A stretch of 36,765 bases of DNA from positions 1 through 36,765 of the forward strand of contig VXSY01000133.1 in assembly GCA_009837725.1 (NCBI GenBank), read 5' to 3'. The position numbers and the translations under genes are program-made. The notes under the pieces are model-generated. The model was not told where the DNA came from and searched no databases. It was given only the letters and a program-made list of their open reading frames with translations. Shown here one piece after another: positions 1 to 36,765 of this stretch. The DNA comes from Gammaproteobacteria bacterium (GTDB lineage: Bacteria; Pseudomonadota; Gammaproteobacteria; Pseudomonadales; Azotimanducaceae). Numbering within the stretch: position 1 is the first letter of the stretch; every line of letters starts with the position of its first letter.

Positions 1-40
1 GGCTAGGAGCCAGCGCCGTTCTACGGCGCTGCCACCTAGC
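1..40 (+). repeat. Dispersed palindromic repeat, family A (partial copy, hairpin module)
   Basis: The window opens with an imperfect hairpin: a CTAGG arm pairs with CCTAG, and the inner arms AGCGCCGT and ACGGCGCT are perfectly complementary around a short loop. Almost the same sequence, GGCTAGGAGCCAGCGCCGTT, recurs at about 28455 and, with one change, at about 19576. A reverse-strand relative is at 20987-21031. The copy may be truncated by the window edge. It lies upstream of infC, where thrS is often found. Its role is unknown; REP-like elements of this kind can act as transcript stabilisers or terminators. Confidence 0.7.
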
Positions 41-132
41 ATCGAATTGCAGGTTGTCCACATGGGCAGCGGCAAGTACCATTTGCAGTTCCTGCAACGG
101 GCCAACGGTGCCCGTTGGCCGAATCTCGTTTG

Positions 133-148
133 AGGAGGAGTGCCTATC
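133..148 (+). promoter_or_regulatory. infC Shine-Dalgarno and rare AUC start codon
   Basis: AGGAGG at 133-138 is followed after 7 nt by ATC at 146-148. The only conventional start in this frame, GTG at 140-142, lies 1 nt after the SD, too close for initiation, and an in-frame TGA at 131-133 closes the frame upstream. IF3 genes are known to start at AUU, AUC or AUA; because IF3 discriminates against these codons, it represses its own synthesis. The placement here fits that autoregulation. Confidence 0.75.
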
Positions 149-763
149 AAGAGATCAGCCGCGAAGACGCAGACCAACAATCGAGCCGTGCTCAACGACG
201 ACATTCGCGCCTTTCGGGTTCGCCTGATCGGTTCGAGTGGAGCCCAAGTGGGGATCGTTGACCGGGACGAGGCGCTGCGCGAAGCCCGAAGCGAAGGGCT
301 GGACCTGGTGCTCATCGCGCCGGATGCCGAGCCCCCGGTCGTCAAGGTGATGGACTATGGCAAGCATCTGTTTGACCAAAAGAAAGCCAAGGCGGCTCAA
401 CGCAAGAAGCAAAAGCAGGTTCACGTCAAGGAAATGAAGTTTCGCCCCGGCACCGAAGAGGGCGACTATCAGGTGAAGCTGCGCAATCTCGTGCGCTTCT
501 TGGAGGACGGCGACAAGGCCAAGGTGTCGCTTCGATTTCGCGGACGCGAGATGGTGCATCCGGAGATTGGCCTGACGCTGCTGAAGCGGATCGAGGGAGA
601 CCTCGACGAACTCGCAAGCGTGGAGACCGCGCCAAAGTTCGAGGGTCGCCAGATGACGATGGTGCTCGCACCAAGAAAGCGCAAGCGCGGTGGCGCGCCG
701 CGACGCGTGGAGCCGGAAACGTCGGCGGCAACGGACGCGCAAGCGGGAGGCGCGCCGGGCTAG
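146..763 (+). CDS. infC: Translation initiation factor IF-3
   Basis: IF-3 binds the 30S subunit, prevents premature 50S joining and checks start-codon and initiator-tRNA pairing. The 205-residue product has the N-domain (about 1-80, with [12 protein letters not shown]), the basic linker helix rich in K/R/Q and the C-domain with [18 protein letters not shown] and RFRGREM. Starting at ATC 146, the N-terminus [14 protein letters not shown] has the length and shape of E. coli IF-3, which itself starts at AUU. About 25 residues beyond the usual end form a basic, then Ala/Gly-rich tail. It heads the rpmI-rplT-pheST block; the 256-bp gap to rpmI is the place where L20 autoregulation acts in enterobacteria, but I could not identify an L20 site here. 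Confidence 0.95.
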
Positions 764-780
764 CGAAAGCCGCGCCTTTG

Positions 781-813
781 AGGAAGGAGGGCGTCTCGCT
801 CTCCACCCGCGCC
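781..813. repeat. Degenerate copy of repeat family B (GGAGGGCG...CCCTCC palindrome)
   Basis: GGAGGGCGTCTCGCTCTCCA followed by CCCGCGCC matches, with few changes, the element at 33819-33843 near the other end of the window. The arms GGAGGGCG and the near-complement CGCTCTCC form an imperfect hairpin. It sits in the infC-rpmI gap. No convincing gene is seen in 764-1019; the open frames there are not supported by protein similarity or start signals. Confidence 0.5.
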
Positions 814-1019
814 ATGAGCCCGCGTCCGCGAGTTTCGAGCAAGCGAGACGCGTGCAACCAACGAGAAGATGCGAAGGGATTGACCTCCCGAACGCGCCAA
901 GGCAGACCCTGCCCGTTCGAGTGAACGGCCAGAGGTGATTCAAGCAACCAACAAGCCCGGCGATTCATCAGCGAATCGCGACGCGCCGAGGCGCAGGGCG
1001 AAGGGAACCAAATCCAAAC

Positions 1020-1265
1020 ATGCCAAAACTCAAGACCAAGCGCGGCGCCGCCAAGCGGTTCCGCCGCACCGCGAAGGGCTACAAGCACAAGCGGACCAAC
1101 AAGAACCACCTGTTCATCAACAAGTCCACCAAGCGCAAGCGCCAGCTCAGGGGCTTCGCCGATGTCTCGGACGCGGACCGCAGCTTGGTGGACCGCATGC
1201 TGCCGGGCCGAAAGCGAGCCGTCCGCAAGGGACCGGCTGACGACAGCACCGGCGAGGAGGCGTAG
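1020..1265 (+). CDS. rpmI: Large ribosomal subunit protein bL35
   Basis: This small basic protein of the 50S subunit begins [14 protein letters not shown] and contains the family signature [11 protein letters not shown] followed by RMLPG. At 81 residues it is about 16 longer than the usual 65, owing to an acidic tail ending DDSTGEEA. It lies between infC and rplT, with 3 nt to the rplT start, so translation of rplT is probably coupled to it. Confidence 0.95.
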
Positions 1266-1268
1266 GCG

Positions 1269-2698
<1,430 letters not shown>

Positions 2699-2701
2699 AT
2701 C

Positions 2702-5101
2702 GTGAAGGTCAGCGTTGAGTGGCTGCGGGAATGGGCGCCGGCTACGGTGCCCACTTCGGAGCTATGCGACCTGCTCACCAACGCGGGCCTTGAAGTGGAC
2801 GGCACCGAGCCGGTGGCCGGCGAGTTCCGCGGCGTGGTGGTGGGTCGCATCATCGCCGTGGAGCCGCATCCCAACGCCGACAAGCTCTCGGTGTGTGAGG
2901 TGGACGCGGGCGACGAGACGCCGCTCAATGTGGTGTGCGGTGCGCCCAATGCCGTGCCTGGACTGGTGGCGCCGTTGGCGCGGGTCGGAGCGGTGCTGCC
3001 GGGGGACCTCCGCATCCGTGCCGCCCAAGTGCGCGGCGTGGCCTCCGCGGGCATGTTGTGCAGTGCTGCGGAACTCGCTATTGGCACCGATGCCGAGGGC
3101 TTGATGGAGCTTGGCGAGGGCTATGCGCCTGGCGACGACCTGCGTCGCGCTCTGCACCTCGACGACACCACCATCGACATCGACCTCACGCCGAATCGTG
3201 GCGACGCCCTGAGCGTGCGGGGCTTGGCTCGTGAGGTGGGACTGCTCTGCGACGTGGCGGTCACCGCACCTTCCATTCCGCAAGTGCCGGCGTCGACGGA
3301 TGCTGTGTTTCCTGTGCGGCTCAGTCATCCGGAGGGGTGTCCGCGCTACCTCGGGCGCGTCATCGAGGGAATCGACATCGCGTGCTCTTCGCCATTGTGG
3401 ATGCGGGAGCGCCTGCGCCGTTCGGGGCTGCGGAGCATCGATCCGGTGGTGGACGTGACGAACTACGTCCTGCTCGAACTCGGCCAGCCGATGCACGCCT
3501 TCGACCTCGACCGCCTTCGCGGCGGCATCGACGTGCGCAATGCGCTGCCGGACGAACGCATCACCCTGATCGACGGTCGCGATGCGACGCTGAATGACGC
3601 GACGCTGGTGATCGCCGACGACGACGGCGCGGTCGCCATGGCCGGCGTGATGGGCGGTGCGCGTACCGCGGTGCGCGCATCCACCACCAACGTCTTCCTC
3701 GAGTGCGCGTTCTTTGCACCGTTGGCTGTTATGGGGACGGCGCGTCGCCATGGGCTGCATACGGACGCCGCGCACCGCTATGAGCGCGGCGTGGACTATC
3801 AATTGCAGCATCTGGCGGTGGAGCGCGCCACGGCGCTGCTGCTGCAAATCGTCGGCGGTACGGCCGGGCCGGTGGTGGCTGAGACCAGCGAAGCCCACTT
3901 GCCGGTGCCGAAACACGTCACATTGCGTCGCGCTCGTCTCGACGCGCTGGTGGGCGAGGCAGTCCCGCCGGAGGTTACGCAGCGGGTGCTGGACCGTCTC
4001 GGCTTCGAGCCCCAAGCGTCTGGCGAAGGCGACGAGACACTTTGGAGCGTGACCTCGCCGAGCTACCGCTTCGATATCGAGCGCGAAGAAGACCTTGTCG
4101 AAGAGGTGCTGCGGGTTCACGGCTACAACACCGTGGCGAGCCATCCGCCAAAACTGGCGCAGCCGCTCGGACATGCCACTCGCAGCCGGGTGCCCACGGT
4201 GCGCATCGCCGACCTGCTCGTCGATCTCGGCTATTCGGAGGCCATCACCTACAGCTTTGTCGATCCCGTCCATCTGGACCTGTTCGAGCCCGAGAAGCAG
4301 TCGGTGGCGGTGGTCAACGCAGTGTCGCGCGAGCATTCGGTGATGCGCTCGACGCTGCTGCCCGGGCTCGTAGGGGCACTGGCGGGCAACCTTGCACGGC
4401 GGGCGAGCCGGGTGCGGCTGTTCGAGATCGGTCAGTGCTTTCGTCCCGGCGTTGAAGGCGACGCCGATGTCCAGCACACGCTTTGCGCCGGCATCGCCTA
4501 CGGCCCACGCGAGGCGGAGTCCTGGGCGCAGGACGGCTCTGGTGTAGATTTCTTCGACATCAAGGGCGATGTCGAACGCCTGTTGGCGCCGGGTGGACGA
4601 GAGGTGGCGTTCGTTGCGGACGATCACCCTGCCTTGCACCCGGGGCAGCGGGCCCAGGCTGTGGTGGATGGCGAGACGGTTGGATGCTTCGGCCGGCTGC
4701 ATCCGGAGGTGGAGCGTGCGCTCGACCTGCCTTCGGGGGTGTTTGTGTTCGAGCTGTCGCTTGAGGGCTTGCTCGGCCGACGCCCGCGCCGTAACGCGGG
4801 CGTCTCGCGGTATCCAAGCGTGCGTCGGGACCTAGCCCTGCTGCTGCACCGGGACGTTCCGGCGGCGACGGTTGAAGCCATCACGCGCTCCGAACTCGGC
4901 GAGCTTTTGCGAGAATTTGCGGTGTTCGACCTATACACCGGCGAAGGCATTGATTCCAGTGAGAAAAGCCTCGCAATCGCGTTGACCTTGCAGCATCCGT
5001 CACGCACCCTAGAGGAAGGCGAGATCAACGACAACGTGGATCGCGTGGTGGCGGTGCTGGCAAGGGAGGTCGGTGCGCGCTTGCGATCCGGGGCGGGGTA
5101 G
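2702..5101 (+). CDS. pheT: Phenylalanine--tRNA ligase beta subunit
   Basis: PheT pairs with PheS and supplies tRNA binding and the editing site. The product has 799 residues, close to E. coli (795). The GTG start at 2702 gives MKVSVEWLREWAP, the family N-terminus. The EMAP/OB-like tRNA-binding domain follows (HPNADKLSVCEVD, VVCGAPN), then the B3/B4 editing domain (RYLGRVIEG, DVTNYVLLELGQPMHAFDLD), B5 (RLDALVGEAVPPEVTQRVL), the catalytic-like core (REEDLVEEVLRVHGY) and the C-terminal ferredoxin-like anticodon-binding domain (SRYPSVRRDLALLL). The open frame continues upstream into pheS, but that part is out-of-frame pheS sequence. Confidence 0.97.
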   Translation: MKVSVEWLREWAPATVPTSELCDLLTNAGLEVDGTEPVAGEFRGVVVGRIIAVEPHPNADKLSVCEVDAGDETPLNVVCGAPNAVPGLVAPLARVGAVLPGDLRIRAAQVRGVASAGMLCSAAELAIGTDAEGLMELGEGYAPGDDLRRALHLDDTTIDIDLTPNRGDALSVRGLAREVGLLCDVAVTAPSIPQVPASTDAVFPVRLSHPEGCPRYLGRVIEGIDIACSSPLWMRERLRRSGLRSIDPVVDVTNYVLLELGQPMHAFDLDRLRGGIDVRNALPDERITLIDGRDATLNDATLVIADDDGAVAMAGVMGGARTAVRASTTNVFLECAFFAPLAVMGTARRHGLHTDAAHRYERGVDYQLQHLAVERATALLLQIVGGTAGPVVAETSEAHLPVPKHVTLRRARLDALVGEAVPPEVTQRVLDRLGFEPQASGEGDETLWSVTSPSYRFDIEREEDLVEEVLRVHGYNTVASHPPKLAQPLGHATRSRVPTVRIADLLVDLGYSEAITYSFVDPVHLDLFEPEKQSVAVVNAVSREHSVMRSTLLPGLVGALAGNLARRASRVRLFEIGQCFRPGVEGDADVQHTLCAGIAYGPREAESWAQDGSGVDFFDIKGDVERLLAPGGREVAFVADDHPALHPGQRAQAVVDGETVGCFGRLHPEVERALDLPSGVFVFELSLEGLLGRRPRRNAGVSRYPSVRRDLALLLHRDVPAATVEAITRSELGELLREFAVFDLYTGEGIDSSEKSLAIALTLQHPSRTLEEGEINDNVDRVVAVLAREVGARLRSGAG

Positions 5102-5146
5102 CGCCGTAGGGGGACTCTAGCTGGAGGGGTATATGCGGACTTTCCA

Positions 5147-5446
5147 ATGGGCGCGTTGACCAAGGTGCAGATGGCCGAGCGACTGTTCGAGGATGTCGGC
5201 CTCAACAAGCGCGAGGCCAAGGAAATCGTCGAGCTGTTCTTCGAGGAGATCCGCGCGGCGCTTGAGCGGAACGAAAGCGTCAAGCTATCCGGCTTCGGCA
5301 ACTTCGAGCTACGCGACAAATCTCGTCGCCCTGGGCGCAATCCGCGCACCGGTGAGGAGATTCCGATCACGGCGCGTCGCGTCGTGACCTTCCGCCCTGG
5401 GCAGAAGCTGCGGGCAAGGATCGGCGACGGTGGACTCGGATCGTAG
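5147..5446 (+). CDS. ihfA: Integration host factor subunit alpha
   Basis: IHF-alpha dimerises with IHF-beta to bend DNA sharply at specific sites and acts in transcription, replication and recombination. The 99-residue product shows [16 protein letters not shown], the dimer core [21 protein letters not shown] and the arm [21 protein letters not shown]66 is the DNA-intercalating proline (P65 in E. coli). The alpha type is favoured over HU and IHF-beta by its position after pheT, the standard ihfA site. GGAGGGG at 5123-5129 is rather far (17 nt) from ATG 5147, and no other in-frame start is visible. The 3' end overlaps the next gene by 17 nt. Confidence 0.96.
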
Positions 5447-5828
5447 GGTCGCCACGGGCGCAAGTGCCGCTGGCGCCGAGGTCGAAGCGCAGAACTACGG
5501 GTTGCCGCCGATTCCCGGCAAGCGCTACTTCAGCATCGGCGAGGTGAGCGAACTCTGTGCCGTCAAGCCGCATGTGCTGCGCTACTGGGAGCGGGAGTTC
5601 CCGCAGTTGCGCCCGGCCAAGCGCCGTGGAAACCGGCGCTACTACCAGCACCGGGACGTGGTGGTGGTGCGTCGCATTCGCGAACTGCTCTACGGCCAAG
5701 GCTTCACCATCGGCGGTGCGCGACAACGCATGCGCGAATCGGAACCAAGCGGCACGACCAACCCGAAGCAAGCCATTCGCGACCTGCGCGCCGAACTCGA
5801 GGATCTACTCGCCGAACTTGAACGCTGA
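5430..5828 (+). CDS. MerR-family transcriptional regulator linked to ihfA
   Basis: The protein has 132 residues. A winged-helix MerR DNA-binding domain spans about residues 33-100 ([20 protein letters not shown], then [18 protein letters not shown]), and a short predicted coiled-coil at about 114-131 would allow dimerisation. No metal-binding cysteines of MerR/CueR type are present, so it belongs to the short uncharacterised group found between ihfA and tRNA-Pro in Pseudomonas and relatives. It starts at GTG 5430 inside the end of ihfA, so translation is probably coupled. Its target is unknown. Confidence 0.9.
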
Positions 5829-5882
5829 CAGTCCACACCCGCCGTGGGCATGTGGATCGTGCTGCTATAGTTTCCGTCACTT

Positions 5883-5959
5883 CGGGGCGTAGCGCAGTCT
5901 GGTAGCGCATCACACTGGGGGTGTGGTGGTCGCAGGTTCAAATCCTGCCGTCCCGACCA
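5883..5959 (+). tRNA. tRNA-Pro (anticodon GGG)
   Basis: The 77-nt cloverleaf folds fully. The acceptor stem CGGGGCG pairs with CGTCCCG (one G-U), the D arm has GCGC/GCGC, the anticodon arm TCACA-CTGGGGG-TGTGG has GGG at positions 34-36, and the T arm GCAGG-TTCAAAT-CCTGC is followed by discriminator A and an encoded CCA. It reads CCC and CCU proline codons. Its place after ihfA and merR matches other gammaproteobacteria. Confidence 0.97.
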
Positions 5960-6031
5960 ACCTAAGCTTCTCATCGGTTGGCGCGGCAGCCGCCAACTGC
6001 ACGGCATTCGCCGACGTGGAGGGTGGATCAT

Positions 6032-7549
6032 TTGCAGCGCCTGACGGAGCTTCTCGCCAACGCTCGCCCTTCGGGCGGGACGGCCTCCGACGACGCCATC
6101 GGTGCGCCCGGGCGCACCGCGCTCAGCTATGCGGGCCTCGAGAGCCAGGTCCGCGCCGTCGGTCGTCAACTGCGCGGCGCTGGCGTGAGCGCGACTGATC
6201 GCGTCGCCATCGTGCTCCCAAATGGCCCGCTGGCGGCCAGCGCGTTTGTCTCCATGGCGCCGTGGTGTGCGACGGCGCCGCTCAATCCGGCGTACAAGGA
6301 GAGCGAGTTCGAGTTCTATCTCGACGACCTTGACGCGCGTGCCCTGGTCGTCGAGGCCGGCTCGAAGTCGCCTGCGGTGGAGGTCGCCGAGGCGCGAGGC
6401 ATTCGGGTCATCTCGCTGCGCGAGTGCGAACGTGCTGGCGAGTTCGCACTTGCAGACGCCCCTGAGACGGCTGTAACCGAACGCGACGCCGATGCCACGG
6501 CGCTCATCCTGCACACCTCGGGCACGACGTCGCGGCCCAAGATGGTGCCGCTCAGTCAGGCGAACCTCTGCGCCTCCGCGACCAATATCGTCGCGACGCT
6601 AGCGCTCTCCCCGTCGGACCGCTGCCTCAACGTCATGCCCCTGTTCCACATTCACGGCCTCGTGGCGCCGGTTCTCGCCACCCTTGCAGCCGGCGCCAGC
6701 GTCAGTTGCTCGCCCGGCTTCGATGCCTTGCGTTTCTTTTCCTGGCTGGCCGAGGCGCAACCGACTTGGTACAGCGCCGTGCCCACCATGCATCAGGCGA
6801 TCCTGGCTCGCGCCGGCCGCAACGAGGACACCGTGCGGGCCAGTGTGCTGCGCTTCATCCGTTCCTCGTCGGCATCCCTGCCCCCGCAGGTGATGCAGCA
6901 ACTCGAGGCGGTGTTCGCGGTGCCGGTGATCGAGGCCTACGCCATGACCGAAGCCGCGCATCAGATGTGCTCCAACCCGCTGCCGCCCAAGGCGCGCAAG
7001 CCAGGCAGCGTGGGCCCGGCGGCAGGGCCGGAAGTGACCATCATGGATGCGAAAGGAACGGCGCTAGGCACGGGCGAAGAGGGCGAGATCGTCATTCGCG
7101 GCGCCAACGTCACGACCGGCTATCTAAACAACCCCGAAGCCAATGCCGGCGCGTTTCATGTCAGTGGCTGGTTTCGCACCGGCGACCAGGGCGTGATGGA
7201 TGCAGATGGCTATGTCAAGGTCACCGGGCGCTTGAAGGAGATCATCAACCGCGGCGGCGAGAAGATCGCGCCGCTCGAAATCGACGAAGTGCTGCTGGAC
7301 CACCAGGCCGTGCAGCAGGTGTGCGCTTTCGCAGCGCCCCATCCCAAGCTTGGCGAGGATGTGGCTGCGGCAGTGGTGCTGGCCGACGGCGCGAGCGCAA
7401 GCGAACGCGACCTCAGAGACTTTGCGGCAGAGCGGCTGGCGGACTTCAAGGTGCCGCGTCGCATCCTGTTCGTGGACGAGATTCCCAAAGGCCCAACCGG
7501 GAAGATCCAGCGCATCGGCCTTGCCAAGGCGCTTGGCATCGAGGCATGA
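6032..7549 (+). CDS. AMP-forming acyl-CoA ligase, oxalyl-CoA-synthetase-like
   Basis: This ANL-superfamily enzyme would activate a carboxylic acid through an acyl-AMP to its CoA thioester. Seen are the phosphate loop LHTSGTTSRPKMVPL, MPLFHIHGL, EAYAMTEAAHQMCSNPLPP, RKPGSVG, the hinge TGRLKEIINRGGEKIAPLEI and the C-terminal PTGKIQR lysine loop. The run AMTEAxHxMxSNPLP plus KPGSVG is typical of the Pcs60/AAE3 (oxalate-CoA ligase) branch, so oxalate or another small acid is the inferred substrate. TTG 6032 was chosen because GGAGGG at 6018-6023 lies 8 nt before it; this gives 505 residues. GTG 6023 is an alternative. The stop overlaps the next start (ATGA). Confidence 0.85.
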   Translation: MQRLTELLANARPSGGTASDDAIGAPGRTALSYAGLESQVRAVGRQLRGAGVSATDRVAIVLPNGPLAASAFVSMAPWCATAPLNPAYKESEFEFYLDDLDARALVVEAGSKSPAVEVAEARGIRVISLRECERAGEFALADAPETAVTERDADATALILHTSGTTSRPKMVPLSQANLCASATNIVATLALSPSDRCLNVMPLFHIHGLVAPVLATLAAGASVSCSPGFDALRFFSWLAEAQPTWYSAVPTMHQAILARAGRNEDTVRASVLRFIRSSSASLPPQVMQQLEAVFAVPVIEAYAMTEAAHQMCSNPLPPKARKPGSVGPAAGPEVTIMDAKGTALGTGEEGEIVIRGANVTTGYLNNPEANAGAFHVSGWFRTGDQGVMDADGYVKVTGRLKEIINRGGEKIAPLEIDEVLLDHQAVQQVCAFAAPHPKLGEDVAAAVVLADGASASERDLRDFAAERLADFKVPRRILFVDEIPKGPTGKIQRIGLAKALGIEA

Positions 7550-8553
7550 AGGTCTGCATATACGGCGCCGGCGCCATCGGTGGCTGCCTCGCCGTGCCGC
7601 TTGCCCAAGCCGGCCTCGATGTATCCGTAGTCGCGCGGGGCCCGCACCTCGAAGCGATGCGGGCGCAGGGCCTCACGCTCCTGCAGGAAGGCGGCAAGCG
7701 CACCGCGCACGTCCGCGCCACGGACAGGCCAGGCGAACTCGGTGCCCAGGACATGGTGATCGTCACCCTCAAGGCGCATTCGATTCCCGCGGTCGTGGAC
7801 GGCATCCTCGACCTCTTGGGCGAGGAAACCGCCGTCGTCAGCGCGGTCAATGGCATCCCGTGGTGGTATTTCCACGCCCTCGACTCGCCTTGGGGTGAAC
7901 GCCATGTGGAAAGCGTGGATCCGGACGGCGTCCTTTGGCGGCGCGTAGGCCCCGAGCGGGCACTCGGCTGCGTTGTCTATCCAGCCGCGGAAATCGTCTC
8001 GCCCGGCGTCGTGCGCCACACGGAGGGCAACAAGCTGGTGCTGGGCGAACCGGATGGCGCCTCCAGCGACCGTGTCCGGGCCCTGGCGACGGCGTTTCGC
8101 GATGCTGGCTTCAAGGCGCCAGTGCGGCCGCGCGTGCGCGACGAGATCTGGATGAAACTCTGGGGCAACCTCGCCTTCAACCCCTTGAGCGCACTCACCG
8201 GCGCCACCCTCGACGTGCTGGCCACCAACGAAGACACTCGCGCCATCGCCAAGTCGATGATGGACGAAGGACGCGCCGTCGGCGAAGCTTTCGGTGCCCG
8301 CTTCTCCATCTCGGTGGAGCGCCGCCTGGCCGGCGTCGCCAACGTCGGTGCCCACCGAACCTCGATGCTCCAGGATCTTGACCTCGGCCGACCCCTCGAA
8401 CACGAAGCAATGCTCGGTGCGGTGCAGGAACTCGCGACCCTCGCCAGCATCGCCACACCAACCATCGACCTGATCCACGCTCTGCTGCGCCAACGTATCG
8501 CCTCCCGCGACGCCGGGAGTATCTCAAGCCCGACGCCGGTACCCGTAGCGTAG
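7546..8553 (+). CDS. 2-dehydropantoate 2-reductase family protein
   Basis: The family reduces ketopantoate to pantoate with NADPH (pantothenate and CoA synthesis); many paralogues act on other 2-keto acids. The 335-residue product starts with the Rossmann loop YGAGAIGG and carries the catalytic K204 with N208 and N212 in WMKLWGNLAFNPLSALTGAT, the same K-x3-N-x3-N spacing as E. coli PanE. Start ATG 7546 overlaps the ligase stop, so the two genes are translationally coupled and may act in one pathway; this speaks mildly against a housekeeping panE. The C-terminus has a short Pro/Ser tail. A fragment of a divergent paralogue lies at about 17487-17660, beyond the island. Confidence 0.88.
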   Translation: MKVCIYGAGAIGGCLAVPLAQAGLDVSVVARGPHLEAMRAQGLTLLQEGGKRTAHVRATDRPGELGAQDMVIVTLKAHSIPAVVDGILDLLGEETAVVSAVNGIPWWYFHALDSPWGERHVESVDPDGVLWRRVGPERALGCVVYPAAEIVSPGVVRHTEGNKLVLGEPDGASSDRVRALATAFRDAGFKAPVRPRVRDEIWMKLWGNLAFNPLSALTGATLDVLATNEDTRAIAKSMMDEGRAVGEAFGARFSISVERRLAGVANVGAHRTSMLQDLDLGRPLEHEAMLGAVQELATLASIATPTIDLIHALLRQRIASRDAGSISSPTPVPVA

Positions 8554-8605
8554 CGAAGAGCTGGCGAGTTTCGCTCATGGGCCTACGACGAGGGTTGTTA
8601 GTACC

Positions 8606-11600
8606 TCACCGTTGTCGCCAGAGCCAATCGAGCTCGGCGAATGCAAGCTGCCTCTCGAAGTTCTCGATGTTGTCGCGAACATTGATGATTAAGCAACGAT
8701 CGTTCCCGCCATTCATCGGACCCCTCAAGCCTCGTCCGATCATCTGGAAATACAGGTTGGGACTGTAGACCGGTCGTGCGACGATGATCGCCCGCGTTTT
8801 GGGCGCGTCAAAGCCCTCGCGGAACACCCCGTAGTTGACCAATGCTGCAATCTTGCCGGCGCGAAAGTCCTCGACGATGTTGCGACGGACGATCGACTCG
8901 GTGCCGCCGCTAACTGCCCGCGAAGGGATGCCTTTCGTGTTGAGTAGGGCCGCGACGGTTTGTGCGTGCTCGACAGATGTGGCGAATACCAGCGTGGGCC
9001 ACCCCCTGTTGCCGATCAGTCTCTCGTACGCTGCCACAATTCGTTCGGTGCGGTTTGCATCGCGTGCGATCCGAGACTCCATGCTGCGCGGGAGCCAAGC
9101 CGGGTGTGGCATCGCGTTAATCTGTTCGCGTTCTTCGTCATTGAGTCGAAATCCGCCACCGTCAATCACCTCGTGGTCTGCTCCGGCTATCACCCGCATC
9201 CCCTGCAGCTCTTTCACCGCCGCGACAGGGTCGTCACTGTTGAATGCGCCGAGGTCAAGGCGATTGGTCCCGTAGCGTCGTACCAAGCGCGCCGTTTCGC
9301 TTTCGTCGTGTCCTCGGTATGGGGTCGCCGTTAGGCCAATCAAGAATGGCTCGGTGTTCGTGCGACGGCGAGTGAAACCGATGTCCTCCATCACCGTCGT
9401 GAAGCTCGGCGCGAGGGTCCGGTGCGCTTCGTCGAAGACAACCAGCGCGAAGCTGCGCAGGAAGGAATACGCGACGGGTTCACGGTTCAGTCTGGCGTAG
9501 AGAGTCTGTATCGATGCGACGACTACATGCCGGTCGTTCTCCGGCATGGGTCGAGGCTGACCGGCCCACATCCTCGAAATGCGGAGCCTCGCTCCGGCCG
9601 TGCCCGCACTCGACCAAACCTGGCGCCAAGCCTCCACCGCTTGTTCGCACAGTTCGTCTCGGTCCGCCACCCACAACACGCCGCCCGAGAAGCCCCTGTT
9701 GATTGCTCTGACGACGGCTTCGACGGCAACCCGTGTTTTTCCCGACCCTGTGGGCAGGCTGATCATCCCGCGCCTGTGTTCCCCGCGACCGCGACCGAGC
9801 AGCATTGCACAGACGTTTTGGACGATCGTCTCCTGATATTGATGCAATGGCGGGAGGCTCAAGGGGCCTTCGACTTCGACGTACGGTGCGCGCCGCTCGT
9901 TGCGCTGTCCCGCCCATTGTGCTGAGAAGCCTAGCGCTTTAACGAACGTAACGGCCGATGCTGATCCAGCCCACTGACGCGGGGGACTGAGTTCCGCATT
10001 CAAGGCGTGGCGGTATTGCCTAAGCGCCGACGTGTGGTAGGTGGCAATCGCAGCTTCTGCCATTTGATTCGAGGAGGCTTTCGGACCGCTTTTCTCGAAG
10101 ACGGCGACTAAGGACTCGGGTAAACCACGCCGCAGCGCATCCTCGCCGACCGCGAGCGTCAGCCGGGCGGCGTCTGTCTCGCACGCGCGTATTCTGGCGC
10201 GGGCGGCTTCAGTGTTGGCTGGAGCGACGTAGCTTAGGACTTGTGAGACCTCATGGACGTCGAGCGGCAGACCTAGCTCTTGGCACACTGATCTCAGGTC
10301 CTCGGTGTCATCACCGGTAGCGACAAGGTAGATCTCAGTACCTTTTCGGAGGCAGTTCAGGGACAACGCGCCCTCGGCGATTCGAAGGCATCGAATCAGG
10401 TTGCATTCGGAGGCATCGCGATGCAGGTAAGGGGCGAGGCCAGGCCAAGCGTCGGTTAGTGGTACCGGCTCTTCTTCACCCGTGGGCTCAATGATGGGCT
10501 CCGAGAGGTCGAACGCCTCCTTGATCCGCGTGGCCATAGGCAGCGACAACAGTGCATTGAGCGTGGTTGGATTCGCGGGTCGGTGCCCAAGGGCATCTGC
10601 GAGGGGTGCGTGGGTGCCTGCGCACCAGACTCGGCCATGGCGGCGTAGCGCAAGCAGAGCCGGGTTCTCGCACTCAAGTGGCGGGTAGACGTCTTGCGTC
10701 TCGTGGCGCATCACCCACTTGGCAAAAGCCGCCTCCATCGAGAGCAGGAGGCTTGAGTAGCGCGCTTTGCCGCGGTCGGAGAGCAGTTCCAACGGATGCA
10801 ACGGACCGCTGGTATGCGTCGACTTGAAGCAAAGCCTGTCCCAATGCGGGTTTCTCGGGAGGTCACGTGCTGTGAACCTGACACGACATTGGGTCCGATA
10901 GTCGTTGAATCCCGGCTCTGTCGCAAAATCGTAGCGCTCTTGTGGTTCGCTCACGGCGCCGAGACTGTGGAGCAGTTCCAGGTCACGTGCGTGATGGTGG
11001 ACATCGGCAGCAACCCCCGCATCCTCGCCCGCTTCCTCGGACACGACCGCACCGGGTAGAAGGATGGCGTACAGTGCCTTCCAGCATCCGGATTGGGTTA
11101 GTACATGCACTCGGTGTGATCGGTTTCCAACAATGCTTGCGGCTTGGTTTGTTTCAATTTGCCTCGACGATGACCAGAATCGGCGCCATTGGACTTCCGT
11201 CGCAGCGTCTCCTCCGAGCGCTTCATTGGCGATGATTCGAAAGTACACCTCCGGTGCCAATGGCCCTATTCCTAGCTTCCCCAAGTTGACCAACGCGTCG
11301 GCGTCCGACGCGAGTTCCCGATTAACTAGGTTTGCGCCATCGATGGGGGCATCGTGATCGGCCGAAGGTAGGAAGACCGAGTCCGGGTCCGGCTCGGCCC
11401 ACTCGCCGGACTCAGTCCAGACCACTTTGCCCAGCGTGCCGGCCGCCTCGGAAGAAACAGATATGGCGGCAGCTACCCGTAATGCGGCCTTCGACGCCTC
11501 GATGGCTCGTTTCGGGGCGGAGCCCGCGACGAGCGCTTCAAGCCACTCGCTGATCGACGCTCGCGGCACTTGTTTTGGCCATCCGTCATGCGAATACACC

Positions 11601-13045
11601 CTGTCGACCTTTGCCATCCTGTCGCGGACCAGCGCACGGTGATGCACCCAGTTCTCGGGCCGTTTCTCGACGCTCTCCCACAGGCGCAACGCCTCCATGT
11701 CAGCCGAACGCGGCGCGACCCGGAGTTCGCGTGTCTTCCGAAGGTGGCCTCGCTGATCGGGAGTGATTGGGCAGCCCTGCAACAGACCGTCCACCGCGTC
11801 CCGCAGGCGATTGCTCTGTTCGGTATCTCCGGCCTCGCGTCGGCGCGGCAACGCGTCAAGATGCGACGCAGGATCTAACGTGCTCGCGAGATCCGGCAGG
11901 TGCTTTGCGGCAAGCCGGGCCGCTGCTTCGATCAAGTCATCGTTGTATGGCCCTGGCAGTAGGTTTTGCCGATCCTCGTTGGTCTTCCACGGCGCGTTGA
12001 GAATTCCGGCTAGGAGACACGTCGTCTGGGTGGGAAAGAAGTGCCAGTAATGGCCCGGTTCGTTCAGCCGGTCGAGTGGCGCAGCCCACCAAATTGGCAC
12101 CTCACCGTCGTCGTCTAGGGAACGTCGATCCGCCAAGGCATCGTCGGACAAGGTATGCACTGACCGAAAGCACTTCCACAGCGACCTGCCTAAGCCAGTG
12201 TCCAAGGAGATGCCATCCCCATCTGGCTCGGCATAGAGGTCACGCTCCACATCACCAGTCTCGAACGTCAGGTGACGTACATGGTCGACAAACAAAAGAA
12301 ACTCGGCGGGGAAGTCCTCGATTTGCTTGGCAAGGTCGTCGTGGGCGCCCGCATCGAGCGGCAGGCGCACGATGTTGCTCGCCCACGTCATCAACTCCGC
12401 CAGTTCGTCGTCTCGATCCGCTTCGTCCTTGGCGCTGATGCATGCCGGAAGCCTGAGGACCGGGTACTCGGTGGAGCGAGCGATCTCGGCTATGCGCTCA
12501 GCCGCAAGCTTTCCGTCGAACCGAAACGACCCGGATCGACCGAAAAATTCTGGCCGACTGGTCACACTCAGTACCGATTTGAAGCCGAGCCCGAACCGTC
12601 CGATCTCGGTCGTATTCCGTTTCGGCGACATGTGTGAAAACATCAGCGCTCGGACGCCGCGCGTACTGATCGGGTCACCGTCGTCGGCGCAGTAGAGATA
12701 GTTGCCGCGCAAGCGGACCAAGATGCTGCCACGATTGAGTCCCTGCTTCGTGCGGGTGAGAGCGGCGAGAGCGTCGGCACTGTTTTGGACAAGCTCGAAC
12801 AATTGTCGATGTGCGTATCCGCCGTGCGCGGTGTCACGTTCCTGTTTGGCGTGTTCTTCTACGAGGTTGGGCTGTGCTCGGTACGCTTGAAGCGTCTTCT
12901 CGGTCTCGTCGGCGATGAACTTGTGGATTCCTCCCCCGTGATCCAGCCATCCATCCGTCCGCTGCGTATCTGGCAGGTTGAACCGAGCGTTAGGATGAAA
13001 AAAACGCCCCTTGCTTGCCTTGGAGAAGTCGTACTCTTGCTTCAT
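8606..13045 (-). CDS. Antitoxin-leader / GHKL (sacsin-type) ATPase / SF2 DEAH helicase fusion
   Basis: A 1479-residue protein. Residues 1-25 (containing YDFSKASKGRFFHPNARF) resemble the N-terminus of antitoxins paired with small toxins, not any helicase. A GHKL/Hsp90-like ATPase of sacsin type follows: QLFELVQNSAD (81-91, N box), ADDGDPIS (120-127), GRFGLGFKS (149-157). About 900 residues without recognised motifs come next. The C-terminal third is an SF2 helicase: SLPTGSGKT (1096-1104), VVFDEAHR (1202-1209), GLTATPYR (1237-1244), LVFATSVEHA (1352-1361), FREGFDAP (1408-1415) and QMIGRGLRG (1434-1442). A role in DNA surveillance or antiphage defence is inferred. ATG 13045 lies 4 nt after the brnT stop; no ATG, GTG or TTG follows in frame before the ATPase domain. 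It is the last gene of a three-gene unit and its sequence looks less GC-rich than the flanks. Confidence 0.85.
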   Translation of the reverse strand: MKQEYDFSKASKGRFFHPNARFNLPDTQRTDGWLDHGGGIHKFIADETEKTLQAYRAQPNLVEEHAKQERDTAHGGYAHRQLFELVQNSADALAALTRTKQGLNRGSILVRLRGNYLYCADDGDPISTRGVRALMFSHMSPKRNTTEIGRFGLGFKSVLSVTSRPEFFGRSGSFRFDGKLAAERIAEIARSTEYPVLRLPACISAKDEADRDDELAELMTWASNIVRLPLDAGAHDDLAKQIEDFPAEFLLFVDHVRHLTFETGDVERDLYAEPDGDGISLDTGLGRSLWKCFRSVHTLSDDALADRRSLDDDGEVPIWWAAPLDRLNEPGHYWHFFPTQTTCLLAGILNAPWKTNEDRQNLLPGPYNDDLIEAAARLAAKHLPDLASTLDPASHLDALPRRREAGDTEQSNRLRDAVDGLLQGCPITPDQRGHLRKTRELRVAPRSADMEALRLWESVEKRPENWVHHRALVRDRMAKVDRVYSHDGWPKQVPRASISEWLEALVAGSAPKRAIEASKAALRVAAAISVSSEAAGTLGKVVWTESGEWAEPDPDSVFLPSADHDAPIDGANLVNRELASDADALVNLGKLGIGPLAPEVYFRIIANEALGGDAATEVQWRRFWSSSRQIETNQAASIVGNRSHRVHVLTQSGCWKALYAILLPGAVVSEEAGEDAGVAADVHHHARDLELLHSLGAVSEPQERYDFATEPGFNDYRTQCRVRFTARDLPRNPHWDRLCFKSTHTSGPLHPLELLSDRGKARYSSLLLSMEAAFAKWVMRHETQDVYPPLECENPALLALRRHGRVWCAGTHAPLADALGHRPANPTTLNALLSLPMATRIKEAFDLSEPIIEPTGEEEPVPLTDAWPGLAPYLHRDASECNLIRCLRIAEGALSLNCLRKGTEIYLVATGDDTEDLRSVCQELGLPLDVHEVSQVLSYVAPANTEAARARIRACETDAARLTLAVGEDALRRGLPESLVAVFEKSGPKASSNQMAEAAIATYHTSALRQYRHALNAELSPPRQWAGSASAVTFVKALGFSAQWAGQRNERRAPYVEVEGPLSLPPLHQYQETIVQNVCAMLLGRGRGEHRRGMISLPTGSGKTRVAVEAVVRAINRGFSGGVLWVADRDELCEQAVEAWRQVWSSAGTAGARLRISRMWAGQPRPMPENDRHVVVASIQTLYARLNREPVAYSFLRSFALVVFDEAHRTLAPSFTTVMEDIGFTRRRTNTEPFLIGLTATPYRGHDESETARLVRRYGTNRLDLGAFNSDDPVAAVKELQGMRVIAGADHEVIDGGGFRLNDEEREQINAMPHPAWLPRSMESRIARDANRTERIVAAYERLIGNRGWPTLVFATSVEHAQTVAALLNTKGIPSRAVSGGTESIVRRNIVEDFRAGKIAALVNYGVFREGFDAPKTRAIIVARPVYSPNLYFQMIGRGLRGPMNGGNDRCLIINVRDNIENFERQLAFAELDWLWRQR

Positions 13046-13049
13046 CCTT

Positions 13050-13364
13050 TCACCGGGCCATCGCTCGGGTTTCGAAATCCCTCCGCTCGCGCGGGGTCGC
13101 CGCCCGTGCCGAAATGACCCGGACCAACGGCTGGTCGTCCCGATGCCGGATCGTGTGGACCACGACCAACAGCCGGCCATCCTCCGACTGGCCGATTGTC
13201 ACCCGACGGTCTTCGACATCGCTGTGGTCCTCGTCTGGCATGGACTGAAGGAGTGGATCCCGGAAAACGGTGGCCGCTTGCGCGAAGGCGACGCCGTGGC
13301 GCCGTAAGTTGCTGGCCGCCTTGCCGGCGTGCCAGTCGAATTCCACTTCTTTTGGGTCGTCCAT
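13050..13364 (-). CDS. brnT: BrnT-family (DUF497) toxin
   Basis: BrnT toxins are small RelE-fold ribonucleases that stop translation and are normally neutralised by the gene just downstream. The 104-residue product shows the family pattern: FDWHAGKAASNLRRHGVAF (K15, N19, H23), RDPL, a DDRRVTIG-like EDRRVTIG, GRLLVVVHT and the C-terminal VRVISARAATPRERRDFE (81-98). It sits 24 nt after the RecD-like gene and 4 nt before the ATPase-helicase gene on the same strand, so it is inside the operon. No BrnA-like or other complete antitoxin gene is adjacent; the only trace is the first 25 residues of the next protein. Confidence 0.88.
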   Translation of the reverse strand: MDDPKEVEFDWHAGKAASNLRRHGVAFAQAATVFRDPLLQSMPDEDHSDVEDRRVTIGQSEDGRLLVVVHTIRHRDDQPLVRVISARAATPRERRDFETRAMAR

Positions 13365-13388
13365 CCATCATGTCACGCCTTAGTGGCA

Positions 13389-16300
13389 TCACCCGGCGAT
13401 CACCTCGTCGATCAGTCTCGCGACCTCGACCGAGTCGATGCCGCCCTCAGGGCCATCTTGGGTCTCAATGAGGACGTGTTCGGCGTCGTCACCGCGCTGC
13501 CATGGACGGATGCCAGCCGCCGTATATTCGGCACGCTTGCGCTTCCACCGCGCCCGATACCCCGGATCATTGAGCAAACCAAGGTGTTCCCAGTAGAACG
13601 TGATGCCCATCGCATAATCGGTGATGGTGAAGTCCGGATAGCGCACGCGCCCGCTGGGCAACCGTAGGGGTTGCTCATAGGCATAGTCGATGCCTCGCGA
13701 GTACAGCTTGTCGGCGATGATCACTTCGGATTTGGAGCGCACCAAGTCGCCATTTTCCGTTCGGTGGATTAAGCCATCCTCAAGGAAACGCGCATCGCTG
13801 CCCACAGCAGTTTCTTTGGGCGTAGGGGCCGAGAACAGGTTCGTCATACGCCTCGCTACCTCGGAGTGTTGGTCCGAAGAGAAACTCCGATACGTTGCAA
13901 GAGGACCTTGATGCAGGACGACCAACCGTTTTCGGTGCCGGGTCAATGCGGTATAGAGAAGCTCCCGGGACAAGAGCCAGCATGGATTGGTCAGCACGAC
14001 TAAGGTGTCCGTGAACTCGCTGCCTTGGGTCCTGTGAACCGTTAGGGCGTACGCCAGCTCGAGCGGGTTGTTGCCCTCATCGCCGAACTCGGCTCGTGAA
14101 AACCCGTACTTGTACCCTCGCTGACCAGCGAACTCCACCTCGATCTTCCACGGCAATCCTTTGTACTTCGCCTTCCGACCCTTGTACTGGCCTACTACGA
14201 TTCCGATGTCACCATTGGCGACATACGCCTCGCCTTCGGGTTTGGGCCAGACATCCCTCCTGCGGCTGTTGACGACGTTGATGACCTTGTCGCCGTAAAG
14301 GATGGATTGTGGCCCGATTGGTTGCGGAACCTTACGCGTCCACCCGCCTGCTTCGGCACGTTCCCGAACGGCTGATCGAAACCGGTCTTGAATCATACGG
14401 TTGAGCCAATCGACGCCAACTGAACCGGCCCGAATGGGTGAGAGGATTTGCCATCCATCGGCTTTCGCTGCAGCACCGGTATGGTCGCCGTATTCGTTGC
14501 GGAAGAAGGCATGTGGCAGGTCCGCGAATCTGTTGCCGCCAAGGGACTCTTCGAATCCTACCTCGTCGTCCGCGCCATCCAGTTCAAGTAGCCGGATCAT
14601 TTCGGCAAGCAGTTTATCTACAAGGTCCTGCGGGTGATTCCACTGGACAAGGCGGAGGGCCCCATCGCCGTCGTCGGCGTTGTTGTCGAGCACCGCGTCA
14701 ACACCAGGGTCCATCGCCCGCCCAGCGAACTGGGTCGCCAAGAGAACGTCGGGACGACCGCGTCCCCTTTGTCGACTCGGAATGGTGAGCTCCGCATAGC
14801 CGCCGTCGCACCGCGGAAAACGCGTGTCGACGCCGGCTGGCTCGTAGTTCCTAACGATGTCGGCAAACGGTCGGCCCGTTCCGATGGGCGGCAGCTGGTG
14901 GGGGTCGCCAACTAAGACAAACCGCTCTACATTGTGCAGCGCATCGAACAGCGCGGCCAGCTGTTCCTCCGTCAGCATCGAACATTCGTCCACGATTACC
15001 GTGCGGTAGTCGGCGCAACGTTCTGCTTTGGCGAAGGGGAAGTACGCCCGAGTGTCGGCGCGGTAACGCCGGTACCGCATCAGAAACTGAGCTAGCGTCT
15101 GCCCCGATCCGCGACGTTCCGTTTGTTCCTCGAGCCGGACGCGCGCCTTCCCAGTTGGCGCGAGTAGCAGCACTTCGTCCCTCGGCAGCAACGAGCAGAG
15201 CATCTTGAGCACCGTCGTCTTGCCCGTCCCAGCCGGACCGACCAGAACGGATAGACGGGAACGGAAAAGCTGCTCCAATGCGGCTGCCTTTTCCTCGCGT
15301 CGGCGTTCCTCTTCCCCATCCGGGTTGGCGTCACCCAGTGTCTTGTCGACAACCTCACGCCATCGCTGTGGAGTGCCGTGCGGACGTCCGCGCCGCCGAC
15401 CGTTCACCTCCTTCCGAATGATGGTGCGGCACGTCACCAGCCGGTCAAGTTGATAGGCTGGCTCGTCCGCCCCTGTGGTTGAGCAACCAACCACACCTCC
15501 AAAGGATGGTTCTGTTGTGTCGAGCACGCTTTCGCCTAACGGGCAAGGGGGGTGCAGCGGTTCTTCCCTTGCGCGAAGGATTAGCCAGCTCCTAGGTAGT
15601 AGCGCGTGCCCTTCCGAAGCAGCTTCCTCCAGAAGACGAACGGTTAGCGCCCGGACTCGGCGCTGATCGGCCGGATCGTCAAGCGCAGAGTCTTCGCGGT
15701 TCGCGTCACCAGGCACATCCGAGAACATCCCGCGGTCCACTATTGCGAACGAGATCGGATCTAAGCTGCTACGGTCCTGCTCGTAGAGCAGATAGGGGTT
15801 ACCGAGCACGTCCTCGTCGGTCAGGTTGATCCCGGCTGCGGACCTCTCGGTCTTGTCATAGATGCGCAACGCTTGGTCTTCGGTGAGGGCGCAACGGGCC
15901 AATAGCCTTAGAAGCGCGCGTCGCTTCCGTGGCAACTCCTGCCAACCGCTCCGGAATCCGGAAGTCAACATGCCAGCTAGAGAGCCGCCGAGTTTGGCGG
16001 GATCCTCTGTGATTGAGTCGAGGCATCCCCATGGGTCGTTTCCACCCTCCCGCTCGAGCTTGAGCTGGATCTCGTAGGCTAGCAACGTACCATGTTGGAA
16101 CCCCCACTCGTAGCCAAACGCGGCAATGGCCGATCCCAATCCTGGGAAGGCCCCGCGAGCACGCCAAATGCGGTTCAGTTCCGTGTCGATCCAAGCTAGG
16201 GCCTGATCCCAAGGTCCCTCAATTCGGGTCTGTATCCGGCGAAGCGACGAAGCACAGACAAGAAGCGACGCCACAGCGCCGTCCTGTGATAGTAGCTCAG

Positions 16301-17180
16301 AACCATAGGAGTACTCATCGAAGTGGTCGTCTGGGGCGAAGGCGACGAGATCTTCCGGTGCGACTCCTTCTTCCTCAGCCAAGGCAAGGGCCTCCCGGTA
16401 GGGAAAGAGGAAGCCGTCTGCGAACCCCGGTCGTATTGAATGGCCAACGTTGCGCTCCCAGAGTACGCACCGCATGCCGGCATCGTCCTTGCGCCGGTAC
16501 TCGACGGCTTCCCCAACGCTTGATACGCGACCGACTCCGATGATTACGCGGCGTGATTGCTCGGATAGCGGTGTGCGCTTGGCGTAGAAGAAGCAAAGCG
16601 AGTCGCCAGGCGTGACCGCGCTGAAGAACGTATCGAGGAGGGCAAGTTGGTTCCCGCGTTCCTGGAGCCATGCTGTGTTTGCGGGCGTGCCGTTCGGGTT
16701 CCGAATGTCCGGCTCTTGCTCTGGGATCCATCCGAGCTTAAGACGTTCGGCAAGCCCTACGTCACCTTCGACCTCCTCGCGCAGCATCCATCGGAATGGT
16801 ACGCAAGCGGCGGTGTAGCTTGGCTGTTGAAGGAGCGTGGGGAGATAGTGGCTGTGGGTGTCGGGATAAATCGAACTGTAGGGGTGCGTGATCGAACGGG
16901 TCAGGGCGAACGGGGCCATGAAGGAGGCCCGCTCACCGACGCAAGGCGGCAGGTCTCCCGGTGCGTCGGACGCGATCTGGTCGAGTCGCTGACCCGAACG
17001 GCGAACCTCCACAGCATCTTGTTTCTCTTCGCCGATTCGTCGGAGGATCAAGCAGCTTGTGTTGCCGAGCGGGTCATCACAAACGCAGCCATCCCAGCCA
17101 CGATCATGCCACGGTACGCGAATGGTGATGTGTTGGGTAGGAAGCTGTCTTGCTCCCTCCACGGAGGCGTATGGTGCCAT
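13389..17180 (-). CDS. RecD-like SF1 helicase with C-terminal PD-(D/E)XK-like domain
   Basis: A 1263-residue protein. The N-terminus has an ordered Cys/Trp/His-rich segment (HITIRVPWHDRGWDG at 17-31, LPPCVGERASFMAPF at 77-91, VPFRWML at 127-133) that I recall from large uncharacterised ATPases, which supports ATG 17180 over ATG 16919. The SF1 motor shows GPAGTGKTT (648-656), APTGKAR (674-680), VIVDECSML (728-736), VLVGDPHQLPPI (755-766), AYALTVHRTQGSEF (1043-1056) and YTALTRHRKRLVV (1076-1088), closest to RecD2/TraA-type helicases. The C-terminus has SKSEVIIADKL (1149-1159), RYPDFTI (1180-1186) and FYWEHLG (1195-1201), a PD-(D/E)XK-like arrangement whose E-x-K lysine is not evident. It is the first gene of the island operon. 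A nuclease-helicase role in defence is inferred. Confidence 0.83.
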   Translation of the reverse strand: MAPYASVEGARQLPTQHITIRVPWHDRGWDGCVCDDPLGNTSCLILRRIGEEKQDAVEVRRSGQRLDQIASDAPGDLPPCVGERASFMAPFALTRSITHPYSSIYPDTHSHYLPTLLQQPSYTAACVPFRWMLREEVEGDVGLAERLKLGWIPEQEPDIRNPNGTPANTAWLQERGNQLALLDTFFSAVTPGDSLCFFYAKRTPLSEQSRRVIIGVGRVSSVGEAVEYRRKDDAGMRCVLWERNVGHSIRPGFADGFLFPYREALALAEEEGVAPEDLVAFAPDDHFDEYSYGSELLSQDGAVASLLVCASSLRRIQTRIEGPWDQALAWIDTELNRIWRARGAFPGLGSAIAAFGYEWGFQHGTLLAYEIQLKLEREGGNDPWGCLDSITEDPAKLGGSLAGMLTSGFRSGWQELPRKRRALLRLLARCALTEDQALRIYDKTERSAAGINLTDEDVLGNPYLLYEQDRSSLDPISFAIVDRGMFSDVPGDANREDSALDDPADQRRVRALTVRLLEEAASEGHALLPRSWLILRAREEPLHPPCPLGESVLDTTEPSFGGVVGCSTTGADEPAYQLDRLVTCRTIIRKEVNGRRRGRPHGTPQRWREVVDKTLGDANPDGEEERRREEKAAALEQLFRSRLSVLVGPAGTGKTTVLKMLCSLLPRDEVLLLAPTGKARVRLEEQTERRGSGQTLAQFLMRYRRYRADTRAYFPFAKAERCADYRTVIVDECSMLTEEQLAALFDALHNVERFVLVGDPHQLPPIGTGRPFADIVRNYEPAGVDTRFPRCDGGYAELTIPSRQRGRGRPDVLLATQFAGRAMDPGVDAVLDNNADDGDGALRLVQWNHPQDLVDKLLAEMIRLLELDGADDEVGFEESLGGNRFADLPHAFFRNEYGDHTGAAAKADGWQILSPIRAGSVGVDWLNRMIQDRFRSAVRERAEAGGWTRKVPQPIGPQSILYGDKVINVVNSRRRDVWPKPEGEAYVANGDIGIVVGQYKGRKAKYKGLPWKIEVEFAGQRGYKYGFSRAEFGDEGNNPLELAYALTVHRTQGSEFTDTLVVLTNPCWLLSRELLYTALTRHRKRLVVLHQGPLATYRSFSSDQHSEVARRMTNLFSAPTPKETAVGSDARFLEDGLIHRTENGDLVRSKSEVIIADKLYSRGIDYAYEQPLRLPSGRVRYPDFTITDYAMGITFYWEHLGLLNDPGYRARWKRKRAEYTAAGIRPWQRGDDAEHVLIETQDGPEGGIDSVEVARLIDEVIAG

Positions 17181-17210
17181 CTTACTGTTTAGCTTCGTTC
17201 ACGCGAATCG

Positions 17211-17239
17211 ATTGTCCGCGAAGGCCGCCCTAGCTGCAA
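17211..17239 (-). promoter_or_regulatory. Possible weak sigma-70 promoter of the island operon
   Basis: On the minus strand TTGCAG (17239-17234) and GACAAT (17216-17211) are separated by 17 nt and lie about 30 bp before the ATG at 17180. The match is 3/6 at -35 and 4/6 at -10, so this is only a candidate. Confidence 0.22.
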
Positions 17240-17486
17240 CCGATTAGCCATACGCCGCATAGCGGGCCCTACCCGTGACGAGCTCGACGCAAGTGCAACC
17301 CTTTGTGAGGCGCTTAGCGTGCGCATTTGCACAGAGCGTGCAGGTGACGTCGGTGAGGGGCTCGCGAGAGCGCTCGGAGCGCGCTGCCTGAGTTTGGGCA
17401 CGTTGCAGCGTCTGCGCCGAACTCTCTTCGTTGGAAGAGATAGCGAGAGGCAAACGAGGATCATCGCATCCGACCGCATCGGACGT
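17240..17486. other. Island right edge, no recognised gene
   Basis: Between the candidate promoter of the minus-strand operon and the ketopantoate-reductase fragment I see no protein with recognisable similarity, no tRNA, no integrase and no clear direct repeat. Open frames run across it on both strands but look like chance. This is the probable right junction of the accessory island; the left junction is at about 8554-8605. Confidence 0.5.
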
Positions 17487-17660
17487 CTCGGCTGCGTGAG
17501 CTATACCGCTGCCGAGATGATCTCCCCCGGCATCGTCCGCAATACCGAAGGCGACGGGCTGGTGGTAGGTGAACCCGACGGCGCCGGCAGGGGTCGTTTG
17601 GCCGGCCTCGCTTGGGCATTTCGCGGCTCCGACCTAAAGGCGCCAGTGCGCCCGCGCGAC
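17487..17660 (+). pseudogene. Fragment of a second 2-dehydropantoate 2-reductase-like gene
   Basis: Read in frame from 17487, LGCVSYTAAEMISPGIVR, then NTEGDGLVVGEPDGA and LKAPVRPR match the intact gene at about 7966-8133 (LGCVVYPAAEIVSPGVVR, HTEGNKLVLGEPDGA, FKAPVRPR) residue for residue with scattered substitutions. The Rossmann N-terminus and the catalytic K-x3-N-x3-N part are missing, and similarity stops abruptly after the PVRPR motif. The divergence suggests an old tandem paralogue, now truncated, on the opposite side of the island from the intact copy. Confidence 0.8.
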
Positions 17661-17730
17661 GCGGGCCGTTGCGCGATCGTCGACATTGCTGTCCAATCGC
17701 GATGCGTTTTACCAATTGTAGGTCCGCCGC

Positions 17731-18855
17731 ATGGTCACCGTTGCCGACGACATTCCCGAAAAGCTAAGACCAGCCGCATCGGCGGCGCTCAAGTGGGTCA
17801 ACGAGGAGCGCGGTGCCGCCTTCAAGCTCACCGGGGTCGTGGATGCCGACGCAGCGCTCGCGGCACCTGCCGACGACGCGGTCGAGTTCGGTTTGGTGCT
17901 TTGCGAAGACGAGGTGTGCCTGCGCGAGCAGGTTCGGGTCGAGCGGCAAGACGGTCGATTTCAGGTCTCTGCGGTGGAAGCACCGTCCTCGCTCATCCCC
18001 CCACTTCTGGACCCGCCTCGAGGTGTGCGCCGCGACTGGCTCGATGGTCAGCTCAGCACCCGCGAGTTCGCCGTGCTCCTCGTCTATCGCGGGCTGTGGT
18101 GACCCCCCTGTCGCTCCGAGTTGCGGAGCTTCGTCAAGTCCGGCGTCCTGGACGCGATTCGTGCCGCGGGCGGGGAACTGTTCGGCCTCACCAGCGAGCC
18201 GCAGAGTCTTGCCACCGAGGCGGAACGAGCTTGGGAACTCGGCTATCCGTGCGTCGGCGATCCGCACCACGAGATCAAGGAACGCTGTCGGGACAAGGGG
18301 TTCCTCAGTTTCTTCGCCAACGAAAACTCGGGACATCTGTGGATGCGCACGTGGGCCAGCCACCCGAAGGGCTACTACCAGCCCGCCGTGCTGGCGGTGC
18401 ATCGGAGCGGTCGCGTGCTCTATCGGTGGCGCTGCCGTCCCACGCACGAGAACATGAGCGGCGCCGGCCAACGGCCGACGCCGCAGCATGTCTGGCAGGA
18501 GATTGAGGCGCGGCTCGGCAAGGATGTGCCAGATGCGGAACTCGACGACGCTCCGGAGTTCCGCCGCAAGGACGCGTCGTGGCCGATGTTCGTGGGCTTG
18601 ATGCTGGCGCACGGCTGGTTCTTGCGCCCGCGGGCGTTCCCGCTACCCCGCGAAGGCGACAGGCCCTCGGTGCCGCCGCAGCGGATGCGGCGACGCGTTG
18701 CCGTTTTCGTTGCGGCTTGGATCGCCGCGTTTGCGTTCCTGCCAAGTGCTTGGGTGGCAGGCGCGTTCGCGCTTTGGGCTGTGGTCGCCGGCGTGGGCGT
18801 GGCGCAGGTGAATGCGTGGTTCCAGAACATTCCAGAGGGTGAACCGGACGGCTGA
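17731..18855 (+). CDS. Probable selenoprotein: peroxiredoxin/thioredoxin-fold protein with Sec124
   Basis: Two open frames in the same phase are separated only by TGA 18100-18102. Read through, they give one 374-residue protein: an N-terminal domain, then IPPLLDPPRGVRRDWLDGQL and VLLVYRGLW-U-PPCRSELR, a thioredoxin-fold strand-loop-helix with the redox motif U124-x-x-C127. In the AhpC/TSA-like family this position is the peroxidatic Cys (RGxWCPxC). Downstream sequence keeps the fold (AIRAAGGELFGLTSEPQ, VGDPHHEI, QPAVLAVHRSGRVLYRW), and two transmembrane helices near the C-terminus (about residues 315-355) suggest membrane anchoring. A SECIS-like hairpin follows the TGA. ATG 17731 is fixed by an in-frame TAG at 17719. 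A thiol peroxidase or disulfide reductase role is inferred. The alternative is a nonsense-mutated Cys homologue, which is less likely given the exact position. Confidence 0.82.
18100..18136 (+). promoter_or_regulatory. Candidate bacterial SECIS element
   Basis: After the TGA, GCTCCG (18113-18118) and CGGAGC (18124-18129) form a perfect 6-bp stem closing the 5-nt loop AGTTG, whose second base is G. The loop begins 16 nt after the TGA. Bacterial SECIS elements, as I recall, need a loop roughly 16-37 nt after the UGA, a 3-14 nt apical loop with G in its first two bases and an upper stem of at least 4 bp; all are met. TGAC (18100-18103) can also pair with GTCA (18133-18136) as a lower helix, placing the UGA at its base. 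SelB would bind the apical loop. Confidence 0.72.
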
Positions 18856-18996
18856 TCTCCTCGTTGATTGGTGCATACGCCCCCGGCAGCCGAAGGCCGC
18901 AGCTAGGTGTAGACTCGACCGCAGATCTGGCGCAGCCCTGCTGTCGGGTCGACTCGGCGCCGGGCTCGGACTACCGCAATGCCTGAGGAGCCGACC

Positions 18997-19518
18997 ATGC
19001 CTATTGGAGTAAGGGGCGGGAATCGCGACACCGCGTCCGCCGACACGACCGCATCGCCATCCGACGCAAGCCGTGCATGTGGCTGGCTGGCGCACAAAGC
19101 GCGACCGGTTGGTTTCCTTGCGCTAGCCGTGACCTTGACCTTGGCGGGGTGTGCAAACACCCATACCGTCGAGGTGACGCCGAAGCTTGGCAGCGCGAAT
19201 CTCATTTCCGGCGTCGAGATGACCGTCCCGATCGGTGGCACTGCGCACCCGGACGGGCCGCCCGTCGCCCTGTGTCTCCGGGACGCGGCCGGACAGTGCT
19301 TGACGGGCAGACAGGTCCTCGGCTGGGGACTTCTCGCCGCTGCGGTCGTGGGGATCGCCATCGTCACGTTCGACAAGGACGACCTCTGCGACGACTGGCC
19401 GAACGGCTGGTATTCGCCCCTGGAGGCGCGACGTGGCCCGCAAGGCCAGTTCACCTGCAACACGAACGATACCAACGAGCGCGGCGAGTGGCTGTGCGCG
19501 TGCTTGACAGACGTGTAA
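18997..19518 (+). CDS. Hypothetical lipoprotein
   Basis: The product (173 residues from ATG 18997) is not recognised. After a long basic/polar lead the hydrophobic stretch FLALAVTLTLAGC ends in a lipobox, so the mature protein would be lipid-anchored from the Cys. A second hydrophobic segment (VLGWGLLAAAVVGIAIV) lies near the middle and the C-terminal part is Cys-rich. AGGAG at 18985-18989 favours ATG 18997; ATG 18979 is the alternative. The unusually long lead before the signal core suggests the true start may be further downstream. It follows the selenoprotein by 141 nt on the same strand. Confidence 0.6.
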   Translation: MPIGVRGGNRDTASADTTASPSDASRACGWLAHKARPVGFLALAVTLTLAGCANTHTVEVTPKLGSANLISGVEMTVPIGGTAHPDGPPVALCLRDAAGQCLTGRQVLGWGLLAAAVVGIAIVTFDKDDLCDDWPNGWYSPLEARRGPQGQFTCNTNDTNERGEWLCACLTDV

Positions 19519-19526
19519 CGCCTCTA

Positions 19527-19605
19527 GCGCGCCCTTGCGGGCGCGCCTGCGTGCTCGCATTCGCTCGCAGCTACGGCTAGAAGCCAGCGCCGTTTCTACG
19601 GCGCT
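19527..19605 (+). repeat. Dispersed repeat family A, forward copy
   Basis: An 8-bp stem (GCGCGCCC/GGGCGCGC, 19527-19546) is followed by the block GTGCTCGCATTCGCTCGCAG, the motif CTACGGCTAGAAGCCAGCGC and a GCGCCGT/ACGGCGC hairpin. The same order of modules recurs at 28395-28500 and 29279-29336 and in reverse at 19713-19780 and 20987-21110. It begins 9 nt after the lipoprotein stop and no gene is seen in 19519-19774. Confidence 0.8.
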
Positions 19606-19649
19606 ATCAGTCTGTCGGACTTGGCGGCGATGCACCCGGCTGCCGGACA

Positions 19650-19669
19650 GGGCGACGCATGCGTCGCCC
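19650..19669. repeat. 20-bp perfect palindrome, family C
   Basis: GGGCGACGCATGCGTCGCCC is a perfect 20-bp palindrome followed by CTAC. The half GTAGGGGCGACGCATGCG recurs at 19701-19718 where it runs straight into a reverse copy of family A. A related hairpin, GTAGGGGCGGGG...CCCCGCCC, lies at 22341-22365. Confidence 0.7.
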
Positions 19670-19712
19670 CTACAGGAACGCGTCGGTCATGTCCTGGGCC
19701 GTAGGGGCGACG

Positions 19713-19780
19713 CATGCGAGCACGAAGGCCAGCTGTTCGCGCCAGCGAACTGCCGACGCGCCCTTCAGGGCGCGCTAGCG
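19713..19780 (-). repeat. Dispersed repeat family A, reverse copy (partial)
   Basis: Reverse-oriented modules GCATGCGAGCACGAAGGCCA, GTTCGCGCCAGCGAAC and GCGCCCTTCAGGGCGC match the order of the copy at 20987-21110. It overlaps the last bases of the DUF3500 gene: the TAG stop (19775-19777) lies in the terminal palindrome, so repeat insertion may have set the present end of that gene. Confidence 0.7.
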
Positions 19781-20944
19781 GGAATCTGCCTCCGGGAGCG
19801 CGTTGTCCAGCGGCGGATGTTGCTCTGACAGTCCACGAGTGCCCCTTCCGTATTCGTTCGTGGGGTCGCGGTACACGGAGTGGAAGTGGCCGCCTTCGCC
19901 GAGGTCCTGGATGGCGAACTCGATGATCAGGGTGGGGCCTTGGATGTGGAAATAGGTGTCTTCGTCGTCCTCGTCGATCGCGCCGTTCCATGCGAAGTAG
20001 AGTTCGTGCACGGTCTCTTCCAGTTCCGCCATGCGCGCTGCCGCGTGTTCGGGAGGTTGCAGCGCCACCCAATGGAGAATGGTGTGCAGCAATAGCGAGC
20101 GGGCTTCGTTCGGCCAGTCTGCCACCGTGCTGCCGCGCAGCTTTGGAATCTCGCCATCCCGTCCAGCCCCGGCCTGCATTTGCGACGGTTCGATGGTCGC
20201 CTCGGCCTTGAGTTCCGCCGGCAGCGCCCGCATGACGGTTCGACCGGCTTCGAGTTCGTCTGCGAGCGGCGCCGCTTCGAGCCCGGCCAGCGTGAACATG
20301 GCCGGCTCGGCGCCGAGGAAGGTCGGGGAGAGGCTTGTAGCCTTGCCGCCGGCAAAGCTGCCGTTTACGCCCAGGTGGTGACCGCCGAACTGCCAACCCC
20401 AAGCGCCGGTGGCAGAAGGCTCGCCGAAGAACGCGAGCCAGTAGTTTTCCTCTGTCAGGCCCCCGACCCTCGCCCAAAGAGACTGCCCCAGCACCGCTTC
20501 CGCGGCCACCACTTGCGTCACGGTGTCGTAGCCGTGCGGACCGAGCGCCGCGGCCAGAAAGTCATAGACCCGCGCAAGCTGCTCCGGCGTCAGGTCGCCG
20601 AGCCGGACACCGTTGTGGTCGAAGCTCACCATGCTCGCCGGGAGGTTGGACCAGTTGCTGCGCAAGGGACTGTCGATTGGCAGGATGAGGACGCCCGCGT
20701 GCTCTTCGGTCAAGGCTTCGCGCACTGCGACGGCCGCGTCAAAGGCAGCACCGGCACCGGGCGGGCCGTAGGGTTCGCGGTACTCCGGGGCGGGTACGAT
20801 GGCAGAGGTGGCATCATTCGCGGATATCTCGGCGCTTGCCTCGCGTTCCGCCGGCCCGCAGGCGGCGAGGTGCGTTGCCACAGCTCCGGCAACGACTCCC
20901 ATCGCGAAGGTGCCTCGCCAGGATTTCCAGATGTGCATCGACAT
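19775..20944 (-). CDS. DUF3500 family lipoprotein
   Basis: The 389-residue product has a lipoprotein-like N-terminus (GVVAGAVATHLAACG) and a DUF3500 domain of unknown function: SNLPASMVSFDHNGVRLGDL, TPEQLARVYDFLAAALGPHGY, LAFFGEPSATGAWGWQFGGHH (split family signature W-x2-Q-F-x-G-H-H) and a second half with GPTLIIEF and a C-terminal HFHSVYRDPTNEYG. The conserved His and Glu residues suggest a metal-dependent or hydrolytic function, which is inference only. ATG 20944 or 20938 could be the start. The gene is convergent with the lipoprotein at 18997 and flanked by family A repeats on both sides. Confidence 0.82.
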   Translation of the reverse strand: MSMHIWKSWRGTFAMGVVAGAVATHLAACGPAEREASAEISANDATSAIVPAPEYREPYGPPGAGAAFDAAVAVREALTEEHAGVLILPIDSPLRSNWSNLPASMVSFDHNGVRLGDLTPEQLARVYDFLAAALGPHGYDTVTQVVAAEAVLGQSLWARVGGLTEENYWLAFFGEPSATGAWGWQFGGHHLGVNGSFAGGKATSLSPTFLGAEPAMFTLAGLEAAPLADELEAGRTVMRALPAELKAEATIEPSQMQAGAGRDGEIPKLRGSTVADWPNEARSLLLHTILHWVALQPPEHAAARMAELEETVHELYFAWNGAIDEDDEDTYFHIQGPTLIIEFAIQDLGEGGHFHSVYRDPTNEYGRGTRGLSEQHPPLDNALPEADSR

Positions 20945-20986
20945 GCTCGCGGCTACCTCGTGCGGGAGTCTTCGGGCATTCTACGG

Positions 20987-21110
20987 GGCTGGGAGGTAAG
21001 CGCCGTAGAAGACGGCGCTTACCTCCCAGCCGTAGTTGCGAGCGAATGCGAGCACGAAGGCCAGCAGTTCGCGTAGCGAACTGCCAACGCGCCCGGTAGG
21101 GCGCGCAGGG
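20987..21110 (-). repeat. Dispersed repeat family A, reverse copy with 20-bp perfect stem
   Basis: Left arm GGCTGGGAGGTAAGCGCCGT (20987-21006) and right arm 21012-21031 are perfect 20-bp complements around the loop AGAAG. The block TGCGAGCGAATGCGAGCACG, a GTTCGCGTAGCGAAC palindrome and a GCGCCCGGTAGGGCGC palindrome (ending about 21110) follow. It fills the divergent space between the DUF3500 gene and the glycosidase. Confidence 0.85.
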
Positions 21111-21200
21111 AGCGGGGGGCGATTGACGCGTCGGTCAGGGGCGACTCGTGGCGTCATCTCCGGGTGCATCAAGCACGGGAGTTGGCGTGTCGGGCGATGC

Positions 21201-22313
21201 ATGCGTCGCTGCCGGGTTGTGGCGCTTCTCTTGGCAATGTCGCCGACCGTCGTGGCCGGTGACGAACCTCGCCTGCTCTTCATCGGGCAGGACCTGGATG
21301 CCATTCGCGGCTACCTCGCGAGCGGCTGCTGTCCGGCGCCCGATGGCCTGACCGCTTACCTCTCGCTCTACAACCTGCGCTCGAAGGCGGATGGCTTCGG
21401 CGGCCTTGGCCTCAACGAGCGCGGCGAGCCGGTGGACTTGGAGCATTCTTGGGGCGCGGGCCCCGTCAACGCCCACCGCACCGCCACCGCGTTCGGCGCG
21501 AAGGACTTGGCCGTGGGGCTCGACCTGACGGAAGCGGCACGTTCGGGCGCTATCGACGCCGTCTTGGCGGGCACCTACGACGCCGAGATCGACCACCTTG
21601 GCCACCTCTTCGCCGAGGTTCCGGGGCAGGTGCTTCTGCGCATCGGCTATGAATTCGACGGCGCCTGGAACGCCGGCTACGAAGACGCGGATCGCTTCAG
21701 GCGCGTGTTCCGCTACATCGTCGATCGCCTTCGCTTCGGGGCTCACGCCGAGGGTGTGCAGTTTGTCTGGCAGGCATCCGCGTCGCCACTCGACGACATT
21801 CTCGACGGCGAGCACGATGACATCCGCGCTTGGTATCCCGGCGACGACTACGTCGACTGGCTCGCCTTCTCCTGGTTTCTGCACCCCGACGAACAGCCCG
21901 CAACCGGTGCCAAGCCGCCGACCGCGAGGCAGCTCGCGCAGGAAGTGCTGGCGCTTGCCGAGACGTCGGGCAAGCCGGTGATGGTGGCGGAGGCGGCGCC
22001 GCAGGGCTATGACCTTAGGCGCCTCACCCGTCGATTCACCGGGCCGCTGTGGGACGGCACGGCCGGCGACGGCGAGCGAATGCTTAGCGAGGAGGAGATC
22101 TGGCACGCTTGGTATGCGCCGCTCTTCCGCTTCCTGCACGAACACCGGCGCACCATCCGCGCCCTCGCGTACATCAACTGCCACTGGGACGCCCAGCCCA
22201 TGTGGGGCCCGCCTTACCAAGCCGGCTACTGGGGCGACAGCCGCCTGGAGACGAACCGGGAACTCGCCCGCCGATTCTCGGAGGCCGTGGCAGATTGGCG
22301 TACCGGGAACTGA
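21201..22313 (+). CDS. Secreted glycoside hydrolase, GH26-like
   Basis: From ATG 21201 the product has 370 residues with a short signal peptide (VVALLLAMSPTVVAG). The body looks like a clan GH-A TIM barrel of family 26: VLLRIGYEFDGAWN holds the candidate acid/base E151, DWLAFSWFLHP a conserved strand and VMVAEAAPQGY the candidate nucleophile E264; the 113-residue gap is close to that in characterised GH26 mannanases. The substrate (a beta-mannan, xylan or other glucan) cannot be read from the sequence. The open frame extends to GTG 21036 inside the repeat, but that part is repeat-derived. It ends convergent with the VOC gene. Confidence 0.72.
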   Translation: MRRCRVVALLLAMSPTVVAGDEPRLLFIGQDLDAIRGYLASGCCPAPDGLTAYLSLYNLRSKADGFGGLGLNERGEPVDLEHSWGAGPVNAHRTATAFGAKDLAVGLDLTEAARSGAIDAVLAGTYDAEIDHLGHLFAEVPGQVLLRIGYEFDGAWNAGYEDADRFRRVFRYIVDRLRFGAHAEGVQFVWQASASPLDDILDGEHDDIRAWYPGDDYVDWLAFSWFLHPDEQPATGAKPPTARQLAQEVLALAETSGKPVMVAEAAPQGYDLRRLTRRFTGPLWDGTAGDGERMLSEEEIWHAWYAPLFRFLHEHRRTIRALAYINCHWDAQPMWGPPYQAGYWGDSRLETNRELARRFSEAVADWRTGN

Positions 22314-22344
22314 CGCCCCGTCAGCGCTTCCGAGGGCCTCGTAG

Positions 22345-22365
22345 GGGCGGGGCTTGTCCCCGCCC
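22345..22365. terminator. Strong hairpin between convergent genes
   Basis: GGGCGGGG (22345-22352) and CCCCGCCC (22358-22365) form an 8-bp GC stem with the loop CTTGT between the convergent GH26-like and VOC genes. No T-run follows on either strand, so it may act as a bidirectional transcript end or simply be a repeat of family C (it starts GTAGGGGCG like the one at 19701). Confidence 0.4.
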
Positions 22366-22373
22366 GTGTTGAG

Positions 22374-22808
22374 CTAGAGTTCGAGCTTCGTGCCCTGCGC
22401 CACTCGCTGCGGCTCTTCCTTCCAGACGTCCGAAGTGTCCACGTAGAGCTCTACTTGGTTGCCGTCGGGGTCCGCAAAGTACAGCGACTGCGTGACCTCG
22501 TGATCCACCGGGGCGCACTTGATGCCGGCGTCGTCCAGGTGCCGCTTCGCTTCCTTGAGTTCATCGAGCGATTCACCGATCTTGAACGCCACATGGGCGA
22601 GCCCGGCCGCCTTGCGTGGCGCCTCTTCGGCATCGTCTCCTAAGCCGAGCACCGCGAAGTCGTGATGATTGCCGAGCGAAAAGAAGGTCATGGGCATCTG
22701 GTCGCTGCGAGCGACGATGGGCAGGCCCAGCACGCCGTGGTAGAACGCCTCGGCACGCTCGATGTCCCGCACCTTGATGACAACGTGCCCGAGCGACTCA
22801 ATCTGCAT
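22374..22808 (-). CDS. VOC family (glyoxalase/dioxygenase-like) protein
   Basis: The 144-residue product has two beta-alpha-beta-beta-beta modules of the vicinal oxygen chelate fold: LGHVVIKVRDIERAEAFYHG with metal-ligand-like H8 and VLGLPIV, then GLAHVAFKI and FADPDGNQVELYVD with the terminal Glu ligand. The sequence HFCHNDFA-like region reads GNHHDFAVLGLG. The family includes glyoxalase I, fosfomycin-resistance enzymes and extradiol dioxygenases; the exact reaction is not clear. GGGAGG lies 7 nt before ATG 22808. It is on the same strand as and downstream of the TonB-dependent receptor, so a role in processing the imported compound is possible. Confidence 0.85.
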   Translation of the reverse strand: MQIESLGHVVIKVRDIERAEAFYHGVLGLPIVARSDQMPMTFFSLGNHHDFAVLGLGDDAEEAPRKAAGLAHVAFKIGESLDELKEAKRHLDDAGIKCAPVDHEVTQSLYFADPDGNQVELYVDTSDVWKEEPQRVAQGTKLEL

Positions 22809-22903
22809 GTTCGCCTCCCGCGATCGCCGATGCCGCCTAGTCTGTCGCTTTGCCCCATCGGCGGCAAGCGGGCAGCGGCAATGGGCCTCTCTCCGTACGC
22901 CCG

Positions 22904-22931
22904 TTGGGGGAGGGCAGGGCACCTCCCCCAA
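22904..22931 (-). terminator. Hairpin after the TonB-dependent receptor gene
   Basis: TTGGGGGAGG (22904-22913) and CCTCCCCCAA (22922-22931) are perfect 10-bp complements, 22 nt past the receptor stop codon. No T-run follows on the minus strand, so this is a candidate terminator or attenuator before the VOC gene, 96 nt downstream. Confidence 0.35.
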
Positions 22932-22952
22932 TTGACCCGCCTCGAACGCCCG

Positions 22953-25820
22953 TCATGGCCTCAGGCTGTAGGAGACCTCCACGCCCACCAGTCTTGGCTC
23001 CGACACTTGGGCGGTGCGGCGGTAGCCGTCCACGGCGCCGTGGCGGAGGATTTGGCGGATGCCGATCTTGTCGAAGACGTTGTGGACGAAGCCGGTCACG
23101 GTCCATTCGGTCGACGGGCTGGTCCACGTGGCGCGCAAGTCGAGGCGATCGTAGGCCGGGGCCTTGTCGAGTTCGGATTCGTAGGCGGCGAAGTACACGT
23201 CCGAAATGTAGGCCCAGCTCGCGAGTGCCTCGACGGCGCCGGATGCGCCTAGATCGAAGCGGTAGCTGGCGAAGACGCTGGCCTTGTTCTCCGGCACTTG
23301 CAGGAGTTGGTTGCCCTTGATGTCGCGGGAGCGGTCGGCGTTGTTGGCAAGGTTGTAGAGCACCTGCGGCACCGTCGGGTCTGCGCCGTCGATGATGACG
23401 AACGACTCGGTGTACTCCGAGTTCGTGAGGCTGAAGTTGCCGCCGAAGGTGAGCTCCGCCGTCGGCAGCCAGAGCACTTCGAACTCAAGCCCGGTCACCC
23501 TCGCGCCGGGGGCTGCCTCCACCGACGTCGTGGACGAGACGCCGATGGCGCACACGCTCGAGAGGCTGTCGAGCCCAAGTTGGGGCGGGCAGGCCTCCTC
23601 GGTGCGGGTGTGAATCGCGTCGTAGTCATACAGATACACCGAGCCATTGAGCTGCAAGGTGCGGTTTTGGAACTGTCCCTTGTAGCCGAGCTCGTAGGCG
23701 ATGAGTTCCTCCGGCTCGTAGGTGGGCGTCTGGCTGAAGAAGGTGAGGTTGAAGCCGCCCGAGCGGTAGCCCGTGGTGACGTTGGCGTAGATCTTCGAGC
23801 GCTCGTCGGTGGCGTAGTCGAGATTCAGCCGCAGCGTGGTCTTCTCGTCGCGCCGCGCCAGATGCCGATGGGCGCCGAAGGTGATGGGCGTTCCGCCAAG
23901 CCATGGCTCGACGAGCCCCGTGGGTTGCAGGGTCGCCGGATCAAGCGCGCCGCGCAGCACGTTGGCGACGCCGAGCGGAATGCCTAGGGCGTTGAGCACG
24001 CCCATGGTCTCGGAGTACTGCACGTAGTCCTCGCTGCCCATGACGTCGTCGTAGGCATAGCGCACGCCGGCGGTGAGGGAGAGGTTCTCGCTCATGTCCC
24101 ACACGCCCTGGGTGTAGATGGCGAACGCTTCCCGCTCGGTCTTGTTGTTGCCATGCAGGTCGCTGCCGGTGGTTTCGATGCCGTGCTTCACGGAGCCGAG
24201 GGTGGCGTCGCCGAGCCAGGTGCCGACGGCGCCGGTAAAGACGCCTTCCTCGTAGCCGGCCGCCTGCGCCAGTTCGCGCGCCGTGTAGGAATGCACCGGG
24301 GTGGGGAGCCCCGCGAGGAACATCAGCGGCGGATCGCCGGGAACCGCGCCCGGGGCTGCCGCGGCGAGAATGCCGTCCATGCCCCAGTTTGGGTCGGTGA
24401 ACTGCGGCGAGCCGGTTGAGCTGTAGAAGTCGTAGCGCTGGTCGATGGTGGCCTCGTAGAAGAAGACCCCGGAGGTGAAGGAGAGTTCGGGCGTCAGGTC
24501 CCAGAAGAGCTGGAGCTCCTGCGAGACGTACTCCGCCTCGTGGTTGACGTAGAAGGAGCGGTCGTCAGTTACGCTTGCGGTGGAGTCGTCGTCGGTGATG
24601 CGATGGTAGATGAGGTCGTTGTAGCCGAAGATGTACTTGAAGGTCGTGGTGTCGTTCAAGGCCCACTCGAACTCCGCCTGATTGCCTTGCTGGTCGAAGA
24701 TTTCGGAGTTGAGGCCGTTGGTGTAGGCGCATAGGTCCGCGCCCTTGATGTCTTCGCGGTCGAGGAACACGCATTCGGCGGGGTCCAGCGTCACGTCGCG
24801 ACCGTGGTTGGGGAACCCGGAGCCGCCGGACGGGTCGATGCCGGGGCGGATGCGCTGTGCGAGCAGTTCCGCACCGGTGGTTGGGTTTGTGTAGCGCAGC
24901 ACCGGCATGCGCGGATCGAGGAACGCCGAATCGAGCGGATTGACGACGCTGGCGTCCACGGCGCGGATGCCGTGTGCCTGCACGGTGTAATTGCGTAGGC
25001 CATCCCCGCCGGGAATGATGTTGTTCTCGCCCACCAGCACGATCAGGCCGCCGCCGTCGGCGCCGCCGAAGACGCGGTCCACGTCGGCCTTGTTGCTGCG
25101 CACGTTCAGCGTCATGGCGTCGTTGATGCGCCACTCGAACTGCAGCGCGACGTTGGTTTCGTCACCGCTGTCGAGATCGGGGCCATCGCCGCGTTCCTCC
25201 ACCCAGCCGTCGTGCTGGCGGGAAGACACGGTGAGCCGGGAGGTGAGCACGTCCTCCACCAGCGGCCCGGAGATGGCGCCATAGAGGTCGCGGGTGCCGT
25301 AGGTGCCGAGCACGGTTCGGCCCAAGAGCTCGAACTCGTCGGTGGGCTTGCGGTAGATGAAGTTCATGGCGCCGCCGACGGCGTTGCGGCCATACAGGGT
25401 GCCCTGCGGCCCGCGCAGCACCTCGATGCGATCCATGTCCCAGAACGAGCCGATGGTGGCGGTGTAGAGGTCTTCGGAATAGACCCCGTTCATGTAGGTG
25501 GCGACACCAGGGTCGCCGCCCAGGTTGCGGAAGTTGCGCCCAACGCCGCGGATGGCGGAGTCGTAGGGCTGGATCGTGGTGGCGGGCACCAGATTCTGCA
25601 GGTCTGACTGATTGCGGATTCCGAAGTCGTCGATCATTTCCTCCGTAAAGGCGGTGATCGAGATGGACGTGTCTTGGATGGAGGCTTCTTTCCGTTCTGC
25701 CGTGACGGTGATTTCTTCGATCTGGCGGCTCTCCTCGGCCGCAAGGAGCGGTGGCGAAAAGAGGGCGAGAGACGCCGAGGAGATGATGCGAAGCGAAAGC
25801 AGCGAGGCACGATTCGACAT
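22953..25820 (-). CDS. TonB-dependent outer-membrane receptor
   Basis: These receptors import siderophores, vitamins, sugars or aromatic compounds across the outer membrane with TonB energy. The 955-residue product has a signal peptide (SSASLALFSPPLLAAEE), a TonB-box-like EEITVTAERKE, the plug domain (DLQNLVPATTI, DRIEVLRGPQGTLYGRNAVG, GGAMNFIYRKP) and a large beta-barrel with repeated aromatic strands such as KIYANVTTGYRSGGFNLTFF. The end VGVEVSYSLRP is a barrel strand. ATG 25820 was chosen because it gives a normal signal peptide and has AGAGG upstream. The family is of the broad 'TBDT, catecholate or sphingomonad-like' type; the substrate is unknown. It is divergent from the dioxygenase gene. 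Confidence 0.93.
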   Translation of the reverse strand: MSNRASLLSLRIISSASLALFSPPLLAAEESRQIEEITVTAERKEASIQDTSISITAFTEEMIDDFGIRNQSDLQNLVPATTIQPYDSAIRGVGRNFRNLGGDPGVATYMNGVYSEDLYTATIGSFWDMDRIEVLRGPQGTLYGRNAVGGAMNFIYRKPTDEFELLGRTVLGTYGTRDLYGAISGPLVEDVLTSRLTVSSRQHDGWVEERGDGPDLDSGDETNVALQFEWRINDAMTLNVRSNKADVDRVFGGADGGGLIVLVGENNIIPGGDGLRNYTVQAHGIRAVDASVVNPLDSAFLDPRMPVLRYTNPTTGAELLAQRIRPGIDPSGGSGFPNHGRDVTLDPAECVFLDREDIKGADLCAYTNGLNSEIFDQQGNQAEFEWALNDTTTFKYIFGYNDLIYHRITDDDSTASVTDDRSFYVNHEAEYVSQELQLFWDLTPELSFTSGVFFYEATIDQRYDFYSSTGSPQFTDPNWGMDGILAAAAPGAVPGDPPLMFLAGLPTPVHSYTARELAQAAGYEEGVFTGAVGTWLGDATLGSVKHGIETTGSDLHGNNKTEREAFAIYTQGVWDMSENLSLTAGVRYAYDDVMGSEDYVQYSETMGVLNALGIPLGVANVLRGALDPATLQPTGLVEPWLGGTPITFGAHRHLARRDEKTTLRLNLDYATDERSKIYANVTTGYRSGGFNLTFFSQTPTYEPEELIAYELGYKGQFQNRTLQLNGSVYLYDYDAIHTRTEEACPPQLGLDSLSSVCAIGVSSTTSVEAAPGARVTGLEFEVLWLPTAELTFGGNFSLTNSEYTESFVIIDGADPTVPQVLYNLANNADRSRDIKGNQLLQVPENKASVFASYRFDLGASGAVEALASWAYISDVYFAAYESELDKAPAYDRLDLRATWTSPSTEWTVTGFVHNVFDKIGIRQILRHGAVDGYRRTAQVSEPRLVGVEVSYSLRP

Positions 25821-26077
25821 TTTTGGAACCTCTGCGGCCGGTTGCCGGAGGCGGGCCGCTCGATTTGTGAGACCACGGAGCAAGTACACGCCTAGTCGGA
25901 CGGCAGTTCGACCCTTTCCCGCACCTGCTCTGCCGGCCGCGACTATGCACTAATTTGACGCATTTTGATGCGGAATGTTCCGGTATGTGGGGCAGACTTG
26001 GGGATGTCGCGCTTCCTCCTATGGGACAAATCGAGCAACACGTTGATGATTCGAAGATTTGACTCGAAGCGAGGGCC
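25821..26077. other. Divergent intergenic region (promoter-bearing), left part
   Basis: The gap between the TonB-dependent receptor and the dioxygenase, 25821-26342, has no supported gene. Open frames on the plus strand run into the dioxygenase but are not conserved-looking. It should contain both divergent promoters. I found no clear operator palindrome in this part; the right part holds the MITE-like element. Confidence 0.45.
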
Positions 26078-26190
26078 CTCGGAGGGAAGGCATCCTGCCT
26101 TCCCTAAAGCGCCGACAGGCGCTTTTCCATCTGCCAAGGAAACGCGCGCGCTGGTGCGCGCCAGGGAAGGCAGGATGCCTTCCCTCCGAG
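26078..26190. repeat. MITE-like element with 28-bp perfect inverted ends
   Basis: Positions 26078-26105 and 26163-26190 are perfect 28-bp inverted repeats; each is also self-complementary (AGGGAAGGCA/TGCCTTCCCT). The 57-bp interior has another hairpin (AAGCGCC/GGCGCTT) and a GCGCGC/GCGCGC pair. No coding capacity is present. Similar but GGAGGGCG-based palindromes form family B at 781-813 and 33615-33954. Confidence 0.8.
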
Positions 26191-26342
26191 GAGCCCCGCG
26201 GCCTGTTCCCTGCGTCGGCGCTCCGGCGTCCTCGGCGGGCCGAACTCCAAAGCCGGGCCGCGCCGCTATACTCGCTCGGTGGTGCCGGAGGCGGTGTCGG
26301 CCAAGGCACCTCATGCGGATGCGAAGGAGGAGTGAGGGGAAC

Positions 26343-27575
26343 ATGGCGACGGCGAGTGCAGCGCTTGAGTCTCGGCATCAGCCGGCGGGGGAGTTCAATC
26401 CTCGGGTCACTACGTTCGAGCGGCCGGCGCATCACTACAGCTATCTCTACACCTCCGAGGGCGATTGGCTGGCATCCGATGGCGAGACCCTGCACCTGCA
26501 GGAGCATGTGGACGACGCCGCTCTTTGGGATGTCGAAGGTGACGGTTTCGTCCATGCAGTGACCGGCCTTGAGCTCGCTGCGTCGGCGAAGGAGGTCCAC
26601 AGCGCTTGCCGGCTGACATTGGGCGGTGCCGGCGTTGGTGCAGACGGCTCGCTCGGTGAAGCAGCCGATTTCACGGTTGGTCATGGCCCTGCGCAACTGC
26701 CTTCGGAATCCCTGCGCATCCTGCGCGAACAAGGCTGGGTGGCGCTCACCTGCATTCTCGAACCGGACGTGGTGGACGGCTTGCAGCAGGTCGGCTGCGT
26801 GGACGCCTACGAAGGCCGCACCCCGGTGCGCGAGACGCCGCTGGTGCAGCATCCTGCGGTGGCGAAGATGACCGCCGAGCCGGTCTCGCTTTGGCTCACA
26901 CGCCAGTACATGCACACGAACGACATCCGGCTCGGCCACGCGCCGGGCATCACGGCGCTGACCAAGGACGATGGCGAGCGCGAGGTGCAGGGCTGGCACA
27001 CCGACTTTCCGTATCTCTGGGGCACCGGCGACCGCGTGCCGCTGCCATCCGGTGACCTGGTGCTCGGCATGCAGCGCAATGTCTGTGTCTCTGACTTCAC
27101 GCGCACGAACGGCGGCACCCTGTTCAAGCTCGGCAGCCACGCCACCGCCGCGCCGCCGCCGGAGGAATGGGGCATTTCGCGACACACCTACCGCAAGGGG
27201 CATCGGGCCAAGTTCGATTTGCCGTACAGCGGTCCGGAGTCCGATCTGATCGAGGCGCCGGCCGGCACCATCATCCTCTACGACGCAAGGACATGGCACC
27301 GCGCCGGCATGAACTTCACCGACAACAAGCGCGGCGCCCAGATTCAGGCCATCATCCCCGGCTTCATCGTGCCGTTCATGGACACCAGCGCCACGTACAA
27401 GGCGTTCTTGGCGAGTGCGGCGTACCACGGCGTGACCGAGCGCGAGCGACGCGAGGTGGAGCGGTTGATGGTGCAGAAGATCGTGGGCCCGGCCGGGGTG
27501 TTCGCCATCACGATCGACGAAGAACTCACCGAACGGGCTCGCCGGCGGCGCGACGATCGCGAGTCGTTGTATTGA
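26343..27575 (+). CDS. Phytanoyl-CoA dioxygenase (PhyH) family protein
   Basis: PhyH-type enzymes are non-haem Fe(II), 2-oxoglutarate-dependent hydroxylases. The 410-residue product carries the 2-His-1-carboxylate triad in a jelly-roll core: GWHTDFPYLWG supplies H219 and D221 and ARTWHRAGMN supplies H319; the nearby NKRGAQIQA has the basic residue expected for 2-oxoglutarate. An N-terminal segment of about 150 residues before LPSESLRILREQGWVAL is not typical of the family and may be a separate domain. ATG 26343 follows GAGGGG at about 26333. Its place beside a TonB-dependent receptor and a VOC protein suggests hydroxylation of an imported hydrophobic or aromatic compound, an inference. Confidence 0.85.
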   Translation: MATASAALESRHQPAGEFNPRVTTFERPAHHYSYLYTSEGDWLASDGETLHLQEHVDDAALWDVEGDGFVHAVTGLELAASAKEVHSACRLTLGGAGVGADGSLGEAADFTVGHGPAQLPSESLRILREQGWVALTCILEPDVVDGLQQVGCVDAYEGRTPVRETPLVQHPAVAKMTAEPVSLWLTRQYMHTNDIRLGHAPGITALTKDDGEREVQGWHTDFPYLWGTGDRVPLPSGDLVLGMQRNVCVSDFTRTNGGTLFKLGSHATAAPPPEEWGISRHTYRKGHRAKFDLPYSGPESDLIEAPAGTIILYDARTWHRAGMNFTDNKRGAQIQAIIPGFIVPFMDTSATYKAFLASAAYHGVTERERREVERLMVQKIVGPAGVFAITIDEELTERARRRRDDRESLY

Positions 27576-27610
27576 GCGTCGGGGCGGCCACGGCCCGCTT
27601 CGGGCGGGGG

Positions 27611-28384
27611 ATGGCCCGTGCAGCCGCCGTGCTGCTTGCGGGTTGGGCGAGTGCCGTTGAGCGGGTTTCTTTCGAGGTAGGCGCTGGCGTCCTGTCGGTG
27701 GAATCGACGCGATTTCAGGATGTGCAAGCGGCTGATGCCACCGAACTGCCCGTGCTCTATGGTGGCCCGGCTCGGTTCACGGATGGGAGATACGACCGCG
27801 GCCCGGAACTGCGCCTTGGCGTCGGCTATCGGCCCCTGCCGCGCCTTCGTGCCGGCTTGGAACTTGCGGCAACGCCGGGCGTCGACTTCCGCGGCAATGC
27901 CAACTACCTGCGCTCTGGCGACGAACAGCCATCTGCGGCGGAGCTTTCTGTCCGTCGTTTGCTGCTGACGGCAACGTGGGATGTGTTCTCGTGGCGCTTC
28001 GGCGGTGCTGGCCCGGCTTCACGCCTCTATGTCGGCGGCGGCTACGGCGCCACCGGTTACCGCCTCACGGACTTCGTGCAGCGGTTTCCCGCCTTGCGCC
28101 AGGGCCCGAATGGCGAAATCGCTCTCACGGCACTCCCTTCCGGCAGCGACCGAGAAGCCACGTTCTCGCTCACGACCGGCGTCGCCATCCCCCTCAAGGG
28201 CCCTTGGGAACTGGACTTCGCCTACCGCTACACCGACGGCGGCAATGTCGAGACCGACCTCGGAGACATCGACATCGTCCGCTATCGAGCAGATGGAACC
28301 CGCCGCGACCTCGCCATCCCCATCGACCGCACCGCCGGCGAATACCGCTCGCACACCCTTTCGGCAACCCTGCGCTGGCGCTAG
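27611..28384 (+). CDS. Outer-membrane beta-barrel protein, unknown function
   Basis: The 257-residue product has a signal peptide (MARAAAVLLAGWASAVE) and alternating-strand sequence typical of an 8-10-stranded barrel: RYDRGPELRLGVGYRPLPRL, LRAGLELAATPG, SRLYVGGGYGATGYRLTDFV, SLTTGVAIPLKGPWELDFAYRYTDGG and the terminal strand YRSHTLSATLRWR, which ends in Arg rather than Phe. Some resemblance to OmpW/Opa-like small porins. The start is 35 nt after the dioxygenase stop, with GGGCGGGGG before ATG 27611; the two are probably co-transcribed. Confidence 0.72.
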   Translation: MARAAAVLLAGWASAVERVSFEVGAGVLSVESTRFQDVQAADATELPVLYGGPARFTDGRYDRGPELRLGVGYRPLPRLRAGLELAATPGVDFRGNANYLRSGDEQPSAAELSVRRLLLTATWDVFSWRFGGAGPASRLYVGGGYGATGYRLTDFVQRFPALRQGPNGEIALTALPSGSDREATFSLTTGVAIPLKGPWELDFAYRYTDGGNVETDLGDIDIVRYRADGTRRDLAIPIDRTAGEYRSHTLSATLRWR

Positions 28385-28394
28385 CGTGCTCTAC

Positions 28395-28500
28395 GAGCGC
28401 GTTGGCAGTTGCTTCGCAACTGCTGGCCTACGGGTTCGCTTGCGCTCACCCTCCGGCTAGGAGCCAGCGCCGTTTCCTACGGCGCAGCCTCCTAGCGCGG
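28395..28500 (+). repeat. Dispersed repeat family A, forward copy
   Basis: GCGCGTTGGCAGTTGCTTCG, then the complement CAACTGCTGGCC, a TTCGCTTGCGCTCACC block and the hairpin GGCTAGGAGCCAGCGCCGTT...ACGGCGC...CTCCTAG repeat the module order of the copy at 19527. It lies between the beta-barrel gene and the convergent DUF1993 gene and could double as a transcription end. Confidence 0.8.
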
Positions 28501-28552
28501 TCTCTCGGCGGCACGCAGAACGGCCTTCGGCCAGAGGAACCGTGCGCCTTGC

Positions 28553-29071
28553 TTACCGCTTCAGCCGCATCCGCCCCAGGAAGTCGCCTTTGCCAATGGG
28601 CGTGCCCTTCATGCGCAGCATGTCGTAGGTGGTGGTGGCGTGGAAGTAGAAGTTGGGCAGGGAGAACGTCAACAGAAAGTCCTCCGCCACGAAAGGCATG
28701 GCGCGGCTGCCCATGCGGAACTCCATCTCCTTGCCGGCGAGGGCGTTCACCGTGTCCGCCGAGTAATCGGCCAGTGCCTTGCGGGCATCCGCCACCATGT
28801 CGCGCAAACCGCCGTAGTCGAGGTCGTTCATGGTGGGCGGGCTGAAGACGCCAGCCTCGACGCCCTGAATCGCGCCGAGCGAGTGGTGGGTCACGGAGAT
28901 GAGTTGGAAGCGGAATGGCAGCATGTCGTCGATCAGCCGCATCTCGACCACTTCGCCGAGATCGATGCCGTTCGCCTCGCAATGCTCGCGCCCCTTGTCG
29001 AGGACGCCTTCCACGGAACTCAGGATTTGAAGATAGGTGCCGACACTGGCGTCGTACAGCGAAACGGGCAT
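28553..29071 (-). CDS. DUF1993 family protein
   Basis: A 172-residue protein of the DUF1993 family: MPVSLYDASVGTYLQIL, LDKGREHCEANGI, MLPFRFQLISVTHHS and the C-terminal SLPNFYFHATTTYDMLRMKG match its pattern. The fold is a DinB-like four-helix bundle; no enzyme activity is established. GGAGG lies 8 nt before ATG 29071. It is divergent from the nitroreductase-like gene. Confidence 0.85.
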   Translation of the reverse strand: MPVSLYDASVGTYLQILSSVEGVLDKGREHCEANGIDLGEVVEMRLIDDMLPFRFQLISVTHHSLGAIQGVEAGVFSPPTMNDLDYGGLRDMVADARKALADYSADTVNALAGKEMEFRMGSRAMPFVAEDFLLTFSLPNFYFHATTTYDMLRMKGTPIGKGDFLGRMRLKR

Positions 29072-29278
29072 GGGTTTGCCTCCACAAATGGCAGGTTTTG
29101 GGTGAACGGTGCTGCGCGGTAAGCGCAGCCTCGCCGTCAGTGTAGCAGCCAGCACGGTCCGGCAGGGCTGCTCGGCGGGGAGCCTCGCGCCCGGTCATCG
29201 AGCGCAAGTGATTTCGCTTCGCTCACGCCGCTCGGATGGTGCAGAATGTGGCCGTCAATCGCTGCGCGCTTCGTCGCG

Positions 29279-29336
29279 GGCGCGAACTGCTGGCCTTCGT
29301 GCTCGCATTCGCTCGCAGCTACGGCTGCCAGCATGC
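29279..29336 (+). repeat. Dispersed repeat family A, forward copy (partial)
   Basis: GGGCGCGAACTGCTGGCCTT, then GTGCTCGCATTCGCTCGCAG and CTACGGCTGCCAGC match the central part of the family; the terminal hairpin module is absent. The 340-bp divergent gap 29072-29411 has no supported gene besides this repeat and must hold both start signals; GGAGG at 29402-29406 serves the ATG at 29412. Confidence 0.75.
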
Positions 29337-29411
29337 TGGACTTAGCCGCTGGCGCGGACAGTCCGACAGGCTGATAGCGCGGCAAGCCCGAAAGGCCGCT
29401 GGGAGGAAGGG

Positions 29412-29846
29412 ATGAGAATCGCGAAAATCCTCGGCATCGTGGCGCTGGTGTATGTGCTGCTCGTGACCGTGTTCGAGAGCCTGCTGGGCTACTTCCAGCC
29501 CCAAGGTCCGGGCACTCTGGTCATCACCACCACGGACGCCGACGGGAATCCTCACGATCGCGTGCTGTCCGAGCTCGAAAGTGACGGCAAGGCCTATGTG
29601 GCGGTGAACCACTGGCCGCGGGCTTGGTATGGCCATGTGCTGGCCAATCCAGAGGTCACGATCCGACGCGGCGAGGATCCCGTCGGGCAACCTCACACCG
29701 CCGTCGCCGTCGCCGGCGAGGAGGAGGTGAGGGTGGCTGCGGACAACCCCACCGGGGTCGTCTTCCGAATCCTCACCGGCTTTCCGCCGCGGCATTTCGT
29801 GCGGCTCGATCCGAAGGACGAAACCGCGCCATCGAGCGCCCCGTAA
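29412..29846 (+). CDS. DDN-like nitroreductase / deazaflavin-type family protein
   Basis: The 144-residue product starts with an N-terminal hydrophobic segment (IVALVYVLLVTVFESLLGYF) and has the split-barrel pattern of the DDN/DUF385 family: TLVITTTDADGNPHDRVLSE, YVAVNHWPRAWYGHVLANP and VRVAADNPTGVVFRIL with a terminal R-x-F-VRL. Members in actinobacteria use coenzyme F420; members in proteobacteria, where F420 is rarer, may use flavins or haem. The N-terminal anchor suggests a membrane location. Confidence 0.75.
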   Translation: MRIAKILGIVALVYVLLVTVFESLLGYFQPQGPGTLVITTTDADGNPHDRVLSELESDGKAYVAVNHWPRAWYGHVLANPEVTIRRGEDPVGQPHTAVAVAGEEEVRVAADNPTGVVFRILTGFPPRHFVRLDPKDETAPSSAP

Positions 29847-29860
29847 CGCGCACGAGCCCC

Positions 29861-30181
29861 TTAGGCAGCCGTTACGGCCGTTCCGCTGGCTGTGACCATG
29901 AGCATGCTGCCGCCCTGTCCCACCACCTCGTAGTCGAGGTCCACGCCGACCACGGCATTGCCGCCCAAGTCCTGCGCCGCGTATTCCATCTCTTCGAGCG
30001 CAATCTGGCGCGCTTTCTGCAACTCCTTCTCGTAGGAGGCGGAGCGGCCGCCGACGATGTCACGGATGCCGGCGAAGAAATCGCGGAAGATGTTGGCGCC
30101 GACGATGGCCTCGCCGGTGACGATGCCGTGGTAGTTGCGGATGGCCTTGCCTTCGATGTTCTGGGTGGTGGTGAGGATCAT
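29861..30181 (-). CDS. YbjQ/UPF0145 family protein
   Basis: The 106-residue product matches the YbjQ (heavy-metal-binding domain-like) family: [55 protein letters not shown] and [13 protein letters not shown]. Members form pentameric assemblies and have no firmly assigned role. ATG 30181 gives the usual N-terminus [11 protein letters not shown]; the open frame extends to 30244, but that part is not family-like. It is divergent from the CoA-transferase gene. Confidence 0.9.
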
Positions 30182-30306
30182 GGGTTCGCCTTGGTTGCAG
30201 GAAGCCGCAAGGATGCGTGCCGACGCGGCAACCGGCAAGCCCAAGATTGGGCGATGAGTCCGGTGAGTCGTACACTCACCTGACGTTGCCGATTTGGGGG
30301 GATGAG

Positions 30307-31572
30307 ATGCCGGGACCGCTTGCCGATCTGCGTGTGGTGGAGCTCGCCACGGCCATTCAGGGGCCAGCGGTCGGGTTGCACTTTGCCAACATGGGCGCGG
30401 ATGTCATCAAGGTGGAACCGCCCATGGGCGATGCCAGTCGCTACCACCGGGGCGTCAACAACAAGCTGCCGGCGGATGCCTATACCTCGCAGTTCATCGC
30501 CATGAACAAGGGCAAGCGCTCGTTGGTGCTCGACTTGCACGTCGCGCCGGGCGCCGATGTGATGCATGCCCTGCTCGCCACGGCCGATGTCTTTATCAGC
30601 AACTACCGCGCCGAGGCCCTCGGCCGGATGACGCTGGACCCAGACGCCCTCTCCGAGCGCTATCCGAACCTGGTGGTGGGCCACGTCAACGGTTTCGGGC
30701 CGCACGGCCCGGACGCCGCCAAGGCCATGCTCGACGGCGCGGCCCAAGCCCGCGGCGGAATCGCCAGCATGACCGGTCAGCCCGGCGAGACCGCAACGCC
30801 GCCGGGCGCGGCCATTGCCGACCACGCCGGCGCCATGCAGCTCGCCCTCGCTTGCGTCACGGCGCTCGCAGCTCGGGCCGGGAACGGCCGCGGCCAGGTG
30901 GTGCGGACCTCCTCGCTCGGGGCACAGCTTTGGCTGCAGATGTGGGAGCTACAGCACTCGTTCCTCACCGGCACGCCGCTGTCCCGGGAAGGCGGACATC
31001 ACCCCAACATCAAGGCGCCCTATGGCATGTACACGTCCCAAGATGGCGTCGATGTGCTGTTCGTGGCGGCCATGACGGACGATGCCTGGAGCGAGTTCTG
31101 GATCTTTGCGGATCGCCCCGAAACCATCCTCATGGAGGAGTGGAACACGCCCGGCAAGCGCATCGGCGTGACGGGCGCGGACGACGGCGTGGCCGAGATT
31201 CGCGCCCTCATGCGGGACGCCTTCGCGAGCAAGCCGTGGCGCGAGTGGGAAGCCTTCTTCGCCACCCAGCCGGAGATCATCTGGGAGCGCGTGCGCGGCC
31301 ATGGCGACATTCCCACCGACCCGCAGAACGTGGCCAACGACTACGTCGTCGATCTGGACTTGCCGGTTAGCGGCACCACCCCAACCGTCGGCACCCTCAT
31401 GCACTTCAGCAGAACGCCGACGCCGCATCCGTCCCCGCCCCCTGCGCTCGGCGCCGACACCGCCGAAATCATGGCGGAACTTGGCTTCGACGACGAGACG
31501 GCAAACCGCGTGATGGCGCACGCAACCGCAACCCGCGACGCAATGCGCGCTGCCCTCCTAGGCGCAGACTGA
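30307..31572 (+). CDS. CaiB/BaiF (class III) CoA-transferase
   Basis: These enzymes move CoA between acids such as formate/oxalate, carnitine, bile acids or succinate and aromatic acids. The 421-residue product shows the family N-terminus [64 protein letters not shown] and [15 protein letters not shown]. The Asp nucleophile region follows (the loop after the GFG motif with SMTG). ATG 30307 fits family length. Its exact substrate cannot be read; the oxalyl-CoA-ligase-like gene is 23 kb away, so a link is only speculative. It ends 12 nt from the convergent luciferase-like gene. Confidence 0.9.
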
Positions 31573-31584
31573 CAACCCCTCGCC

Positions 31585-32658
31585 TTAAGCCACCACTGGC
31601 AACACTTCGCAGCCCACGCGTTCTAGCACGTCGAAGCGTGTGTCGAAGTTCGGCAGGATCATCACCTGGTCGAGGCCCACTTCCGCGAGCTCCAGCAGGC
31701 GTTCGGCGAGGGCTTCGCGGGTGCCGATCATGGATGACGCTTGCAGCACCTCCGGGGTCAGGAACCGTTCCTCTTCCGGCAGCACCCAGCAGTTGTGGCC
31801 GGCGTGGATGCGCTGGTGGCGGCGGTCCTCGGGATGGCTCTCGATCATGGCGCGGTAGTCGTCCCAGATGCCGGCGAGGGCGCCGGAAGGCTGGCGGCCG
31901 AAGTTGCGGAACTGGTCGTAGGCGAAGTGGACTCCGGCCATAGCCATCGCCCCGCATTCCGCCTTGACGCGGGGGGAATCCACCGCTTCGCCCGGGTCCA
32001 GCACCACCATCGTGGTGAGACCCGTGGTGTAGTAGGCGTCGCGGTTGATCTCGCGTCCGGCGTTGCGGGCGCCGTCCTCGATCATGCGCCAGATGTTGAG
32101 CATGACGGCGCGATTGGCCGGCATGGCGAGCACCGCGCCGTCGCCGTGCCTGCCGGCGAGCCCGAGCGACTTGGGGCCGAAGCCGGATACGTAGAGCGGG
32201 ATGCGGTCCTCGAAGTTGACGAAGCCGTCGTCGGGCATGATGTGGCGGATGGGGCGTTCTTCGCCGCCCCGCCGGAACATCGCTTCCTCCCCGCAGAGCA
32301 GCGGCGCGAGGGTTTCGAGGTAGGCGTCAAATTCGCGGATGCGCTGCGGCGGGAATCCCATCACCCGCATGGCGGTGTTGCCACTGCCAACGCCGAAGAA
32401 GGTGCGCCCCGGTGCCAGCGCGTTGATGGTGGCGATGCCGGAGGCGTTGTTCGGCGCCGGCCGCGTGCCGGTGATGGCCACTCCCGTGCCGAGATGGATC
32501 GACTTCGTGCGCACCGCCGCCAGCGCCAGGGCCGCGTAGCAGTCCGACCAGAGCATCTGGCTGTCGGCGAGCCAGGCGTGGGAATAGCCGAGTTCCTCGG
32601 CGCGAACGATGTAGTCGATGTCCTTGACGTGGGAAGCGACGCAGATGCCGATGTCCAT
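31585..32658 (-). CDS. Luciferase-like (LLM) flavin-dependent oxidoreductase
   Basis: The 357-residue TIM-barrel protein matches the bacterial luciferase/F420-dependent family: MDIGICVASHVKDIDYIVRA, ELGYSHAWLADSQMLWSDCY, HLGTGVAITGTRPAPNNASG, FFGVGSGNTAMRVMGFPP, IPLYVSGFGPKSLGLAGRHG and DQVMILPNFDTR. Such enzymes oxidise substrates with FMNH2 or F420. AAGGA lies 9 nt before ATG 32658. The lipoprotein gene ends 24 nt upstream, so the two may be co-transcribed. Confidence 0.88.
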   Translation of the reverse strand: MDIGICVASHVKDIDYIVRAEELGYSHAWLADSQMLWSDCYAALALAAVRTKSIHLGTGVAITGTRPAPNNASGIATINALAPGRTFFGVGSGNTAMRVMGFPPQRIREFDAYLETLAPLLCGEEAMFRRGGEERPIRHIMPDDGFVNFEDRIPLYVSGFGPKSLGLAGRHGDGAVLAMPANRAVMLNIWRMIEDGARNAGREINRDAYYTTGLTTMVVLDPGEAVDSPRVKAECGAMAMAGVHFAYDQFRNFGRQPSGALAGIWDDYRAMIESHPEDRRHQRIHAGHNCWVLPEEERFLTPEVLQASSMIGTREALAERLLELAEVGLDQVMILPNFDTRFDVLERVGCEVLPVVA

Positions 32659-32682
32659 GCGGTATTCCTTGATGACGGGCCT

Positions 32683-33576
32683 TTAGGGTGTGGTTGCCGC
32701 AAACGCCAAGAGCGATGCGCGCGGCAGGGCGGGGTTGCCGAAGTAAGCGATGCTGCGGCGGTCTTCGCTCATCACGGCAAGCAGCGCCTCGCGGTCGCCG
32801 GAGAGGTTCACCACCTCATCGCAAGCAAGCTCTTCGGCGGCGAAGAATGCGAGCAGGCGTTCGCCCACATCGATCAAGTGCATGGGGATCTGTGTGACGC
32901 CGACGATCCAGCGATCGCTGCAGGAGGCGACGAAGGCGCGCACGAAGGTGGGCAGCTTGCGCTCTCGCGGCGAGATGTCGAGGAGCCCGCCCTCGACGAT
33001 GCCCGGGCCCACCTGAATCGCGGACTCGAACATGCCTTGGTGATAGTCGTTGCGGCCAACGATGGCGACGTCGCGTTCGCCGCCGTCGCGCACGCCGAGC
33101 ACGCGGGTGTAGCCATGCGGCGTGATTTCGCTCAGCACTTCGCCCTGCACTTGGAGAAGGCCCAGGGGCGAGACGGGATCGAACACCGAAACGAAGCCGC
33201 TGCCGAGCACGAGGGTTTGCCCGCTGCCCGTCAAGGCGTCGACCGGGGCAACGCCGGGCCCCATGATGCGTGGATCGAAACTCCGGGCGGCAAGCTGCGC
33301 GAGCACGATGTCGGCGCTGCCGGCACCGTCCCCGTCGTCACCGGCGGCAGCAATGGTGCTGAACGTGATGCCCGCATTCTCGCCGCCACGCAACGCTGCA
33401 ACGAAGCCGGTGGCGGACAGACGCTCCTCGAACCGTTGCGTCGCGGTCATCGGCAACGTGATGACCCCGGAAACAAGCGGCGCCTGAAAGCGCGGATCAG
33501 GCTGGTCCTGGCAACCTGCAAGGCAAGCCGCTACCGCAACCAACAAGCTCACAGCACCGCCGCGCCAGTCAATCAA
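32683..33576 (-). CDS. Hypothetical lipoprotein
   Basis: From TTG 33576 the 297-residue product has a clear lipoprotein signal (GGAVSLLVAVAACLAGC). The body is not recognised: an N-terminal half with FVAALRGGENAGITFSTIAA and a long beta-rich part with QTLVLGSGFVSVFDP, TRVLGVRDGGERDVAIVGRN, IVEGGLLDISPRERKLPTFV and a C-terminal LLAVMSEDRRSIAYFGNP. GGAAGGA 8 nt upstream of TTG 33576 decides the start; the open frame reaches 33783 but the lead consists of translated repeat sequence. Confidence 0.65.
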   Translation of the reverse strand: MIDWRGGAVSLLVAVAACLAGCQDQPDPRFQAPLVSGVITLPMTATQRFEERLSATGFVAALRGGENAGITFSTIAAAGDDGDGAGSADIVLAQLAARSFDPRIMGPGVAPVDALTGSGQTLVLGSGFVSVFDPVSPLGLLQVQGEVLSEITPHGYTRVLGVRDGGERDVAIVGRNDYHQGMFESAIQVGPGIVEGGLLDISPRERKLPTFVRAFVASCSDRWIVGVTQIPMHLIDVGERLLAFFAAEELACDEVVNLSGDREALLAVMSEDRRSIAYFGNPALPRASLLAFAATTP

Positions 33577-33614
33577 GATCGCGTCCTTCCAAGAGGAACG
33601 CGCCTTGCGGCGCG

Positions 33615-33708
33615 GTGGAGGGCAAGATGCCCTCCCTCCGGAGGCCCACCGGACAGCGTGCTGCGTCAACCGAGGTCGTCCTCGGAGGGAGGGCGTCCCG
33701 CCCTCCAC
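33615..33708. repeat. Repeat family B, inverted pair
   Basis: GTGGAGGGCAAGATGCCCTC at 33615-33634 (running on to 33640) and its near-complement at 33683-33708 (CGGAGGGAGGGCGTCCCGCC then CTCCAC) face each other across 42 bp, and each is internally palindromic. With the next entry this fills the 402-bp gap 33577-33978, where no gene is supported. Confidence 0.75.
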
Positions 33709-33818
33709 TGTGCGGCAGGGCGTGTGTATCCGGCACGAAACTGCGATTTTCGGTCGCCTCGCTGCCCTCGGTACCGTCCCCACCGGATGGGTGTGCCGTC
33801 AATCGAGGTCGTGTCCTT

Positions 33819-33954
33819 GGAGGGAGGGCGTCTCGCCCTCCACCGCGCATGGCGCGTTTGTCCAAATGCGCGAATCTCGATCTGAAGTGCTCTCCCGGCG
33901 GCCATCCCGACACCCGCGCGCACTTCGAGGGAGGGCGAGATGTCCTCCCTCTCG
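33819..33954. repeat. Repeat family B, two further copies
   Basis: GGAGGGAGGGCGTCTCGCCC followed by TCCACCGCGC (33819-33848) repeats the 33683 copy almost exactly, including the shared lead TCAA(C/T)CGAGGTCGT. CGAGGGAGGGCGAGATGTCC then TCCCTCTCG (33926-33954) is a fourth palindrome just before the end of the molybdenum hydroxylase gene. The copy at 781-813 belongs to the same family. Confidence 0.7.
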
Positions 33955-33978
33955 ATGGGGCGCAGCTTGATCATAGGC

Positions 33979-36165
33979 TCAAGCCATGCGAATCGGCAGC
34001 GAGCGATATCGCGTTCCCGTTGCGGCGAACAAGGCATTGGAGAGCGCCGGCGCCACCGGTGGCACGCCGGGTTCGCCAACGCCGGCGGGAAGCCGGCCAC
34101 CGGACGGCACCACATGCACCTTCGTCGGCGGCGCCTCGTTCATCCGCAGCATCGGGTAGTCGTGGAAGTTGCTCTGTTCCACCATGCCGTCCTTCATGGT
34201 GATCTCGCCGTGGAGCGCGAGCGACAGGCCGAACACCACGGCGCCCTCCATCTGCGCGGCGCAGGTGTCGGGATTGACGTGGGTGCCGCAGTCTAGGGCG
34301 ACATAGGAATTGGTCACTTTCGGTCGACCGGCCTCCATGCGGGCTTCGAGCACCACCGCTACGTAGGAGCGGAAGCTGTGATGCACGGCAAAGCCGAGGC
34401 CCGTGCCTTCCGGGCGCTCCCGATCCCAGTCGGACAGTTCCCGCACCTTCTCGATCACGTGGCGCAGCCGGCCGATGTCCATCGCGTGTCCAGGCGGCGG
34501 CTGCATTCCGGGCACCTCCATCTCGCCGCCTTCGGCGAGCATTTCGAGGCGGTGCTCGATGGCGTCGCGGCCGCCGAGGGCAGCCATTTCGTCGGCGAAG
34601 ACGTTGGCGGAGAAGCTGTGGAAGATGTTGCACACCGAGCGCATCCAGCCGACACGCACGCCGGGGCGGATGCCGGCCGACTCCATGCGCTGGTTGCTGA
34701 CCCGATAGGGCAGGTTGGTGAAGCCCATCTCCAGCTCCCACTCCGCCGGCATCAGCGCCTGGCCCGAGAAGACGGTGGTGATGGACGGGAACGCCGTGCG
34801 TTGCAGCCAGGCGGTGGGGTGTCCCTTCTCGTCCACCATGGCACGGTGGAACTGCGCACTGGCCGCGTGGTAGTAGTCGTGGCGGACGTCGTCTTCGCGG
34901 GTCCACTGCACGCGCACGGGCCGCTTCAGCCGCTTCGACAGTTCCACGGCCTCGAGCACGAAGTCCGGCTTCGACTTGCGCCCGAAGGCACCGCCGAGCA
35001 GGGTGACGCGGATGTCCACGTTCTCGAGCGGCATGGACAGATACTGCGACACAAGGCCTCGCGTCGATTGCGGGTCCTGCACGGACGCAAACACCTGACA
35101 CTTGCCGTCCTCGACGCTGGCGACCGCGGCTGGCGGCTCCATCGGCATGTGGCCCAGGAATGGCGTTTCGTACACCGCCGAAAGTTCCTGCCCGTCCGAG
35201 TCGAAGGCAGCGTCCACGTTGCCGATGTCGAACAGCGTCTGGCCGGGCGACTCGAGCATGCGCCTGAGTTCCGCCGTCAGCGGCTCGCTGCCGAAGCTCT
35301 GGTTCGGGCTGGCCGTCCATTCGATGTCGAGTTCACGGGCGACGCTGAGCGCCGTCCAGGTGTCTTCGGCAAGAACCGCGACTCCTCCCCAAGGCGCGAA
35401 CATCGGCCCGGCCGGCGGTGCTGGATCAATGACCTCAAGCCCAATCAGGCCTGCACGCGGTTCTGGGTCCGCGACCTTGGCAACGCCGCCACCAAGCCAC
35501 GGACAGCGCACGATGACGGCGGTGGCCATGTTCGGCAGCTTCACGTCGGCGCCGTAGTTGCCCTTGCCGCGGGCGATGTCGCCGTTGTCCACATGCACCA
35601 CCGGCTTGCCGATGAACCGATGTTCGGCCTCGGACTTGCGCGAGACCTTCTCGGGCACGGGGAGCGCGGCAGCATCGGCGGCGAGTTCGCCGTAGTCGGC
35701 GCTTTGGCCGCTGCCGGCATGGGCAACCTTGTGGTTCTCGGCGCTCACTTCGTCAAGTGCAACGCCCCATTTGGCCGCCGCGGCCTGGCGCAGCATCAAC
35801 CTTGCCGCTGCACCAGCGTCGCGCAGTCGGTCGTAGTTCATCAGGATGCTGCGCGAGCCGTCGGTGTTCTGGTCGCCGTACTTGGCGTCGCCAGGTGCCT
35901 GCGCGAGCTTGACGCGGCTCCAGTCGGCATCGAGCTCGTCTGCCACCACCTGGGCGATTGCCGTGCGGATGCCCTGGCCCATCTCCGAGCGGTGCGAGGT
36001 GACGGTAACCGTTCCATCGGTGTCGAGGGCGACGAAGAGGTTCGGCTCGAAGGCCGCGGTGACGCTGCCGTCCGGCAGGTTGGCGCGTGTCGGCAGGGCG
36101 GCACCCAGGACAAAGACGCCCGACCCCTTGAGGAAGTCGCGCCGGGAAACGTTGGCGATGTTCAT
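33979..36165 (-). CDS. Isoquinoline 1-oxidoreductase-type molybdopterin-binding subunit
   Basis: The large subunit of a two-subunit molybdenum hydroxylase of the xanthine-oxidase family, which adds water-derived oxygen to N-heterocycles, aldehydes or related compounds. The 728-residue product has a twin-arginine signal (VSRRDFLKGSG at 6-16), then EPNLFVALDTDGTVTVTSHR and EMGQGIRTAIAQVVADEL, RFIGKPVVHVDNGDIARGKG, DVRVTLLGGAFGRKSKPDF-type LGGAFGRK, a VRVQWTREDD loop, and the C-terminal GVGEPGVPPVAPALSNAL, whose Glu is the catalytic base of the family. No electron-transfer cytochrome gene is adjacent. Start ATG 36165 overlaps the iron-sulfur subunit stop by 4 nt. Confidence 0.92.
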   Translation of the reverse strand: MNIANVSRRDFLKGSGVFVLGAALPTRANLPDGSVTAAFEPNLFVALDTDGTVTVTSHRSEMGQGIRTAIAQVVADELDADWSRVKLAQAPGDAKYGDQNTDGSRSILMNYDRLRDAGAAARLMLRQAAAAKWGVALDEVSAENHKVAHAGSGQSADYGELAADAAALPVPEKVSRKSEAEHRFIGKPVVHVDNGDIARGKGNYGADVKLPNMATAVIVRCPWLGGGVAKVADPEPRAGLIGLEVIDPAPPAGPMFAPWGGVAVLAEDTWTALSVARELDIEWTASPNQSFGSEPLTAELRRMLESPGQTLFDIGNVDAAFDSDGQELSAVYETPFLGHMPMEPPAAVASVEDGKCQVFASVQDPQSTRGLVSQYLSMPLENVDIRVTLLGGAFGRKSKPDFVLEAVELSKRLKRPVRVQWTREDDVRHDYYHAASAQFHRAMVDEKGHPTAWLQRTAFPSITTVFSGQALMPAEWELEMGFTNLPYRVSNQRMESAGIRPGVRVGWMRSVCNIFHSFSANVFADEMAALGGRDAIEHRLEMLAEGGEMEVPGMQPPPGHAMDIGRLRHVIEKVRELSDWDRERPEGTGLGFAVHHSFRSYVAVVLEARMEAGRPKVTNSYVALDCGTHVNPDTCAAQMEGAVVFGLSLALHGEITMKDGMVEQSNFHDYPMLRMNEAPPTKVHVVPSGGRLPAGVGEPGVPPVAPALSNALFAATGTRYRSLPIRMA

Positions 36166-36647
36166 GCTGCGTCCTCCTCACTGCCGGTAGCTGTGGCGTC
36201 GTAGGCTGCGACCTCGTGGATGGCGGCGCGGATGCGCGCGTAGGTGCCGCAGCGGCAAATGTTGCCGATCATGGCGGCGTCGATGTCGGCATCGCTTGGA
36301 CTGTCGTTGCCCTCGAGCAGGGCCGCCGCCGCCATGAGTTGGCCCGACTGGCAGTAGCCGCACTGCGGCACGTTGTTTGCCTCCCAGACCTCAACCAGCT
36401 TGGGGTGGTTCTCGTGCAGCGCCTCGATGGTCGAGATGGCCTGGTCGGCAACCGTCGAAACCGGCGTCTGGCACGAACGGGCGATGTTGCCGTCGACGTA
36501 GATCGTGCAGGCACCGCAATAGCCGCCGCCGCAGCCGTACTTGGTGCCGGTGAGATCGAGATGATCCCGCAGCACCCACAACATCGGCGTGTCCGGCGCG
36601 ACGTCTACCGCGACCGTCTGCCCGTTGACGCTGAGTTCGTATCGCAT
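36162..36647 (-). CDS. (2Fe-2S)-binding small subunit of the molybdenum hydroxylase
   Basis: The 161-residue electron-transfer subunit has a plant-type ferredoxin cluster site (KYGCGGGYCGACTIYVDG, three Cys plus a fourth in ARSCQTP) and the family's second cluster site (VPQCGYCQSGQ and GNICRCGTYARI). It passes electrons from the Mo centre of the next subunit to an external acceptor; the lack of an FAD subunit fits the two-subunit isoquinoline-oxidoreductase type. GGGGAGAAACGCTC before ATG 36647 supplies the ribosome-binding site. The 118 bp to the window end show no further gene. Confidence 0.95.
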   Translation of the reverse strand: MRYELSVNGQTVAVDVAPDTPMLWVLRDHLDLTGTKYGCGGGYCGACTIYVDGNIARSCQTPVSTVADQAISTIEALHENHPKLVEVWEANNVPQCGYCQSGQLMAAAALLEGNDSPSDADIDAAMIGNICRCGTYARIRAAIHEVAAYDATATGSEEDAA

Positions 36648-36765
36648 GAGCGTTTCTCCCCTCCGAATGCTTGGACTCTACTGTGCCCCGACCGGGTGCC
36701 GCAAGCGCAACCCACCGAGGACACCGGGTCGCCGACGTGCAAGGAACAAGCCGAGGCGCCCCTCG

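Follow-up and report, generated by a model that had tools for sequence, protein, structure and literature searches.

A candidate selenoprotein family from Gammaproteobacteria that joins an N-terminal cysteine pair, a UxxC thioredoxin-fold domain and a C-terminal hydrophobic stretch

Does a TGA codon that interrupts an otherwise open frame in a gammaproteobacterial genome separate two genes, or does it encode selenocysteine (Sec) in a single redox enzyme? The question is raised by one gene-sized frame within a 36,765-nucleotide stretch of DNA (the window, by which we mean the whole stretch that was analyzed). When positions 17731 to 18855 of the forward strand are translated with TGA read as U, the result is 374 residues whose sole internal stop, TGA 18100-18102, falls at residue 124 within YRGLW-U-PPC. 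This agrees with the original prediction, which had described one continuous frame broken at a thioredoxin-motif position, a partner Cys at +3 (Cys127, invariant in 49 of 49 complete proteins) and an N-terminal extension of about 95 residues. We conclude that the window gene is very probably a selenoprotein in which UGA 18100-18102 is read as Sec; actual Sec insertion is what we infer from the comparisons that follow. The elements of the reading frame are these.

17720 to 17722, + strand: weak Shine-Dalgarno-like AGG, separated from the ATG by 8 nt
17731 to 18855, + strand: candidate selenoprotein gene of 374 residues with a single internal UGA (Sec) and a terminating TGA at 18853 to 18855
18100 to 18102, + strand: candidate Sec UGA codon, residue 124 of W-U-P-P-C
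18109 to 18111, + strand: presumed resolving Cys127 of the UxxC motif, present in 49 of 49 complete proteins

The AGG is also found ahead of the ATG in two homologous loci, L019 and L020. The length of the frame is weak evidence, because other frames of the same DNA are also open, one for 395 aa and one on the opposite strand for 282 aa; it is the conservation of the TGA in homologues that lifts this frame above chance. Two metagenome-assembled genomes (MAGs) labeled Gammaproteobacteria, SB0662_bin_60 and IRC4_bin_23, encode proteins 92 to 94% identical with TGA at the same codon, and a 52% relative in a further genome (G039) has likewise kept it. A four-row profile built from these three and the window was searched against 206 genomes of the same family, scoring the best nine or fewer candidates per genome; 65 genomes gave some match at E 0.001, and 64 places in 53 genomes scored above 150 bits. 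We read 66 loci, namely these 64 places plus L019 and L020, which probably repeat L036 and L037. One of the 66, L099, is a 3' fragment that begins past the site, and all of the remaining 65 site-covering loci carry TGA after W. The motif is W-TGA-x-P-C wherever it is readable (L096 has Ns there), with W-U-S-P-C in L112 and W-U-R-P-C in L097, a copy that has two further internal TAG codons and looks decayed.

A wider profile, searched against 390 genomes, added five full-length copies from other families of the order, spread over four genomes and again all with TGA. The total is therefore TGA in 70 of 70 fetched site-covering loci, a set that includes two probable repeats and reaches down to 38% identity with the window, or 63 + 5 = 68 site-covering copies in 57 genomes, every one with TGA after W. 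Among the best five or fewer candidates scored per genome, which was also the depth of the order search, no full-length copy beside the window's own appeared in 369 genomes of the class (narrower profile) or in 398 genomes of the phylum (wider profile). No relative turned up in the viral contigs and plasmids searched. Two loci deserve mention in their own right. In L128 (G201:C38:31088-33291) only residues ~2-30 and 307-373 remain, side by side, and the locus is either what a deletion has left of the gene or an assembly error. In L112 (G302:C99) the copy is complete, with its W-U-S-P-C motif, a longer spacer within the N-terminal Cys pair and a broken SECIS stem (three pairs); the copy may be in early decay, or its SECIS may be of another form.

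In stop-free partial homologues, the aligned position is occupied by Cys. At 59 loci outside the core set we found 50 Cys, five full-length TGA copies and four short TGA copies. The 50 stop-free loci are the fetched part of the stop-free matches, with two places counted twice (L027/L143 and L070/L145), and their Cys codons divide into 27 TGC and 23 TGT. An in-frame UGA at a redox position that aligns with Cys, the pattern by which bacterial selenoproteins are recognized, is thus present here (TGA in 70 of 70, Cys in 50 of 50), and the proposed check of residue 124 against homologues came out in favor of Sec. These partial homologues span mostly the thioredoxin part only; a full-length Cys form is absent from all 68 site-covering copies, and one could have been missed because only the best nine or five candidates per genome were scored.

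Immediately 3' of the TGA lies a hairpin of the kind expected for a bacterial Sec insertion sequence (SECIS).

18113 to 18129, + strand: bacterial SECIS-like hairpin, stem 18113-18118 with 18124-18129, loop 18119-18123 (AGUUG)

It starts 10 nt after the TGA, with 6 bp, a loop of AGUUR and 16 nt from UGA to loop, and its site is common to 60 distinct TGA flanks (from 63 complete flanks). The published bacterial rules ask for a loop of 3 to 9 nt, a stem of 4 to 16 bp, a G within the first two loop positions, 16 to 37 nt from UGA to loop and a minimum free energy (MFE) of at most -7.5 (PMC13188914); a loop of 5, a stem of 6, the AGUUR sequence and the 16-nt spacing all agree with these rules as given there. 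The MFE, also within the limit, is -15.3 kcal/mol for the window 51-mer and -9.96 for the consensus, with a folding share of -9.36. Across 57 distinct rows, 97.1% of the 342 stem cells are paired and two pairs are changed on both sides (33 such cells). In cells paired, in cells changed on both sides and in covariation score, none of 500 shuffles came up to the observed value. The tallies of doubly changed pairs and of pair types show no excess over shuffles, and hairpins slid to other positions as controls paired at 25 to 50%. Taken alone, the window hairpin is no stabler than its shuffles (z -0.37), of which 68 in 200 did as well. The stem is kept while the amino acids that it encodes vary (Phe..Ser, Ser..Ser and Leu..Gly forms); one stem pair is G-G in seven rows, namely six Ala..Gly forms and L112, and G-A in one row, the Ala..Ser form L123. 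Codon choice within the hairpin is nearly frozen: its Leu codon is TTR in 60 of 60 flanks, although TTR makes up 547 of the 2010 Leu codons counted over these genes, this site among them, its Arg is CGC and its Glu GAG in 59 of 60 each, and its Ser/Gly codon is AGC or GGC in all 60. Part of this conservation follows from the hairpin being coding as well.

The machinery to read such a codon is present in the host genome, an assembly of 4.66 Mb in 303 contigs with 95.8% completeness. There, selB reaches 380 bits (curated cut-off 242), selA 515 bits (268), selD 245 bits (125) and tRNA-Sec 67 bits (gathering cut-off 47); selA, selB and tRNA-Sec share one contig, C70, and selD is on C108. Both genomic checks that the original prediction had proposed, for selA, selB, selC and selD in the same assembly and for a bacterial SECIS, were thus borne out, the hairpin being present, conserved in homologues and covarying. 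Of 61 genomes sampled within the same family, 51 have selB above cut-off, as do 48 of the 57 genomes that carry the selenoprotein gene and 25 of 28 carriers with completeness >=90% and contamination <=5%. No selB was found at E<=1e-70 in nine of the 57 carriers, all nine being assemblies of at least 70 contigs; three of these nine are more than 90% complete (G271 at 96%, G324 at 96% and G160 at 91%).

Three other readings of the interrupted frame were weighed, and all were rejected. The first is that the locus comprises a pair of genes, one encoding 123 residues up to TGA 18102 and the other beginning at TTG 18121, which is what a gene caller would report; in its favor, both pieces are open reading frames under table 11. 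The codon at TTG 18121 is TTA, however, which is no common start, in 41 of 60 distinct homologues; the PF00578 match (residues 113-184) runs across the TGA; and none of the 70 site-covering loci has the two parts lying apart, another stop codon (TAA or TAG) or a gap at the site. Relatives that begin at TTG 18121 without the upstream part, which would have favored a split, were not found, since close and distant relatives alike have both the upstream part and the TGA, and we regard two genes as highly improbable. A pseudogene or a sequencing error is less probable still. L097, with its two extra TAG codons, and L128, with only its ends left, speak for a pseudogene and imply that decay does occur in this lineage. 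The window copy has no internal stop other than TGA 18100-18102, and nonsynonymous divergence (dN) was estimated by the Nei-Gojobori method on each side of the TGA in nine pairs and was lower than synonymous divergence (dS) on both sides in all nine, at ratios of 0.07 to 0.37 (dS saturated with L039), a sign of purifying selection that argues against a pseudogene or an error. For the window against L019, dN/dS is 0.055/0.242 before the TGA and 0.023/0.345 after it; against L020 it is 0.073/0.303 and 0.029/0.365. Recurrence of the same TGA in 53 of 206 family genomes and four outside the family argues against them as well.

The UGA might also be read as another residue, such as Trp, or serve as a regulated stop that yields two products. 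Some truncated product is expected at any Sec UGA, and this is the point in favor of such a reading. Against it stand the aligned Cys, seen in all 50 of the stop-free partial homologues fetched, the presence of Sec machinery and a SECIS-like hairpin, and the fact that TGA also terminates the same gene; we consider this reading, too, very improbable.

The architecture of the full-length protein, as far as sequence defines it, is as follows.

17731 to 18015, + strand: N-terminal domain, about residues 1 to 95, predicted as one long helix and a four-stranded sheet
17902 to 17919, + strand: invariant Cys pair C58 and C63 (C-x4-C), in 49 of 49 complete proteins
18022 to 18516, + strand: thioredoxin-fold AhpC/TSA-like (SelL-related) domain, about residues 98 to 262, outer limits estimated
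18694 to 18816, + strand: C-terminal hydrophobic stretch, presumed membrane hairpin, about residues 322 to 362, from hydropathy

The window protein belongs to the AhpC/TSA superfamily, matching PF00578 with 29.9 bits (curated cut-off 26), and PF00578 is matched at E<=0.1 by 28 of 28 members. Weak Pfam matches were also seen to FA_desaturase (in 8 of 28 members, with E 5.7e-4 at best; in the window protein, residues 271-366 match at E 0.29), to DUF3040 and TctB (one member each) and, in the window protein, to DsbB (E 0.083). A sequence-profile search of the PDB and a search of PHROGs with two proteins gave no match at 0.01. Hydropathy places the hydrophobic stretch at the C terminus of all 49 complete proteins and finds no N-terminal hydrophobic segment in them: no 19-residue window above 1.6 starts before 150 residues past the Sec, and the first 40 windows stay at or below 1.19. 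Two C-terminal transmembrane helices had been predicted; the hydrophobic stretch itself stands, and the two-helix form is suggested by hydropathy and by a low-confidence structure model (helices 316-334 and 339-365). That model (pLDDT 52, from three near-identical rows) is too poor for the thioredoxin part, so that sequence is the basis for the fold limits, the relay and the topology. The charges ahead of the hydrophobic tail (median 3 K+R, 2 D+E) hardly decide orientation. No Cys is invariant in the part after the thioredoxin domain among the 49 complete proteins, and the family splits into two subfamilies.

What might such a protein do? SelB and Sec-tRNA-Sec would decode UGA 18100-18102 as Sec, directed by the hairpin just 3', and the product would be anchored in the inner membrane via its C-terminal hydrophobic hairpin with the enzyme part facing the cytoplasm. 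Enzymes with a thioredoxin fold and a UxxC motif use the first residue for attack and the second for resolution; here, Sec124 would act as the nucleophile and Cys127 would resolve, and the thioredoxin-fold domain would reduce a substrate of disulfide or peroxide type in or close to the membrane. The resulting selenenyl-sulfide might then be reset by cellular thiols or by the protein's own invariant C58/C63 pair, the N-terminal Cys pair serving as a built-in relay. A membrane-anchored, cytoplasm-facing selenenyl-sulfide/disulfide reductase is the likely function; internal relay through C58/C63 is possible and somewhat doubtful, and both the topology and the catalytic direction are presumptive.

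A peroxidase proper, whether of the peroxiredoxin (Prx) type or a lipid-hydroperoxide reductase, differs from this proposal on function only, as it too is a Sec protein. The AhpC/TSA fold, with PF00578 matched at E<=0.1 by all 28 members, favors it, and a membrane anchor would put the enzyme close to lipid peroxides. The active site of Prx selenoproteins is given as PxxxTxxC/U (PMC13188914), however, and R120-GLW-U124-PP-C127 has neither the P nor the T at those places. Because this motif is absent, peroxidase activity should not be assumed, and since Sec124 takes the place of the TxxC Thr of true Prx, the enzyme is likelier to be a reductase of thiol-disulfide type than a classical peroxidase. 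The UxxC group is termed Prx-like thiol:disulfide oxidoreductase in Table 1 of PMC13188914, and its motif has been described as thioredoxin-like (PMC1088965). We therefore think a true peroxidase unlikely, and of the label "peroxiredoxin-like" in the original prediction we retain the fold and drop the Prx motif.

The neighborhood gives no hint at a substrate: among 35 loci (33 fetched flanks, L019 and the window) there is no conserved neighbor. The largest neighbor cluster, a short-chain dehydrogenase, occurs at seven loci and at varying distance, and a GST-like gene seen by eye ~1.1 kb from the gene start in L161, L164, L174, L176 and L173 is found at too few loci to serve as an argument. In L101/L173 (G162:C63), a second selenoprotein-like frame (FRSAVWUPPCWTQL) is the same-strand neighbor of the subfamily B gene; when the other 34 loci were scanned for such motifs, none showed a frame of this kind beside the gene. 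Other W-U-x-x-C Prx-like frames of different make-up occur in the same lineage (L190, L191, L198, L199, L202, L208 and L130-L133), with the motifs FYRGHWUPAC, FYRSAVWUPPC and KFFRAHWUPYC and short FYRGHWUPFC forms of ~165 aa, which suggests an expanded Sec-based Prx-like repertoire in this lineage. Upstream of the selenoprotein gene, window positions 8606-17180 on the - strand hold adjoining open reading frames of 1524 and 1263 aa, the first with what we take to be DEAD-type helicase motifs and the second presumably a UvrD/RecD-like ATPase by its look.

Among the copies examined there is loss of the gene and no Sec-to-Cys conversion. That no full-length Cys form was found is unusual, and we tentatively suggest, as a reading close to evenly balanced, that Sec is not exchangeable for Cys here and that the family is a membrane-anchored two-center relay (N-terminal Cys pair plus UxxC), confined to one gammaproteobacterial order as sampled and divided into two subfamilies by duplication. 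The lack of conversion would make the family hard to see for methods that seek full-length Sec/Cys pairs. According to the account of deep-Sep, nearly every selenoprotein has many Cys homologues, and the tool may miss those without them (PMC12013277); the 68 copies without a swap illustrate that blind spot and are also a natural experiment on the retention of Sec. Table 1 of PMC13188914 lists 119 prokaryotic selenoprotein families and subfamilies, and no entry in that table combines an N-terminal Cys pair, a UxxC domain and a membrane anchor; nor did a search of open-access papers turn up such an architecture. The locus had been called undescribed-looking, and this holds for the architecture, which is missing from that table and for which the window protein has no NCBIfam match at E 0.1 (only ResA at 0.21, far below cut-off), whereas the thioredoxin part is of a known class, the Prx-like/SelL-related UxxC selenoproteins. 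What we describe looks like an overlooked selenoprotein family with its own architecture, and a well-supported candidate addition to the 119, its domain make-up and anchor being unlisted in that table.

How does it compare with known systems? Among NCBIfam families, SelL-related NF040769 shares the thioredoxin fold and is the one matched by most members (22 of 28, best E 5e-7), with ResA matched by as many; none of 23 genomes searched exceeds the curated 120-bit cut-off of NF040769, and the family described here has two additional parts, the domain with the N-terminal Cys pair and the C-terminal anchor. SelL itself has UxxU. It has been called "SelL (a Prx-like protein)" (PMC2398784), and the Sargasso Sea and GOS surveys had already yielded Prx-like UxxC selenoproteins (PMC1088965, PMC2398784). 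With the Prx-like thiol:disulfide oxidoreductase selenoproteins (UxxC/UxxU; PMC13188914) our family shares PF00578 and Sec as the first residue of UxxC. Prx-like 1, in contrast, has 2,740 Cys homologues in the GOS data (PMC2398784), whereas our searches yielded no Cys form of full length and the domain composition is not the same. The GOS entries "Unknown_2/Prx-like 2" and "Prx-like 3/Unknown_3" (PMC2398784) likewise consist of a Prx-like selenoprotein fused to a conserved-Cys domain. Unknown_3 has three conserved Cys with a CxxC, unlike our family, which has no invariant Cys after the thioredoxin domain. Prx-like 2 weakly resembles PF04592 (PMC2398784), which no family member matches at E 0.1; Unknown_2 could be the same as the family here. 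The peroxiredoxin selenoproteins (TxxU), finally, have the AhpC/TSA fold in common with the window protein, but in the latter Sec occupies the Thr position, Cys127 the peroxidatic position, and the PxxxT element is missing.
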